A stretch of DNA of 57,822 nucleotides, taken from NCBI RefSeq assembly GCF_024372745.1, contig NZ_VOTZ01000017.1, forward strand, positions 1 to 57,822, in the 5' to 3' direction. Below, piece after piece: positions 1 to 57,822 of this stretch. This stretch comes from Methanocalculus taiwanensis (GTDB taxonomy: Archaea; Halobacteriota; Methanomicrobia; Methanomicrobiales; Methanocorpusculaceae). The notes under the pieces were generated by a model, which saw only the letters and a program-made list of their open reading frames with translations, was not told where the DNA came from and did not search any database. The position numbers and the translations under genes were made by a program. Numbering within the stretch: position 1 is the first letter of the stretch; every line of letters starts with the position of its first letter.

Positions 1-836
1 GAGCGGGTATTCACCACTTTTGTGTGGATCGGTACCCTTCCCCGTGTGCCCTTTCTCCGGGGTATCTGGTACTCAGGAGGTTCACAATATACTCGTGTAT
101 CGGACCCAACATCGGCAACATAGGTCACATTATCCTTCTCCAACTGTGTGAGAAGCCAGGGATGTTTTCCATAGAATCCATCCATGGCGATATGGGTAAA
201 CGGAATCTTTGTCTTCTTCGCCTCACCGATCATTTCGTAGGCAAGTTCAGCTTTCGTCTTGAATACCTGGTGTTCCTTGGGAATTCCTGCTGCGTCACAT
301 CGAGCGGGATCGTTGATCCAATCGGCCGGGATATACAACCGATGATTCAGCAACAATCGACGATTTCCTTTGACGTAGGCCATAAAAACACCGACCTGAC
401 AGTTATCTACTTTGCCAATATTCCCACAATATTGGCGATAGACAGCAACCGAGTGTTTTCCTGCTTTTGGATTGCCACATTCATCAATCACCAGGGCTCC
501 CTTTTTCCCTATGATCCGCCATCCCTGCTCCATGATCATGGTAGTAAGTGCCCTATGATTCCATGGAGATTGAGAAAGGAAGTGGCTAAAAGCCTGATTG
601 TTTATTGAGCTGCAATATGTGGCAATTGATGTCAAAGTCCGTTGTGAGGGCGCTGTTACAAGACCCACCACATAGTCAAATGCTATCTTCCACTTGTTAT
701 GAGTTGTCGTTGAAAAGCAATGTCTGAGTTGCGCTTGTTCAAAGAAGTGATTAAGACGGGGTATATGAGAAACGATGTGTTCTTTAAGCGCATCTACTTC
801 CGGGTCAAATACTTCATTAACACAAACAATATAATT
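1..836 (-). CDS. IS701-like DDE transposase, partial at window edge
   Basis: The minus strand reads as a transposase that continues past position 1. Recognisable stretches are VIDECGNPKAGKHSV, RQYCGNIGKVDNCQVGV, LYIPADWINDPARC and HIAMDGFYG. These match the IS701 family pattern, in which the first Asp of the DDE triad lies in VID and the second in DGFYG. The frame opens after a stop at 837-839. No ATG, GTG or TTG lies in frame before conserved sequence (DPEVDALKEHIVSHIPRLNHF). An ATG at 842-844 is in another frame, so the N-terminus may be frameshifted or may use a rare start. The plus-strand frame over the same bases is only a mirror. Family call is by eye. Confidence 0.75.
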
Positions 837-982
837 TCATTCATTATATAAAGATCTTACTATCTGATCTCAACAGATCCTATTCGAAACTTGACATTGT
901 AGAGGTAAGTAAGTGAAGGGAAACGCCATTATTATAGTAGGATAGATCGTTCAGGAAAAAATCTCAATTGAAAACCAGATGA

Positions 983-1055
983 TGCTGATATGGGGATTCG
1001 AACCCCAGTCGTCGGCGTGAAAGGCCGACATGATTGGCCACTACACTATATCAGC
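983..1055 (-). tRNA. tRNA-Glu (anticodon TTC)
   Basis: The reverse complement folds as a cloverleaf. The acceptor is GCTGATA/TATCAGC, the anticodon arm TCGGC-CTTTCAC-GCCGA has anticodon TTC, and the T arm is TGGGG-TTCGAAT-CCCCA, with discriminator A. No CCA is encoded. It stands alone between the transposase remnant and ilvE. Confidence 0.95.
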
Positions 1056-1154
1056 CATGCAACAAAAGTGCTATACAAGGTAGACCTTTGGAAATAAAAA
1101 GATATTGATATGGCTGTATCCTGCCGGACCTGATTCCTCTCTGAAATGCTGCTA

Positions 1155-2018
1155 TTAGACCTGGGTTCCTTCACTATCTATGAGGGTCTTGAACGCGGCC
1201 ATGATCTGCTTGGTGATGGGACCGGGCCGCCCGCTGCCGATGGCTCTTCCATCGACCTTGACGATCGGGGCGATCTCAGCTGCTGTTCCGGTTACAATCA
1301 TCTCGTCTGCGGTATAGAGATCAAAGAAGCCTAGCTCGACCACCTTTAACTGCAATCCAAGCTTTGCCGCAATCTCAATTAAGACATCACGGGTGATACC
1401 CTTCAGATTTGTCAGTGTGTGGGGAGCATAGATGATCCCATTCTTGACAAGGAAGATGTTGTCTCCGGATCCCTCAGATATCCGTCCCTGGGTATCAAAG
1501 AAGATCGCCTCATCCCCGCCCTTGTAATTTGCCTCGATCTTTGCAAGGATGTTGTTGAGGTAATTTAAGCTCTTCACATTCGGCGGAAGCGTATCCGGGG
1601 CATTTCTCCGTATTGCAACGGTGACAGCAGTGAGCCCTTTCTCATAGAGATCGCCATACATCGCACCCCATTCCATTGCAATACAGACGATTGTTGGTTT
1701 TGGGCAGTGGCGGGGATCAAGACCCATGGTTCCGGCACCCCGTGTAACAATCGGGCGGATATATCCGTTTTTCACACCGTTTCTCCGGACGGTCTCAATG
1801 ATGATCTCTGCAAACTCTTCTTTTGAGACGGGGACCGTCATATCGATCATCTTGGCAGAATCATATAGCCGGTCGATATGTTCTTTCAGGCGGAATATCC
1901 GACCATTATAGCTTCGTATTCCTTCAAAGACACCATCGCCATAAAGGAAACCATGGTCAAAGACCGAGACCTTCGCCTCCCCCTCAGGAACAAACGTTCC
2001 ATCGATATATATTTCCAT
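1155..2018 (-). CDS. ilvE: Branched-chain amino acid aminotransferase
   Basis: A 287-residue class IV PLP-dependent aminotransferase that moves the amino group between glutamate and leucine, isoleucine or valine in the cytoplasm. The N-terminus ([18 protein letters not shown]) and the [19 protein letters not shown] block, with the probable PLP lysine at K149, are typical. So is [14 protein letters not shown], about residues 178-192. Length is normal for the family. It is the last gene of the minus-strand run starting at cfbA, 30 nt after cfbB. No clear ribosome-binding site precedes the ATG. A link to F430 synthesis is not implied; co-transcription is inferred from spacing only. A D-amino-acid or aminodeoxychorismate lyase role is possible but less likely. 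Confidence 0.9.
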
Positions 2019-2048
2019 AGTAAGAGTATTGGAAAGAGGATCAATGTA

Positions 2049-3434
2049 TTAGTTTTGCTTCGTTCCTGATCTGCGGCAGCACTCAAGGAATGAAGCGATC
2101 ATGTCGGCACTTGCAACAGGGTGGAGATGTGCATAGCTTCCAATGGTATTGTTCACCAGGATTCCGTCATTTCCGGAGGCTATCCCCTTTCCACGGGAGA
2201 GCCTGAACGCATACTGCTGTTTTGGATCCATCCTGATCTCACTGTAATGGAACTCATGCCCACGAAATGCAGCTGTACCCATCGGGCTGTTTTGTGATCT
2301 CCCCTCCACATATCCAAGCACCCGTTTTGATGGCATCTCAGTGTCGCCGGGAAACACACCACACATCTGATGGGTCACTGCATCTGTCTGCCCCTGCCAG
2401 CCTGCTTTCTTTGTAATTGACCGGGTGAGATACATCAGGCCGCCACATTCTGCAAATATCGGAATACCATTATTTGAGGCGCTGGCGATTGAATCCCGCA
2501 TTGCATCATTTTCTTCAAGCGCTTCTGCAAACAGCTCGGGGTAGCCGCCGCCGATAATATACCCGTCAGCTTCAGGGAGCAGGTCGTGAATCGGAGAGAA
2601 GAAGACCAGTTCTGCTCCACCAGAGCGGAGGAGATCAAAGAGATCGGCATAGTAGAAGGTAAAAGCTTCATCATAGGCAATTCCAATCCGAAGATCCACT
2701 TCCTGTTTGTTTGAAAAGGCGCGATGAGGGACACCTGGATGGCGCGGCTCTTCTGCGAGTGTTAGGAGGGCATCGATATCGATATACTCCTCAATCACAC
2801 GGGTGATCGTATCGATCCGATCTGAGAATGCGCTGTCCTCGCTCCCCTCGCGATACGGCACCAGTCCGAGATGCCGCATAGCGAGTTCCATCTCCGGCAT
2901 ATTCGGCACTGCCCCCACAACAGGGATTCCGCAGAAGTGTTCGATTGCGCCTTTTGCCTTCTCAAGGTGCCTGCCACCGGATACATTGTTTAGGATCACA
3001 CCTTTGATGCTGACATCAGGATCAAAGGACTGAAAACCCCGCACAATCGCAGCGGCGCTCCGGGTGATACTCTTTGCATTGATGACAAGGACGCAATTGA
3101 CCCCAAGCGCCTTCGCAACAGATGCTGTACTCCCGGTATCTCCAAGAACCTCTGCACCTTCATAGAGGCCGCGGACACCTTCGATAACACAGATATCAGC
3201 CCCCTTTGCGGCATGAGAGTAGATGCCGCGGAGACCATCCGCATCAAGGACATAGCTGTCGAGATTCCTGCATGGCCGTCCGGTGACACCGGTCAGGTAT
3301 GAGGGATCAATATAATCCATCCCGACCTTGTATGTCTGCACCGGCATTCGTTTCGCAAGGATCGCAGAGATTGCAAGCGTGATGCTCGTCTTTCCGCATC
3401 CGGACCGATCACCGGAGATCAGGAGGGTGCGCAT
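2049..3434 (-). CDS. cfbB: Ni-sirohydrochlorin a,c-diamide synthase
   Basis: A 461-residue CbiA-like amidotransferase. In F430 synthesis it uses ATP and glutamine to amidate the a and c acetate side chains of Ni-sirohydrochlorin. The N-terminus has the P-loop SGDRSGCGKTS. The C-terminal half is the glutaminase-like domain, with the nucleophile cysteine in AECGGLMYLT and the histidine in GSYAHLHPVAS. CobB and CbiA share this architecture. I call CfbB because the gene lies between cfbD and ilvE in a run that also contains cfbA and cfbE. Its start overlaps the end of cfbD by 16 nt, which suggests coupled translation. Confidence 0.92.
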   Translation of the reverse strand: MRTLLISGDRSGCGKTSITLAISAILAKRMPVQTYKVGMDYIDPSYLTGVTGRPCRNLDSYVLDADGLRGIYSHAAKGADICVIEGVRGLYEGAEVLGDTGSTASVAKALGVNCVLVINAKSITRSAAAIVRGFQSFDPDVSIKGVILNNVSGGRHLEKAKGAIEHFCGIPVVGAVPNMPEMELAMRHLGLVPYREGSEDSAFSDRIDTITRVIEEYIDIDALLTLAEEPRHPGVPHRAFSNKQEVDLRIGIAYDEAFTFYYADLFDLLRSGGAELVFFSPIHDLLPEADGYIIGGGYPELFAEALEENDAMRDSIASASNNGIPIFAECGGLMYLTRSITKKAGWQGQTDAVTHQMCGVFPGDTEMPSKRVLGYVEGRSQNSPMGTAAFRGHEFHYSEIRMDPKQQYAFRLSRGKGIASGNDGILVNNTIGSYAHLHPVASADMIASFLECCRRSGTKQN

Positions 3435-4495
3435 TTCATGCTCCTGAGCACAGCCCCAAATTCACTCTCAACAATGGATCGGACTCCAAGGGTCTTTGGG
3501 TGGAGATCAATTTCGACGAGGACATACTGATGGCCAAGTTCACGTAATGGTGCTACCTGACGGGGTCCGTTTGTGATGGAGAAGACTGTGATTCCTTTTG
3601 TATATTCAGCAGGCACTGCATGGGGAACGCCGACAATCAACAGGAAATCCGGATTCCTCTCCTGGATTGCGCTGCCCATATCATCTCCAAGCGCCCCGTA
3701 CTCATCAAGCGAGCCAAGGATGGAGAGAGGGAGCCCGCGCTCCTGCGCTTCTGTGCGGATCCTCTCAGCATCGCCCCTTACCTTCGGAAGGCCGCAATCG
3801 CCGAGGTTTGCGAGATAGGTGACATCGGCATCAGGCGCTGCCTCATGGAGTGCACAGAGCTCATCGATGAACATGTATGCGGTCTCCTTCTTCGCGTTCA
3901 TGATCGCCATCCCTTTTTTACCGGATCGGGCATATTCGAGGAGAGCCTGTGCGGCGATATGCTTCAGATCTCCGCGTTCAGGTTCGATATAACGCTTTGA
4001 TGCTGCGCCACGGAGCCGTTCCACCTCATTTGCCTTTGCAAGGAGATGGCGCTGCCTCGTCAGTTCATCTTCGGTGATCCAGCCAGCTTTTGCAGCCGGT
4101 TCAAGGGCGGCAATGACACCGTCAATATTCTCGGAAAACCCTGCATGGATATCTACTGTGATTGCCGGAGTGGTAATGCCTGAAGAGTCGATTGCCGCCT
4201 GCATATCCTCCCCGATGATCATCGAGACACATGTCCCGATAACTGCCATCCGTTTTGGATTAAAGGTCTTTTCAGCGTACCGAAGTACATCTTCAAGGAG
4301 CTGCTGGCCTCCGAAGATGAACTCGTTATCTGCAAGGGATGTGGTGATCACCCTGAGCCCGTCTTCCTCCAGAAGGCGTGCATGTTTGAATGAACACCCG
4401 GACGGCCCATGGAGGACTGCGACATCTACTCCGAGGTCACGGACTGTATACAGGGCGGCGACGATGGAACTTGGGCGTGGCTGAATGTATTGCAT
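3419..4495 (-). CDS. cfbD: Ni-sirohydrochlorin a,c-diamide reductive cyclase, NifD-like subunit
   Basis: A 358-residue nitrogenase-like catalytic subunit. With the iron protein CfbC it performs the six-electron reduction and cyclisation to 15,17(3)-seco-F430-17(3)-acid. Candidate cluster cysteines are in GPSGCSFKHARLL, GTCVSMIIGED and GDCGLPK. It is shorter than true NifD, as is usual for CfbD. The Shine-Dalgarno sequence GGAGGT lies 9 nt before the ATG and overlaps the cfbE stop, so cfbE and cfbD are probably one transcript. The NifH-like partner cfbC is not in this window. Confidence 0.92.
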   Translation of the reverse strand: MQYIQPRPSSIVAALYTVRDLGVDVAVLHGPSGCSFKHARLLEEDGLRVITTSLADNEFIFGGQQLLEDVLRYAEKTFNPKRMAVIGTCVSMIIGEDMQAAIDSSGITTPAITVDIHAGFSENIDGVIAALEPAAKAGWITEDELTRQRHLLAKANEVERLRGAASKRYIEPERGDLKHIAAQALLEYARSGKKGMAIMNAKKETAYMFIDELCALHEAAPDADVTYLANLGDCGLPKVRGDAERIRTEAQERGLPLSILGSLDEYGALGDDMGSAIQERNPDFLLIVGVPHAVPAEYTKGITVFSITNGPRQVAPLRELGHQYVLVEIDLHPKTLGVRSIVESEFGAVLRSMKCAPS

Positions 4496-4502
4496 CTGAT
4501 CT

Positions 4503-5699
4503 TTACCTCCATGTTTTTACTGCAAGAAGAAGAATTGTTCCCGGCTCCCGTGGCGCCTTCCGTCTTGCCTCATCAAGTGAAGAGGCGAGAGTGGCACCGG
4601 GATAGCCGGAAATACTCTCCTCATTTGGATTCATTAATACAAGCGTAAGTATATCAGGATGGATTATTTCAATAGCACGCCTGATATCAGATTCTGCAAA
4701 GTTTTCACAGACTGCATGCTGGTCCTGCCCTATAACAAGATGAAGCGGGCTATCCGGCTGAAGCCTGCGTGCATATTCTGCAGATTCAAGAGTGGTTTCC
4801 CATGTGGTCCCGCTGTTTGAAGCATCCACGATTAAACAACCATCCTCAATCTCTGTCCGCATGCGGCCGGGCAGTGGTTCAAATGAAGAGAGCGGGGCTG
4901 GATCGATACCAAGAAGGCACGCAGCCGCAGTTGCAAACATCAGGGGATAGCAGTACCCCTTCAGATGAAGAAGGGGATGATCGAATGATCCGCTGATACT
5001 TCCATAATCATAGATCAGTCTGTCCCGCTCAATTGAGACGATATCTCCGACAGCATGCTGATCTGGATGGTGATCCAATCTAATGTCATCGGGAAGAAGC
5101 ACCTGCCTGCATACCTTGAGGGCATCGCATTTTGTAGCACATGCTGATCGCTTTTTGCCAGCGATTGGATAGTCATCTGCTGAGGTGAGAATGCCAAGAT
5201 CCCCCATCCCCGATACACCAAGGGAACATTCGCCAATAAACCATCCTCCGAGAGCATATGCCTGCCTGGCAGGGGCAATCAGGCTTGCAGGAGTGATGCT
5301 GGTTCTCGCAAGTTTCTGCTTTTTTGGGTACTGGATTGTCCCCGAAGATGTGTGAAGGATACCTACGCTACCCATCAGGTGGGCAAGTGCATATGCAGTT
5401 GTCGTCTTTCCGCGTGCCCCGGTGATCTCGATCATCGGGTGCGGTTTTGCAGATCCAATCAGGATGCCCGCTGCCTGGTGATGAGTGATAACCGGTAATC
5501 CCGCATGAAGGAGGGGATATGCTGGATCAAGATGAACCGGCGCGATACAACAGGAGTATACCTTCTGAAAAGCGTCTTCCGGGGAGATTCCTACTTCACT
5601 CCGGTAGACATCCACACAGTCAACACTAAAACCCTGCTCACGAAGGGCAGAGGCGATTACTTCTCCGCCATGAATCGTGTCAAGCGCGAGCAGGCGCAT
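4503..5699 (-). CDS. cfbE: Coenzyme F430 synthetase (Mur ligase family)
   Basis: A MurF-like ATP-dependent ligase that closes the carbocyclic ring of F430 from seco-F430. The ATP-binding motif is EITGARGKTTTAYALAHL. The C-terminal half has the SNSGTTWETT and VIGQDQH stretches. I place the start at MRLLALDTIHGGEVIA (398 residues). That matches how the family begins, just after the cfbA stop. Two upstream ATGs at 5738 and 5729 are in frame and would overlap cfbA; the latter has GCGGAGA before it, so the start is not certain. The stop codon lies inside the ribosome-binding site of cfbD. Confidence 0.9.
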   Translation of the reverse strand: MRLLALDTIHGGEVIASALREQGFSVDCVDVYRSEVGISPEDAFQKVYSCCIAPVHLDPAYPLLHAGLPVITHHQAAGILIGSAKPHPMIEITGARGKTTTAYALAHLMGSVGILHTSSGTIQYPKKQKLARTSITPASLIAPARQAYALGGWFIGECSLGVSGMGDLGILTSADDYPIAGKKRSACATKCDALKVCRQVLLPDDIRLDHHPDQHAVGDIVSIERDRLIYDYGSISGSFDHPLLHLKGYCYPLMFATAAACLLGIDPAPLSSFEPLPGRMRTEIEDGCLIVDASNSGTTWETTLESAEYARRLQPDSPLHLVIGQDQHAVCENFAESDIRRAIEIIHPDILTLVLMNPNEESISGYPGATLASSLDEARRKAPREPGTILLLAVKTWR

Positions 5700-5706
5700 A
5701 AAAAAT

Positions 5707-6111
5707 TCAGAGGTGATCGCGGATTGCATTCTCCGCATTCTTCAGCATCAGTTCTGCAAGAAGAGGATCGCCACCAATTGGGTCAGCATAAACAAGCGGG
5801 ATCTCTTTGCCACTCAGGCTCAGAACACCCCGCTTCTTCCCCTCTTCAAGACCGAGGATTCCTGGAATATCTTTTAATATGTGAATGCCCTTTGCAAGGA
5901 AGAGCGGGACAACGACGAGGAGATCGATATCCTCACCTGAGAATGCCTGCATTGAATCCTCTACCGAGGGCTCATTCATGCTCATAAAACCGGATTTGAC
6001 GATATAACCATTGTTCTTCTCTGCGATGAGTGCGGCTGTGCTCTCAACGAGCTCCTTGTTGTGTGGGAGTTTACTCCCATGTCCGACCAGTAGTAAGCCT
6101 TTCTTAGCCAT
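5707..6111 (-). CDS. cfbA: Sirohydrochlorin nickelochelatase
   Basis: A 134-residue short CbiX-type chelatase that inserts Ni2+ into sirohydrochlorin, the first committed step of F430 synthesis. It shows the family start LLVGHGSKLPHNKELVE with a metal-binding histidine. A second histidine is in FLAKGIHILKDIPG. Archaeal CfbA is half the length of bacterial chelatases and works as a homodimer, so the size fits. It is the first gene of the minus-strand cfb run and is divergent from the marker 9 gene, with 104 nt between them holding both promoters. A cobalt-inserting role is possible, but the neighbours point to nickel. Confidence 0.92.
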   Translation of the reverse strand: MAKKGLLLVGHGSKLPHNKELVESTAALIAEKNNGYIVKSGFMSMNEPSVEDSMQAFSGEDIDLLVVVPLFLAKGIHILKDIPGILGLEEGKKRGVLSLSGKEIPLVYADPIGGDPLLAELMLKNAENAIRDHL

Positions 6112-6215
6112 TATACAAGAGTTGTACCATTGAAGGTAAAAAGTATTATCGATCTGGATCTGTTGGAGGCAGATCCAAAATACTATCCCTGATCATTTCA
6201 AATACTAGAGAATCT

Positions 6216-7349
6216 ATGATGGAGGCATACGAACGTTTTGAACTCCTGATGAACCAGCAGATCGTCAGGACACCAATTGCACTGGCATCCATGGCTGGAA
6301 TTGTGGATGCAGCATATGCGCTGGAGCGAGGTGGACATATTGGTGCTGCGTTCCTCGGGGGGTTCTCCATCGATGATGAGACGGTGCTCGCAAGCCATGA
6401 TCTTGCTGAAGCCGGAAGACGGGAGTTCTTCTTTCCCGATCCTATCGAGGGAATCAGATCAGAGATCAAAAAACTCGAGGGATCTGATATCGTTCCTGGA
6501 ATGAACCTGCGTGGCTCATCACCAGCATCTTTTGAACATCTTGCAGATGAGATTGGGGATATCGCAATCTATGAGATTGATGCCCATTGCCGCCAGATGC
6601 CGATGATCAAGGCGGGTGCCGGGGAGCATCTGCTCACCCATCACCACGATCTCTGTGATACTATCCGGGCATTAAAAAAATATGATACCTGTGTTTCAGT
6701 GAAGATTCGGACAGGTATTACTGATGAGCGCACGCTTTCACGAGCACTCTGGAAGGCCGGGGCAGATATCATCCATGTTGACCTGATGGACAATGGATAC
6801 CAGAAGATCCGGCAGATCCGAAACGCATGCCCTCTCCAGATCATCGCAAACAACTCAATGCACTCCTATGACCGGGTGATGGAGCAGTTCTCACATGGCG
6901 CAGATCTCGTCTCTGTTGCACGAAAAGCCGATCTGCATACCCTCAAAGGTCTGGATGCTGCCATCCGCAGGTATGCTGACGAGATCGGCTGGTACAACGC
7001 ACCCAAGCAGCTCTGCCGCGGTGGTGATCTCCGGGCTCTTGCCTTCTGCTGTATGCCAGTCAAGGAATGTCCGCTCCTGCCTGCCCTCAAAGGAATACAG
7101 ATGGACAGAACCGCATATGTTGACCTGAAGCGGCGTTCGGTTGCAGGCACTCCTCTCCAGGATGGGGCGCACACGTGTTTTGGGAGCCTTGCATGGTGCT
7201 GCAAGTCATCTACCCCCTGCATGTTCCGGGATATGACCCTGAAGAATCTCAATCTATCAAAGCCTGAATATATGAAGAATAAAAGGAGACTTTCTGAGAA
7301 GATTATGGAGGAGATCTTCCGTGAAGTGCCCGCCGACATCCCGTGCTGA
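6216..7349 (+). CDS. Methanogenesis marker protein 9
   Basis: A 377-residue protein with a TIM-barrel body resembling dihydrouridine synthase (SVKIRTGITDERTLSRAL, ADIIHVDLMDNGYQKI, NNSMHSYDRVMEQFSHGADLVSVARKA). A cysteine-rich C-terminus follows (CRGGDLRALAFCCMPVKECPLLP, then CFGSLAWCCKSSTPCMF). That cysteine set could bind an Fe-S cluster and is the hallmark of marker 9. Its reaction is not established. ATG codons occur at 6216 and 6219. Its last 29 nt overlap the start of the CitG-like gene, so they are likely co-expressed. Confidence 0.85.
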   Translation: MMEAYERFELLMNQQIVRTPIALASMAGIVDAAYALERGGHIGAAFLGGFSIDDETVLASHDLAEAGRREFFFPDPIEGIRSEIKKLEGSDIVPGMNLRGSSPASFEHLADEIGDIAIYEIDAHCRQMPMIKAGAGEHLLTHHHDLCDTIRALKKYDTCVSVKIRTGITDERTLSRALWKAGADIIHVDLMDNGYQKIRQIRNACPLQIIANNSMHSYDRVMEQFSHGADLVSVARKADLHTLKGLDAAIRRYADEIGWYNAPKQLCRGGDLRALAFCCMPVKECPLLPALKGIQMDRTAYVDLKRRSVAGTPLQDGAHTCFGSLAWCCKSSTPCMFRDMTLKNLNLSKPEYMKNKRRLSEKIMEEIFREVPADIPC

Positions 7350-8142
7350 GCTTGCCCAGCTCGCAATGATGCTTGAAGTGACGGCATATCCAAAGCCGGG
7401 GAATGTCGATCGCTGCCATGATTATGAAGATACCCGGCTCGAACATTTTCTCGCATCAGTGATTGCCTGCCGCCCCACCCTTGATGTAGTCGGGCGAGGG
7501 GAGCTCTCTATCGGCGCTGCCATCTATGATGCAGTTGTCAGGACAAACTGCCATTTGGGTGGCAACACCCATTTCGGTGCCTTTATCCTGTTAATGCCAC
7601 TTATTGCCGGAGGCGATATCCCAGGCGCTCTCCGGCTCATAAAGGAAACAACCGTTCACGATGCAGTCCTTTTTTATCAGGCATTTGCAGAGACACAGGT
7701 CCGGGTGATCGAGTCTGACGGGCTGGATGTGAATGACCCTGATTCAATAGAACAGATCAGGCGTGATCAGCTGACACTCCTTGATGTGATGGCATATTCT
7801 GCGCCAAAAGATATGATCTGCCGCGAGTGGGTGGAGGGCTTTCCCCTCACAAGACGCTTTGCTGACCGGCTCCATGATGCCGGCGGCGGTGCAAAAGCGA
7901 TCAGCCCCCTCTTCATCGGCTTGATGGCAAAGGAGATGGATACCTTCATCGCCAAGAAGTTCAATGCAGAGGTTGCAGAAGAGGCGATGGCGATGGCACA
8001 GGAGGTGCTGGGGGGGCGGCGGACTGTTGAATCGATGGATGAGGAGTGCATCCGCCGCGGCATCAATCCCGGTTCACTTGCCGACATCACCATCGCCGGG
8101 ATCTATCTTGCACTCACTGAGGGATGGCAATGGGACCGATAA
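7321..8142 (+). CDS. CitG-like triphosphoribosyl-dephospho-CoA synthase family protein
   Basis: A 273-residue COG1767 protein. In bacteria CitG makes the prosthetic-group precursor of citrate lyase from ATP and dephospho-CoA. Family motifs are AYPKPGNVDRCHDYEDT near residue 21 and GGNTHFGAFILLMPL near residue 80. GTG is the start codon. No citrate lyase genes are present, so the bacterial role is unlikely here. Placement between marker 9 and DUF447 suggests a methanogen-specific cofactor step. The overlap with marker 9 suggests translational coupling. Confidence 0.8.
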   Translation: MKCPPTSRAELAQLAMMLEVTAYPKPGNVDRCHDYEDTRLEHFLASVIACRPTLDVVGRGELSIGAAIYDAVVRTNCHLGGNTHFGAFILLMPLIAGGDIPGALRLIKETTVHDAVLFYQAFAETQVRVIESDGLDVNDPDSIEQIRRDQLTLLDVMAYSAPKDMICREWVEGFPLTRRFADRLHDAGGGAKAISPLFIGLMAKEMDTFIAKKFNAEVAEEAMAMAQEVLGGRRTVESMDEECIRRGINPGSLADITIAGIYLALTEGWQWDR

Positions 8143-8219
8143 GGGATCAGAGAGGGGATCATCTTCAGGATCACTCAAAGGAACAGGCTCCGGATGAACG
8201 TATCCGGGAGGCAAATATC

Positions 8220-8792
8220 ATGCAGGATAGCATCCTTCATGAAGGCATCAACGAGGTGATCGGCACCACCCGCCTGAATGCCGCACCGATGGGCGTGATA
8301 CTCCGGGGCGGCCGCTACACGCTCGCCCTTTTTAAAGGAAGCCATACCGCAGAAAATATCGTCCGGGACGGCTGGTTTATTGCAAACCTGATCCATGATC
8401 CGGTAATCTATGTCGAGTCCGCATTTGGCGATCTCACTGACGATGTATTCACCACAGAAATAATAGACAGCACAGAGATGCACCGCCTCGCCGCCGCCGA
8501 GGCATGGGTTGCCTTCCGGGCAGAGGTGATCGGACAGAGCAGCGAAGCATACAGCATCCTCCTTACGCCGCTCAGAGAAGAAATCCTGGCTCGCTCCATC
8601 CACCCTGTGAACCGGGGCTTCAACGCGATCATCGAGGCAGCGGTGCATGCAACCCGGTATATCATGAACCACGATCCAGAACTGGAGTGGCTGATCCGGC
8701 ATCACCTGGCGCTTGCGAGGAAGTGCGGGGGCGAGCGGGAGAAGCAGGCGGCGGGGATGGTTGAGGAGTTGATCAGGGAAGAATCTTTGTAG
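8220..8792 (+). CDS. DUF447 family protein (COG2457)
   Basis: A 190-residue conserved archaeal protein of unknown function, thought to have a flavin-reductase-like beta-barrel fold. I chose the ATG at 8220 because GGGAGG sits 9 nt upstream and homologues begin near MQDSILHEGINEVIGTTRLNAAPMGVI. An in-frame ATG at 8124 would overlap the CitG-like gene. Its 3' half (from 8481) is duplicated about 1.6 kb downstream. It is the third gene of the marker 9/CitG-like group. Confidence 0.8.
   Translation: MQDSILHEGINEVIGTTRLNAAPMGVILRGGRYTLALFKGSHTAENIVRDGWFIANLIHDPVIYVESAFGDLTDDVFTTEIIDSTEMHRLAAAEAWVAFRAEVIGQSSEAYSILLTPLREEILARSIHPVNRGFNAIIEAAVHATRYIMNHDPELEWLIRHHLALARKCGGEREKQAAGMVEELIREESL
8481..8771 (+). 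repeat. Direct repeat, copy 1 (DUF447 3' end)
   Basis: These 291 bases align without gaps to 10097-10387. By hand I count about 19 mismatches (about 93% identity). This copy is inside the intact DUF447 gene and encodes its last 97 or so residues. Confidence 0.95.
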
Positions 8793-8874
8793 CAGAGAGA
8801 CGATCTATATTCTATAGAACGATCTTTGAAGAGGATAGACCCCGATATCTTCGTATTATGACCGGGAGATAATC

Positions 8875-9080
8875 ATGACATTCAGGAATTACCGTATTAT
8901 GCTCCGTAAAGAACCCGAAGGCGGTTACACGGTCACTGTTCCAATCCTGCCAGGCTGTATATTACCTTTGGTGAAACAATAGATGAGGCAATAGAGATTG
9001 CAAAAGAAGCAATAGAACTCTATATTGAGCACCTTCTGGAGAAGGGAGAGGAGAGATCAATAAGAGGCTCTCAGACCTGA
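8875..9080 (+). pseudogene. HicB-like antitoxin, frameshifted
   Basis: The reading frame begins MTFRNYRIMLRKEPEGGYTV and reaches LPGC at 8958. One base then appears to be missing (8959-8960). The next frame continues ITFGETIDEAIEIAKEAIELYIEHLLEKGEERS to a stop at 9080. Together they match a complete short HicB antitoxin (partial RNase-H fold). No HicA toxin is beside it. The last 10 bases overlap the convergent gene at 9071. A sequencing error rather than a true mutation is possible. Confidence 0.8.
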
Positions 9081-9883
9081 ATGCCTGCCCGGGAAAGAGC
9101 ATCTTCGATGGAGTGAAGTTTCTGTTTTATCTCTTTGAATTCATCATCAAGGCATTTTCCTGTCTCCTTTCGAAGACGTACAATCTCTTCTTTTGTCTCT
9201 TTCCCGGTCTGGTGCATCAGGTCTTGTTTTTCGAGCATCTGATCCGATTTCTCCAGCATCTGATCCTGCTTTCCTAACATCTGATCCTGCTTTCCTAACA
9301 TCTGATCCGATTTCTCCAGCATCTGATCCGATTTCTCCAGCATCTGATCCGATTTCTCCAACATCTGATCCTGTTTTTCGAGCATCTGATCCTGCTTCCC
9401 TAACATCAGATCCGATTTCTCCAACATCTGATCCTGTTTTTCGAGCATCTGATCCTGCTTCCCTAACATCAGATCCTGTTTCTCCAGCATCTGACTCTGT
9501 AACTGAAGGCTTGTTTTCGTATGATCGAGGGTTGCTTTTGAAACATCCAGTATTTCATGCATGATCATCCCGGCATAATCCATCCTTTCGAATGTTTCCT
9601 CCTGAATATCTCCCCTGATTATGTTAAACCTCTTCCATTCACCTGTTGCATCCCCCCATTCTACATGACATGAGGTGACCTGTATCGGGTAGCGAAGTAT
9701 GTTAATTTCTTTTATAAAGGTATGAATATCCTCTTCCCTCCCTTCGGCAACAATCTCGACTTCCTCTGTATCGAGATTCTTTACATACCCTGTAATACCA
9801 CCCTTAACCGCTTCTTTGCGAACATGCTCCCGATAGCCGACCTTCTGGACATAGCCATCAACGATCACATGAATTCGTCTCAT
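9071..9883 (-). CDS. Acylphosphatase domain fused to a heptad-repeat coiled coil
   Basis: A 270-residue protein. Residues 1-91 are an acylphosphatase-like domain (HVIVDGYVQKVGYREHVRKEA, then GYVKNLDTEEVEIVAEG). The usual GxVQGVGFR loop is altered to GYVQKVGYR but keeps the arginine. Residues 132-222 are 13 tandem copies of the heptad ML[EG]K[QS]D[QL], predicted to form a long charged coiled coil. The C-terminus is a further Lys/Glu-rich helix. The function is unknown: the acylphosphatase part may still hydrolyse carboxyl-phosphates or may only bind. It lies between the two DUF447 repeats, beside a broken hicB. Confidence 0.75.
   Translation of the reverse strand: MRRIHVIVDGYVQKVGYREHVRKEAVKGGITGYVKNLDTEEVEIVAEGREEDIHTFIKEINILRYPIQVTSCHVEWGDATGEWKRFNIIRGDIQEETFERMDYAGMIMHEILDVSKATLDHTKTSLQLQSQMLEKQDLMLGKQDQMLEKQDQMLEKSDLMLGKQDQMLEKQDQMLEKSDQMLEKSDQMLEKSDQMLGKQDQMLGKQDQMLEKSDQMLEKQDLMHQTGKETKEEIVRLRKETGKCLDDEFKEIKQKLHSIEDALSRAGIQV
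9218..9490 (-). repeat. 21-bp minisatellite, 13 units, coding
   Basis: Thirteen in-frame units of 21 bp encode the ML[EG]K[QS]D[QL] heptads of the acylphosphatase/coiled-coil gene. Units come in two main DNA forms, one coding KSD and one coding KQD, shuffled along the array. This is typical of expansion by slippage or unequal exchange. Confidence 0.95.
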
Positions 9884-10051
9884 TAATTATCACTATAGGA
9901 AGGGAATATAAAAATAGTTTCTTCTGAACCGCAGAGACTGGTTAGAGAAAGAGGAGACTGCGCCACAGTACGTAAGGTATGAGCTTGATCAGACACTAAC
10001 AAGCACCCTCCTCTCTGAAGACAGAATGATTACTCTCTATCCGGAATCTCT

Positions 10052-10396
10052 ATGAGGCACACAATTTCAACTGAGCTGGCCAATGGCACTCCGATACACC
10101 GCCTCGCCGCCGCCGAGGCATGGGTTGCCTTCCGGGCAGAGGTGATCGGCGAGAGCAGCGAGGCATACAGCATCCTCCTCACGCCGCTCAGAGAAGAGGT
10201 GCTGGTTCGCTCCATCCGTCCGGTGAACCGGGGCTTCAACGCGATCATCGAGGCGGCGGTGCACGGCACCCGGTACATCATGAACCATGATCCAGAACTG
10301 GAGTGGCTGATCCGGCATCACCTGGCGCTTGCGAGGAAGTGCGGGGGCGAGCGGGAGAAGCAGGCGGCTGGGATGGTTGAGGGGTTGTTAAAATAG
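10052..10396 (+). pseudogene. DUF447 C-terminal fragment (duplicate)
   Basis: An open frame of 114 codons. Its residues from HRLAAAEAWVAFRAEVIG to the end copy the C-terminal half of the DUF447 protein. The N-terminal flavin-fold half is absent. The first 15 codons (MRHTISTELANGTPI) are unrelated. No ribosome-binding site is evident before the ATG. It is best read as a truncated duplicate. Upstream, 9920-10055 holds another short open frame (ending RMITLYPESL) that I do not recognise. Confidence 0.8.
10097..10387 (+). repeat. Direct repeat, copy 2 (DUF447 3' end)
   Basis: Gapless match to 8481-8771 at about 93% identity by hand count. Many differences fall at codon third positions. The copy therefore probably stayed coding for some time, or came from a relative's gene. 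Confidence 0.95.
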
Positions 10397-10411
10397 AAAA
10401 GGGTTGTTAGG

Positions 10412-10786
10412 TTAGAACTGCTTGTCGAAGATGACTTGCGTTGTTCCATCATTAAATGTTCCAGTAATAATAACCCTTTCTCCAGGCGAAAATTCGATAA
10501 GATCAAGATCACCGATTTGGGGGTTTTCGCCACTGTCGTCATTAGCTGGTGATGTAACATTCCAATAAGCGATATTCGTCAGATCAGCACCACCCTGCCA
10601 GGTTATCTCACCATATGTAGCATTAGTTTGTGAAACCGTCAGCCCAACAACCTTCGCACCCTGGACATTGCCAACGAGTCCGAAGACAAACGCTGCAATG
10701 ACTGCAGCTAAGATCACCGTGATGGCGACCATCAGGATAACACCGATAACCGGTGATACCGCATCGTCATTTCTCTTCATAGTCAT
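10412..10786 (-). CDS. Archaeal type IV pilin-like protein
   Basis: A small secreted protein starting MTMKRNDDAVSPVIGVILMVAIT. This is the class III (prepilin) signal of archaeal pilins. A short charged leader ends before VSPVIG, then a roughly 25-residue hydrophobic helix (VILMVAITVILAAVIAAFVFG) forms the filament core. The remainder is a short beta-rich domain. A prepilin peptidase would cut before the hydrophobic segment. The start at 10786 follows GAGGTG by 8 nt; ATG 10780 is an alternative. No assembly ATPase or membrane platform gene is nearby. Confidence 0.85.
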   Translation of the reverse strand: MTMKRNDDAVSPVIGVILMVAITVILAAVIAAFVFGLVGNVQGAKVVGLTVSQTNATYGEITWQGGADLTNIAYWNVTSPANDDSGENPQIGDLDLIEFSPGERVIITGTFNDGTTQVIFDKQF

Positions 10787-10852
10787 AATCGTACACCTCA
10801 CTGCCGAAATCCAACCGGATCCGGTGTGTATGATGATTCAATGGGGAATGAA

Positions 10853-10862
10853 CTATATAAAT
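10853..10862 (-). promoter_or_regulatory. TATA box of the pilin gene
   Basis: On the minus strand this reads ATTTATATAG, about 67 nt before the chosen pilin start. It would give a leader of about 40 nt. Confidence 0.55.
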
Positions 10863-10950
10863 ACTATGTCGGCAGGCGTGGGGAGAAAGGAAAAATATTC
10901 GGAAACCAGAGAGGGAAATATTATTTCGTTTTTTACAGTTTTTACGTAAT

Positions 10951-11379
10951 TTATTTCACCAATCGATACCGGATCACCCCATCCACCTCCTCAGATAGCC
11001 AGTCAGGCAGGAGCCCGGCGAGGAGTCCCCGCAGGTAGGCACCGGCAATAAGGTGGCAACAGAGGGGATGATCGGCCGGGATAGTGAAATCCGTCCTGAT
11101 AATGATCCCGGTATCACACTTCCGCTCATAGGGCACCCCGATAGTGATCAGGAAGCTCTCGACAACCGTAAGAATATCTTCACCCTGCACCCGCTCCCGG
11201 AACCCGGTGCCATGTTCCTTCCCAATCAAAAAGGTATGACGGGTGACGGCATCGCGAACCTCAGGAGAGGGATCTTCGGCAAGGCGGGCGAGGAGGGGGG
11301 CAGCGATCCGGTTCTTCCCAAAAAACCTGGAGGTCTTGCTGATCGTCCAGTCCCGTGCAAATGAAGATCCAAGTCGCAT
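10951..11379 (-). CDS. Conserved hypothetical protein
   Basis: A 142-residue soluble protein that I do not recognise. Residues 25-50 (PLLARLAEDPSPEVRDAVTRH) look like one HEAT-type helical repeat. The C-terminal part has a Cys-Cys-His stretch (HPLCCHLIAGAYLRGLLAGL), reminiscent of small-molecule-binding domains such as V4R but too short to assign. AGGGGGT lies about 9 nt before the ATG. It is followed by the small membrane protein gene at 11421 with 41 nt between. Confidence 0.55.
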   Translation of the reverse strand: MRLGSSFARDWTISKTSRFFGKNRIAAPLLARLAEDPSPEVRDAVTRHTFLIGKEHGTGFRERVQGEDILTVVESFLITIGVPYERKCDTGIIIRTDFTIPADHPLCCHLIAGAYLRGLLAGLLPDWLSEEVDGVIRYRLVK

Positions 11380-11420
11380 CCTCTTTTGACCCCCTTGAAT
11401 TATATGCCCTCAGATACTCC

Positions 11421-11696
11421 CTATCTGACAACTCCAGTGATCATGCAGCCGATTCCGGCAATCTGGAAGAGGCGGGCGATCACAATCGACCAGTACGAGA
11501 GAAACGTCTCTCCCTGAATAATAGTGACGATATCAGTGAAGACGATACCAATCACCAGGAGAAATAACCCCAGGTTAAAAAGGAGGAGCGTCTGATCCTT
11601 TACACGCTTATAGCTCAGGTACACAAGCACATTCAATGCCGCCCCCATCAGGAGAGTGATGATCGCAAGTACCCCATGCAGAAATTCAAAAGCCAT
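11421..11696 (-). CDS. Small membrane protein, three predicted helices
   Basis: A 91-residue protein made largely of hydrophobic segments (about residues 5-28, 37-60 and 67-90). A short basic loop, SYKRVKDQT, links the first two. GGGAGAG sits 5 nt before the ATG, so it is probably expressed. No family recognised. It lies downstream of the Lrp-type regulator on the same strand, 41 nt apart. Confidence 0.6.
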   Translation of the reverse strand: MAFEFLHGVLAIITLLMGAALNVLVYLSYKRVKDQTLLLFNLGLFLLVIGIVFTDIVTIIQGETFLSYWSIVIARLFQIAGIGCMITGVVR

Positions 11697-11737
11697 GGCT
11701 CTCTCCCATAAAAACCACGCTAACCAACATATCCAGC

Positions 11738-12178
11738 CTAACCAACATATGTCTGCTCCTTGATCTTCTTTACAGCCAGAATGGTATTCACCTCGCGAAC
11801 CCCCGGTAGTGCCGAGAGCGGGTGAATCAGATCAGTCTTCAGCTCAGAGATGTCCGCTGTCACCGCCTTCACCAGATAATCATTTGGCTCGAGCACCTCA
11901 AAGACCTCCCGCACAATCTGTTTCCCTGCGAGATAGGCGATCAGATCTGTTGCTGACTCGGGATCAACCTTGATCGAGAGGAATGAAACCAGACGGCGTG
12001 GGAAGAATTCAGGATTAATAGCAATAGTAAACCGCTCGATCACACCTTCCTGCTTCAGCCGCTCGATCCGCTTGAATACAGTGGAGGGAGCAATGGAGAG
12101 CCGCTTTCCGAGATCTGCAAGCGGGATTTTGGCATCCCCCATCAGTGCTTCAAGGATGGCATGATCGGTCGCATCCAT
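11738..12178 (-). CDS. Lrp/AsnC family transcriptional regulator
   Basis: About 146 residues: an N-terminal winged helix-turn-helix (DHAILEALMGDAKIPLADLGKRL, then APSTVFKRIERLKQEGVIERF), followed by a RAM ligand-binding domain ending in LPGVREVNTILAVKK. Such proteins form octamers and sense amino acids. The frame extends upstream to 12304, inside thiD, but family members start near MDATDHAIL, so ATG 12178 is preferred. The target is unknown; thiD lies directly upstream on the same strand. Confidence 0.85.
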   Translation of the reverse strand: MDATDHAILEALMGDAKIPLADLGKRLSIAPSTVFKRIERLKQEGVIERFTIAINPEFFPRRLVSFLSIKVDPESATDLIAYLAGKQIVREVFEVLEPNDYLVKAVTADISELKTDLIHPLSALPGVREVNTILAVKKIKEQTYVG

Positions 12179-12206
12179 TATGGAGATGATGGTCAATTGG
12201 ATCAGA

Positions 12207-13028
12207 TTAATGGATCGATTTGTCTCCGGGAACCGCCCCCCGCCAGAATGGATTGGGCACCGCCCCCCCCGAAGGAAGGTGGATCGCTTCCCGGATTGCG
12301 CCATCTATGAACTGCTTGGCTCCGGATAGAGCCATGGGAAGATCCCGTCCCAGGCTGAGCTCTGATGCAATCGCAGAGGCAAAACAGCATCCCGAACCAT
12401 GCACCTCGTAGGGATATCGTGGAGCTTCATATGTGATCTCAAGGTCATGTGTGATAAGCAGATCAACTGCTTTTTTATCATTCCCACGATGCCCGCCTTT
12501 CATCACAACCGCATCTGCGCCATAAGAGAGGAAGACCGAGCCCGCTTCCTGCATATCATCGAGGGAGCGGATCGGTGAGATCCCGCTCAGGATCTCCGCC
12601 TCAGGGATATTCGGGGTCACGACCGTTGCACGGGGAATCAGGCCGTCTGTCAACAATCTCAGGGCTTCTTCTGTGATCAGCCGGTGGCCGCTTGTCGAGA
12701 CGATCACCGGATCGAGGACAAGGGGGACGCCCGCCGGAAGTGAGTCGATCACCGCACCAATGACCGCAGCATCCCCAAGCATACCCGTCTTCCAGGCAGA
12801 AACAGAAAACTCCTCGCAGAGGGTCGTAATCTGCGCTGAAACGGAATCAGCTGACTGCACCCACGCCCCGGTCACCTTTCTGGTATTCTGGGCCGTGACT
12901 GCTGTTACCACTGAAAGACCATAGATGCCATATGCAGCAAAGGTCTTCAGATCAATCTGAAGGCCGGCGCCTCCGCTTGAATCAGAACCGGCGATTGTGC
13001 AGGCGGCGGGGAGCACGTGAGAGATCAT
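12207..13028 (-). CDS. thiD: Hydroxymethylpyrimidine/phosphomethylpyrimidine kinase
   Basis: A ribokinase-fold enzyme that phosphorylates HMP and HMP-P for thiamine synthesis. Signatures are the N-terminal CTIAGSDSSGGAGLQIDLKTF, LVLDPVIVSTSGHRL and the C-terminal VHGSGCCFASAIASEL anion-hole region. About 274 residues, a normal length for stand-alone ThiD; the ThiN domain found in some archaeal fusions is absent. Start chosen at ATG 13028; a GTG at 13046 in the same frame is possible. No TPP riboswitch was recognised upstream. Confidence 0.9.
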   Translation of the reverse strand: MISHVLPAACTIAGSDSSGGAGLQIDLKTFAAYGIYGLSVVTAVTAQNTRKVTGAWVQSADSVSAQITTLCEEFSVSAWKTGMLGDAAVIGAVIDSLPAGVPLVLDPVIVSTSGHRLITEEALRLLTDGLIPRATVVTPNIPEAEILSGISPIRSLDDMQEAGSVFLSYGADAVVMKGGHRGNDKKAVDLLITHDLEITYEAPRYPYEVHGSGCCFASAIASELSLGRDLPMALSGAKQFIDGAIREAIHLPSGGAVPNPFWRGAVPGDKSIH

Positions 13029-13173
13029 AAACACTAGAAGACTCACCCTGCCATATCATCAGGATTGCGATCGGTTTCATGCGCTCCAGCCTGATAGACC
13101 TGTGATCCTGCAGTATCACCTGAGGTGGTCAGGATCACGCCTTTATTGCCGTTCCCGATCAATAGAGTCATAT

Positions 13174-14490
13174 ATGGATATTGAAGGATATGTGCGCAGG
13201 CATCTGGCTGGCGGGTGCCCTGATGAAGACCTGCGCATCCGACTCCGTGATCGGATCCTCGAGATAAAGGACCTCCCCTTTGAATACGCAGAGGCATTTG
13301 CACAAGCCGCAATCGAGGAAGTGAGACTCACCGAAGGCCTGAAAGGAGACCTCTTCACCTATGAAAAAGCTGGCGTCTCGATGGGAGAGTTTGGCGTCGG
13401 ATCACGAGGCACCGGAGACTTCTACGCACACAGAAAGATCGCTCAGATCATCGGGGACACGGGTGCATCAGTCGGCGTATCAGAGATGGATGACGGCGGG
13501 GTTGTCCAGGCTGGCGGCCGGTATATCATTGCAACCGTCGACGGCATGCACTCCCGCCTCTCGGACTTTCCCTTCCTTGCAGGCTTTCATGCCACACGGG
13601 CAACCCTCCGCGACGTCTACGTGATGGGAGCAACTCCGGCCGGGCTCATCTCCGACATTCACGTCGCAGATGATGGCGATGTTGCAAAGATCTTCGACTA
13701 TACCGCCGGGATCACAACCGTATCAGAGGCACTTGGCGTTCCCCTCATCGCCGGATCCACGCTCCGTATCGGTGGCGACATGGTGATCGGCGACCGGATG
13801 ACCGGATGTGTCGGTGTTGTCGGGGTTGCAGATCATATCACTGCCCGGAGAAAGATCATGCCGGGCGATCTCTTCCTTATGACTGAAGGATCCGGTGGAG
13901 GCACAATAGCAACAGCAGCAATCTATTCGGGCAATGCGGAGTATGTGGACGAGACGATCAACCTCCATTTCCTCCGTGCCTGCGATGCCCTTGTTAAAGA
14001 TCCAATCTTCCCTGAGATCCACGCAATGACCGATGTAACAAACGGAGGGCTCCGCGGCGACACCTACGAGATGGCTGAGACAGCAGGCTGCCGGATTCTC
14101 ATTGAAGAGGAGAAGATTCGGACGCTCATCAACCCGCGTGTACTCACGCTTCTTGACACACTCGGGATTGATTACCTTGGCGTATCCATCGACGCGCTCC
14201 TTGTCGTTGTGCCACCAGAAGCAGCAGAACGAGTCCTCTCAGTCATCAGAAAAACCGGAGTTACCGTTGACATCATCGGCAGGGCAGAAGAGGGGCCGGC
14301 AGAATCCATTCTCCTCTCAAACGGAGTCGAGACAGATTTCTCACCGCAGTTTCGGGAAGCTGCATATACGCCTCTGAAGAAGGTTGTGGAAAAGCATTCC
14401 GGTGATTTTGAAGCGATGAAAAAGAATGTTGACCGGGCAGCAGATGCAGCACGGGAGAAGAAACAGCGAATACTGAAACGGCTCCAATAA
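13174..14490 (+). CDS. AIR synthase-related protein (PurM/HypE/SelD superfamily)
   Basis: About 438 residues with the superfamily's two-domain layout. Family landmarks include GVGSRGTGDFYAHRKIAQIIG, DDGGVVQAGGRYIIATVDGMHS, MGATPAGLISDIHVADDGD and MTDVTNGGLRGDTYEMA. It belongs to an archaeal branch (COG1973-like) whose substrate is not known. Relatives make phosphorylated or dehydrated ATP-dependent products. The C-terminus has an extra Lys-rich helix. The frame is open from 13102, but homologues start near MDIEGYVRRHL. Its stop abuts the stop of the convergent methyltransferase with no gap. Confidence 0.75.
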   Translation: MDIEGYVRRHLAGGCPDEDLRIRLRDRILEIKDLPFEYAEAFAQAAIEEVRLTEGLKGDLFTYEKAGVSMGEFGVGSRGTGDFYAHRKIAQIIGDTGASVGVSEMDDGGVVQAGGRYIIATVDGMHSRLSDFPFLAGFHATRATLRDVYVMGATPAGLISDIHVADDGDVAKIFDYTAGITTVSEALGVPLIAGSTLRIGGDMVIGDRMTGCVGVVGVADHITARRKIMPGDLFLMTEGSGGGTIATAAIYSGNAEYVDETINLHFLRACDALVKDPIFPEIHAMTDVTNGGLRGDTYEMAETAGCRILIEEEKIRTLINPRVLTLLDTLGIDYLGVSIDALLVVVPPEAAERVLSVIRKTGVTVDIIGRAEEGPAESILLSNGVETDFSPQFREAAYTPLKKVVEKHSGDFEAMKKNVDRAADAAREKKQRILKRLQ

Positions 14491-15207
14491 TTATTCCTTT
14501 TTTCCACTCACACAGACATTAAAGGCAAGATAGGGGATATGCGCCTCAATGAATGGCTCACAGCGCTGCGCAATTCCAAAGAGCCGTGGAGAGAGAGTGT
14601 AATGAGCAAACGAGCAGCGTGCTGAACTGACATCTACAAACCCAGCCTCTGAAAACATCTTTTCCATCTCTTCTCCGGTATAATAGTGTTCGCCGAAATC
14701 CCCCATTCCTATCTTATTATAGCCAAGACGCTCTCCAAGCCGGTAGAAAAACGGCACCATCCAGGTGAGCATATTCCAGGAGAGTGCACAGATCGCGATC
14801 CGGCCACCGGGTTTGAGGATGCGATATGACTCACGCAGCATCGCCTCTGGATCATGTAAGTACGTAAAAGCAAGCAGGCTTGCGACACTGTCGAATATCT
14901 CATCATCAAACGGGAGAACGTCAGCTGTCCCGACCAGAAATTCAGATTCCGGGCAGCGGAGACGGGCCATCCCCACCATACCCGGAGAGATATCGAGCCC
15001 GACTGCGCAACCGCCAAGCGTATGATAATGATCGATAAACAGTCCTGTACCACATCCAAGATCCAGAAGGAAACCCCTATTTGGGAGTCTATCAAGAACC
15101 AGTCTGCTGAGATGCTGATGGTACAGCCGCCCCTGCCGGAGATCATACCGCTGGTCATAGACCTCCGCAACTTCATTATAATGTGCCTGTACCTTTGCCC
15201 TGCTCAT
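14491..15207 (-). CDS. Class I SAM-dependent methyltransferase
   Basis: A 238-residue protein of the Methyltransf_11 type. Motif I is LLDLGCGTGLFIDHY, followed by GLDISPGMVGMARLRCP, DVLPFDDEIFDSVAS and LKPGGRIAICAL. The C-terminal region carries a lid (MEKMFSEAGF). The substrate cannot be read from sequence. Last gene of the nmd3-to-methyltransferase operon; its ATG overlaps the preceding stop by 4 nt. Confidence 0.8.
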   Translation of the reverse strand: MSRAKVQAHYNEVAEVYDQRYDLRQGRLYHQHLSRLVLDRLPNRGFLLDLGCGTGLFIDHYHTLGGCAVGLDISPGMVGMARLRCPESEFLVGTADVLPFDDEIFDSVASLLAFTYLHDPEAMLRESYRILKPGGRIAICALSWNMLTWMVPFFYRLGERLGYNKIGMGDFGEHYYTGEEMEKMFSEAGFVDVSSARCSFAHYTLSPRLFGIAQRCEPFIEAHIPYLAFNVCVSGKKE

Positions 15208-16196
15208 ATCTTCAACTCCTCTAAGCTCGCTAAAAAGGCGTTTATCTGGAGATATTCATTCCCTGAGATCCCGAGATTTGAATCTGCTTCTGCAAGCAGG
15301 ATGGTTGCCTCTGGATTGGTGCAACAGATCCTGAGTGAGCGATGGAGTACCCCGATCAGCTCCCTTCCTGAGAGACCATACTCGATCATCAGGCTCTCGG
15401 CAGTTTTGCGTGCAGTTCCCGGATCCCCACGTCTGACTGCATCCACTATCGCATCTCCAAACCGTGAGATCTCGGTATCATCAATTGACTCAGGATTAAT
15501 CGGGGTGCCCAGCTCGACTGCAACCTGGAGATGCATAATCGCTTTTCTCAGATCCCCCCGCACAGCAATGGCAAGCAGTTCGAGATCTTCATCCGGGATC
15601 GCACCGCTTTTTCCTTCAGATGCAAGAATCTCACGCATTCGGGATGTAATAAGGCTGCTCTCTATTGGTAAAAATGAGAGGGGAAGAGTACGGGATCTGA
15701 TTGGGTCGATTATTGCTGCCGGTTGGGTTGTCACAAAGATAAAACGGCAGGTGGCACTAAACCGCTCCATTGTTCTACGAAGGCCGTTCTGTGCATCCTG
15801 TGGGAGCGCATCAGCGCAATCGAAGACGATCACCCTGAAGTCCCGGTTCAGGGGCTTGAGTGAGGCATGCCACCTGACGATATGCTTAAAATTCGAGAGG
15901 ACACTCTGGCCCTTCTGGTAAAGCGGGGTGAACTTCGGGTGTGACTCGAGGTACGCCCTCCCCTGTGAAAAGAGCGTCCCTGAAGAGATAACAGTCACAT
16001 TCTCTGTGGAATAATCCCCATAGATCAGGGATAAGAAGCAGTCAAGCGCCGTTGTCTTCCCCGTCCCTCGGGGACCGGAGAGGAGAAGATGTGGAAACGA
16101 TCCCATATCAGCAAACTGGCGGAGCTGGATTTTGATATGCTCCTCTCCTAAGATCCCCTCAAGCTCTTTGGGGCGGTACTTCTCTATCCAGAGCAT
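15204..16196 (-). CDS. Replication factor C small subunit paralogue with degenerate ATPase motifs
   Basis: A 330-residue AAA+ clamp-loader-like protein starting WIEKYRPKELEGILG. Walker A (GPRGTGKTTA, residues 41-50) is intact. Walker B reads FDCADA (residues 125-130), where RFC small subunits have LDEADA. The sensor-1 Asn in SCNYS is replaced (VTTQPA), and the SRC box reads SRT with the arginine finger kept. It can probably bind ATP, but efficient hydrolysis is doubtful. Some methanogens have a second small RFC subunit alongside the canonical one, so it may be that subunit. The canonical copy is at 24397. Confidence 0.8.
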   Translation of the reverse strand: MLWIEKYRPKELEGILGEEHIKIQLRQFADMGSFPHLLLSGPRGTGKTTALDCFLSLIYGDYSTENVTVISSGTLFSQGRAYLESHPKFTPLYQKGQSVLSNFKHIVRWHASLKPLNRDFRVIVFDCADALPQDAQNGLRRTMERFSATCRFIFVTTQPAAIIDPIRSRTLPLSFLPIESSLITSRMREILASEGKSGAIPDEDLELLAIAVRGDLRKAIMHLQVAVELGTPINPESIDDTEISRFGDAIVDAVRRGDPGTARKTAESLMIEYGLSGRELIGVLHRSLRICCTNPEATILLAEADSNLGISGNEYLQINAFLASLEELKI

Positions 16197-16915
16197 CAGA
16201 TTAACCTCTCCCTCATCTCTCTCAATGCATCTGCGAGGAATTTCTTGTTATCGATCGGGTCTGCAACCTCACTGAGATCTCCGGCACGTTCAGTTTCACA
16301 GAAAGCAGTGATTGCTGGCAGAGCACGGGTTAATTCATCAACTATCGTCAGTGTTGCAAGCCGGGCAGTCCGTGAGAGGGGATTTAAGTCGATTGCTATT
16401 ACGATCCGCCCCATCTTCCTGAGTGCCTCACACCGATCGCCATCCTCAAGTGCAACAAGAATCAGATCCGCAGATCCGATGCCCTCAGGTAGGCAGAGGC
16501 CGCGATCATGAGCAAGCGGGACAAGCCGCTCACAGGTGCCCGTCAGTACCTTGACCCCGTGAGCAACAAGATGGTCGGTAACCTGCCGCATCCTGTCTTC
16601 TGTCCTATGGAAGAGATTCACCTCAACCGCTGCCCCGGTCACCTTCTGGAGATTCGCGATCTCCTGAGCAGCAAGTGCTGCGCAGTTCCCATTCACCGAG
16701 ATGACCGGCCGCTTTGCAGAGATGATCAACTTCGCCGCAAGCCTTTCTGCCGCTGCCGCACTTTCTGTTGTCCTTTCTCCGATCAGATAGTCGAATGCTT
16801 CACCCCGTCCATGAGCGGCAAGTCCCTCCAGAGAGACAAGACCGCTTCTTGCTGCTGCAGCAAGCGCTTCCCGGACCGTAAGGGAACGGTACCGCGGGTG
16901 ATCACGGGGGATCAA
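16196..16915 (-). CDS. 4-phosphopantoate--beta-alanine ligase (archaeal phosphopantothenate synthetase)
   Basis: A 239-residue COG1701 (DUF137) enzyme that joins 4-phosphopantoate and beta-alanine using ATP, replacing bacterial PanC in archaeal CoA synthesis. Signatures are IPRDHPRYRSLTVREAL, GLVSLEGLAAHGRGEAFDYL, NLFHRTEDR, LVALEDGDRCEAL and IAIDLNPLSRTAR. Its ATG overlaps the pantoate kinase stop by 4 nt and its stop overlaps the next start by 1 nt. With pantoate kinase upstream the pair forms the archaeal route. Confidence 0.92.
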   Translation of the reverse strand: MIPRDHPRYRSLTVREALAAAARSGLVSLEGLAAHGRGEAFDYLIGERTTESAAAAERLAAKLIISAKRPVISVNGNCAALAAQEIANLQKVTGAAVEVNLFHRTEDRMRQVTDHLVAHGVKVLTGTCERLVPLAHDRGLCLPEGIGSADLILVALEDGDRCEALRKMGRIVIAIDLNPLSRTARLATLTIVDELTRALPAITAFCETERAGDLSEVADPIDNKKFLADALREMRERLI

Positions 16916-17757
16916 CTCGTTACCTCCAGGATCTTCGGCCCTTCATCTGCTACCATTGTGGAATATACCTTTCCAAATTGTGAGAGGACTGCCCCGGCAT
17001 CCTCCCCAATAGCAAACACACCTTCTCCGAGCATGGTCATGCTTGCCAGGATCCCGGCATTATCACATGCTGAGAGAATGGTATTTACCTGTTCGGTGAT
17101 CAGACCTGATGATTCGGCAAACTGCCTTGAGAGAATGAAAAAATCTTCGATATCCCGCGGGCACCTGCCGGGATACGCAGCAGCAACACGCTCCATTGAT
17201 GCAGGGGTAGAGAGCACGTTCTGTGTTGGGATTGGAGCGAGGCTGACGATCGCAACCGGCTCCATGCCAACATTGAGGCGACAAGTAACCCCGGTGATGC
17301 CGGGTGCGGTTCTGCATACAAGGCCGCCACCAAGCTCTGCTGCCACATCACCAAGCCCGTTTCCGCATTCCACCTCAATGCTGTGCGCAAGTTGGGCAAT
17401 CTCCGAAATTCCCATTGAGAGGGAGAAGATTTTGTTAGCGGCCATGATAGTTGCGAGAAGAGAGGCGGCAGAAAGTCCAAAGCCTGATCCGATCGGAAGC
17501 GCAGATTCTGTAACGATGGTCGCAGTCACCCCAAGCCTATCAAGCGCCTCCTCGATTGGGGGGGAGCCGCGATTGGCCATCCCATCTGCAAGAACCAACA
17601 CATCCGTGACTTCAGATCGTGTCACTGTTACCGTCACCCCATCACTGAGGACGAGTCCGGCACCTATGCTCCCGGTATCTTCAGGTCTCCCTCCGGTGAT
17701 CCGGGAGAAGTACCCTGAAATATGACCGGGAGAGTACGCTTTCACAGACGCCGGCAT
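16912..17757 (-). CDS. Pantoate kinase (GHMP family)
   Basis: A 281-residue COG1829 kinase that phosphorylates pantoate in archaeal CoA synthesis. The N-terminus is SVKAYSPGHISGYFS and the GHMP ATP-binding loop is LPIGSGFGLSAASLLA near residue 93. A C-terminal alpha/beta domain follows. Overlaps coaBC upstream by 16 nt and the ligase downstream by 4 nt. Confidence 0.92.
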   Translation of the reverse strand: MPASVKAYSPGHISGYFSRITGGRPEDTGSIGAGLVLSDGVTVTVTRSEVTDVLVLADGMANRGSPPIEEALDRLGVTATIVTESALPIGSGFGLSAASLLATIMAANKIFSLSMGISEIAQLAHSIEVECGNGLGDVAAELGGGLVCRTAPGITGVTCRLNVGMEPVAIVSLAPIPTQNVLSTPASMERVAAAYPGRCPRDIEDFFILSRQFAESSGLITEQVNTILSACDNAGILASMTMLGEGVFAIGEDAGAVLSQFGKVYSTMVADEGPKILEVTS

Positions 17758-18866
17758 ATCTCGAAAGCCACCTCCTCTTTTGTTGAAACAGCGATGTCAG
17801 GTCCATCCCCCATGATCAGAAATGTCCCCGCAGGAGAACCCATGACAGAAGGGGGATTGGCAACAACCAGTGATGCCCCCCGTTTCAGAAGCTCTCGTCC
17901 GAGATCTTCAGCATCATCTCCAAGTTTAAATCCGATTGTCCTGATCTTCGGATCAGACAAGGCACGATCAATAATTTTAGGGAGAGGGCGCAGTATCATC
18001 TGTTGCTCACTACCTGATGGAATCTTGCCTTCCCTTTGATTGGGTGCATAATCCGAGATGGCAGCAGCACTGATATAGATTTCTGCCCCCAGATCAAGTT
18101 CTTTTTTAACCGCTTCCATCATCTCACCTGCTGTTTCCACTGAAATATTCAAAACAGCCGGGAAATGGCCGGCATGGATCACCGTCACCTCTGCACCAAG
18201 CCTGAATGCTTCAAGGGCAATTTCGCGCCCCATCTGCCCGGATGATCGGGTGGTAAGGACACGTACATCATCAAGAGGCTCCCGGCAGGCGCCACTGGTG
18301 ATAAGGACCTTCTTCCCGGAAAGCGGCTGGCCGGACACCGCCCTCTCGCACCAGAGGACGATCTCTTCAATTGCGGCAACTTTTGCTTTTCCCTCCTCAA
18401 TACGAGGTGGGATCACAAGAATCCCATACTCCTGTACGATCTCAAGGTTTCTCATAACCGCCGGGTGCCTGTACATTGAATGGTGCATCGCAGGAGAGAG
18501 GACAATCGGCTGGCCGCTTCCAAGTGCAGTCGTTGCAAAGGTTGTTACGGTTGTATCGTCGATACCGCAGGCGATCTTGCTGATCGTATTGGCTGTACAG
18601 GGAGCAATCAGGAGGAGATCGGCCGTCCTGTCATCCCCGCAATAGATCACATGCTCGACATGTCCGGAAATCGCCGTGATCACCTCCCTGCCGGTTGCAT
18701 AGGTAAGGGCAGCCGGACTGATGATCCCCATTGCGGCATCCGAGAGCACAGCCTGCACCTCAGCACCTTTCCTCCGGAGCTCGTGCGCGAGCCGGACGCA
18801 CTCGACTGCGGCAATACTGCCTGTTATCGCCAGCACAATCAGTTTCCCCTGAAGTGTCTGTCTCAA
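17742..18866 (-). CDS. coaBC: Bifunctional phosphopantothenoylcysteine decarboxylase/phosphopantothenate-cysteine ligase
   Basis: A 374-residue fusion. The N-terminal flavin decarboxylase domain has LAITGSIAAVECVRLA, DLLLIAPCTANTISKIACG and the PAMHHSMY active-site motif. The C-terminal ligase domain has VLITSGACREPLDDVRVLT, SSGQMGREIA and ISAAAISDYAP. It makes 4'-phosphopantetheine by condensing cysteine with phosphopantothenate and decarboxylating the product. Its start overlaps taw2 by 4 nt. Confidence 0.93.
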   Translation of the reverse strand: MRQTLQGKLIVLAITGSIAAVECVRLAHELRRKGAEVQAVLSDAAMGIISPAALTYATGREVITAISGHVEHVIYCGDDRTADLLLIAPCTANTISKIACGIDDTTVTTFATTALGSGQPIVLSPAMHHSMYRHPAVMRNLEIVQEYGILVIPPRIEEGKAKVAAIEEIVLWCERAVSGQPLSGKKVLITSGACREPLDDVRVLTTRSSGQMGREIALEAFRLGAEVTVIHAGHFPAVLNISVETAGEMMEAVKKELDLGAEIYISAAAISDYAPNQREGKIPSGSEQQMILRPLPKIIDRALSDPKIRTIGFKLGDDAEDLGRELLKRGASLVVANPPSVMGSPAGTFLIMGDGPDIAVSTKEEVAFEICRRL

Positions 18867-19738
18867 CGAATCACCACATCCATAACGCTATGCCATATTC
18901 TGGGGGCATATTTCTTTATTCTATGCACTGTGATCTCTGCTTCAAATCCATCTTCAGATAACAGTGCCTTTATATGGTCACTATCCGGATTCACCGTATG
19001 AAGATGGATTATACTGCCATAATGAACATGCGGGGTCAGGCATTCAAGATAGTCCGCCGCATCAAAATGCCCCATGATCACGCGATCATATATTCCGGAG
19101 AGGAGATCCCGGCAGTCACCGCACGCCGGGACGACCTGATCAGATAGATCATTTTCCCGGATATTCCTGAGTAAATACTGATATGAATCGGGGTTCTTCT
19201 CCATCGCATGCACATATCCACCAGAAACAGCAGCAGGAAGAGTGAAGTAGCCGATCCCGGCAAACATATCTGCAATCCGCTCTTTCTTCCCAGACGATGA
19301 GACCTGGGATCTGATCCTATCTTTCTCACCCCGATTTCCCTGCGAGAACATCACCTTTGATGGATCGAGCCGGTATGAAATCCCGCATTCACGATGAAGA
19401 ACCTCATGCGGCATGCCTCTGATCACTTCATACGAGGGGATGCGGAGCGAACCGGAATGTCCTGGAATAAAAAGGATGCATTCGGGCTCTTCACGGGAGA
19501 GGATATCATCAATATCATCTGGTGTGGGTCTCTTCCCGTGGAAGAGGATAGTATCCCCAAGCCGCTGGTATCCACGCCCCCGCCGGCGCCTGTCAGGGAT
19601 GATAGTATCATAGGGTTCTCCCTCCTGCACAGGAACGTAGATGATATCGCCATCCCGGTACGGGCGATGTGACCGATCCACCCAGACGTACCCGGGAAGT
19701 GCAGAAAGTTCATCAGCTGAGAGGATTTTAGCACGCAT
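18863..19738 (-). CDS. Trm5/Taw2 family tRNA-Phe modification enzyme, probably Taw2
   Basis: A 291-residue class I SAM-binding protein. The tRNA-binding N-terminal domain is followed by SKVMFSQGNRGEKDRI and IADMFAGIGYFTLPAAV (SAM motif I), then HAMEKNPDSYQYLLRNI. Trm5 methyltransferases carry an NPP/NLP-type motif where this protein reads VIMGHFD. That is closer to Taw2, which transfers an aminocarboxypropyl group in wyosine synthesis. Its ATG shares one base with the nmd3 stop (TGATG). Trm5 activity cannot be excluded. Confidence 0.78.
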   Translation of the reverse strand: MRAKILSADELSALPGYVWVDRSHRPYRDGDIIYVPVQEGEPYDTIIPDRRRRGRGYQRLGDTILFHGKRPTPDDIDDILSREEPECILFIPGHSGSLRIPSYEVIRGMPHEVLHRECGISYRLDPSKVMFSQGNRGEKDRIRSQVSSSGKKERIADMFAGIGYFTLPAAVSGGYVHAMEKNPDSYQYLLRNIRENDLSDQVVPACGDCRDLLSGIYDRVIMGHFDAADYLECLTPHVHYGSIIHLHTVNPDSDHIKALLSEDGFEAEITVHRIKKYAPRIWHSVMDVVIR

Positions 19739-20778
19739 CAGTATCCAACCAGAACGAGCGTATCAGCATCACGGAGAATGGATACAGCGCCACCTGCCTG
19801 CGTATGGCAGCCTTTCGGTGAAGGAATCTCAAGGGGGAGGTGCGTCTTTGGATCAAGGATACCAAGGGTATCCCCTTCATGGTAGGTCACCATCGCCTCC
19901 TCGGCATCACGGATATTCCCTATGAGACGAACGCTCGCATCATCACGGAAGCTCCTCGGCTGCATGGTAAGCAGGTGCTTTGTCCTGAGCGTGTTTCCAT
20001 CGGATCCCGTGACCTGATAGTATTCATCCTTCATCACGACTACATCCCCACGGACGATTCTGGGGAGCCGGATTGACCATGTAACACGGTATAGCCGTTT
20101 CCCCTCTTTCTCACCGACAAGTTTCGGATGTGAGGTCGATTTTGCGCCAAAATACGATGATATGTCATTGACAATCGACTGCCCAAGACCAAGAGAAGAG
20201 ACGATAATATCAACTCCATCCTTTGAAGAATCGATAGAGGAAACAAATGAGAGGCGATCACCTCCCTGCTGTGCGGTATCCTCAGCCTGCCATGCGATCT
20301 CAGCGGATCTTCTGCTCTCCCACTCGGTCAGGCGCCTCTCTTCCCCCCTGACCTGAATGATTCCCTCATAATAGCTTCCTGAGATCCGGCAGCACCGGTC
20401 ACACTGTTCTTTGCCCCAGACGATCAGCACCTGAAAATCACCTTTGACAGGGATGCCATAACAGGTTCCGGATAATACCAGGTACGCCTTTGAGCGGTTG
20501 GAACTGATATCCCGGATCGTCATCTCCATCGCATGATCCCGTACATCAGGGTGGAACCGGATTCCATCGATGACAAGTGAGCGCCCCAGATCCTCCTTTT
20601 CCATCACAGAATCAGACCAGGTGCTGCCGACCTTGCGTGATCCACAGCTTGGGCAGAGGATCGTCTCAACCCGTGGCGACACTGTCACCCATTCGATCTC
20701 ATGAAGCCGGCAGGGGCCGCAGAGCCCGTCTTCGGAGGGACGGCCACACCGGGGGCAGATGGTTTCTTTGATACTCAT
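19738..20778 (-). CDS. NMD3 family 60S/50S export-adaptor homologue
   Basis: A 346-residue archaeal NMD3. Zinc-binding Cys pairs are in CPRCGRPSEDGLCGPC (residues 9-24), CPSCGSRKVG (about 42) and CDRC (about 135). A large central domain and a C-terminal OB-like region follow. In eukaryotes NMD3 escorts the large ribosomal subunit; in archaea a role in 50S maturation is presumed. First gene of the overlapping operon leading to the CoA genes. DUF424 lies 6 nt upstream, so the transcript may begin further up. Confidence 0.85.
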   Translation of the reverse strand: MSIKETICPRCGRPSEDGLCGPCRLHEIEWVTVSPRVETILCPSCGSRKVGSTWSDSVMEKEDLGRSLVIDGIRFHPDVRDHAMEMTIRDISSNRSKAYLVLSGTCYGIPVKGDFQVLIVWGKEQCDRCCRISGSYYEGIIQVRGEERRLTEWESRRSAEIAWQAEDTAQQGGDRLSFVSSIDSSKDGVDIIVSSLGLGQSIVNDISSYFGAKSTSHPKLVGEKEGKRLYRVTWSIRLPRIVRGDVVVMKDEYYQVTGSDGNTLRTKHLLTMQPRSFRDDASVRLIGNIRDAEEAMVTYHEGDTLGILDPKTHLPLEIPSPKGCHTQAGGAVSILRDADTLVLVGY

Positions 20779-20784
20779 GATCTT

Positions 20785-21075
20785 CTATTGTATGAATTGT
20801 GCATGTGGAACAGATCCGATCATCAGGCATGACGACCTTTTGATACAGCCCAGTGATATGGCTATCTCAACAACCTGTGTTCCGATGATATTCGCATTGC
20901 CCGCATGTGTAAGAGCATGCCGTACCTCCTCTTCAGAGGCAGGCGTATCCCCATAAAAATCCCTGGTAACCGTAATCTCGATATCGCCTTCAGTAAGTGT
21001 TTTTCCAAGAAGCTCGCTGTCGCAGACGGCAACGACCTGCCCGCCTCCCAGCTCTCTGTGGATCTTTAAGAACAT
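20785..21075 (-). CDS. DUF424 family protein
   Basis: A 96-residue COG2412 protein: MFLKIHRELGGGQVVAVCDSELLGKTL, GNANIIGTQVVEIAISLGCI and the C-terminal GSVPHAQFIQ are conserved. Function unknown. Its stop is only 6 nt before the nmd3 start, consistent with a translation- or ribosome-linked role, which is an inference from position. Confidence 0.8.
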   Translation of the reverse strand: MFLKIHRELGGGQVVAVCDSELLGKTLTEGDIEITVTRDFYGDTPASEEEVRHALTHAGNANIIGTQVVEIAISLGCIKRSSCLMIGSVPHAQFIQ

Positions 21076-21118
21076 TATTTAGTATGTGGTGTCATGGGGC
21101 AAAAAGGATCGTTTCATA

Positions 21119-21946
21119 TCAGAGGGAGATCTCAACACCATAGACCTCTTCGGGCACCTCTGCATGAATGCGCCAGATATCCTCTTCAGTAAATAGCCCT
21201 GATTCATAATACCTGAGTGTAAACCTTGGCACAGAACGGGGGCCGAGTACCGAGCCGGGACGGTCGCGTTCATCCATATAATCACTCTCCATCGTAAAGG
21301 CCCTGCCATCCCGTGCAGCGTGTGCAATGCCATCATGGTTTGCAATAAATGAAGGGTGAAGCGGTGTATCAGGTGTGGCGAAATGTTTTACCACTCGTGC
21401 AATAGGCATACCTGCTTTCTCTGCCATATCAACAACATCAGTACAGGGTCCGCTCTCTGCATGCAGCTGGACTGCACACCCGCATTCGGCGGCATGTTCA
21501 AGCGAGGCATATAATACCCGGTTTGATGCCTCCCATACGGCTGAATCAACCTCATAATGAGGACGGCCGCTTTTCAGGGCGACAGCCGATCCATTCCGGA
21601 CATAGTCGGCCGCCAGTCCGAGTGCCCCGATCATCAGGGATTCGGCTTCCTGAAGACTCATCCGTTCGGTCATTTTCGTTATTTCCGCTGGATGAACACC
21701 GAGGATTGGGAACGCCACCACTCCCTCCCGGCAGCACTCCTCAGCAAGTGTGATTGTCTTCTGAAAGACCACGCGAAAATCTTCGGGCACGCCCGGCGTG
21801 ATTCCATATGACCATGAGGGTTTTGTCACCAGGAAGATATGGGTTCCCCCGGAGCGGGCAAACTCTTTCACTGCCCTAATTCCAATTCCTCTCTCAGGAT
21901 CGATATGGATATGATCATCTGTTATGGGAAAGCGTTGTTTTGGCAT
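21119..21946 (-). CDS. TatD-like metal-dependent hydrolase (COG1831)
   Basis: A 275-residue amidohydrolase-fold protein. Candidate metal ligands are the HIH of TDDHIHIDPERG (residues 9-20), AVALKSGRPHYEVD, AVQLHAESG, VVKHFATPDTPLHPS and ESDYMDERDRPGSVLGPRS. The archaeal COG1831 group has no defined substrate. One base separates it from mptD upstream, so they are probably co-transcribed. Confidence 0.78.
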   Translation of the reverse strand: MPKQRFPITDDHIHIDPERGIGIRAVKEFARSGGTHIFLVTKPSWSYGITPGVPEDFRVVFQKTITLAEECCREGVVAFPILGVHPAEITKMTERMSLQEAESLMIGALGLAADYVRNGSAVALKSGRPHYEVDSAVWEASNRVLYASLEHAAECGCAVQLHAESGPCTDVVDMAEKAGMPIARVVKHFATPDTPLHPSFIANHDGIAHAARDGRAFTMESDYMDERDRPGSVLGPRSVPRFTLRYYESGLFTEEDIWRIHAEVPEEVYGVEISL

Positions 21947-21947
21947 A

Positions 21948-22271
21948 TCAATCGATGATAGACATCATAGGATAGCCGTTCTCATACCGGAGTGCAGCTG
22001 TACAGGTCGCATCACCCACGCGTGTTGAGATTGTAACAGCAAACATCCTGCCAGAAACTTCAGAATACCCAAACGGGTTCTCAAGCATAACAGATCTATC
22101 AAGCTCCACCTTCACTTTTGTTACATATGGCTGTAGGCTGACTGCCGATTCTATCGCTTTTTCAATTGATGCTGCTGTCTCCGGGGATACCGGAGTGCCG
22201 ACGAACTGGTGGTAGAGGGCACCAAGTTTAATCGCCGCTTCAAAGACTGCACGTTCCCTGTCTGTTGGCAT
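21948..22271 (-). CDS. mptD: Archaeal dihydroneopterin aldolase
   Basis: A 107-residue MptD (formerly DUF381) enzyme. It cleaves dihydroneopterin to 6-hydroxymethyl-dihydropterin and glycolaldehyde on the methanopterin pathway. Signatures are EAAIKLGALYHQFVGTPVS, the ESAVSLQPYV block and LRYENGYPMMSI at the C-terminus. It is unrelated to bacterial FolB. Slightly short, but both ends align with the family as I know it. Confidence 0.87.
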   Translation of the reverse strand: MPTDRERAVFEAAIKLGALYHQFVGTPVSPETAASIEKAIESAVSLQPYVTKVKVELDRSVMLENPFGYSEVSGRMFAVTISTRVGDATCTAALRYENGYPMMSIID

Positions 22272-22279
22272 ATTATCAC

Positions 22280-24400
22280 CTATATTAATTTTATAAGCCC
22301 GTTACGAGGCGAGAGTGCCTCGCCACCCCTGAGAAGCGCCTCGATCTGCTTCTCGATCGAATCGCGGGCAAACCCTTTCTGAACCAGTATCTCCTGCACC
22401 TGTTCGATCCGGGCAGTCCCGCTTTCGTCCCCGGACTGGCGGATCGTCTCTTTAATACTCCGGATCAGATCCCGGCTCTGCTTGGATACACCTGTTACAA
22501 TCTTATCGATATCAAAGGAGCCGGTCTGTGGATCATATGCTACTTTTCGTAAGCAGCTGTCAACAATCCGGATCACCCGGACAGCATCATCCCGCTCAAT
22601 CGACATCGAAAGGCGCGTGCGTGCACTTGCTTCAGCCAGCCTGACGAGCGCTTCGAGCTGGCGTGCAGTTACCGGGACAGGCTTATCGGCAGATGCCAGG
22701 TTCCTGAGTTTCATATAATATTCAACAAGCGTTCCCTTTGCTTCTTCTGTTATGATCGGAAACGAATTCCGTTTTGCATAGGCGATGTACTTCCGGAAGA
22801 GCACCGGATCGATCTCAGGTGTAACCGGTGCGAGCTCGCGCTCGATATATTCCTCGTTGACGCCATCAATCGGATTTTTTTTGTGCTGCATGATCAGCTC
22901 GCCGACTGAATGAGCTTTTAAGATATGCAGGGCAATTGCTTCATCACGCTGTTTTTCAGGCTTATCGGTCATGATGAAGATCAGATCAAAACGCGACAGA
23001 AGCGATGGCGGCATGTTGATCTGCTCGGATATCCCGACATATTCATCAAATCGGCCAAGCTTTGGGTTTGCAGCACCGAGAAGTGCACACCGGGATTTGA
23101 GCGTCGCGGTGATTCCTGCTTTTGCAATTGAGATCGTCTGCTGCTCCATTGCTTCATGGAGTGATGAACGATCCTCTTTGGCCATCTTATCCATCTCATC
23201 GACTGCCGCAACGCCCATATCCGCCAGAACGAGTGCACCTGCTTCAAGTGTCCATTTTCCATCCCCAAACTCATCCTTCACCGCCGCAGCAGTCAGACCG
23301 GCTGATGTTGCGGATTTTCCAGAGGTGTAGATGCCCCGCGGAGAGAGTTTCACGACGTACCTCAGTAGCTGTGATTTGGCAATACCAGGATCTCCGACAA
23401 GAAGGACATGGATATCCCCTCGGAGTGTGCTCCCATCAGGCATCTCTTTTGCAATACCGCCAAAGAGCTGAAGGGACACCGCCTCCTTGACATCATCATT
23501 TCCATAGATCGTGGGGGCAATGGAATGGGCGATCTTTCTGTAGAGATTTGGATCCCGTGCGAGCTCAAGGATCTGTGCCTCATCCTCTTCAGTGATATTG
23601 ACCTCTTCAAACTCCTTTTCCCCAAACTCTATCGAGTTGCAGTCGAGGTAAATATCAAATGTGGTGCTCTTTGTGCCGGAATTAACTCGCTGGATGGAAC
23701 GAAGCACGCCATTGACGATGACCCGATCGCCTGGTGCGGCAAGCCCCGTCAGGTCATCTGTTGCATCGATATCAAGGATCTGTGGCTGTTCACCGCCACG
23801 GAGCCCTTCGGGGATCTCCTGAATCCTGATCTTCTGCGCATCCACAAATTTGGACTTAAGATGGATCAGTTCAAGCCTTTTATGAGTGCAATCAGCCATT
23901 CCACAGGATTCGGGTTCCACAAATTTTCCATATCCCTGTTCGCGCAGGGTCATGTGCCCTGAAGGGCACCGGAAGACAGCTTCGACGATCCGGGGGCGAA
24001 CCTCGGTGGTCTTCCGGATAATTCCTTCAACCGATACGAAGGTATTCATCTGTTCGGAACGGATATCACGAACCAGCGTTTTCCGCGGGAGGTTGATAAA
24101 CCTGATATTCATCCGCGGGATGATCTCATGGGCATCTTTTCGTGCAAGAAGGTTATGTGCCCGTAATGCATCACGGACCTCGGCAAAGACCTTATTTGGG
24201 TAGGAGAGGAGCTCATCGGCAAGCCTGACACCACTCTTTCCAAACTTCTGCAATGTCTCGTAATTGATGATCAGGGATCGTTTATAGGGAAATTCACGGC
24301 CGATGGTGCGGATCTCCTGTTTATATTTTTTTGAGAGGAAATCCGCCCATTCCTTTGATTTATCGACGACTTCCACGTCAAATGATTCATCATCGATCAA
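22280..24400 (-). CDS. mcm: Replicative DNA helicase MCM
   Basis: A 706-residue minichromosome maintenance helicase forming the hexameric 3'-5' replicative helicase. The N-terminal OB domain has zinc ligands C145, H149, C166 and C171. The AAA+ core has Walker [12 protein letters not shown] (337-346), Walker [10 protein letters not shown] (398-406) and arginine finger [10 protein letters not shown] (467-475). A C-terminal winged-helix region follows. No intein. Its start overlaps the rfcS stop by 4 nt, giving a replication operon. Confidence 0.96.
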
Positions 24401-25380
24401 TGTTGATCAATCCCTCTCTGCCTCAATGCTGAGAGGACAAAACGTGCGATCATCGCTTCCATCTGAAGATCGCCCTGTGCCCCCTCCGAAATCCGAAAGT
24501 CCGCTTCACCGATATGGTCAATCAGCTCAACTTTCAGCATACGATCAAGCTCCATCGCAACCAGGTGCCGGTAACACTGGCTGAGAAGTTCATTTGGTGC
24601 AATACCACGTTCCCTGATAAGTGACGAGAGATGCCGTTCTGCACCCTCGAAATCCCCGGATAAAGAGAGGGTGAGAAGAGATGCAATCTCCTCGGGTTTT
24701 GCGGCAGCACTGATCTCGTAGATCTGCTCTTCCGTGATATTCTGTGTGACAACAGCAGCACCCTGGAGCGCATTAATCGCCTTTCGCATATCTCCCTGTG
24801 CAACATAAACGATTGCATCCCCGGCTTTGGGAGTTACCGTGATGCCCTCAAGTGCAGCTATTCGTCGAACCTCTTCCTTCACATCATCTGAGGTGAGAGG
24901 CCGGAACCGGTAGAGTGCGCACCTGCTCTGGATAGGATCGATGATCTTTGTTGAGTAATTGCAGGAGAGGATGAAACGGCAGCTCTCAGCATAATTTTCC
25001 ATTGTTCTACGTAATGCCGCCTGTGCATCTGTTGTCAGCGCATCCGCCTCATCCAGAAAGAGGATCTTAAATGAGGCATTGCCCATCGGGGAGGTTCGGG
25101 CAAACTGCTTGATCTGGTTCCGTACAACGTCAATACCCCGTTCATCAGAGGCATTCAGCTCACGGAAGTTCATCCGCCAGTCTTCACCAAAAAGTTCACG
25201 TGCAAGAGCCACAGCCGCGGTTGTCTTCCCCACTCCCGGGCTGCCAGTAAATAGAAGATGAGGAAGGCTTCCCCGGTTGACATAGCTTTGCAGACGCTCT
25301 ACGATATCCCTATGGCCAACCATATCTGCTAACCGTAATGGCCGGTACTTCTCGATCCAGATCCCGTGGATATCCTCCAT
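24397..25380 (-). CDS. rfcS: Replication factor C small subunit
   Basis: A 327-residue canonical clamp-loader small subunit. RFC box II is [16 protein letters not shown]; Walker A is [12 protein letters not shown]; Walker B is LFLDEADAL; sensor 1 is SCNYSTKI; and the SRC box is [10 protein letters not shown]. All catalytic residues are present, in contrast to the paralogue at 15204. It lies directly upstream of mcm and is divergent from the RPA-associated gene, with 82 nt between them. Confidence 0.95.
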
Positions 25381-25462
25381 GCATGATCATTAGATCCCAC
25401 CTGATGAAAAGGATACGTTCCATCGATACCCTGATGCCTCACGCAGTTGACATAATGAGACA

Positions 25463-26155
25463 ATGGCATATGCAATCAATCCTGTCGGCTGGGTCTTCGC
25501 AGACGAGCTCCACCGTGCAGAAAGGGGAGATAATGGTTTTATCACGCCTACCGGAGCCAGTCTCCACCGCCTCTTCCAAATCGGCGTCCTGACGGAAGTG
25601 CATGTGCAGAATAGCCGTGCGGTTGAAGCACGGATGAGTGATCCCACCGGAGGAATCGCGATCTCGGTGAACCGCTCATGCCCGCTCGTTGCCGATCTTC
25701 TTGCCGCAACAGAACCGCCTGCATTTGTTGCCATCTCAGGTGAGCTCTCACAGCGTGGACGCGAAGAGATCCGCGTGATTGCGGATTCGTGCAAGGTGGT
25801 GGAGCGGGAAGATAGGGATCGGTTCGTCCACCTATGCGCGGAAGAGACATTACAAAGGCTTGAGCAGAGAGGCTCTCTCTCTGACGAACAGCGGGAGATA
25901 GCTGAGATGGTGCAGAAGGCGCTGAAGGTGGTCAGCGGACAGCCGATAGTACAGCTGGGTGGAGCTGATGATAAGGAAGAGATGGTGCGCTTCATCGTTG
26001 AGCTTTCAGGACCTAAAGGGGCTCAGCTCGATGAGGTGATCCGGCGTGCAGATGAAGCGGGGATCAACGAGAATAAGGCAAAGGCAGCCTTAATCGCTCT
26101 CCTTGAAGAGGGAGACTGCTATATGCCGACAAACAGCATAATCAGGCTTCTATGA
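25463..26155 (+). CDS. RPA-associated protein (COG3390-like)
   Basis: A 230-residue protein with an N-terminal OB-fold-like region (FADELHRAERGDNGFITPTGA, RMSDPTGGIAISVNR). A C-terminal winged-helix-like region ends in KAKAALIALLEEGDCYMPTNSIIRL. Archaeal members are encoded next to single-strand binding proteins and are thought to join RPA in repair. No rpa gene is adjacent here. Its TGA overlaps the phosphoesterase ATG by 4 nt. Confidence 0.75.
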   Translation: MAYAINPVGWVFADELHRAERGDNGFITPTGASLHRLFQIGVLTEVHVQNSRAVEARMSDPTGGIAISVNRSCPLVADLLAATEPPAFVAISGELSQRGREEIRVIADSCKVVEREDRDRFVHLCAEETLQRLEQRGSLSDEQREIAEMVQKALKVVSGQPIVQLGGADDKEEMVRFIVELSGPKGAQLDEVIRRADEAGINENKAKAALIALLEEGDCYMPTNSIIRLL

Positions 26156-26916
26156 AACCACGGTTTCTTCCAGGGGGGCCGGCACTCCTGATAAACCGTT
26201 CGATCTCAATTCTCGTTCTTGCGGACATCCATCTCGGTGTTGAGAGTGCACTCGATTGCGCCGGTTGGCACCTGAAGAGCTATACAGACAATCGGCTCCA
26301 GCGGATCCTCGCCTGTATCGATGAAGCCGATCCCGATCTTCTGGTTATCCTTGGCGATTTGAAGCATTCTGTGCCACGGATTACCTGGCAGGAGCATACG
26401 GAGCTGCCAAGGGTTCTTGATGCAATCAGGCGGCAGGTAGATCTCAGGCTTCTTCCAGGAAACCATGATGCCGGGATCGAACGATATATGGAACCAGAAG
26501 AGATCCTGAATAAGAATGGGGTAATAATCGACGGAACCGGGTACCTTCATGGCCATACCTACCCTTCACCGGATCTTGCAGGGCACCTTATTGTTGCAGG
26601 CCATCACCACCCTGTCCTCCACCTCTATGATGAGGTTGGCTGTTCCCTTAGGGGTACTCCGGCGTACCTGCTTGCAGAAGTAGATGAGGGGCAGCTCCGC
26701 ATGGATTCGGTATCATCATCCACACGGCTCCTGCTTGTACCTGCCTTTTATGAGTATGCAGGCGGGATAGATATCAGAACAATCCCCGAGAGTGGTATAT
26801 CACCCCTTTCCCGGAGCATCAGGATAAACACTGCAGAGGTGTTTCTTCAGGATGGAACCTACATCGACACCCTCGGATCACTCAGATCCGATCCACATTA
26901 TCGCCCTTCTGCATGA
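26152..26916 (+). CDS. Calcineurin-like metallophosphoesterase (COG1407)
   Basis: A 254-residue phosphoesterase. Metal-binding motifs are LADIHLGVE, ILGDLKH, LPGNHD and VAGHHHPVLHL, so the di-metal site is complete. In archaea this family is commonly encoded beside Lhr-type helicases, as it is here, which suggests a role in DNA or RNA end processing. The substrate is not known. Its 3' end overlaps the Lhr gene by 65 nt if the first ATG of lhr is used. Confidence 0.83.
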   Translation: MKPRFLPGGPALLINRSISILVLADIHLGVESALDCAGWHLKSYTDNRLQRILACIDEADPDLLVILGDLKHSVPRITWQEHTELPRVLDAIRRQVDLRLLPGNHDAGIERYMEPEEILNKNGVIIDGTGYLHGHTYPSPDLAGHLIVAGHHHPVLHLYDEVGCSLRGTPAYLLAEVDEGQLRMDSVSSSTRLLLVPAFYEYAGGIDIRTIPESGISPLSRSIRINTAEVFLQDGTYIDTLGSLRSDPHYRPSA

Positions 26917-29584
26917 GCGGATCAGGTTAGCCCTTGATAAACGGGGGTTTACCGATCTCTCAGAGATTCAGCTTCGTGCTATCCCTCCCCTGTTGCTGGG
27001 TGAGCACCAGATCCTCATCGCACCGACAGGAACAGGCAAGACAGAGAGTGCGATGCTCCCGATATTCCACTCCCTGCTCACAATGAAGGATCGACGCGGC
27101 TTTTCCGCCCTCTACATCACCCCGCTCCGCTCACTGAACCGGAATATGCTCTCCCGCCTCACCTGGTGGTGCGGAGAGCTCGGCTTATCTGTCGGTGTCC
27201 GGCATGGCGATACCACAATTGCAGAGCGGCGGAAACAGGCACTTAAACCTCCCAATCTCCTGATCACGACACCCGAGACAATCCAGTCGATGCTGATGGG
27301 ATCCCGCCTCAGGCAGCATCTGGCGGGGGTTTCCCATGTGATCGTCGATGAGATCCACGAGCTTGCGGATGGAAAACGGGGGGTGCAACTCGCTATTGCG
27401 CTTGAGAGGATCTGCGAGTATGCGGGTGAATTCCAGCGGATCGGAATTTCGGCAACCGTTGGAAATCCTGAAACGGTCGGTTTATGCCTCTGCGGTGAGC
27501 GGCCGTTTTCAATTGTCGAAGTTCCGGTTGCCTCCCGGCTCTCACTCCGTGTGGTCTTCGGGGGTGATCGATTTGATTCACAGGTTGAGATGATTGAGGA
27601 GGCAATAGAGAAGACCGGGTCATCACTTGTCTTTGTCAATACCCGATCGGTGGCAGAAGCAATCGGCCACCACCTTATCCCACGCGGCGATGTCGAGGTG
27701 CACCATGGATCGCTCTCAAAGGAGGTGAGAATAGATGCTGAGGACCGGTTCTCAAAAGGATTGATAAAAACCCTCGTCTGCACAAGTTCGATGGAGCTTG
27801 GGATCGATATCGGGCATATCGATCATGTAATCCAGTTTGGATCCCCCCGTGATGTTGCACGCCTGATCCAGCGGGTTGGGAGGGCCGGGCACCGAATCGA
27901 CCAGATTTCACGGGGAACGATCATTGCGACCGGATTCGACGATCTGCTCGAATCTCTTGTCATTGCACGGCGGGCGGTGATGAACAGGACCGAACCGGTT
28001 TCCCCGCCACTCTGCCCTGCTGATGTGATCGCAAACCAGGTCGCGGCAATCGCGGTTGAGCGGGGCGAGTGTGGGATTGGGACTATTCAGAAAATCCTCT
28101 CACGGGCATGGCCGGTATCAGACTGTAAAGGGCTGCTGGATGACTGCATCAACCGGATGGAGGAGCACCGCCTGATCCGAAGAGAAGGGGATCTATTGAT
28201 AAAAACCGGTCGTGCCCGGAAATACCTGACAACAAACCTCTCCATGATCACTGATGAGCGGAAATTCCGGATCATCGATTATGTTACCCGGAGGACTATC
28301 GGTACCCTTGATGAGTCCTTTGTCGTTGGCTGGATCCATACCGGGGCTGTATTCATCACACGGGGCAGGCTCTGGCGGGTGCTTGAGGTGCTCGAGGATG
28401 CAGTAACCGTTGAGCCTGCGCCAAAGAGCATGGGTGAGCTTCCATCATGGGAGGGGGAGCAGATTCCGGTTCCCTTTGAGATTGCAGAAGAAGTAGGGCA
28501 GCTCAGACGGATGAGGAATTTCACCGCATATGGGGCAGACGAAGCATCTGTTACATATATTAACAGGATCCTCTCGGAGATGGAGAAGAACAGGACTCCT
28601 GTTCCAACCGACCGCCTGGTGATGCTCGAGCATTCGAAAGAGGGGGTGATTGTGAATATCTGCGGGGGCCATAAGGCAAATGAAGCCCTCGGCCGTGCCC
28701 TCTCCATACTGGTTTCAGCACGATTTGGAACGAGTGTCGGGATTGAGGTGAATGCATACAGGATATTCCTCCGGCTGCCGAAGACAGTCGGCGCAACTGA
28801 TATCAGTGAGATTCTCTTTTCGCTTGAAGGAGAGCATGTCGAGGCAATTCTCAGGATTGCGATGAGAAAGACCGCGCTTTATAAATGGAAGCTGGTCGGC
28901 GTTGCCAAGAAGTTCGGGGCGATCGATTCTGATGCCGAATATGATAAGATCAGCCTCCACCGCCTAAGCGAGCATTTTGATGGAAGCGTGATAGAACAGG
29001 AAGTATACCGGGAACTCTTCAGCCGGTACATGGATACAAAGGCAGCAGGCGAAATAATCTCCCGGATACGGACAGGAGAGACCGAGGTGAGGATTGGCCC
29101 GCTCTCCATTATCGGATCTGAAGGCCTCTTTTCATCACGAGACCTGATAGCACCGCCGGATATGGATCAGGCGGTGATTGCGGCATTGAAGCGGCGCCTT
29201 GATGCGCAGGAGGTGATCCTCGCCTGCATGCATTGCCGGAGCTGGAAGAAGAAGACCATTGTTGAGCGGATTGAAGAGCACCCCGAGTGCCCGAAATGCA
29301 ATGCCCGGCTCATCGCAGTGGTCAAGCCGTATGAGGAGGAGAATATTCAGATATCGAGGAAAAAGAAGAAGACCCCACTTGATATGGAAGTCGAGAAGCG
29401 GATGCTCAAATCTGCAAATATGGTTCTCTCAAGTGGCAAAAGAGCAATTATTGCCCTTGCAGGACGAGGTGTCGGGCCGGATGCGGCATCGCGTATCCTC
29501 AGCTCTCATGCAAAAGGCGATGGATTCTATAAAGAGATTCTGAAAGCCGAGAGGAAGTATATTACTACCCATCGGTTCTGGTAA
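26852..29584 (+). CDS. Lhr-type superfamily 2 helicase
   Basis: A 910-residue large helicase-related protein. Motif I is IAPTGTGKTESAML, motif II is VDEIHELADGKRG, motif III is GISATVGNPE, and motif VI is LIQRVGRAGHR. The winged-helix and Lhr-specific domains follow. The C-terminus has a Cys4 zinc motif, CMHCRSW plus CPKCNARL. These 3'-5' helicases act on forked or hybrid nucleic acids in repair. No other ATG precedes motif Q, so the overlapping start at 26852 is kept. It ends 6 nt from the convergent tbp. Confidence 0.88.
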   Translation: MEPTSTPSDHSDPIHIIALLHERIRLALDKRGFTDLSEIQLRAIPPLLLGEHQILIAPTGTGKTESAMLPIFHSLLTMKDRRGFSALYITPLRSLNRNMLSRLTWWCGELGLSVGVRHGDTTIAERRKQALKPPNLLITTPETIQSMLMGSRLRQHLAGVSHVIVDEIHELADGKRGVQLAIALERICEYAGEFQRIGISATVGNPETVGLCLCGERPFSIVEVPVASRLSLRVVFGGDRFDSQVEMIEEAIEKTGSSLVFVNTRSVAEAIGHHLIPRGDVEVHHGSLSKEVRIDAEDRFSKGLIKTLVCTSSMELGIDIGHIDHVIQFGSPRDVARLIQRVGRAGHRIDQISRGTIIATGFDDLLESLVIARRAVMNRTEPVSPPLCPADVIANQVAAIAVERGECGIGTIQKILSRAWPVSDCKGLLDDCINRMEEHRLIRREGDLLIKTGRARKYLTTNLSMITDERKFRIIDYVTRRTIGTLDESFVVGWIHTGAVFITRGRLWRVLEVLEDAVTVEPAPKSMGELPSWEGEQIPVPFEIAEEVGQLRRMRNFTAYGADEASVTYINRILSEMEKNRTPVPTDRLVMLEHSKEGVIVNICGGHKANEALGRALSILVSARFGTSVGIEVNAYRIFLRLPKTVGATDISEILFSLEGEHVEAILRIAMRKTALYKWKLVGVAKKFGAIDSDAEYDKISLHRLSEHFDGSVIEQEVYRELFSRYMDTKAAGEIISRIRTGETEVRIGPLSIIGSEGLFSSRDLIAPPDMDQAVIAALKRRLDAQEVILACMHCRSWKKKTIVERIEEHPECPKCNARLIAVVKPYEEENIQISRKKKKTPLDMEVEKRMLKSANMVLSSGKRAIIALAGRGVGPDAASRILSSHAKGDGFYKEILKAERKYITTHRFW

Positions 29585-29590
29585 AAAAAA

Positions 29591-30145
29591 TCAGAGGATA
29601 TCTGCAAGATGCTGTTCAAGCACCTCAAGACCTGCCCTGACATCCTCCAGGTTCTTGCCACCTGTAAGAATTACTTTTCCTGATGAGAAGAGGAGGGCAA
29701 CGATCTTTGGATCGGCAATCCTGTATACGAGCCCCGGGAACTGTTCGGGTTCATACTCGATATTCTCAAGCTGGAGTGTGATGACAACTTTATTCAGGTT
29801 GATCGGCTTGCCCATATCATATGAGCAGACGATATTTGTGACATTGACGTCGGGCACCTCATGTGTTGTGATACCTGCACTCTTGAGTGACGAGATGATT
29901 AAATCAAGCCCTCTCCCGAGATCGCTTTCATTCTTGATGCCGGTGAGCACGACTTTCCCGGATGAGAAGATGAGCGAAGCCATCTTCGGATCCTTAATCC
30001 GGTATACTGCACCCGGGAACCGCTTCGTATTAAGCTCGCACCCTTCGATATGCTCAGAAATTGCCAACAGATCGATTGAGTCGGCGATGACACCGGAGGC
30101 CACGATATTTTCGATCTTTAATGAGTCGTACTGTTGATCTGCCAT
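29591..30145 (-). CDS. tbp: TATA-box binding protein
   Basis: A 184-residue general transcription factor of two direct repeats of about 90 residues. Each has the saddle motif: RFPGAVYRIKDPKMASLIFSSGKVVLTG in the first and QFPGLVYRIADPKIVALLFSSGKVILTGG in the second. It recruits TFB and RNA polymerase to promoters. A single intact copy is seen in this window. Confidence 0.97.
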   Translation of the reverse strand: MADQQYDSLKIENIVASGVIADSIDLLAISEHIEGCELNTKRFPGAVYRIKDPKMASLIFSSGKVVLTGIKNESDLGRGLDLIISSLKSAGITTHEVPDVNVTNIVCSYDMGKPINLNKVVITLQLENIEYEPEQFPGLVYRIADPKIVALLFSSGKVILTGGKNLEDVRAGLEVLEQHLADIL

Positions 30146-30270
30146 CTTCGTACATTTAAAGCTTTTCAGACCATAATAATGTTGGAGAACCTTTATGGTA
30201 CTGATCTGATCGAGGATTTTTGCACCGTATTTTCCCTTATTTTGTATCCATTAAAAAGAGGCACGCGAGT

Positions 30271-30295
30271 GATATAAATATTAGTTATAAATATT
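30271..30295 (+). promoter_or_regulatory. Tandem TATA boxes before the acyl-CoA synthetase gene
   Basis: Two near-identical motifs, ATATAAATATT and TTATAAATATT, lie 13 nt apart (30272-30282 and 30285-30295). They sit 75-100 nt before the ATG at 30370. Two start sites or competing preinitiation complexes are possible. The rest of 30146-30369 shows no gene I can support. Confidence 0.55.
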
Positions 30296-30369
30296 GTTTA
30301 ATCGTTTTATGAAGCCCGGAGATGGATCGAATGCCATAAATGGAATCATGACCAAATATCACCGTTTTT

Positions 30370-32100
30370 ATGTCCGAAGATGCAGGCAACAATATAGAGA
30401 GCAGGCAGACGGTCGCCGACTGGACCCGAAATCTGCCGGAATATGCTCAATCGACATCTGATTTTGCGATTCAGGTGCCAGAATTTTTTAATTTTGCATT
30501 TGATGTGGTAGATGCATGGGCTGAAAAAGACAGGAATAAACTCGCGCTGATCTGGACAAACCAGAAGGGTGAAGAGAAGAAGTTTAGTTTCTGGGATATG
30601 AAGACGCTCTCAAACGAGGCGGCAAATATCCTCCTGAAATATGGGATTAATAAGGGAGACCGGGTCTTTGTGATGCTTCCCCGGATCCCGGAGTTCTGGA
30701 TCCTGACGCTGGCGCTGATGAAGCTCGGAGCAGTCTTTGCACCGGCACCGACGATGCTGACGACAAAGGATCTCATCTACCGGATTAATGCGGGCGACTT
30801 CAAGATGATCATAACCGATTCCGAGAACGCCCCCAAATGTGATGAGCTATCAGACCACTGTCCGTCACTTGTCCAGAAGATGGTTGTTGACGGTGAGCGT
30901 AACGGCTGGATCAGCTATCCCTTTGAATTGAGCTATCCGGCACCGGTGGCACGGAAGCTTGTCCATTTCAGAAGCCTCAGGAGAACCCTCCCGACCGATC
31001 CGATGCTGATCTTCTTCACCTCCGGGACAACCGGAAATGCGAAGATGGTGATCCATGAGCAGAGCTATGCCCTTGGGCACATTATCACTGCCCGCTTCTG
31101 GCATGATCTCAGGGAAAACGATCTCCACTTCACCGTATCTGATACAGGCTGGGCTAAGGCGGCGTGGGGTAAGTACTTCGGCCAGTGGGTCTGCGGATCG
31201 GCAATCTTTGTCTATGATATCAGGGGGCGGTTCAAGGCAACCGAACTCCTTCCCTTAATCGAGCGGTACGGGATCACAACGTTCTGCTGCCCTCCGACGA
31301 TCTACCGGATGCTGATCATCGCAGATCTCAGGAAGTTCGATTTCTCAGAGCTCCGCCACTGCTGTTCGGCGGGAGAGCCCCTCAATCCCGAGGTGATCCG
31401 CATCTGGAAGGATGGAACCTGCCTTGATATCTATGAAGGGTATGGCCAGACCGAGACAGTCTGCTGTATCGGGACCTTCCCCGGCATGAAGCTGAAACCC
31501 GGTTCCATGGGGAAGCCCGCCCCCGGCTGGAATATCCAGCTCCATGATGATGACGGGCAGATGGTGCCTGATGGTGAAGAGGGGAGGATCGCGGTCTCCC
31601 TCAATCCCCGGCCGGTGGGTCTCTTCCGGGAGTACCTTGATAATCCCGAAGCAAATGCCGAGTCGTTCCAGAACGGATTTTACTATACCGGAGATAAGGC
31701 ATACAAGGATGAGGACGGGTACCTCTGGTTTGTGGGCCGCGATGATGATGTGATCAAGAGCTCCGGATACCGGATCGGCCCCTTCGAGGTGGAATCTGCG
31801 ATCCTCGAGCACCCGGCTGTCCAGGAGGCCGCGGTCGTAGGCACCCCGGATCTGATCAGGGGTGTGATTGTAAAGGCGTTCATCGTCCTCCATAAGGATG
31901 TGAAGCCTTCTGAAAAGCTCGTAAAAGAGATCCAGAACCACGTGAAGGAGACGACAGCCCCCTACAAGTACCCGCGTGCGGTCGAATTCGTTGACGAGCT
32001 GCCAAAGACGATCTCAGGCAAGATCCGCCGCTCCGAACTCCGCGATCGCGAGATGGCAAAGGCAGCAGATCAGGGCGAAGATACAATAAGGAAGAAATAG
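30370..32100 (+). CDS. AMP-forming acyl-CoA synthetase
   Basis: A 576-residue ANL-superfamily ligase that activates a carboxylic acid to acyl-AMP and then acyl-CoA. Landmarks are LIFFTSGTTGNAKMVIHE (P-loop), the YEGYGQTETVC motif, YYTGDKAYKDEDGYLWFVGRDDDVIKSSGYRIGPFEVE, and the catalytic lysine in KTISGKIRRSEL near the end. The sequence is of the medium- or branched-chain type rather than a typical acetate enzyme. The substrate is not certain. No ribosome-binding site is seen before the ATG. Confidence 0.88.
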   Translation: MSEDAGNNIESRQTVADWTRNLPEYAQSTSDFAIQVPEFFNFAFDVVDAWAEKDRNKLALIWTNQKGEEKKFSFWDMKTLSNEAANILLKYGINKGDRVFVMLPRIPEFWILTLALMKLGAVFAPAPTMLTTKDLIYRINAGDFKMIITDSENAPKCDELSDHCPSLVQKMVVDGERNGWISYPFELSYPAPVARKLVHFRSLRRTLPTDPMLIFFTSGTTGNAKMVIHEQSYALGHIITARFWHDLRENDLHFTVSDTGWAKAAWGKYFGQWVCGSAIFVYDIRGRFKATELLPLIERYGITTFCCPPTIYRMLIIADLRKFDFSELRHCCSAGEPLNPEVIRIWKDGTCLDIYEGYGQTETVCCIGTFPGMKLKPGSMGKPAPGWNIQLHDDDGQMVPDGEEGRIAVSLNPRPVGLFREYLDNPEANAESFQNGFYYTGDKAYKDEDGYLWFVGRDDDVIKSSGYRIGPFEVESAILEHPAVQEAAVVGTPDLIRGVIVKAFIVLHKDVKPSEKLVKEIQNHVKETTAPYKYPRAVEFVDELPKTISGKIRRSELRDREMAKAADQGEDTIRKK

Positions 32101-32235
32101 GGAACGGGAGGGAAGAACCAGGGGGACATTCCGGGTCCTTTACTCCGTCCCCATCCACTTCCAAACCCATTATCGAGCAACACGTTATTTACAGAACAGT
32201 ACTTCCAATCCATCTCTTCGGGATCGAAAGTGGAC

Positions 32236-32245
32236 ATATTTATAC
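32236..32245 (+). promoter_or_regulatory. TATA box of tRNA-Leu
   Basis: TATTTATACC-like sequence about 35 nt before the tRNA 5' end, the expected place for an archaeal promoter with a short leader. Confidence 0.5.
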
Positions 32246-32276
32246 CCGATGAAGTCAAAGAGGTAAGAGCACAGGC

Positions 32277-32361
32277 GCGAGGGTTGCCGAGCCAGGTCAA
32301 AGGCGATAGGTTCAGGGCCTATTCTCGTAGGGGTTCGCCGGTTCGAATCCGGCCTCTCGCA
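32277..32361 (+). tRNA. tRNA-Leu (anticodon CAG)
   Basis: An 85-nt class II tRNA. The acceptor is GCGAGGG/CTCTCGC with one G-U pair. The anticodon arm is ATAGG-TTCAGGG-CCTAT with anticodon CAG. A long variable arm follows, then T arm GCCGG-TTCGAAT-CCGGC and discriminator A. Confidence 0.95.
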
Positions 32362-32378
32362 TTTCCATTTTCGAACGC

Positions 32379-33473
32379 TTACCTCTCCTTACTCTTCTGT
32401 ATATCCTTTGCGAATTTGGCTATAGGTTTCCAGCGTTTTTTCTTAAGTCGAGCGAGTCCAATTTCAGCTTTCTCCTGTTCGAAGGCGAGTTCCCGCATCA
32501 GGCGTTGATAACTATCCAGCCGTGCTGCCTGAAGGAGTCCGTTTTGTACGGCTGCCTTCACCGCACAGCCCGGCTCCTCTTCATGCTGGCAGTCTGAAAA
32601 CCTGCATTCTTCTGCCAGTTCGAGAATATCCGGAAAGGTATCGGCGATACCTTCAGATGCACAGCCAATGCCAACCTCCCGCAGGCCCGGATTGTCAATC
32701 ATGAGTGCGCCGCTCTTCAGGATGAAAAGCTGGCGGACTGTCGTAGTATGGTGGCCTTTTCCATCATATTCCCGGATGTGCGAGGTCTCCTGCACCTGAT
32801 TTTCCAGGAGGTGATTAATGAGTGTCGATTTTCCTACGCCGGATGATCCGATAAGGGTGATCGTTTTTCCCGGCAACAGGTATGGATCAAGCCCTTCAAC
32901 TCCCTCCCCGCTCATAGCACTGATCGGGATAACCGGAATATCTGAAGAGATTGAATGGATCTCATCAATCAGGATAGACGGATCATCAAGAAGATCGGTT
33001 TTATTCAGCACAACAACCGGACAGGCACCGGATGCATGGGCGATCACCAGGTAGCGTTCGATCCGGCGGAGATTGAAATCATGGCCTGCTGCGGTGACGA
33101 TGAATATATAATCAATATTTGCAGCAATAACGTGATCAGAGCTCTCCCTCCCGGAAGCCCCTCTTGAAAAACGGGTCTTCTGTGGGAGGATATCAACGAT
33201 TGTCAGAGTTTTAGCCTCTGGGTGGCTGAAAAGAACGACAAAATCACCAACTGCAGGATAGCGCCCAAGCTTACGCATGGCTCCGGATAATCCGGCGGTG
33301 ACCTCTCCATCTTCAATAAGCAGATCAAATACCGTTTTCTGCCGGCAGGCTACCCGACCCGGCAGGTACGGGCCATTGTACTTTGAAAATGCTCTTTCGA
33401 ACTCTTCAGTCCAGCCGATCTCTTCAAGGGTATGGATACGTTGGGGATTGCATGGTGAGGATGATTTACTCAT
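32379..33473 (-). CDS. rsgA: Small ribosomal subunit biogenesis GTPase RsgA
   Basis: A 364-residue circularly permuted GTPase. The OB-like N-terminal domain is followed by G4 NKTDLL, then the P-loop GSSGVGKSTLINHLL and DNPGLREVG (G3). A C-terminal zinc knuckle has C-x-x-x-x-C-x-H followed by a further Cys (CRFSDCQHEEEPGC). In bacteria RsgA releases assembly factors from the 30S subunit. It is patchy in archaea, so transfer from bacteria is likely. The gene stands alone, tail to tail with tRNA-Leu. Confidence 0.9.
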   Translation of the reverse strand: MSKSSSPCNPQRIHTLEEIGWTEEFERAFSKYNGPYLPGRVACRQKTVFDLLIEDGEVTAGLSGAMRKLGRYPAVGDFVVLFSHPEAKTLTIVDILPQKTRFSRGASGRESSDHVIAANIDYIFIVTAAGHDFNLRRIERYLVIAHASGACPVVVLNKTDLLDDPSILIDEIHSISSDIPVIPISAMSGEGVEGLDPYLLPGKTITLIGSSGVGKSTLINHLLENQVQETSHIREYDGKGHHTTTVRQLFILKSGALMIDNPGLREVGIGCASEGIADTFPDILELAEECRFSDCQHEEEPGCAVKAAVQNGLLQAARLDSYQRLMRELAFEQEKAEIGLARLKKKRWKPIAKFAKDIQKSKER

Positions 33474-33620
33474 AGAATGACCAGTAATCTTTCAAATGCA
33501 TTGATTGGGAAGCGCAATGTGCTTTGTGGTTGTAATATGAGACTGAATACAACAGCAAATAGCTATTACTCCACAATGCCATAATTGCTCCTTACTTCAA
33601 ATACGAGAGTGGAAGAAATA

Positions 33621-33826
33621 ATGAAATTTCAAGTAGTTGTTCGGGAAGATCCGGAAGATGGAGGCTATAATGTCAGTTGCCCGGCAATCCCCGGATGTCA
33701 TTCACAGGGTGAAACGGTTGAAGAAGCTCTTGAAAATTAAAAGATGCCATTGTCGCCTGTGTTGAGGTTCACAATGAAGTTCTTCTTCGAACGAAAAGTG
33801 CCCGGGTTGTGGAAGTGACACTCTGA
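33621..33826 (+). pseudogene. HicB-like antitoxin, frameshifted
   Basis: The first frame reads MKFQVVVREDPEDGGYNVSC, then PAIPGCHSQGETVEEALEN, and stops at 33738. After a missing base the next frame reads KDAIVACVEVHNEVLLRTKSARVVEVTL to a stop at 33826. Joined, they give a complete HicB-type antitoxin. No hicA is adjacent. It is a different subtype from the remnant at 8875, yet has the same kind of one-base loss. Confidence 0.8.
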
Positions 33827-33856
33827 ATACACCAAAATACCAATCCCAATAAAATT

Positions 33857-34348
33857 GTTCTCTGTCTCGATCTCCTGCCGACGCACATTGACGAAGTTGT
33901 ATCAGAAGTCAAAGATACTGTCTTTGATCCGGTATAACCCCTGCCGCTTACTCCCGAGGAGGGGGAGTTCCTTTTCGATCAACCCAGGCCGGGTCATCGC
34001 CTAAAGTAGGGGTAGAGATAGCGGGCGTCCATACCACAGAGATGTGAGATTGTGCCAGCAGATGTATTCCCTATGGCAAGGGCATTAAAATCGCCTGATA
34101 GGTCTTCAGCTTCCGAAATTCCTGTGAAAGGAGGTAGTAGGGCTACCGGTAGAAATACCCATACCTGTTGAAGAACTCACACTCAACGAAACTGGCATAG
34201 TCAGCATAGTCGCCTGCCTTGAGAAGGTACTTGGGAATTCCTCTGATAGTAAGGTGAATCTTAAGGGCATCCTTAAAGGAGATGGTGAGGAGAAAGGTTC
34301 GGCTATCAAAGAACCTGAGGGCTCCATGGAGCATATCACGAGTTCTCC
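33857..34348 (-). pseudogene. Decayed middle part of a DUF234-type archaeal ATPase
   Basis: These 492 bases align with 44204-44699 inside the intact ATPase gene, in the same orientation. Several one-base losses and stops have accumulated; for example the run at 33990-34000 and the stretch near 34083-34095 each lack a base relative to the intact copy. The P-loop part and the C-terminal nuclease-like part are missing. It cannot make a working protein. Confidence 0.85.
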
Positions 34349-34552
34349 TGACAAGGCTGCGTGCCGGGGTGGAGAAAACAGCTTACCTGATTGCGTTGTT
34401 CTGAGCACATATTTCTCCATTCAAAAGTGAATCGTCCCCAGTTAATTGGGGAGTACCGAGAGCAATAGCTCTGTCTTTTCAATTGGTTGTGAGTTTTCTG
34501 GAAAGGAAAACTGATCTTTTATGAGGACAATGTCAGGTATATCGAGCAGGCA

Positions 34553-34642
34553 GGTGACATATTCAGTGCTCGATATGGAGATCTGATAAAACAAACGATA
34601 CTGAATTTCATCCCATCAGATCAGGAGTGATGGTGTTTTGAC
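34553..34642 (+). other. Remnant of an unrecognised coding sequence, copy A
   Basis: Thirty codons here align without gaps to 41701-41790 on the other strand. By hand count 68 of 90 bases match. Reading: GDIFSARYGDLIKQTIL, then NFIPSDQE and a stop at 34628-34630, then WCFD. The open frame runs upstream to about 34490 with FYEDNVRYIEQA. I do not recognise the family. Apart from this and the ATPase remnant, nothing is seen in 33827-34652. Confidence 0.6.
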
Positions 34643-34654
34643 AAACTCCTCGGA

Positions 34655-34663
34655 GATATAAAT
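34655..34663 (+). promoter_or_regulatory. TATA box of the zinc-ribbon membrane protein gene
   Basis: GATATAAAT about 70 nt before the start at 34728, giving a leader of roughly 40 nt. Confidence 0.5.
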
Positions 34664-34727
34664 TAGAAGTAAAATTTATGTATAATAAGACCTACATACA
34701 CGAATATCAATTAAAATGGAGGGAAAC

Positions 34728-35375
34728 ATGCCATATTGTGAGAAATGCGGGAGTAAAATCAAAGAGACGTCAAACTTTTGTCAAAATTGCGGTACAAAAG
34801 TTGAATTTCTCTCGGAAATTCCATCTGAAAAGAGAACTGAAGAACCCAAATCTCAGACATATGCAGAGGAACAGATAGTTCAACAGAGCCAGGATCATGA
34901 GAAGACCCCTCCACCACCACGGGATAGAGTATCTACTCCATTCTCTCCTGTCGTTGAAGAAACTCAGAATTATAATATGCCAGATACAACTCAACCACAG
35001 ACAATCCGGAATCAATGGATTGCACTTATCATCTCTTTATTCTTCCCAGGGCTTGGGCAGGTCTATGTAGGTCAGTTGCAACGCGGTCTCATATTCCTCG
35101 CAGCCACGATGATCATCTCGATCATTCTAGGGGCTCTTGCTCTTGTGCCATTATTATGGGGTATGTACGATGCATATTCCATTGCAAAGAAAGTGAATAA
35201 CAGAGAGGGAGCATATATTCCAAGCCCTGCAACCAACTATATTATCTACTTTGTAGCATGGGTAATATTCCTCATCCTCGCTGCTATAATACCTGAGATC
35301 CTCTTCGGGAGCAGCACATTCTCCGACTCGATCGACTACTCATACTACCCGAGTTTCGATAACCCGAGGATATGA
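34728..35375 (+). CDS. Zinc-ribbon protein with TM2-like membrane domain
   Basis: About 215 residues. The N-terminal zinc ribbon (CEKCGSKIKETSNFCQNCG) is followed by a polar proline-rich linker. Then come hydrophobic segments with the TM2-like motif FPGLGQVYVGQLQRG and a further pair near the C-terminus. The start at 34728 is chosen because GGAGGG lies 4 nt before it; an upstream ATG at 34716 contains that site. Probably a membrane protein of unknown role. It is followed 58 nt later by a lipoprotein-like gene. Confidence 0.75.
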   Translation: MPYCEKCGSKIKETSNFCQNCGTKVEFLSEIPSEKRTEEPKSQTYAEEQIVQQSQDHEKTPPPPRDRVSTPFSPVVEETQNYNMPDTTQPQTIRNQWIALIISLFFPGLGQVYVGQLQRGLIFLAATMIISIILGALALVPLLWGMYDAYSIAKKVNNREGAYIPSPATNYIIYFVAWVIFLILAAIIPEILFGSSTFSDSIDYSYYPSFDNPRI

Positions 35376-35433
35376 ACCATATGATACATTACGCAAAAGG
35401 GATGCTGGAGCGACAATCAATCGGAGTATTACG

Positions 35434-36351
35434 ATGAAGCTGGCAGGAAGGATTTCCGGTCCTCTAATACTCTCATTCCCATTGATAATTCTTCTTGTAT
35501 CAAGTGGGTGTTTTGGGGTCTTCGGGACATATATCGAACAGGGAGGGATCACAGAACATGTCGAGACACTTGATGGTACGTATCTCCTCGAAGGTACAAC
35601 TAAAGATTATGGATATCTGCTTTTCACCCCGGATGGAAGATGGCAATTCATTGATGAGGGCGATATAGTCTATGTGGGCCAATATATCGTCATCAATGAT
35701 CGTGCATACATTACAACAGGTAATCAGGCTTTAGATGTTGATTCAGCAGAAGAATATTTTATCCTGAAGGAAGGAGGAGATGCCTTGGTCGATAGTGATG
35801 GATTTGAGTGGAGGAAAGACGAAGTTTCATCTCATGTTCCAGAAACCACTGCACCTTATCAGACTCCGGTTGAGATAGGAACGCCGGTTGCAACATCTTC
35901 ACCAGTAGATAATGCTACCACCCGGAATCTGCCCAGAACACCTGATCCGATACTGGAATATCCGAAAGAATTAAAGAGCGTCGTCTTCACCCTTATTGCT
36001 GAGCCGAATATCCCGGCAGAAAAGCTAAATATCGGTGTGAAGATCGACTCACGCAGGTCGGGGGATGAACAAATGGAGAGAGATCAGAAAGATGTACCGC
36101 TTCAAAGGATTCGTATAACCTTTTTTGCATATAATATACAAGATACTGAAGAGGAGTTCATGCCACGAACCTTTGCAGAGATCTATTACTCCGATATACC
36201 ATATGTGACGAAGCACCATACAATTAACCCAGATGTGATCGAGTCAAAAGGGGTGGATTTACCAATAGATTCTGCAAGAGGATTTCTCAACGTCAGAAAA
36301 CCCTATAATTATGGAGCTATCATTGAGATCGTTGAAAACAAACCCGAATGA
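35434..36351 (+). CDS. Predicted secreted lipoprotein, unknown function
   Basis: A 305-residue protein. A hydrophobic signal of about 25 residues ends in VSSGC, a lipobox-like site with Cys26. A domain with repeated beta-type motifs (GTYLLEGTTKDYGYLLFTPDG) follows, then a Thr/Pro-rich linker (ETTAPYQTPVEIGTPVATSSP), then a second domain with VFTLIAEPNIPAEKLNIGVKID. GGAG is about 8 nt before the ATG. The stop is immediately followed, in another frame, by a dockerin-like tail. Confidence 0.65.
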   Translation: MKLAGRISGPLILSFPLIILLVSSGCFGVFGTYIEQGGITEHVETLDGTYLLEGTTKDYGYLLFTPDGRWQFIDEGDIVYVGQYIVINDRAYITTGNQALDVDSAEEYFILKEGGDALVDSDGFEWRKDEVSSHVPETTAPYQTPVEIGTPVATSSPVDNATTRNLPRTPDPILEYPKELKSVVFTLIAEPNIPAEKLNIGVKIDSRRSGDEQMERDQKDVPLQRIRITFFAYNIQDTEEEFMPRTFAEIYYSDIPYVTKHHTINPDVIESKGVDLPIDSARGFLNVRKPYNYGAIIEIVENKPE

Positions 36352-36565
36352 AATTGAGGGTTTTGTACCTGCTCAGACTGTTCTGAAAGGATACCGGAAC
36401 GGGAACAACAGGTTAGATATCGGTGATATTGCAAAGGTCGCCTACATGGCAATCGGGCTTGTTGAAGAAGAGCTCCGTGGTGATTTCTCCTATGACGGCA
36501 CAGTGAAGGCAGCAGACGCCGCCCGGATCGCGTATTACTATGTCGGGCAGATCCCGATCTTGTAA
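36352..36565 (+). pseudogene. Orphan dockerin-like C-terminal domain
   Basis: In a frame different from the preceding gene the DNA encodes EGFVPAQTVLKGY and then RNGNNRLDIGDIAKVAYMAIG. It continues GDFSYDGTVKAADAARIAYYYVGQIP to a stop. This closely resembles the dockerin tail of the large surface protein across the terminator. The first calcium loop lacks its leading Asp. The frame opens at 36311 inside the lipoprotein gene, with no convincing start. A one-base shift that detached the tail from the lipoprotein is the simplest reading. Confidence 0.6.
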
Positions 36566-36582
36566 AACCAGTAAAAAAATTG

Positions 36583-36604
36583 AGTGATCAATCAATTGAT
36601 CGCT
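36583..36604. terminator. Bidirectional terminator hairpin
   Basis: A 10-bp stem (AGTGATCAAT/ATTGATCGCT, one G-U pair) with a 2-nt apex. T runs follow on both strands: TTCTTTTT on plus, ATTTTTTT on minus. It lies between the two convergent surface-protein genes. Confidence 0.6.
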
Positions 36605-36609
36605 TCTTT

Positions 36610-39600
36610 TTACAGCACCTTCTCCTTCCCCACATAGTAGTACGCAATCTTTGATGCATCAGCACCATCAACCCGTCCGTCTCCATTGAAATCTGCTGCC
36701 ATATCAGGCTCGATGAGCCCGGCAGCCATCCACGCAACTCTGGCGACATCACCAATATCCACCCGCTCGTTTCCATTGAAGTCGCCTTTCTCATAGACAG
36801 TTACATACCTGATCTTTGTTTCTGTATCGGTCCCACCACCATCGTTTGTCACTGTCAGACTGACATTATATGTCCCTTTTGCAGTATAATTGTAAACCGG
36901 GTTCTGAGACGTGGATGAATTACCATCGCCAAAGTTCCAGAGCCATGATGTCGGCATACCAGTTGAGAGATCGGTAAATGTCACATGACGTACAGCAGGA
37001 CCGGTTGTTGTTGAGGCAGTGAAGTTTGCAACAGGCTGAGGATAGATCCTGAGGTAATCAATCCGTTCAAACGTATCCTCCCCTGCGGCATTCGCAATGG
37101 TCAGCTTCACCGAGTAATTGCCCTCCTCAGTGAAGAGATGGACAGGGTGGTGTGTAGTGTTAAAAAGCTCCCATGAGACGCCTCTATCCCTACTGAAAGC
37201 CCAGTTCCATGCAGTTGGCGTATTCTGGCTATCATCAGTGAATGTGACCGCAAGCGGGGTAACCCCGATGAGTGGCGTTGCAGAGAAATTCGCAACCGGG
37301 GCCTGCACCTGATGCCACATCGGAGCAAAAACAGAGAATTCTGTAATATTCTCTGCATAGACATACCGTGCTGTTGTGTTCACATTGTTTGGCTGAGGCA
37401 GCTGCTGCCACCCGGATCCACCATTCTTCCAGAGAGAGAGGAATGCCGGATCTTTGCCCCCGAGATCGCCATCCTTGTAATTAAAGGAAAGCCACGCCTC
37501 TGCGGTGCTATTTGTCTTCATTACCAGATAGGATCCGATGTTGAGTATACCTGGTTCATCAGGCGGAATTGAAGTAGTATTTGAGACGATCAGATTCCCT
37601 TCGACCCGGAGCTCATGGATATCAGCCCCAGATCCAAGAGTTGTTCTCTTAATCACATTGGAGTATTCAGAATTCTCAAAGAGTGCATAGGATGCATTCT
37701 CTTCCGGCATGACCGCCCCTACCGCACAATCCTGGATAATCAGGTGTTTTGCACCTTGTACCTGGAAGGCAGTTGCGTTTTGAGTTGCATAGATAGTATT
37801 GAAACTGCATTCGGTTATGGTGTTGGCAGTGCTGTTCTCCCCGCTGAAGATACCTGAAGCTCCGGCGGCTGCACCTCTGAGATCAGTGAAGGTAGAGTTT
37901 TGAATCTCATTATACGATGCCGTGAGCCGTGCACCATCCACACGGGACGCCATGAGCCCGGAGATGGTGCACGTATCAAATACATTACGATATGATGTTC
38001 CATACATCTCAATCCCTGTTGCCGCATATCCGACAACCTGAAGATCTGCAATGGAACAATCGGTAAACCGGTTGTTATCTGAATTATGGAGGGAAATACC
38101 GACCAGATTCGATCCACCCGCTTCCCCTCCGGATATCGCAATACCGGTGAAGGTATTCTCATCAGCACCATCACACCGTATGCCTTCAGGAGCACCGGTG
38201 ATGGTCAGATCGGTGAATGTACTCTTCTTTGTTTCTTCAAGCAGAAGCCCGGAATCTTCAGTATTGGTGATTGTTGTATCTTTCACAGTCTCAGACTCAC
38301 CTGAATACAGGTAGACGCCAAGACCCCCGCCGGTAATTGCGTTGTTTGCGATCTCGTTACTCTTTCCGACATTGGATGCAATACCATAATCCTTACAGTC
38401 GGTGATGGTATTTCCTGAGATAAAGCTCCCTTCGCTGTTTTGAAGTCCAACACCGACAGCACCTGAGAGCGTATTCTCGATGATAACTGAGTCTTTCGAT
38501 CTATTGACATAGACGGCACCATTATCATTTCCGGTGATGGTGCAGGATGTGATTTTGCAATTTGTCGATGGATCTGCGTCTCCACTCCAGTGCTGTTTAA
38601 TAACAACGCCGAAGAAATTGCCCTCCACCTTTGAACGGGTCAGTTTCGCGTTTTCACACCCTTCCATCCGGACACCCTGTGAGCCGGTTGCCCCGGTGAT
38701 GATAAAACCATCAATCTCAACGTCCGTACTACCCCAGATCGAAAGTGCCGGCGAATATGGATCGGCTGCTGTGAGTGTCACGGCTTCCGCAAGCCCGGAG
38801 GAGGACTTCAGTTTGAAATTTCTATAGCTTTCGACATTCTCCTCTGTGCCACTGTATGCATCATCAACAGTGATCGTATCCCCATCCTGAAACTCATAGT
38901 CATCCAGCGCCTCCTGGATGGTAGTGTAGTCTTTTGGTATACGTGCATTATGAACAGGAAGGCCACCGAGTGGTGCAAAGATACAGAGTTCCTGCACCTG
39001 TACTCCAATGTCATGAGTCCCGAGATTATGCCACCGGGTTTTATTCCAGGAATCCCATGCATCGCTACCGGGGTCCCATCCGGTTCCATTGTATTTCCAG
39101 ATGGAGAGAGTATCTTCACTGATGTACTTGACATCATCTTTGGTATAGTGGAAGGTAAGATTCAAATCGACATCAGTATTTACTTTCTGTTCATTCCAGT
39201 CATATTCACCATAAATTTCAAGCCATTTGCCAATTGAACTCTGGGTGACATCATAATCCGGGGGAGAGGGTGGATCCGGAGGGGTCTCGACGGCCCGGAT
39301 AAAGATTGGATTATCAATATCCTCGAGTGTGAATGTCGTCGGGTGGTTATTCCCGACCGTATTCTTCTCAAGGAGAAGGGTATCCTGGAGAGTGTCTGTC
39401 GGGATCTGGAGGTAAATATCTGATCCACCGGCTCCCTTTAAGACGTTGTTTGAGAAGGTTGTCTCTGTACATTCGCGGATCTCGACTCCCGTAGTGGAAT
39501 AGCCGGAGAAATAGTTACCAGCGACGGTGAGGTTGCTTATTGGATTTGTAAATTGCCCGCCTTTACGAGTTACATTAAAGATATTCGCGTTGACAACCGA

Positions 39601-41607
39601 CTGATCAGATTTGTAAATATAGATCCCCTCCGGGATATCCAAAACCCGATTGCCCTCTACGGTTGCCATATCAGACTGCTGAATATGGATTCCTCTTGTT
39701 ATTCCATTTGTGACGACATTCTCCTGAAACGTGACATTATCAACATAGTTACAGACAAGACCAAAACTCGTACCATTTATTGTGTTTCTTACAACAGAGA
39801 CATCGGCTTTCCCCTGATAATTTTTTTCCGAGTCCCCGTTCTTTGCCATGTTTATCCGAATTGAGGTTCGCTCACTACCTTTGATCGTATTATTTACAAT
39901 CTCGATACCGTCATCTGCCCTGGATATATGAATACCGTTAGTTCTCGGGGACTCTTCTATCACATTATCCTTGATTGTGACATTCCCACAATACTGGAGG
40001 AAAATTACCCCATACTCGGCATTTCGTGATGCATTGATAAATGTGTTATCCTCTATGGCGAATGAATAGACATCATGACAATAGATGCCCCAGTCGCCAA
40101 AGAGATCATAGAACTCATTGTGCCGTACCGTTAAATTGTCTCCTTGAATGTCATTAATGGACATTCCATTAAAGCAGTTCTGAATGATATTCTCTTTAAC
40201 TACGCTGTTTGAAGCAGAGACCTCGATTCCTTCCGGCTGGTTATCGGCATGATAGGTACCATTGATGAGATTTCCTGAGATAAGCAGATTATCCCCATGT
40301 ATTCTGAGTGCTTCTGAATCTAGGACATTGAAGGTGTTGTCCAGAATTGAAGAGTGATTACCCGTGAAATAGAGGCTTCCTGAGACATTTCTGAGCTCAT
40401 TGCTCTTTATTGTTACATAAGAGAGAGTACCCACGTTATAAAACAACCAGTTTGGACATGAGTCGAAATAATTGTTCGTGATCATCCAGCCAGAGCCCAA
40501 GCCACGGCCCATAAATCCATACTTTCTGCTATTTGTGATGATATTATATTCAATCGCAAGATTTTCAAGAACTTTATCAGAATCAAGAATAGAATATATC
40601 GCCTGTTCCTGAGCATTGTCGATTGTGTTATTGTAGAGTTCTATATCATGCTCACAATTCCGGAGATAAATGCCGGTTCCATAATACGTATCATAATAGC
40701 TTTTATCCCAGGTACTGGCATTTATGATCTCATTTGACCAGATGAAGAGATTGTTGTTTGCGTTTGCGTAGATAGACCACCCAAGCACATCCTGAAGAAC
40801 ATTATTTCTGATGGTGTTATTATTCCCTGGTGCATCACCAAATCCAGAAACCTCTATCTTTGCCCATTGTCCCTGGCATTTCTCAATGATACCATCGCTG
40901 CCATAGAGGCTGACCCATGCATTACACTCCTCGACATGGTTACCGTTGCCATAGAGGGTTAATGTTGCATCAACTGATTCATCCCTTGGGATCACAACAC
41001 CACTTGCCGAGATACCACCGCCGCGGACGGTGATCGGCTGATCTGACTCAAGGGTCCTGAGTGTTGCATCTGGAGCAGTGACATCAATTTTCACATCCTC
41101 AAATGTCGAATCCCTGATTTCGAGTCCACCGGTTCCGCCGATCGTCCGGATTACACCTCCGTCGGTAAAGACGAAAGGACTCGTGATCTCAAGAGTGTGT
41201 CCGCCAAGATTGACATTTCCACCCAGAAACACAGATGAATCATCCCAGGTGTCATCTCCACATGTAAGGGTACCACTGGGATAGCCGACACGAGCGGTTT
41301 TGATGGTCGAGAAGTCCCAATCATCCTCTGAATACCACCGCATCTCATAGGAGTACGAGCCGGTGTTTAGGCCGGAATCCCGGTATTGTGTCACGTTTCG
41401 ATCATAGATCGTGTGTACAACCTCTCCATCCCTGCGAATTTCATAGCGGTCAAAACCTTCGACACTAATAGCTGACCAGGATAAATCCACCTTATCAAGA
41501 CCGACATAATTTAAATTATAGTAAAATAATGCATATGCGGGCGAGATACAGACGATTATAAGACCAAACAATAACAAAATCAGTTTAATTCGCGACTCAG
41601 ATATCAT
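36610..41607 (-). CDS. Large surface protein: FN3-like, parallel beta-helix, PKD and dockerin domains
   Basis: About 1,665 residues. A signal peptide (LILLLFGLIIVCISPAYA) is followed by an FN3-like domain. Two long blocks of right-handed beta-helix repeats of the NosD/PbH1 type come next (many N-N-T-I-x-G and SxxNxI turns), split by a beta-sandwich near residue 800. A second sandwich follows, then two PKD domains (APVANFSATPLIGVTPLAVTF; PVANFTASTTTGPAVRHVTF) and a C-terminal dockerin (GDFNGNERVDIGDVARVAW, ADFNGDGRVDGADASKIAY). Start 41607 follows GAGGTG. Likely an S-layer-associated adhesin or glycan-active protein; no catalytic residues can be claimed. Confidence 0.85.
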   Translation of the reverse strand: MISESRIKLILLLFGLIIVCISPAYALFYYNLNYVGLDKVDLSWSAISVEGFDRYEIRRDGEVVHTIYDRNVTQYRDSGLNTGSYSYEMRWYSEDDWDFSTIKTARVGYPSGTLTCGDDTWDDSSVFLGGNVNLGGHTLEITSPFVFTDGGVIRTIGGTGGLEIRDSTFEDVKIDVTAPDATLRTLESDQPITVRGGGISASGVVIPRDESVDATLTLYGNGNHVEECNAWVSLYGSDGIIEKCQGQWAKIEVSGFGDAPGNNNTIRNNVLQDVLGWSIYANANNNLFIWSNEIINASTWDKSYYDTYYGTGIYLRNCEHDIELYNNTIDNAQEQAIYSILDSDKVLENLAIEYNIITNSRKYGFMGRGLGSGWMITNNYFDSCPNWLFYNVGTLSYVTIKSNELRNVSGSLYFTGNHSSILDNTFNVLDSEALRIHGDNLLISGNLINGTYHADNQPEGIEVSASNSVVKENIIQNCFNGMSINDIQGDNLTVRHNEFYDLFGDWGIYCHDVYSFAIEDNTFINASRNAEYGVIFLQYCGNVTIKDNVIEESPRTNGIHISRADDGIEIVNNTIKGSERTSIRINMAKNGDSEKNYQGKADVSVVRNTINGTSFGLVCNYVDNVTFQENVVTNGITRGIHIQQSDMATVEGNRVLDIPEGIYIYKSDQSVVNANIFNVTRKGGQFTNPISNLTVAGNYFSGYSTTGVEIRECTETTFSNNVLKGAGGSDIYLQIPTDTLQDTLLLEKNTVGNNHPTTFTLEDIDNPIFIRAVETPPDPPSPPDYDVTQSSIGKWLEIYGEYDWNEQKVNTDVDLNLTFHYTKDDVKYISEDTLSIWKYNGTGWDPGSDAWDSWNKTRWHNLGTHDIGVQVQELCIFAPLGGLPVHNARIPKDYTTIQEALDDYEFQDGDTITVDDAYSGTEENVESYRNFKLKSSSGLAEAVTLTAADPYSPALSIWGSTDVEIDGFIITGATGSQGVRMEGCENAKLTRSKVEGNFFGVVIKQHWSGDADPSTNCKITSCTITGNDNGAVYVNRSKDSVIIENTLSGAVGVGLQNSEGSFISGNTITDCKDYGIASNVGKSNEIANNAITGGGLGVYLYSGESETVKDTTITNTEDSGLLLEETKKSTFTDLTITGAPEGIRCDGADENTFTGIAISGGEAGGSNLVGISLHNSDNNRFTDCSIADLQVVGYAATGIEMYGTSYRNVFDTCTISGLMASRVDGARLTASYNEIQNSTFTDLRGAAAGASGIFSGENSTANTITECSFNTIYATQNATAFQVQGAKHLIIQDCAVGAVMPEENASYALFENSEYSNVIKRTTLGSGADIHELRVEGNLIVSNTTSIPPDEPGILNIGSYLVMKTNSTAEAWLSFNYKDGDLGGKDPAFLSLWKNGGSGWQQLPQPNNVNTTARYVYAENITEFSVFAPMWHQVQAPVANFSATPLIGVTPLAVTFTDDSQNTPTAWNWAFSRDRGVSWELFNTTHHPVHLFTEEGNYSVKLTIANAAGEDTFERIDYLRIYPQPVANFTASTTTGPAVRHVTFTDLSTGMPTSWLWNFGDGNSSTSQNPVYNYTAKGTYNVSLTVTNDGGGTDTETKIRYVTVYEKGDFNGNERVDIGDVARVAWMAAGLIEPDMAADFNGDGRVDGADASKIAYYYVGKEKVL

Positions 41608-41670
41608 TTCACACCTCAGATTATTGTCAATGGCAATCGAGTACATGTCAAGAAGAGCTGATAAAAGTTC

Positions 41671-41680
41671 CTATATATAC
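41671..41680 (-). promoter_or_regulatory. TATA box of the large surface protein gene
   Basis: Minus strand GTATATATAG, about 65 nt before the ATG at 41607. Confidence 0.55.
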
Positions 41681-41700
41681 CATGAATTGAATGGGAGCCC

Positions 41701-41790
41701 ATCAAAACAACACCCTTTCTGATTTGAGGGGATGAGATTCCGGATCGTTTGTTCCATCAGATCTCGATAGATAGCACTGAAATCATCGCC
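41701..41790 (-). other. Remnant of an unrecognised coding sequence, copy B
   Basis: Reads GDDFSAIYRDLMEQTIR, then NLIPSNQKGCCFD, matching copy A at 34553-34642 (about 76% DNA identity). A TAG lies upstream in the same frame at 41797-41799, so it is not an intact gene. It is directly beside the left end of the IS200/IS605 element. Confidence 0.6.
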
Positions 41791-41911
41791 CAGCTGCTAA
41801 ATTTCTTTGCGGGGGGGCGCTGACTGTTCCAAATAGTCTTCATCTGTTGCATCTAATCCCGTCACCGGATGCATAGCGGCATTGCCATTTTACGATCATA
41901 ACAGCAGAAAG

Positions 41912-41931
41912 CCCACCCCTTTAGGGGTGGG
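41912..41931 (+). repeat. Left-end hairpin of the IS200/IS605 element
   Basis: Perfect 8-bp stem with TTTA loop, recognised by TnpA in this family. Confidence 0.85.
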
Positions 41932-41991
41932 ATGAATGCGTCAACGTCTGCCCACAAACATTATCTATTATCCATTCATATAATAATATGG

Positions 41992-42393
41992 ATGGCAAAA
42001 GAACGGTGGACGCACTCAGATACAACGGTATACAACATCGGATACCATATCATATGGTGCCCTAAATATCGGCGTAAAGTTCTCCAATCACCGATATCCG
42101 AAAGGTTAGAAGTTCTTCTTAAAGAGAAGGCAGATGAGATCGGAGTTGTCATCGAAACAATGGAGGTTATGCCTGATCACCTCCATCTGTTTGTCAAAGC
42201 TAAACCGACCGCAAGTCCACACTGGATTGTACAACAGTTGAAAGGATACACATCGAGGATACTCCGGCAGGAGTTCAAGCCATTGAGAACACGGTTGCCG
42301 TCATTGTGGACTCGTAGCTACTATGTTGAATCGTGTGGACACATATCCGAAGATGCCGTGAAAAAATACATCGAAGATCAGAAGCGGAACTAA
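41992..42393 (+). CDS. tnpA: IS200/IS605 family transposase TnpA (HUH/Y1)
   Basis: A 133-residue single-strand DNA transposase. The HUH motif is PDHLHLF (H63, H65) and the nucleophile is probably Y126 in KYIEDQ. Start at ATG 41992 (MAKERWTHSDTTVYNIGYHI). The frame is open from 41932 but reaches into the left-end region. The tnpB start follows the stop by one base. Confidence 0.92.
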   Translation: MAKERWTHSDTTVYNIGYHIIWCPKYRRKVLQSPISERLEVLLKEKADEIGVVIETMEVMPDHLHLFVKAKPTASPHWIVQQLKGYTSRILRQEFKPLRTRLPSLWTRSYYVESCGHISEDAVKKYIEDQKRN

Positions 42394-42394
42394 C

Positions 42395-43438
42395 ATGATT
42401 CTGACCTATAAACTCCGTCACAACCGCGATTTCAGCGATGAATTAAAGAAAGCATTCTCTGTAGCGGAGTTTGCAGTCAGGAATCCAAAGTGTCGAACAT
42501 CTGCTGCGGTCAAAGAGATTGGATTACAATCAGCCATCTCAAACCAGATTCTCAAGAAGTATGGAAACCAGAAAACAATCAGGCAAGTACGGAACGTCAA
42601 TCTGGTTGTACCGGGACAGTCAATCAAAGTAGATCGGGAGACTCAGACCATCCGGGTTGTCCCACTGAAATTGACGCTCCACTACCAGTTTCCAGAATTT
42701 GAGAAGGTCAATCAGATCGAGATCGATGCCAACTACGCCTATGTATCATGTACTGTCAGAGAGGAACCGGATATGATACCCCGGCAGTTCATCGGGGTTG
42801 ATCGGAATACTACGGGGCATGTGGCGGTAGCGGCGAATCCCGACACCGGGAAGATCGAGAAACTCGGTAAGAAGGCTATCCACACACACCGGAAATATTC
42901 TGCGATCCGAAAACGCCTTCAGAAACAAGGAAAGTTCCAAAAACTAAAAGCGATCAAAGATCGGGAATCCCGTATCGTCAAGGATCTGAACCATAAGATT
43001 AGCCGCAAGGTTGTCGATTTGGCAAAGGAACAAGACGCAGCACTTGTCTTCGAGGATTTGAGCGGTATCCGCAAGACGAGGAAGCAACACCGTTCGTTCA
43101 AATACGCCCTGCACAGTTGGTCGTTTTATCATCTACAACAGTTTGTAGAATACAAAGCCAAGCTGCTCGGCGTTCCTGTCCTCTACATTGACCCGGCATA
43201 TACATCGCAGGATTGTTCCAGATGCGGTGTGAGAGGTCAACGGCGAGGAAAGGAGTTTAAGTGTCCGGTCTGCGGGCACGTTGACCATGCTGATGTGAAT
43301 GCAGCATTCAATATCGCACTCCGTCAACAAAGCATGGTTGATCGTGTACAGAAAGAGATGTACACGATGGGAGCACTGATACCCCACGACGCAATGCTTG
43401 AAGAATGCCAGGCAACGTCAGAACCCCACGCGCTTTAG
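42395..43438 (+). CDS. tnpB: TnpB RNA-guided nuclease
   Basis: A 347-residue TnpB. The RuvC-like triad is present: D136 (GVDRNTTGH), E220 (VFEDLSG) and D300 (DHADVNAAFNIA). The zinc ribbon is C274, C277, C290 and C293. TnpB proteins cut DNA matched by a guide RNA transcribed from the element's right end, which helps element retention. The stop codon TAG lies in the loop of the right-end hairpin. It is on the short side for the family but no domain is missing. Confidence 0.93.
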   Translation: MILTYKLRHNRDFSDELKKAFSVAEFAVRNPKCRTSAAVKEIGLQSAISNQILKKYGNQKTIRQVRNVNLVVPGQSIKVDRETQTIRVVPLKLTLHYQFPEFEKVNQIEIDANYAYVSCTVREEPDMIPRQFIGVDRNTTGHVAVAANPDTGKIEKLGKKAIHTHRKYSAIRKRLQKQGKFQKLKAIKDRESRIVKDLNHKISRKVVDLAKEQDAALVFEDLSGIRKTRKQHRSFKYALHSWSFYHLQQFVEYKAKLLGVPVLYIDPAYTSQDCSRCGVRGQRRGKEFKCPVCGHVDHADVNAAFNIALRQQSMVDRVQKEMYTMGALIPHDAMLEECQATSEPHAL

Positions 43439-43445
43439 CCGTGGG
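43425..43445 (+). repeat. Right-end hairpin of the IS200/IS605 element
   Basis: Stem CCCACG/CGTGGG plus GC/GC with a bulged C and TTTA loop. The loop contains the tnpB stop. In this family the right end also forms the 3' scaffold of the TnpB guide RNA, so an RNA covering roughly 43300-43460 is expected. Confidence 0.8.
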
Positions 43446-43500
43446 AGTATGTCAGCAAAACATGAGGCAAAGATAATGATACCCTGAGAGAATAGTGCAT

Positions 43501-43680
43501 ATGCACTTTTCCAAAAATGATCTCATCATCATCGCCTGTAGCATCATTGTAATTCTGGTAAATATCTACAACATTGCAACAGGAGTCGGCGGAACTGGAT
43601 TCTATTTCTCATTGTTAGCGATTTTGGTATTCTTCATTCTCATCATCAATACCGTGTACAGAGTGACAAGATTGACCTGA
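43501..43680 (+). CDS. Small membrane protein, two predicted helices
   Basis: About 59 residues, nearly all hydrophobic: LIIIACSIIVILVNIYNIA and a second segment, FYFSLLAILVFFILIINTVY, joined by a Gly-rich turn. ATG 43501 preferred over GTG 43495. No family recognised. It sits just downstream of the insertion element. Nothing coding is seen in 43681-43825. Confidence 0.45.
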   Translation: MHFSKNDLIIIACSIIVILVNIYNIATGVGGTGFYFSLLAILVFFILIINTVYRVTRLT

Positions 43681-43825
43681 TTGACTATTGAACAGAGTAA
43701 ACAGAGTGGCTAGAGTAAACAGGGCAGAAGAATGGTGTGACCGGGATGATCACGTCATATCTCTATGCCTCTATGCAGACGCCACATTGGTATATTCAGA
43801 TACCCGCCATTTACATATTTACATA

Positions 43826-45187
43826 TTAACACATCGCTTCAATATCCTCAAGATCATAGACCAGAAACCCCTCTTCCCGGAGACGATCCTTCCCCTCTAT
43901 CCCGCCACCGATAAGGAGAAAGCGCTCATTTGGGTACTGCTCATGCCGGATAAGCTCTGCTTTCTGGATAAGTCGTGATAGGACAAGACGAGCCTTCTGC
44001 TCAGTGAGATTTCCCCACTTGCATTCTCCAATGACGATGCTTCCATCATTCTCCCTGACAGCAACCAGATCAACCTCCTCACCTCTATACCACCATCGCC
44101 CTATGGAATACCCCGGCAGAAAGGTGCGTGCAAACTCATTCCGAACGAAGACCTCGAATTGTTTGCCAAAATAGGGGTTCATATCAATAGTATCAGCAGA
44201 ATAGTTCTCTGTCTCGATCTCCTGCCGACGTATATTGATGAAATTGTACCAGAAGTCAAAGACACTATCCTTGATCCGGTATAACCCCTGCCGCTTACTC
44301 CCGAGGAGGGGGAGTTCCTTTTCGATGAACCCAAGCCGGATCATCGCCTCAAGGTAGGGGTAGAGGTGGCGGGCATCCATACCGCAGAACTGTGAGATGG
44401 TGCCAGCAGATGTATTCCCTATGGCGATGGCATTAAGAATCGCCTGGTAGGTCTTCAGTTCCCGAAATTCCTGCGAGAGGAGGAAGTAAGGTTCCCGGTA
44501 GAAGTACCCATACCTGTTGAAGAACTCACGCTCAACGAAGGTGGCATAGTCATTATAGTCGCCTGCTTTGAGAAGGTACTCGGGAATTCCTCCGATAGTC
44601 AGGTGAACCTTAAGGGCATCCTTAAAGGAGAAGGTGGGGAGAAGTTTTCGGGCATCAGAGAACCTGAGGGCGCCAAGGAGCATATCACGGGTTCTCCGTC
44701 CGTAGAGAGGAGATGTATAGGAGAGGGCTGTATCCGTTATCAGGCCAAGCATCGATCCCGAGAGTATAATGCACCAGTTAGATTTAGCGAGGGCATTGTC
44801 CCACGCCTTTTGGAGGGCAGAGAGGATGGACGGATCATTCTTAATCAGGTAGGTAAATTCATCAATGACAAGGTACCGGCGCTCAGGGAGGCTTTTTCCA
44901 GCCAGATACGTGAATAGTTGATCCCAATTTGTAAGCTCAAGCGAAGGGAGGAGGGGATCGGCAAAGAACCCTGCTATTGCATCCTGAAGTCGTCGCAACT
45001 GTATTTGAGGTGCAGTATCATCGGCGAAGTAGAGAATGCCTTTCTTTTCCCGAATAAACTCTGAAACGAGGCGGGTCTTACCGATTCGGCGGCGACCGTA
45101 GAGGATGATCAAACGCCCGCCATCTTTATTCCACTCTTCTTCGAGGATGGCGAGCTCGGTTTCGCGGCCGACGAACTTCCTAATCAT
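43826..45187 (-). CDS. Archaeal ATPase with C-terminal DUF234 nuclease-like domain
   Basis: A 453-residue protein. The STAND-like P-loop ATPase domain starts FVGRETELAILEEEW, with Walker A YGRRRIGKTRLV and Walker B YLVIDEFTYL. A winged-helix part follows. The C-terminal DUF234 domain has a PD-(D/E)xK-like signature: D in GEEVDLVAV and ExK in IVIGECKWG. Such proteins are abundant in archaea and often near mobile DNA; a defence role is suspected but unproven. A decayed copy lies at 33857-34348. Confidence 0.85.
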   Translation of the reverse strand: MIRKFVGRETELAILEEEWNKDGGRLIILYGRRRIGKTRLVSEFIREKKGILYFADDTAPQIQLRRLQDAIAGFFADPLLPSLELTNWDQLFTYLAGKSLPERRYLVIDEFTYLIKNDPSILSALQKAWDNALAKSNWCIILSGSMLGLITDTALSYTSPLYGRRTRDMLLGALRFSDARKLLPTFSFKDALKVHLTIGGIPEYLLKAGDYNDYATFVEREFFNRYGYFYREPYFLLSQEFRELKTYQAILNAIAIGNTSAGTISQFCGMDARHLYPYLEAMIRLGFIEKELPLLGSKRQGLYRIKDSVFDFWYNFINIRRQEIETENYSADTIDMNPYFGKQFEVFVRNEFARTFLPGYSIGRWWYRGEEVDLVAVRENDGSIVIGECKWGNLTEQKARLVLSRLIQKAELIRHEQYPNERFLLIGGGIEGKDRLREEGFLVYDLEDIEAMC

Positions 45188-45188
45188 A

Positions 45189-45215
45189 ATTAGTACTAAT
45201 CAGGATTAGTATTAA
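45189..45215. promoter_or_regulatory. Palindromic repeat at the ATPase gene start
   Basis: ATTAGTACTAAT (perfect 12-bp palindrome, 45189-45200) and ATTAGTATTAA (45205-45215) repeat 16 nt apart, ending 1 nt from the ATG. No Shine-Dalgarno sequence is present. The distal copy could double as a TATA element for a leaderless message, with the palindrome as an operator. This is inference. Confidence 0.45.
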
Positions 45216-45376
45216 GGTTTCGCCTCCAGATTAACCACAAGATTTAGAGTGTGCAACCAATATGAGAGTTATTGGGCCGCATATTCAACGTAAATGGAAA
45301 AAGATGCAAAAGACATCCTTTTAATAACCCATAGATACCTATCAGAGTAGATCCATTACCAGTAACGGGGTGTAAT

Positions 45377-46393
45377 GTGACTGCAAAGATTGCTCTGTAC
45401 ATCAAGGGTGCTGCCACACTGGTCTTCGTGGCAATTGCAATGTTTCTGCTCTTTGGCACCTTTGTTGAGTTTTTGGAGACATCTGCAATCCTCTTTGCAG
45501 CACTTGTCGTATATGTCCTCTATTGCGGGACAATACTCCCGGCAATAGACAGATGGGTAGCAGGGAGAGATGGTGGAGCAGCAGATAAAGCACCCCGGAC
45601 ACAATCAGATGCCTTTAACCGGCTGCCCCGCAGATTCCGGTATTCAAAGGTGATCGTCTTCATCTCTGTTCTGGTCATCTCGTTCTTCATCCTCCACCTG
45701 CTCGTGCTCATGATGCACGAATTTTCCCACAGCACACTCGCCTGGCTTCTCGGAGCAAAGGCTGATCCCCTGAATATCATCTATGGTGATCTGATCGGGA
45801 GCGGGTGGGATGAGAATGTTGATTATAGCGTCCTCTTCAATGCCGGACGAGGGTCTACCGCAGCGGCTATCGCATTTGCAGGCCCCTTCTCAAACATCGC
45901 CCTCTTCTTCATAACCGCGGGCCTGATGGCAACCGGATGGGTGAAAGAGCGCCGGTGGGCATACCACACCGTCTTCTGGACATCGGTGATCACCTTCATC
46001 ATGATCTTTGAGTATGTCCTCACCCGCTCCTTCATGACGCATGATGATTTCGGAAACATCAATCACGGCCTCGGCATCTCGCCCTGGCCGATCTTCATCA
46101 CCGGAACAATTCTCGGGCTTATCGGGTTATACTACCTCTATGCGTACAAACTACCGGAATATTTCGCCATCATGACCCCTGACGCCCGGACGCTCCAATA
46201 TATCTCCGGGGCAGTGATGTCATTCATCATCTTCCTCTTCTATATCGGCCTGCGGATCACCTCGTACCCGGAGATCCCCCAGTGGTGGTTTGGGACAGTC
46301 GGGATTGCAATGCTCTTCGGTGCCCCGTTTATCGCAAGCCCCGCAAGGACATGGATGCTGGCGAGGATGAGGGAATATTCTACGGGCAGATAG
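45377..46393 (+). CDS. M50-like membrane metalloprotease
   Basis: A 338-residue polytopic membrane protein with a GTG start. About seven hydrophobic segments are seen. Within a helix lies MMHEFSHSTLAWLLG, an HExxH zinc motif (H114, E115, H118). Downstream, AFAGPFSNIALFF resembles the second conserved segment of site-2-type proteases. The third metal ligand cannot be named with confidence. It might act in intramembrane proteolysis. GGGGTG precedes the start by 4 nt. Confidence 0.65.
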   Translation: MTAKIALYIKGAATLVFVAIAMFLLFGTFVEFLETSAILFAALVVYVLYCGTILPAIDRWVAGRDGGAADKAPRTQSDAFNRLPRRFRYSKVIVFISVLVISFFILHLLVLMMHEFSHSTLAWLLGAKADPLNIIYGDLIGSGWDENVDYSVLFNAGRGSTAAAIAFAGPFSNIALFFITAGLMATGWVKERRWAYHTVFWTSVITFIMIFEYVLTRSFMTHDDFGNINHGLGISPWPIFITGTILGLIGLYYLYAYKLPEYFAIMTPDARTLQYISGAVMSFIIFLFYIGLRITSYPEIPQWWFGTVGIAMLFGAPFIASPARTWMLARMREYSTGR

Positions 46394-46466
46394 GGGGGAT
46401 TCAAAACCCATCCATCCCTCCATTTCAGAGGAATTCTTATTATTCCCGGTTGCAGATCAGTGTATT

Positions 46467-46949
46467 ATGAAGAGAGTGTTTGCCGGATTCCTTGCTGGAG
46501 TCATCATCATAGCTCTGGCCAGTGTCGCCGGATGCACAGACGGGGAGAAGACCCAGACCCCGCCCGGAGTGATTACCGGACCAGATCCGATCCTCACGCA
46601 TGAGGTCACCTTCAATTATGCACCCGGACTCGTGCAGGCAGATCTCATCGTCAGGGGAACAACTGATCTCCCGGATGGCTCGCTCGTGATTATCGAGATG
46701 AAGGATAATTTTCTCCCTGCCACCATCCCGGATAAGCCGACGATCATGCCGGATGGCAGGGTGATCACCATAACCGAAACAGGAACAGTCACCACACGTG
46801 ACGTCAGGGTATCGGGTGGCAGGTATCAGGCGACGTTTACTATCATTGACATCCTGACAGGAGACCAGTTCTGCATCCGGGCTGGATATTATCCGGTGCA
46901 GGGAGGGGAGCCGCGTTTCCTTGATAACGAAGTCTGTGTGAGGAAATAG
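46467..46949 (+). CDS. Predicted lipoprotein
   Basis: A 160-residue protein. The signal is MKRVFAGFLAGVIIIALASVAGC with lipobox VAGC (Cys23). A small beta-rich domain follows, with the central segment LPDGSLVIIEMKDNFLP and two cysteines in the C-terminal third (DQFCIRAGY, NEVCVRK) that could form a disulphide. Probably anchored outside the cell membrane. It follows the M50-like gene by 73 nt on the same strand. Confidence 0.65.
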   Translation: MKRVFAGFLAGVIIIALASVAGCTDGEKTQTPPGVITGPDPILTHEVTFNYAPGLVQADLIVRGTTDLPDGSLVIIEMKDNFLPATIPDKPTIMPDGRVITITETGTVTTRDVRVSGGRYQATFTIIDILTGDQFCIRAGYYPVQGGEPRFLDNEVCVRK

Positions 46950-46972
46950 CATCCTGTTTGTTTCAAAACCAG

Positions 46973-47629
46973 TCACACCATTTCTTCAGCTTTCCCCGCA
47001 AGCCACCCGGCAAACACAATCTCCCAGATAATGATCGGATACGCAATCATCCGCTCCATCCCGCCATGCCCAAGCCCAAGCGTCAGATTGGCAATCTCAA
47101 GTACGAGTGCTGTAAGCGTGACTGCCCCAAGGAGAACGAAGAGGAGGGCAAACGGCATCCTTGCCTGTTGTGAAGAGACGATCGCCGCAATGCCTCCAAA
47201 GAGAAATGCTGTCAGTGCTGAGAGATAGTGGGGCAATCCAAGTGTTTCAGGAAAGAGCCCGACACAGATTGCCCCGATGCCTGCAAATGCCATACACACA
47301 GGAAGAAGCCGTCCAGGCCTCGACCGAAGAAGATATGCAGCTGCGAAACTGGCAGCACCAAAGATAACGATAGAGGTATTGAAGATAACAGCCGTCTCCC
47401 CGACTCCAAGATCGCTAATTGCATTTGTTGCAACACTATAGCCGGGATAGAGCGCCTCTGCTGCAACCAGCAGCAGGAGGAACTGGGAAGCGCCGATGAG
47501 GAGGAGGGAGGGGGCAAGGGCGGCCCCACGATCCAGGCTCATCTGTTTTCCATGATCCATATCCGCATTATTATGTATCGAGACCTGCTCTTGTGCCATA
47601 TCCATCACCAGCAGACTGATACTGTTCAT
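46973..47629 (-). CDS. DUF998 family membrane protein
   Basis: A protein of about 218 residues with six predicted membrane segments, including LLLIGASQFLLLLVAAEAL and FALLFVLLGAVTLTALVLEI. The loop YPGYSVATNAISDLGVG and the FPETLG motif identify DUF998. Function unknown. The frame is open to 47713, which would overlap the divergent cupin gene. I chose ATG 47629; 47605 and 47599 are alternatives. Confidence 0.7.
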   Translation of the reverse strand: MNSISLLVMDMAQEQVSIHNNADMDHGKQMSLDRGAALAPSLLLIGASQFLLLLVAAEALYPGYSVATNAISDLGVGETAVIFNTSIVIFGAASFAAAYLLRSRPGRLLPVCMAFAGIGAICVGLFPETLGLPHYLSALTAFLFGGIAAIVSSQQARMPFALLFVLLGAVTLTALVLEIANLTLGLGHGGMERMIAYPIIIWEIVFAGWLAGKAEEMV

Positions 47630-47707
47630 TGAATGATAATAACCATACCGCCATCGAAAGAACGATCTGCACAGGTTTTTCTCCATGAACGCTTCAAGAA
47701 TGTACAT

Positions 47708-48577
47708 ATGCAAAAACTCATCCTGATTCCATTCATCCTGCTCCTCTTTACTGCCGGATGCATAACTGCAACCCCCCCGGCGGCTGATGAGCCGGATATC
47801 CTGCTGATTACGCCTTCAGATCCCTTCCCAACCGTCAGCGGGCAGGGAACGTATGTTAACATCATCATTGCTGAGACGATAACTCCCCCGGTGAGCTACA
47901 ACCTTGGCTATGTCACCATCCCTCCCGGAAATGCCACGCCGCCCCACCGGCTCCTCGGCACATCCGAACTCGTCTATGTGATCGGCGGGGCTGCCCGGAT
48001 ACACTGTGATTCCAAAACGGTAGAGGCAGCAGCAGGTGAGCTCGTCCTTCTCCCGGAAGGTGTACTCCAGTCGATCGAAAGTATCGGGGAAGACGATCTC
48101 CGGTACCTCTCGGCAAATCAGCCACAATATACATATGAAATTGATATCCGGGATGATGGCCTCATCCCACTCAGCAACACAACAAATGCTGAGCCTATTG
48201 TAATCCCAGATCCTGCAGGCGGAATTGAATGGGATTTTGATACCGGGACGCTCATCTACACCCTGATTAATCCCGTACTGATGCCTGAAATGGATATTCC
48301 AATCGACTATAGTGCCGCATATGCACAGATCCTTCCGGGAGGATCAATCGTCGGGAACCGTCTTACCGGATCAACCGATCTGATCTACGTCGTGGAGGGC
48401 GAAATCACCATCCGTGCCGGTGACGGAGTGGATTACTCAATTCCAGCAGGATATGCTGCACTCTTCCCCCCAGGCAAGCCAAAGGAGATCTCAAATGCTG
48501 GTAATACAGATGCCGTCATCCTTAGCGTTGTCGATCCTGCATGGCGGCCTGAGATCTTTGAGATGACCGAAGAATGA
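47708..48577 (+). CDS. Double-cupin predicted lipoprotein
   Basis: About 289 residues. The signal MQKLILIPFILLLFTAGC has a lipobox Cys at 18. Two cupin_2 barrels follow: PPGNATPPHRLLGTSELVYV through LLPEG, and PGGSIVGNRLTGSTDLIYVVEGE through FPPGKPKEISNAG. The first barrel keeps a possible metal-binding His; the second has lost most histidines. It may bind a small ligand or metal at the cell surface. Frame also open upstream to 47633; the ATG at 47708 puts the signal at the N-terminus. Confidence 0.75.
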   Translation: MQKLILIPFILLLFTAGCITATPPAADEPDILLITPSDPFPTVSGQGTYVNIIIAETITPPVSYNLGYVTIPPGNATPPHRLLGTSELVYVIGGAARIHCDSKTVEAAAGELVLLPEGVLQSIESIGEDDLRYLSANQPQYTYEIDIRDDGLIPLSNTTNAEPIVIPDPAGGIEWDFDTGTLIYTLINPVLMPEMDIPIDYSAAYAQILPGGSIVGNRLTGSTDLIYVVEGEITIRAGDGVDYSIPAGYAALFPPGKPKEISNAGNTDAVILSVVDPAWRPEIFEMTEE

Positions 48578-48633
48578 AGAGAGAACTGTTCGCCTGAACA
48601 ATTCACCTTTTTTTCAGAAAGAATCCTGCATAG

Positions 48634-48921
48634 TCATCCGTTTAAGAACGGCATGAGATAATACCCGATCACAAGAATATGCAGCAGGAGGAAGATATAG
48701 ACAATCTTGAACTTAAGTTTCTGCGTCTTGTGCCGAAGCAGTTTCATCCCTGCGAGTGCGCCGAATGGTCCGACAAAAGCGTAAATCAGGAGCCTCTTCT
48801 CACTCGTCCTCCATGAGTTGTTCTTCGCCTTCAGCTTGTCATCTGCAAAAGTGAGGAATGAGAAGATGTTCAGTACCACATAGAGAACAAGATGAAGAAG
48901 GGTGGTATCGGGTATCGTCAT
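48634..48921 (-). CDS. DUF1294 family membrane protein
   Basis: A 95-residue protein with three hydrophobic segments and the DUF1294 core FLTFADDKLKAKNNSWRTSEKRLL, then GPFGALAGMKLLRHKTQK. Function unknown. ATG 48921 has GGCGG 7 nt upstream and matches the family start. A longer frame to 48999 would overlap the next gene. Confidence 0.78.
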   Translation of the reverse strand: MTIPDTTLLHLVLYVVLNIFSFLTFADDKLKAKNNSWRTSEKRLLIYAFVGPFGALAGMKLLRHKTQKLKFKIVYIFLLLHILVIGYYLMPFLNG

Positions 48922-48970
48922 GCAATTACCGCCAGGAACAGATATATCCGGGATACAGAAGAGACCATAC

Positions 48971-49939
48971 TTATCCCCTGCCAGGAATTCCTTTTCCAAT
49001 CCGAATCTTCTTCTCCGGACCGGTGAGAATCTTTGCTTTTATCAGCTCAGTTGCAATCAGCTTCACCATGATCGGAGAGAGACGGATTTCAAATGCCGGA
49101 TCGGCAGAATCGGAAGACGATCTGTACTTTGCCATACCAGCGCTGATCTCAGGTAATGAGAGGACGTTCTTTCTGCTGATCAGGTCAAGCAAAGAGAATA
49201 CAATCTGCCGCTTTGGAGTATAGTTCTCATAGAGGAGATCGAGAGATGCCTCATCCACTGACAGGGAATCAAGGAGATCAAACATTTTATTCTGATCATC
49301 CAGAAGATAGATCCCGGGCCCAGCAGTCACAACACATTCTGAATCGATCGAATAGTTTGCCGAGAAGGTTGCACCATGCGACTCGCCAGCATCCATAAAT
49401 GCATCCTCATATGATACAAGCGTATTCTGATAGAGGAGTTCGCCCGGATCGATCTTCTTCTGAAGGCGGTAACCCTCGGGTGACTCGACAACCACATCGT
49501 TGTCCTTCATCATGACCTCGATTGGGATCCAGACATCATTCATCTCAGGCAGATCACCGAGTGCCTCTGCATCCTTTTGTGGGAGTGTGAGAAGGGATAG
49601 GATCGCCTTCTGCACTGTCTCCAGAGTGTAGATAACATCACCAATCTCCTTTCCAGAAAAGAGCTCATCCAGTTTCGCCCGTGTTCTTGTAAGAAGATCT
49701 ACATGACGTTTAAAAATCGAAATCTCACCACCAGAGAATTTCTTGAGATCCTCAGATTTGGAATCTATCATCTCCGAATACCAGTCGATAAAACCCTGGA
49801 GGGAACAGGTGACGATATCCTCTGTTATCGCAACCCCCCTAAACGACTTCTTCACACTAATCTTATTCTCTTTGGCAAATGCACAGAATGCATCCGCGTC
49901 TTCCTCTGAATCAAAGATGAGCGTCTCCTCAAGGATCAT
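48971..49939 (-). CDS. Hypothetical protein
   Basis: A 322-residue soluble, acidic protein that I do not recognise. The N-terminus looks like a small alpha/beta domain (LIFDSEEDADAFCAFAKENKI). The middle is helical (residues 55-125) and the C-terminus may be a winged helix (RQIVFSLLDLISRKNVLSLPEIS). A regulator or adaptor role would fit, but nothing proves it. Confidence 0.55.
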   Translation of the reverse strand: MILEETLIFDSEEDADAFCAFAKENKISVKKSFRGVAITEDIVTCSLQGFIDWYSEMIDSKSEDLKKFSGGEISIFKRHVDLLTRTRAKLDELFSGKEIGDVIYTLETVQKAILSLLTLPQKDAEALGDLPEMNDVWIPIEVMMKDNDVVVESPEGYRLQKKIDPGELLYQNTLVSYEDAFMDAGESHGATFSANYSIDSECVVTAGPGIYLLDDQNKMFDLLDSLSVDEASLDLLYENYTPKRQIVFSLLDLISRKNVLSLPEISAGMAKYRSSSDSADPAFEIRLSPIMVKLIATELIKAKILTGPEKKIRIGKGIPGRG

Positions 49940-50084
49940 ACCAGTACTTTGGTACCAGGAGTTATGAATACTGCTTAATGAATATCAATTGGGAATGGAA
50001 GATCGAATGAGTGGTTTGAATTTTCTAAATTTTCTGAAAATTCAGAATATTTATATCCAATACCACCAAACGTCTCTATTGACG

Positions 50085-50396
50085 ATGACAGATCAATTAC
50101 TGAAAGAAACAAGAATCTCCGGTTACGAAAATCCCTGTGACTGCTCGGTTGAGGGGATCGTCACCATTGATGCCCGGGGCCAGATGGTGCTCCCAAAAGA
50201 GGTGAGGGAGCGGGCGGGGATTGCACCGGGCGATCGGTTCGCAGTAGTCTTCTCAGAAAGGGAGGGAGCGGTCTGCTGCATTACCCTGATTAAAAAAGAC
50301 CACCTTGACCGCTATATCTCCTCACTCGTTCACCCGGAACACCAGATGTGCAGAACTGAAGATCAAAAAGCAAATCGAAATGAACACTATGACTGA
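50085..50396 (+). CDS. AbrB/SpoVT-type DNA-binding protein
   Basis: About 103 residues with the swapped-hairpin motif VEGIVTIDARGQMVLPKEVRERAGIAPGDRFAVV (residues 20-55). A CDC pair precedes it and further Cys residues follow, so metal or arsenite sensing is conceivable. The start at MTDQLLKE is preferred; the upstream frame is AT-rich and atypical. Its 3' end overlaps the arsM start by 8 nt, so it may regulate or be translated with arsM. Confidence 0.75.
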   Translation: MTDQLLKETRISGYENPCDCSVEGIVTIDARGQMVLPKEVRERAGIAPGDRFAVVFSEREGAVCCITLIKKDHLDRYISSLVHPEHQMCRTEDQKANRNEHYD

Positions 50397-51222
50397 CAGA
50401 GAAAGCACCAGACGGCGTGTTCGTGAGCGATACGGCAAAGTAGCCCGTGAAGGAGGCTTTGGATGCGGATGCGGTCCCGGTTGCTGCGATGGCAGACAGG
50501 ATCCACAATCAGTATCTGCCTCATTTGGCTATTCTGACGAAGAACAGCAGGCGGTTCCGAAGGGGGCCAATCTCGGGCTTGGATGCGGGAACCCGGTGGC
50601 GCTTGCATCCCTGAAAGAAGGTGACACCGTGCTTGATCTGGGATCGGGTGCAGGTTTTGACTGCTTCCTTGCAAGCCAGAAAGTCGGTGCATCCGGCCAC
50701 GTCATCGGTGTTGATATGACGGTCGATATGCTTGAGAAAGCCCGCAGAAACGCTCAGGAGGGAGGGTATGCCAATGTGGAGTTCCGGCTTGGCGAGATTG
50801 AGCACCTGCCGGTTGCAGATGCGTCAGTTGATGTCGTCATCTCCAACTGCGTCATCAACCTCTCAGTCAACAAGCCACAGGTCTTTTCAGAGATATTCAG
50901 GGTGCTCCGCCCGGGCGGCCGTCTCCTCGTCTCGGATATCGTCCTCACCGCCCCGCTCCCGGACGCCATCAAAAATTCATCACTCCTCTATACGAGCTGT
51001 GTTTCCGGAGCTCTCCTGAAGGAAGAATATCAAAAATGTATTCATGATGCGGGATTCTCGCGGATCACGATTTATGGCGAATCCGTATTTCCCCTGAATC
51101 ATATCATCAGCGAACCGGAACTGATCAGGACTATTGGATCTGTTCCTCTTGATGAGGCCGAGCGAAAGAGACTCTCAGATAGCATCGTTTCGATAAAAAT
51201 CGGCGCAGAAAAGAAGATGTAG
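50389..51222 (+). CDS. arsM: Arsenite methyltransferase
   Basis: A 277-residue SAM enzyme converting arsenite to methylated arsenicals. The N-terminal RERYGKVARE is followed by the Cys cluster GCGCGPGCC. Motif I is VLDLGSGAGFDCFLASQKVG. Two further conserved cysteines are in ISNCVINLS and YTSCVSGAL, matching the As-binding Cys of ArsM. ATG 50389 preferred; 50380 is possible. Convergent with the DUF2207 gene. Confidence 0.88.
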   Translation: MTDRESTRRRVRERYGKVAREGGFGCGCGPGCCDGRQDPQSVSASFGYSDEEQQAVPKGANLGLGCGNPVALASLKEGDTVLDLGSGAGFDCFLASQKVGASGHVIGVDMTVDMLEKARRNAQEGGYANVEFRLGEIEHLPVADASVDVVISNCVINLSVNKPQVFSEIFRVLRPGGRLLVSDIVLTAPLPDAIKNSSLLYTSCVSGALLKEEYQKCIHDAGFSRITIYGESVFPLNHIISEPELIRTIGSVPLDEAERKRLSDSIVSIKIGAEKKM

Positions 51223-51252
51223 AGAGGGTGATAATCGGAGTAAGGGAGGAGC

Positions 51253-53073
51253 TTATCTCCCTCCTGCCCCTCCGCCGCCAAATCCGCCGCCTGCGCCAAA
51301 TCCTCCACCGCCAGCGCCAGCCTGTGATGGCGGGGAGAATGTGCTGATCGAATGGAACCCCATGAACCAGAAATAGGTCGGGACATAGTAGCCGGACTGC
51401 GAGATATCCACCTTCAGCTCCTTCATCGCCTTCTGGACATTATCGCCAACACCAAGCGCTGTACCGTAAATGAGCCAGATCCCCCACATATTCAGATCAT
51501 CGGGGCTGTACTTCCGGATCATGCTCATATCTGAGAGGAATCGCCTGAATGCACCCCATTCGAGCTTCCTCTTATAGTAATCATCCTTCCAGTGTCCAAA
51601 AAGCGTCGAAGGCATGGCAACTGCAATTCCCGCCTGCACCGCCATAATGAAGCCCAGAACAAGAGCAGCAAGCAGCATCCCTTCGGTATCGGTTGCAAAG
51701 AGGAATGCTAAAATCACAATGAGGATATAGCCGACTGCGCCAAGGAGAAGAAGCGCCGGTGTCCCCCTCCCATCAACAGCATAGGTTCCGGAGATCCGCT
51801 CATCGGTCATCGTCATCAGGCTGTTTAAATTCTCCTTGAGCCGGATGGCAATCTGCTCGTCAGCCGTTGACTTCTTTGCCCTCTCTGCAACAGCTTCGAA
51901 ATATCCGGTATCAAGAACGCCTGATTCATCTGAATTCAGGGTGACGAAATTCATTACCCTCTGTTCATATGGATCATCCCCTTCCTCTTCAAGAAGCCGG
52001 ATTCTGACCCCTTTCTGGTCGGGGTTCTCTTTTATCTCGATCTTCTTTTTTCTGTGGAGATCGAGGAGGGTCGCATAGAACCCATTCTCATCTGAAGAGA
52101 AGGCATCCTTATTGAAGACCAGATTCACCTGCCAGGGCGGCATCGTCTCATCTGGAACAGTACTGAGGTACTCTGGAACAGTGAATTGTTTCTCTCTTCC
52201 ATAGAGTATGTAGAGGAGAAGGAGCAGAAAAGGTGTCAGAATAACAAGTATCTTTCCAACTACAAGAAGAATCCCTGCAATAAAGAAGCCAAGGAGATAG
52301 GAGTCGTTTGCTGAGTGTGTCTTCTCACGGACTCCTTCTACATAGGTTTTTACCCCCATAACAGAATCCGCCGCATCCGGACTCATCAGGAACTCAACCT
52401 CAATCCGCTCATTGGAAGGCGAACTGCCGGTAAGCACAACCATCCCCTCACTTCGGGTTATATCGTACGTTGGGGGATGAGTAAAGACATCTGTTATTTT
52501 GTTGGAGATGAGCGTAATGGTGACATGCTTATAGGGAATATGCTCATCTGCAAACATCAGGTTAATATGGACCGCATCGCTGTCGTACTCAACCGGAGGA
52601 ACCATCTGGTAGGTATATTCAACGGCATACTCGCCGGGTACGAAGTAGTCCGGATAGACGATTCCAACCTCATTTGGGTATGCGAGATCAGAGACGAGTG
52701 ATCGGGCACGGGCATTATCCCCTTCAAAGAGATGGATTCTGCTTGTTCCCTCTTTCAGGTATAGAACAGCTCCATCCGGTGCCGAACCCTCGATAAAACG
52801 GACGTGAGGGTACCCGGACTCCGCCTCTCCATAGATAAGGGCGGCGTTCCAGTTGCGGTACAACATCCGGTACTCCTGGGAAGAACGGACAGAATAGACG
52901 TACCGCTCGGTGAGCGCCCCATTCTCCTGCCAGGTCACTTCATATGACTCAACGATCAGATCTCCGCTATAATCGAGTGCACCAGCTGGATTAAGCCCCA
53001 TCAGCCCGATGACAGAGAGGCCAAGCAGCAGGGTTCCTGCAACCAGGAGTGCAATCAGTTTCTTCTCTTCCAT
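51253..53073 (-). CDS. DUF2207 family membrane protein
   Basis: A 606-residue protein. An N-terminal signal or anchor precedes an extracellular beta domain (about residues 35-235), then membrane segments near 250 and 435-490, and a cytoplasmic part. A Gly-rich tail (GAGGGGFGAGGGFGGGG) closes it, as is typical of the family. Often encoded beside LemA, as here (9 nt apart). Function unknown, possibly envelope-related. Confidence 0.85.
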   Translation of the reverse strand: MEEKKLIALLVAGTLLLGLSVIGLMGLNPAGALDYSGDLIVESYEVTWQENGALTERYVYSVRSSQEYRMLYRNWNAALIYGEAESGYPHVRFIEGSAPDGAVLYLKEGTSRIHLFEGDNARARSLVSDLAYPNEVGIVYPDYFVPGEYAVEYTYQMVPPVEYDSDAVHINLMFADEHIPYKHVTITLISNKITDVFTHPPTYDITRSEGMVVLTGSSPSNERIEVEFLMSPDAADSVMGVKTYVEGVREKTHSANDSYLLGFFIAGILLVVGKILVILTPFLLLLLYILYGREKQFTVPEYLSTVPDETMPPWQVNLVFNKDAFSSDENGFYATLLDLHRKKKIEIKENPDQKGVRIRLLEEEGDDPYEQRVMNFVTLNSDESGVLDTGYFEAVAERAKKSTADEQIAIRLKENLNSLMTMTDERISGTYAVDGRGTPALLLLGAVGYILIVILAFLFATDTEGMLLAALVLGFIMAVQAGIAVAMPSTLFGHWKDDYYKRKLEWGAFRRFLSDMSMIRKYSPDDLNMWGIWLIYGTALGVGDNVQKAMKELKVDISQSGYYVPTYFWFMGFHSISTFSPPSQAGAGGGGFGAGGGFGGGGAGGR

Positions 53074-53082
53074 GAAGAGACC

Positions 53083-53643
53083 TCAGAACTCGATCTTCGG
53101 GGCCTTTTCCAGGTTCTCATCCTGGAATTCGAGGTATTCGAGTTTGACCATCCCGATCATGTTCCCGACGATATTTGAGGGGATTGTCTGGAGCATGGTA
53201 TTGAACTGCTGTGAGATGTTATTGAAGGTGTACCGGTGGCGGGCGATCTCATCCTCCAGTCCTTTGATAGAGCCCATCAGGTCTTTTACCGTCTGTGAAG
53301 TCTTCAGATCCGGGTAGTTCTCCATCACCGCAAAGAGGCGGCCAAGCACACTCCGTGACTCGGCTTCGATGGCATTGAGGTCACCTGGTCCTGCGGAGCC
53401 GACACTTGCACGCATCTTCGTGACGGATTCCAGAGTGCTCTTCTCAAACTCTGCATAGCTCTTTACAGATCCAAGGAGCTGATCGATCATGTCAAGCCGT
53501 TTCTTCATGGCAACCTTGATCTGGCCCAGTGTCGCCTCGGATGCGTTCTTCAGGCGGTAATAGCTGTTATAGATACTGATAAACCAGAATACAATCCCAA
53601 TGGCGAGAAGTACAAGTATCCCGCCGATGATGAGTTCAAACAT
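53083..53643 (-). CDS. lemA: LemA family protein
   Basis: A 186-residue protein: one N-terminal membrane helix (ILVLLAIGIVFWFISIYN), then a long helical body. Signatures are RLKNASEATLGQIKVAMKKR, ENYPDLKTSQ and a C-terminal LEFQDENLEKAPKIEF. The function is not established. It heads the two-gene unit with DUF2207. Confidence 0.9.
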   Translation of the reverse strand: MFELIIGGILVLLAIGIVFWFISIYNSYYRLKNASEATLGQIKVAMKKRLDMIDQLLGSVKSYAEFEKSTLESVTKMRASVGSAGPGDLNAIEAESRSVLGRLFAVMENYPDLKTSQTVKDLMGSIKGLEDEIARHRYTFNNISQQFNTMLQTIPSNIVGNMIGMVKLEYLEFQDENLEKAPKIEF

Positions 53644-53829
53644 CTTCTTTCACCTGTACAGGAATTGATCTGATAGAATATATACCCTGATGCAGGCTGC
53701 CTGGATGGATCGTTGGAGTCAAAATCAACCCCTCAGTCAAGCGAATTGTGAAATCAACCCTCCATTCTGTTTGAAAATCCATGATGTGAACCTGCCTGTT
53801 TTATTATCCAAAAAAACAGAAAACCCTGT

Positions 53830-54102
53830 ATGAACGAAATACCACAGGGACCATTCTGCCAGAGCTGCGGCATGCCGATGAGCGAGCCGGAACACTTTGG
53901 AACAGAAAAGGACGGCTCAAAGTCAGAAGAGTATTGCAGTTACTGCTACCAGAACGGGGCATTTATTGATGAATCAATTACCCTTGAAGAGATGATTGAA
54001 TTTTCTGCGCAGAAGATCGATGAGATCGGCATTATGCCTTATGCAGAAGCAAGAAAGATGACCGGGCAGTTCCTTCCCGAACTCAAACGGTGGAGGAAGT
54101 AA
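53830..54102 (+). CDS. Small zinc-ribbon protein
   Basis: A 90-residue protein with four candidate zinc ligands (CQSCGMPM, then YCSYCYQNG) and a C-terminal helix pair ending PELKRWRK. It matches the putative zinc-ribbon domain found alone or fused to regulators. Role unknown. No other gene is seen in 53644-53829. Confidence 0.75.
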   Translation: MNEIPQGPFCQSCGMPMSEPEHFGTEKDGSKSEEYCSYCYQNGAFIDESITLEEMIEFSAQKIDEIGIMPYAEARKMTGQFLPELKRWRK

Positions 54103-54155
54103 AGGATCATTCTTTGAATAAAACCATAAATTGAGCAAAAAGATTGGATCAATGC

Positions 54156-55034
54156 TCATTTATGCTTTTTTGAATGATATTCAGGTATTGGCTCATGGAG
54201 CTTTGCATGTGCAGGATCATATGCCGCAGGGGGTTCGATCCCAAGATATTCCCTGTAGATACGCTCTTTATATTCAACCCCAATCTCATTCACTGCTGAT
54301 ATAAATGCATTATATGTTCCAGCACCACCGATAGTATCCCAGAATTCATCGCCGATTAAAACGACATCATCATGCTTCATATCAAACCATCGGGCAGGAA
54401 AACTCCAGGAGTACTTTTCACGTGATCCATATGGATTATAGGGCAATGCAAAATAGGCACCATCCACCACGTTTGGCTCCATACAATGAAGTTTAAGGAT
54501 TTTTTCCTTGCTCACTTTCGTCTGGTCACTATTGGGCAGAGGTGCCTTTATTTCAAAAGCATATCTTTTATTTGTCAGCTGATCTTCGACATAGAGATCA
54601 CAGATCACTGGCACAGGGATTAATTCGCCTTTCCCTTGCCTGATATAAGAAAGCTCTCTCTCCCAATTTGGAGTTGTTTTCCCTTTATTTTTCTTCGAAT
54701 GCTCTAATGTGTTAAGAACTTCTGAAATACGATGAAGCTGACCCTCTGGAATTAAGCCATCAATACGGTAACCCATCTCAGCATACCCAAGACCATGTGT
54801 TGCCGCAACTACAGCCAGTTTCTCCCAGACTTTGCCAAAAGGAGTTACAAATCGCCGCTCAAAATGCGATCCTTTGAATATTTCATCTGGAACAAGCGCT
54901 GCGTAGAGGGGCTTTGTGGATAGATGCACATCTTTGAGAAAAGGATCCTTGTACAGCACTTTATCCATGATACTATCCATTAATTCCTGAATAACACCCT
55001 GGATAGCATCTTTCATCTCCTGTGATTCAGCCAT
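54156..55034 (-). CDS. TdeIII/MjaII-like type II restriction endonuclease
   Basis: A 292-residue nuclease. It resembles the TdeIII family, whose known members recognise GGNCC. Family-like stretches are KPLYAALVPDEIFKGSHFERRFVT, EIKAPLPNSDQTKVSKEK and YNPYGSREKYSWSFPARWF. The PD-(D/E)xK site is probably D146 (VICDLYVED), E161 and K163 (FEIKAP). It follows the cognate methyltransferase gene by 14 nt on the same strand. The specificity stated is from family knowledge. Confidence 0.8.
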   Translation of the reverse strand: MAESQEMKDAIQGVIQELMDSIMDKVLYKDPFLKDVHLSTKPLYAALVPDEIFKGSHFERRFVTPFGKVWEKLAVVAATHGLGYAEMGYRIDGLIPEGQLHRISEVLNTLEHSKKNKGKTTPNWERELSYIRQGKGELIPVPVICDLYVEDQLTNKRYAFEIKAPLPNSDQTKVSKEKILKLHCMEPNVVDGAYFALPYNPYGSREKYSWSFPARWFDMKHDDVVLIGDEFWDTIGGAGTYNAFISAVNEIGVEYKERIYREYLGIEPPAAYDPAHAKLHEPIPEYHSKKHK

Positions 55035-55048
55035 TCCATTCTCCCCGG

Positions 55049-56287
55049 TTATCGTTTCCGCCAGATGAATATTGATTCATAAAACTCACCAGCTCGTCTG
55101 CCAGTCCTCCGGTTTACATGGCGTTCGATGATATTCTCCACTTCAACATCCAATGAGGCTGCGATATCACGATAGAGATCAGCACTATCATTGGCAACGA
55201 CAATTAATCTGCCACTATCATGCATTGAACGAAGGACCCGCCGGAATACCTCTGCAATATCCTTCTGGTATGCTTCTTTTGCGGATCTGCTCTTTCCGTT
55301 GGCAGCAGGACCTATCTCATGTACCCGCTTGTCTTCAAGGCCAAGGAGATTATATGCATACGCATGCTGCTCATGATAATCGATCAATCCAACATATGGG
55401 GGACTCGTGATAACTCCATGAATCTCCGGAAAGTCGACTGTTCTGCAGTCATCATGGTACACCTCGACAGTCGCTTCAGTTCTCAGTGAAGCGAAATCCG
55501 ATACACGCTTAATCGTATCATTACTGTATCGTTTTAGAAATTTGAAGGCTTCCTGTGTTGGCTGGCAGATTCGGTTGTGTTTATAGCATTTATAGGGTTC
55601 AGTCACAGGTTTCTTTGGGAAATCCAGATCAAAATGTGTTGTCAATCTTGCTGAGCGGGCTGAACGGCAGAGGATTATTTTGAGCAGATCTTTGTACTGA
55701 TAATCCCCCGCCTCGATAAAATAGCGATAGGTGAGCAGCTCCTCGCGTGCTTTTAATGCAAACCATTTCTCAAGATACTCGTTATTTTCATCTGAAAGAT
55801 AGGGTCCATGTGTGCACTCAAACCACAGCCGGCGCTGTGTGGAATCCACCTGTGTTGCAGCTTTAACCTTATTCAGAATATCGAGGACTTCACGTTTCAT
55901 CTGTGTAAGATCATACTGCTGTGTCTTTGCCCGTGCCAGAAGAACGTTGAATGCAGAGATATCAAACCCAATTGAGTTTATTCCAAGCTCATGTGCCTGT
56001 ACGAGCGTCGTTCCCGATCCAGAGAACGGATCGAGAACAGTCTGTCCCCTGGAAAAATATTTTCTCAGAAAAATCTCAACAAGCTGTGGGATATATTTGC
56101 CGAGATATGGGTGAAGGCGATGAACATGTTTTGTCCGTTCTCTCTCAGGGAGATCCTTTTCTGTCCAGTTTAAATTAAGACATTCCAGAGGTGTTTCAGG
56201 CGTCACATCATATGCTCGGGTTGGAATCTGCTCGACACTATAGATCTTTACACGTTTCTCTTCATTTGTGAGCGTAGATGATACCAT
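55049..56287 (-). CDS. Type II DNA methyltransferase (probably N4-cytosine)
   Basis: A 412-residue modification enzyme. The SAM motif LDPFSGSGTT (residues 85-94) precedes the catalytic TSPPY (294-298); an SPPY motif is typical of N4-cytosine enzymes. The long insert between the two may hold target recognition. HPYLGKYIPQLVEIFL near residue 60 is a common lead-in. It protects host DNA from the downstream endonuclease. Being upstream, it would be made first. Confidence 0.85.
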   Translation of the reverse strand: MVSSTLTNEEKRVKIYSVEQIPTRAYDVTPETPLECLNLNWTEKDLPERERTKHVHRLHPYLGKYIPQLVEIFLRKYFSRGQTVLDPFSGSGTTLVQAHELGINSIGFDISAFNVLLARAKTQQYDLTQMKREVLDILNKVKAATQVDSTQRRLWFECTHGPYLSDENNEYLEKWFALKAREELLTYRYFIEAGDYQYKDLLKIILCRSARSARLTTHFDLDFPKKPVTEPYKCYKHNRICQPTQEAFKFLKRYSNDTIKRVSDFASLRTEATVEVYHDDCRTVDFPEIHGVITSPPYVGLIDYHEQHAYAYNLLGLEDKRVHEIGPAANGKSRSAKEAYQKDIAEVFRRVLRSMHDSGRLIVVANDSADLYRDIAASLDVEVENIIERHVNRRTGRRAGEFYESIFIWRKR

Positions 56288-56411
56288 GGAAACACTTTCA
56301 ATTTCATTAGTGGTGTCGGCGTTAGAAAAACATATTGATCCGGGTCAATAAGGAATAAAGAGAGAATACATTTAGCTATCACCAATACCTTATTTCAACA
56401 CCAACAGGCGA

Positions 56412-56573
56412 AATCACCATATACCCGGACGTGAGCCACTCGGCATCACCCTGACAGCAACATTTCTCTTCTTCTTCTGGATTGTGCTCTCGGGGATTCT
56501 CGACTGGGTTCATATCACCATGGGAGTAGTCTCCTCCCTCGTGCATGATGTTGATCCATACAGGTATGTATAG
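56412..56573 (+). pseudogene. Fragment of Na+/H+ antiporter subunit E
   Basis: One frame reads HIPGREPLGITLTATFLFFF and then WIVLSGILDWVHITMGVVSS, before running into a stop at 56571. This resembles the N-terminal membrane helices of MnhE/MrpE subunits. There is no start codon and no remainder of the gene. The rest of 56288-56654 shows nothing else I can support. Confidence 0.6.
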
Positions 56574-56654
56574 ATCTCACAATACGCCAGTTACCGTTTT
56601 AATGGGATGACTCATAATATGCTCTGTTTTACTAAAAGGAGGAGATCAAAATCC

Positions 56655-56697
56655 TTATAAATGTTCGTTACAAATAGAACATTCGTAATAAAACGAA
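56655..56697 (+). promoter_or_regulatory. fprA promoter with two inverted repeats
   Basis: TATA box TTATAAAT at 56655-56662. It overlaps the inverted repeat ATGTTC-N10-GAACAT (56661-66, 56677-82). TTCGT-N6-ACGAA (56682-86, 56693-97) follows at the expected start site. A repressor binding there would block transcription, fitting an oxygen-response gene. No factor can be named. Confidence 0.55.
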
Positions 56698-56710
56698 TTA
56701 AGTGATAGCT

Positions 56711-57712
56711 ATGAAGGCAAAAGCAGAGAAAATTGCAGAGGGCGTCTACTGGGTAGGCACCCTTGACTGGGATCTCCGATCATATCATGGATATACCCTT
56801 GATGGAACGTCATACAATGCATACCTGATCTTTGGAGAAAAGACGGTGCTGGTTGACAACGTCTATCCCGGGCAGTCAGGACAGATGTGGGGGCGGATTG
56901 CTGATGCCTGCGCAACAGAGGGAAGGCCGGAAACAATTGACATCATCATCCAGAACCATGCAGAGAAAGACCATTCAGGAACACTTCCCGAGATTTATAA
57001 GAGGTTCCCAAATGTGCCGATTTACTGTACCGAGATCTGTAAAAACGGACTCCTTCGCCACTATCGTACCCTTGAGGGAGCAGAGTTCCGACATGTGAAA
57101 ACCGGAGATACCCTCGATATCGGGGGAAAGACACTCGCATTTATACAGGCCCCGCTTCTCCACTGGCCTGACTCAATGTTCACTCTCTATGAAGAAGAAG
57201 GGATACTCTTCCCAAATGATGCCTTCGGCCAGCATCTCTGTTTCACTGGCAGGTACGATACCGACATTCCAGAGACCATCCTCATGGATGCGACCCAGAA
57301 ATTCTATGCCAACCTGATTGTTCCCCTTACGCCCCTCTTCCTGAAGAAGGCAAAAGAACTGACAGATCTGGACTTTCTATCAAAGGTAAAGATGATAGCA
57401 CCTTCACACGGCCAGATCTGGAGAGATCCAGCGCGGGTGATCAATGCATATGTCGGATGGGCAACCGGGAGCTCAATGAAAAATAAGGTAACAATCATCT
57501 ATGACACGATGCATGGCTCGACACAGAAACTTGCACATGCCCTTGCTGAAGGCGTTATGGCAGGTGGAGCGGATGTGAAGATCTTCAACCTTCACGAAGA
57601 TGAACGATCCGAGATAGTCAAACATATTCTTGAGTCAAAGGCGATCATGCTCGGCGTTCCCACAATCAACGATATGCCATATCCGAGTATTGGAGCCCAA
57701 CTTTGCCATTAA
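56711..57712 (+). pseudogene. fprA: F420H2 oxidase (flavodiiron protein), truncated
   Basis: The frame gives 333 residues of an enzyme usually about 400 long. It reduces O2 to water with F420H2. The N-terminal metallo-beta-lactamase domain has all di-iron ligands: H83, E85, D87, H88, H151, D170 and H233. The flavodoxin domain begins near residue 256, with FMN loop [12 protein letters not shown]. Family similarity ends at [12 protein letters not shown]; then AQLCH and a stop follow. The last part of the flavodoxin fold is lost, probably by insertion at about 57694. GTG 56702 is an alternative start. Confidence 0.85.
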
Positions 57713-57822
57713 CAAGAAATATATGTGTTCTTAGTGATGCTTGAATCGACGAAAATGCAAACAAAACTAAGAACTAATGAAGTTGAGCCGAATGACAATA
57801 TATCCTTTCCTATCGGTACTAT
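57694..57822 (+). mobile_element. Probable start of an insertion element, partial
   Basis: Sequence unlike its neighbours begins where fprA breaks off and runs to the window edge. It is AT-rich. An open frame starts at ATG 57763 (MQTKLRTNEVEPNDNISFP) and leaves the window. A transposase is likely but no family can be named. It does not match the element at the left edge. Confidence 0.45.

Follow-up and report, generated by a model that had tools for sequence, protein, structure and literature searches.

The CitG-like and DUF447 proteins encoded side by side in the analyzed window, a stretch of 57,822 nucleotides from Methanocalculus taiwanensis, are on genome evidence very probably enzymes of tetrahydromethanopterin (H4MPT) biosynthesis, and they probably fill two steps of methanopterin assembly. 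One-carbon units are carried by H4MPT during methanogenesis and, in bacteria, during much of formaldehyde oxidation. The marker 9 protein is a member of the same operon, but it is only partly tied to the H4MPT module, namely by way of its TIM-barrel half, which is found upstream of CitG in halophiles. The full explanation put forward here, with CitG-like and DUF447 as H4MPT enzymes at the particular steps discussed below and marker 9 in their operon, seems reasonably likely. A first-pass annotation of this DNA had suggested that all three proteins contribute to a joint step of a C1-carrier or methanogen cofactor pathway, and the notion of a C1-carrier pathway is supported for CitG-like and DUF447, which track H4MPT genes, but not for marker 9 as a whole, whose distribution differs.

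All three genes are present and intact (Table 1), and they are indeed tightly packed and partly overlapping as previously described, with the open frames of marker 9 and CitG-like overlapping by 29 nt and those of CitG-like and DUF447 by 19 nt; similar overlaps recur in relatives. The brief stretch that separates the divergent cfbA and marker 9 genes holds a perfect 8-bp inverted repeat, TGGATCTG-TTGGAGG-CAGATCCA, at positions 6153-6178, which is possibly an operator and which is not obvious in those relatives whose sequence was inspected. Positions 9071-9883 encode an acylphosphatase domain with an unusual, long tail of near-identical 7-residue repeats (QDQMLEK or SDQMLEK), and 1.3 kb downstream of the intact DUF447 gene lies a truncated second copy, of which 275 of 295 bases (93%) are identical to positions 8477-8771 and which is probably the remnant of a recent partial duplication.

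Table 1. Position and assignment of the module, its divergent neighbors and the second DUF447 copy.
Feature	Position	Strand	Remarks
cfbD	3419-4495	-	Coenzyme F430 synthesis; cfb trio assigned from TIGR03282, NF033197 and NF033198, over cut-off
cfbE	4503-5738	-	Coenzyme F430 synthesis
cfbA	5707-6111	-	Coenzyme F430 synthesis; the cfb genes (3419..6111) are divergent to the marker 9 module
Marker 9 protein	6216..7349	+	377 aa; TIGR03277 152.9 bits, cut-off 96.2
CitG-like protein (Orf7 type)	7321..8142	+	273 aa; PF01874 227 bits
DUF447 protein (Orf19 type)	8124..8792	+	222 aa; PF04289 and PF20766
DUF447 C-terminal half, truncated second copy	10052..10396	+	PF20766 only

The order marker 9, CitG, DUF447 is conserved far beyond chance. 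In the phylum sample CitG comes directly after marker 9 on the same strand in 78 of 79 genomes, and DUF447 directly after CitG in 119 of 132, the 13 genomes without the latter adjacency all belonging to just two families (f10 and f18). The CitG-DUF447 pair is still adjacent in halophiles, a label inferred from membership of the tree clade containing Natrinema and from family membership, and in other lineages without marker 9. Furthermore, an independently encoded TIM barrel with homology to the N-terminus of marker 9 is found upstream of CitG, either directly or a few genes away, in 7 of 8 halophile loci as well as in Natrinema, and a homologous TIM barrel lies directly upstream of CitG in genome G116. 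A module consisting of TIM barrel, CitG and DUF447 therefore extends beyond the methanogens. Known H4MPT synthesis genes, namely those for DmrX, a DHPS-like protein, AfpA/DmrB and RFAP synthase, are found among the neighbors of CitG-like and DUF447 in the loci examined. DmrX (TIGR02700, 410 bits) comes directly behind DUF447 in six Methanosarcina-type loci, and the operon includes both DmrX and a dihydropteroate-synthase-like protein in L180 and L193; in bacteria DUF447 adjoins DUF6513 and AfpA, and the dihydropteroate-synthase-like protein is its usual neighbor (63 of 80 loci). The RFAP synthase gene is not linked to CitG in genome G025, where the two are about 180 kb apart.

The divergent cfbA-cfbE-cfbD genes are adjacent to the module in all 7 Methanomicrobiales-type loci inspected, and since marker 9 is moreover restricted to methanogen-type lineages, the module might be thought to work for coenzyme F430 or for methyl-CoM reductase maturation. 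The cfb link was however not seen in the remaining methanogen loci inspected, and CitG and DUF447 also occur in Burkholderiales, halophiles and Sulfolobus. An F430 role for the whole module was accordingly rejected on distribution, the cfb link being confined to Methanomicrobiales-type loci, and we consider it very unlikely, although the Cys-rich domain of marker 9, taken by itself, may still have such a role or one in methyl-CoM reductase maturation.

The assignment of CitG-like and DUF447 to H4MPT synthesis is supported by their distribution. With RFAP synthase (TIGR00144), which catalyses the committing step of the pathway, as archaeal pathway marker, CitG is found in 170, DUF447 in 171 and RFAP synthase in 173 of the 177 phylum genomes, the pairs with RFAP synthase giving hypergeometric p values of 9e-5 to 1.5e-4 that are uncorrected for descent. 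Three halophile genomes, each 99% complete (G008, G049 and G104), lack CitG, DUF447 and RFAP synthase altogether, and since G104 has congeners in which all three are retained, the genes have probably been lost together at least twice. In the named control genomes the archaea with DUF447 are precisely those with RFAP synthase, four in all and Haloferax and Sulfolobus among them, and CitG is present in these four archaea and in E. coli. The CitG-like and DUF447 genes are furthermore located in the H4MPT islands of methylotrophic bacteria, as the first-pass annotation had correctly stated. Of 250 Burkholderiales-type genomes around Paraburkholderia, 19 encode Mch (methenyl-H4MPT cyclohydrolase); Orf7-type CitG is found in the same 19 and DUF447 in the same 19 and one more (Fisher p ~1e-27, uncorrected for shared descent). 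Orf7-type CitG is likewise present in 36 of 36 named DUF447-bearing bacteria. A DUF447 search with a bacterial alignment returned mostly Burkholderiales. It should also be mentioned that one Burkholderiales-type genome that has neither Mch nor Orf7-type CitG encodes a divergent DUF447 (58.7 bits, G288:C87:4476-4817).

Because the bacterial gene cluster moves as a block, its profile does not by itself distinguish H4MPT from methylofuran, and the presence of mfnB in 79 of 80 bacterial DUF447 loci, usually directly after DUF447, would fit a function of CitG-like and DUF447 in methanofuran or methylofuran synthesis and not in that of the pterin. Both proteins however persist without mfnB in halophiles and Sulfolobus and are lost jointly with RFAP synthase: among the named controls mfnB is found only in the two methanogens and is absent from Haloferax and Sulfolobus, and all of 33 halophile genomes have Mch while none of the 33 has mfnB. 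This persistence without methanofuran synthesis indicates that the carrier is the pterin H4MPT and leads away from methanofuran, and the methanofuran function, rejected on the mfnB profile, is extremely improbable. The phylogenetic profile against methanopterin and methanofuran genes, which had been proposed as a check, hence places CitG-like and DUF447 across methanogens and methylotrophs and on the pterin side, but does not do the same for marker 9.

Some observations do count against the H4MPT reading in halophiles. These are regarded as users of tetrahydrofolate, and Pfeiffer et al. judged the halophile RFAP synthase homolog HVO_2628 to be without RFAP synthase activity and held methanopterin-specific enzymes to be absent from halophiles (PMC8305020). 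Moreover, the F420 synthesis gene CofD lies directly upstream of the TIM barrel/CitG/DUF447 module in five halophile-type loci (L165, L166, L167, L169 and L170) and in Natrinema (L015), a link that we likewise count against this reading. Halophiles nonetheless retain homologs of RFAP synthase, CitG and DUF447 and lose them together, and it is the persistence of these three, often along with the TIM barrel, in halophiles and Sulfolobus that might point to a methanopterin-like pterin there.

The CitG-like protein scores far below the equivalog cut-offs of both TIGR03125 (37.4 bits, cut-off 272.3) and TIGR03132 (20.5 bits, cut-off 282.35). Its predicted model matches 3h9p with a Z score of 26.4 and an rmsd of 2.0 over 218 residues; a likeness to ADP-ribosylhydrolases was discarded, since the Z score of at most 4.2 is below the meaningful level for helical proteins. 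In an alignment the catalytic core of CitG (KPG, GxNT(H/N)xG and PG--AD) is conserved, but the residue following KPG is changed from Leu to Asn and the one preceding PG from Ser to Asn, each in 50 of 51 cases, resulting in an H4MPT-type signature of KPGNV/NPG. Retention of the core with change of the flanking residues is as expected if the enzyme has a new acceptor but its old donor chemistry. In a tree of 60 sequences the archaeal and methylotroph CitG proteins form one group, and a branch with 100/100 support divides it from the CitG of E. coli and the CitG/MdcB of Burkholderiales. The branch leading to the H4MPT clade has a length of 3.16 changes per column, long enough to allow for a different donor.

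Domain (PF01874), fold and catalytic core being common to both, the CitG-like protein could in principle make the triphosphoribosyl-dephospho-CoA prosthetic group, as CitG/MdcB do, and provide it to an unrecognised carrier protein. The PF06857 family of citrate lyase and malonate decarboxylase carrier proteins (CitD/MdcC type) is however absent from G000 and all 177 phylum genomes, with E. coli as positive control, in agreement with the earlier remark that there is no citrate lyase to serve. With scores below both cut-offs, no such carrier and a distinct clade, a true citrate-lyase or malonate-decarboxylase role was rejected, and synthesis of the prosthetic group for some other carrier, which would in addition leave unexplained why the gene is coupled to those for RFAP synthase and H4MPT, is likewise highly improbable.

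The DUF447 protein contains both Pfam domains, and its predicted model has a flavin-reductase-like fold that matches the FMN-bound structure 2nr4 with a Z score of 25.7 and an rmsd of 1.9 over 183 residues. The solved relatives MM1853 (2nr4), Archaeoglobus (2iml), MTH_863 (2ptf) and the planctomycete Rhodopirellula (3b5m) share the fold (Z 18-26), and going by the entry titles FMN is present in three of the four (2nr4, 2iml and 2ptf). The window protein is thus predicted to be an FMN split-barrel flavoprotein. It may start either at 8124 or at position 8220, an internal ATG from which onwards the model is confident, and if the former is the case it differs from its solved relatives by a disordered N-terminal extension of 30 residues.

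Both H4MPT and the bacterial dephospho form have a deoxyribitol chain, which must derive from reduction of the ribofuranosyl ring that RFAP synthase produces, and both bear an alpha-ribofuranosyl group on this ribitol; in H4MPT it is an alpha-ribofuranosyl 5-phosphate joined to a ribitol hydroxyl. To our knowledge neither of these two features, the deoxyribitol chain and the alpha-ribofuranosyl group on ribitol, has an assigned enzyme, and we know of no enzymes assigned to any of the steps after the dihydropteroate-synthase-like condensation. For the former, a hydride provided by DUF447 with its FMN would open the ribofuranosyl ring to give ribitol, and DUF447 is the best candidate for this reduction, if a tentative one that falls somewhat short of an even chance. 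True CitG (EC 2.4.2.52) lets a hydroxyl attack the ribose C1 of ATP, such that adenine is expelled and an alpha-linked 5-triphosphoribosyl group is left. By analogy, the CitG-like protein would displace adenine from ATP and form an alpha-(5-triphospho)ribosyl bond to the ribitol hydroxyl of a pterin intermediate, and we lean slightly towards its being such an ATP-using alpha-ribosyltransferase of H4MPT synthesis. A CitG-type reaction on ATP involves one inversion and hence gives the alpha linkage, which PRPP, being already alpha, would not. Bacterial dephospho-H4MPT differs from H4MPT only by the missing phosphate and hydroxyglutarate (PMC8141765), and the ribosylation is therefore needed in both domains. 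Subsequently 2-hydroxyglutarate might take the place of pyrophosphate in the ribose triphosphate, much as CitX brings about with a serine hydroxyl, or the triphosphate might, in methylotrophs, be hydrolysed, but this fate is speculation and rather unlikely.

The classical scheme of White reportedly has PRPP and not ATP as ribose donor, which counts against the ATP proposal and would favor a function of the CitG-like protein at another step of H4MPT synthesis, for instance one in which PRPP supplies the ribose or one in which the 2-hydroxyglutarate phosphodiester is joined. Such a function would draw on the same pathway evidence and be consistent with the long branch from true CitG, but it is in poor agreement with conservation of an ATP-type catalytic core and with the fact that methylotrophs without the hydroxyglutarate unit (PMC8141765) still keep the CitG-like protein, and we consider it unlikely, yet worth bearing in mind. 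As for the ATP-using transferase, the farthest-reaching version of the proposal, in which ATP is the ribose donor for the methanopterin alpha-ribosyl and its triphosphate is spent on the 2-hydroxyglutarate phosphodiester, and in which halophiles and Sulfolobus also make a methanopterin-like ribosylated pterin besides or instead of folate, is doubtful when both parts are taken together.

The N-terminal part of marker 9 is an FMN-type TIM barrel resembling Dus and dihydroorotate dehydrogenase (DHOD), with the flavin motifs SMAGIVDAAY, DAHCRQ and GADLVSVAR in an alignment of 15 homologs, the second of these corresponding to the Cys of the Dus 'NxGCP' site. It scores 25.4 bits against PF01207 (cut-off 20.4) and 100.9 bits against the archaeal Dus-like TIGR00736, below the cut-off of 218.7, and a PDB sequence search yielded nothing beyond weak matches, designed TIM barrels among them. 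A flavin oxidoreductase acting in the module's own pathway or an allied one is the probable identity of the barrel. The C-terminal domain (residues ~258-365) is Cys-rich, with 8 Cys conserved among the 15 homologs, and is a methanogen-specific addition; it is fully conserved in the Methanotrichaceae-like (f21) loci L055, L068 and L073, where the TIM barrel is degenerate and the DAHCRQ site lost. TIGR03277 is over cut-off in 80 of the 177 phylum genomes and was not found in Haloferax or Sulfolobus, and since no homolog of either half of marker 9 is found in 80 bacterial methylotroph clusters, the bacterial cofactor can probably be made without this protein.

That the CitG and DUF447 families occur in methylotroph islands was already known (orf7 and orf19, by position; PMC3615186). 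In the full-text literature we found no paper linking CitG or triphosphoribosyl with methanopterin and none on 'methanogenesis marker 9', but subscription papers were beyond reach and may hold prior claims. If the explanation is true, gaps in H4MPT synthesis would be filled by two orphan families that are conserved and whose chemistry is suitable, the misleading 'citrate lyase' annotation across archaea would be explained, and the question of the halophilic archaeal C1 carrier would be re-opened.

Compared with known systems, the CitG-like protein shares with CitG/MdcB (PF01874, TIGR03125, TIGR03132) the domain, the all-helical fold (3h9p) and the core KPG, GxNTHxG and PG--AD, but it has KPGNV and NPG where these have KPGLV and SPGGSAD, and it differs furthermore in belonging to a separate clade, in having no carrier protein to modify and in being linked to H4MPT genes. 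DmrX, the archaeal dihydromethanopterin reductase found behind DUF447 in Methanosarcina-type genomes, differs from DUF447 in both fold and family and does not adjoin the module in the window. Orf7 and Orf19 of the archaeal-like islands of methylotrophs are of the same two families as CitG-like and DUF447 and reside in the same H4MPT islands, with orf7 between orf5 and fae and orf19 beside orf20 and afpA, as assigned by position. The two genes are apart within the island in bacteria, whereas in archaea they are adjacent and form an operon with the TIM-barrel flavin protein.

Follow-up and report, generated by a model that had tools for sequence, protein, structure and literature searches.

Bacterial rhs loci carry core fragments of varying length which are nearly identical to the upstream core and have different tips, and homologous recombination with circular intermediates has been proposed for them (Jackson et al. 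2009, PMC2935791). For the T6SS arrays of Vibrio cholerae homology-facilitated illegitimate recombination has been proposed (Kirchberger et al. 2017, PMC5361080). For the E. coli prophage e14 in icd, the copy icdC is described as 165 bp long and as carrying 12 exchanges (PMC11148124). Here we analyze a stretch of 57,822 nucleotides of the archaeon Methanocalculus taiwanensis (contig NZ_VOTZ01000017.1, genome G000; the whole stretch is called the window), in which the 3′ end of a DUF447 gene is present twice. We suggest that accessory DNA has probably landed repeatedly at the 3′ end of DUF447 in methane-producing archaea of the order Methanomicrobiales and that this DNA is captured by an integrase-free, homology-anchored process. 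A literature search on DUF447 gave nothing relevant.

The features of the locus are collected in Table 1. A sequence-only reading of this DNA had reported an ungapped direct duplication of 291 bp with about 93% identity. Our recount agrees, as 272 of the 291 bases are the same between 8481–8771 and 10097–10387 (93.5%) and, of the 19 differences, 13 are found at third codon positions. The direct repeat can also be drawn as 8470–8769 and 10086–10385 (92% over 300 nt). The blastn E value of the pair is about 1e-125, far outside chance expectation, and the two DUF447 copies are the sole long (>250 nt) pair of high identity in the locus region of the window. The repeat is thus real, but its extent was given somewhat too short: the similarity sets in near 10086 and may reach weakly as far as about 10039, so that the displaced piece is slightly longer than 291 nt.

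Table 1. Features of the DUF447 locus in the window
Feature	Position	Strand	Remarks
Intact DUF447 gene	8220..8792	+	ORF from 8124, ATG at 8220 likely; Pfam PF04289 and PF20766
Tail of the intact DUF447			Cassette type (type B) in both the last codons (LIREESL before the stop) and the DNA past the stop; common to the G003 middle copy, G004, G007 and G001
Left repeat copy, 3′ half of DUF447	8470..8771	+	Self-comparison
Intergenic stretch and broken hicB	8793..9070	+	hicB 8875-9068, HicB_lk_antitox PF15919
Cargo: acylphosphatase domain fused to about a dozen coiled-coil-like repeats of 7 aa (21 bp)	9071..9883	-	PF00708; 21-bp tandem copies
Displaced native DUF447 3′ end, 5′-truncated	10086..10396	+	ORF 10052-10396; pilin-side tail (type A), EGLLK before the stop
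Archaeal type IV pilin gene	10412..10801	-	PF07790; adjoins DUF447 in empty-site relatives

Open reading frames and Pfam domains bear out that the repeats flank only a broken hicB and the acylphosphatase/heptad gene, and there is no integrase or transposase among the open reading frames between them. The hicB gene of the window has a frameshift near 8961 and has lost its 3′ end; the homologous hicB genes of G003, G004 and G007 are intact. A hicA gene was not found at the window locus. The insert is poor in G+C (43.4% vs 56.9% for DUF447). The pilin gene is convergent with DUF447 and is its native downstream neighbour. A cassette borne by an insertion sequence or transposon is not supported, as 8793–10085 has no transposase-like open reading frame and inverted repeats of at least 40 nt are absent from the window. 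Elsewhere in the window, 33853–34348 and 44200–44697 are paired, the former being an about 90% identical fragment of an archaeal ATPase gene (43826–45187) 10.35 kb apart, with an IS200/IS605-like gene pair (41932–43438) between fragment and gene.

We compared the locus in eight genomes of the genus, the window genome G000 and the seven congeneric genomes G001–G007. G004 and most relatives are draft contigs, and the G004 contig ends inside the hicB cassette. This cassette lies behind DUF447 in G000, G003, G004 and G007. The other four of the eight genomes (G001, G002, G005 and G006) are cassette-free, with no hicB, no second copy of DUF447 and the pilin gene coming next. In G002, G005 and G006 a DUF447 with the pilin-side tail directly adjoins the pilin gene. 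An uninterrupted junction of this kind in some close relatives is what the sequence-only reading had asked to look for in order to define the cassette ends; the same arrangement in every relative, which it had named as the refuting outcome, was not observed.

Alignment of the 3′ ends separates two types of tails. The pilin-side tail (type A), with GLLK before the stop, is found in G002, G005 and G006 and in the downstream copies of G000 and G003. Type B, in which REESL and the stop are followed by GCAGAGAGATTATCTATA-like DNA, is found in the intact gene of G000, G004 and G007, in the middle copy of G003 and in G001, which is cassette-free yet retains only this cassette-type tail. Because the two tails match those of the empty-site and of the hicB-bearing relatives, respectively, the downstream copy is the native end of DUF447, and the current end of the intact gene arrived together with the cassette. 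The earlier proposal of integration into the 3′ end or of recombination with the locus of a relative is therefore supported by the empty sites, the tail types and the recurrence described below. G001 looks like a cassette carrier after deletion of the cargo and the right copy. In a tree of the flanking genes, G006 (empty, type A) stands beside G001 (type B) with a support of 91, within a clade containing G004 and G000 (94 and 99). Since G006 nests in this clade, we favour that it would have lost the cassette and had its old tail restored, either via recombination between the copies or via exchange with an empty-site relative.

When the displaced copy of the window is compared with G001, 3, 2 and 15 differences fall on codon positions 1, 2 and 3. 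The displaced copy has six private changes and the upstream copy has ten. This codon-structured divergence together with the few private changes indicates that the displaced copy served as a functional coding end until fairly recently.

Stacked copies are found in G003, whose locus stretch contains a run of 93 N. Here the order is a full DUF447 with a third tail, an AlbA_2/Schlafen-like gene (588 aa, PF04326), a 3′ copy with type B tail, hicBA, a shorter 3′ copy with type A tail and the pilin gene. The right copy is frameshifted, and an open reading frame of 105 aa is present in a G003 copy. This order records two successive displacements at the same gene, of which the newer lies closer to DUF447. 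The right junctions of the G003 middle copy and of G000 are no more than about 15 nt apart in DUF447, which could hint at a preferred site.

We then extended the search to the whole order (232 genomes, 208 of them with DUF447). Displaced copies were found only in G000, G003, G007, G099 and G113, that is in 5/208 DUF447-bearing genomes; in G003 (twice), G007, G099 and G113 the inserts differ from that of the window. Second matches to the DUF447 C-terminus outside the genus are limited to G099 and G113, which belong to two other families. These are independent cases, with other inserts and junctions. In G113 a 273-nt copy (89%) which reaches the stop is located 720 bp behind DUF447 and before the pilin gene, and its relatives G111, G114 and G108 have an empty site. 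The G099 fragment measures about 119 nt (91%) and is located behind a TM2-domain gene; the DNA that comes after it equals the DNA natively found downstream in G098, a relative with 96% identity. The intact DUF447 of G099 has a new tail, and G094 and G100 carry a related TM2 gene behind their DUF447. The polarity is that of the window, with a native downstream fragment and a newly tailed intact gene. The displaced copies of G007 and G099 are decayed or without a normal frame end. At the other DUF447 loci examined there is no same-strand copy. The accessory inserts at DUF447 measure about 0.7–2.4 kb and are without viral genes.

Further observations were made behind DUF447 genes of the order. 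G031, from a different family, has an acylphosphatase-only open reading frame about 265–531 bp behind DUF447 and, 3057–3224 bp behind it, a hicB 80% identical to that of the window (locus L117). In G110 the extreme end of DUF447 recurs as a 36-nt copy (83%) about 107 bp past the stop (L195). In G037 a 70-nt inverted match (76%) to the DUF447 3′ sequence lies about 1.5 kb behind the gene (2554–2619 of the oriented locus L130).

The displacement appears to be particular to DUF447 among the conserved genes compared. The gene has a displaced copy in 5/42 genomes from the affected families, and the two neighbouring control genes have none (CitG 0/42, AIR-synthase-like 0/38); as the 42 genomes were picked to include the positive families, 5/42 vs 0/80 is a comparison and not an unbiased rate. 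In a scan of 855 kb (G000, G007 and G098) DUF447 was the sole conserved gene whose 3′ end had a displaced copy. We therefore rejected, for conserved genes, a general tendency of the genome to duplicate the 3′ ends of its genes; accessory genes show short similar fragments. Partial duplication may therefore extend past DUF447 in accessory regions, as hicA and heptad-gene 3′ fragments illustrate. Direct repeats which overlap hicA-like genes in their 3′ part are present in G032 (L129, 1696–1984 and 4471–4759, 289 nt, 94%) and in G027 (L128, 5947–6151 and 9797–10001, 205 nt, 92%); here an accessory gene may have been displaced in a like manner. In contig C53 of G004 (L107, 2425–2496 and 5425–5496) the 3′ end of an acylphosphatase/heptad gene is duplicated 3 kb apart (72 nt, 88%). 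The acylphosphatase/heptad family has multiple copies scattered through the order, and several of them lie no farther than about 1 kb from a hicB gene. The sequence-only reading had also proposed a search for the hicB/acylphosphatase cassette beside other 3′ gene fragments: repeat searches around 18 loci, mostly hicB and heptad genes, gave no comparable long bracket of 3′ gene ends except at the DUF447 locus of G099.

We suggest that the capture proceeds in the following steps. The incoming DNA would carry a homologous DUF447 3′ end followed by the cargo, which could be hicBA, an AlbA_2/Schlafen gene, a TM2-domain gene or an acylphosphatase/heptad gene. No dedicated integrase would take part in its recombination within the 3′ half of the resident gene: a circle could enter by a single Campbell-type crossover, and a fragment with homology at one end could enter if its other end were joined illegitimately. 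The resident DUF447 would stay intact and now end with the incoming tail, and the old 3′ end, 5′-truncated at a variable point, would be displaced past the cargo beside its old neighbour. A second event would repeat the displacement, so that the tails are stacked by age. Finally, recombination between the direct copies could excise the cargo and restore the old tail. The polarity, the recurrence in three families, the stacking, the variable right junctions and the lack of a nearby integrase can be read directly from the loci. From these we infer the homologous or illegitimate enzymology of the recombination, the circular or linear state of the incoming DNA and the excision. A circular intermediate or donor molecule was not found. 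DUF447 may be used as a site for the ordinary reason that its last codons tolerate change and that the convergent neighbour leaves room for an insertion. More speculatively, and we regard this as possible but doubtful, the conserved and housekeeping-like DUF447 might be a site at which cassettes are captured through homology and without an integrase: DNA circles made up of a DUF447 3′ end and a small accessory gene might move between Methanomicrobiales chromosomes by ordinary recombination, insert harmlessly, stack and exit via the repeats.

A site-specific integrative element, a virus or satellite, could also have used the DUF447 3′ end as att and supplied a replacement 3′ end, as e14 does in icd; the present inserts would then be what is left of such elements, or satellites that depend on an integrase in trans for their mobility. 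One gene is indeed targeted in three families, the copies in G003 are stacked in tandem, and the replacement tail with the displaced native tail, as seen in the tail comparison, is the exact anatomy of e14/icdC. The other e14/icd-type feature, an integrase on the element or nearby, is absent from 70 DUF447 loci. There is none between the repeats, nor over the first 8 kb or so behind DUF447 in the relatives which we examined, and a profile made from the Xer-like recombinases of the genus detected no tyrosine recombinase near DUF447 in the 70 loci. As a control, a version of the profile built without the divergent extra integrase of G002 still detects it. Each genus genome has a single, syntenic Xer-like recombinase (only a weak partial match in the draft G006), and the one extra recombinase of G002 is far from the DUF447 locus. 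The integrase could have been lost or could act in trans, but the inserts are small and devoid of viral genes, and a DUF447 3′ end was not present in viral contigs, phages or plasmids. Further, the right junctions are found at about 323, 308, 273, 183 and 150–200 nt ahead of the stop, which may argue against a fixed core boundary on the right side. The left junction is inside homologous DUF447 sequence and the right junction at variable non-shared points. Since the anatomy matches the rhs and V. cholerae T6SS cases, the junctions vary and there is no link to an integrase or virus, we prefer the homology-anchored, integrase-free capture as the probable route and consider an element with a lost or in-trans integrase rather unlikely. 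The mechanism, which the sequence-only reading had left open, is in this way narrowed to a favoured route, short of proof.

The 3′ end could also have been duplicated in tandem long ago by a chromosomal rearrangement such as replication slippage or unequal exchange, with accessory genes entering later. This would agree with the copies being more alike within each genome than between species. Because of this likeness gene conversion may also have blurred the crossover point. Such a duplication is contradicted, however, by the empty sites in close relatives, which are not uniformly duplicated, and by the different, lineage-independent tails of upstream and downstream copies; G003 would even require two separate events with different tails. 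We rejected it as very improbable. Least probable of all is a separate, functional C-terminal DUF447 protein retained from the truncated copies. The open frames (10052–10396 in the window, 105 aa in G003) and the codon structure of the G000 copy speak for it; the decayed copies or lost frame ends in G007 and G099 and the frameshifted right copy in G003 speak against it, and recent displacement alone predicts codon structure.

Small accessory genes such as toxin–antitoxin and Schlafen-like genes spread among archaea without a visible mobility gene, and the DUF447 locus records how. Every arrival leaves the prior 3′ end behind, so that order and polarity are readable from the DNA. Any collection of genomes could be searched for displaced gene tails as a mark of gene capture without an integrase.

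In summary, the locus resembles several known systems and is identical to none of them. As in Rhs displacement (PMC2935791), 5′-truncated fragments which vary in length and are almost the same as the intact gene before them are stacked downstream with differing ends and cargo, the inserts are G+C-poor, and there is no accessory-element integrase. The gene is DUF447 by Pfam, however, and not an Rhs/YD-repeat toxin gene with an exchangeable toxic tip. In the polymorphic Rhs toxins selection acts on the tip that is exchanged, whereas DUF447 is a conserved non-toxin gene which changes just its last few codons, the cargo lying past the stop codon. With the effector–immunity modules of the V. cholerae T6SS (PMC5361080) the locus shares a single homologous anchor and older genes shifted downstream in the order of arrival, but there the displaced immunity gene is intact and useful, and the DUF447 leftover is a truncated and usually decaying 3′ end. 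As with e14/icdC (PMC11148124), the insert gives the gene a new 3′ end and the native one, about 93% identical, is found on the far side; e14 is a prophage with an integrase, whereas the DUF447 cases have no integrase, small cargo, a variable boundary and longer copies. The array-like stacking with the newest unit beside a fixed point is reminiscent of integron gene cassettes, but no attC-like site was identified, no integrase was found and what is repeated is the 3′ end of a protein-coding gene. The bookkeeping by displacement is thus already known from bacterial Rhs toxin loci and an E. coli prophage, and new here is that it occurs at an ordinary archaeal gene.
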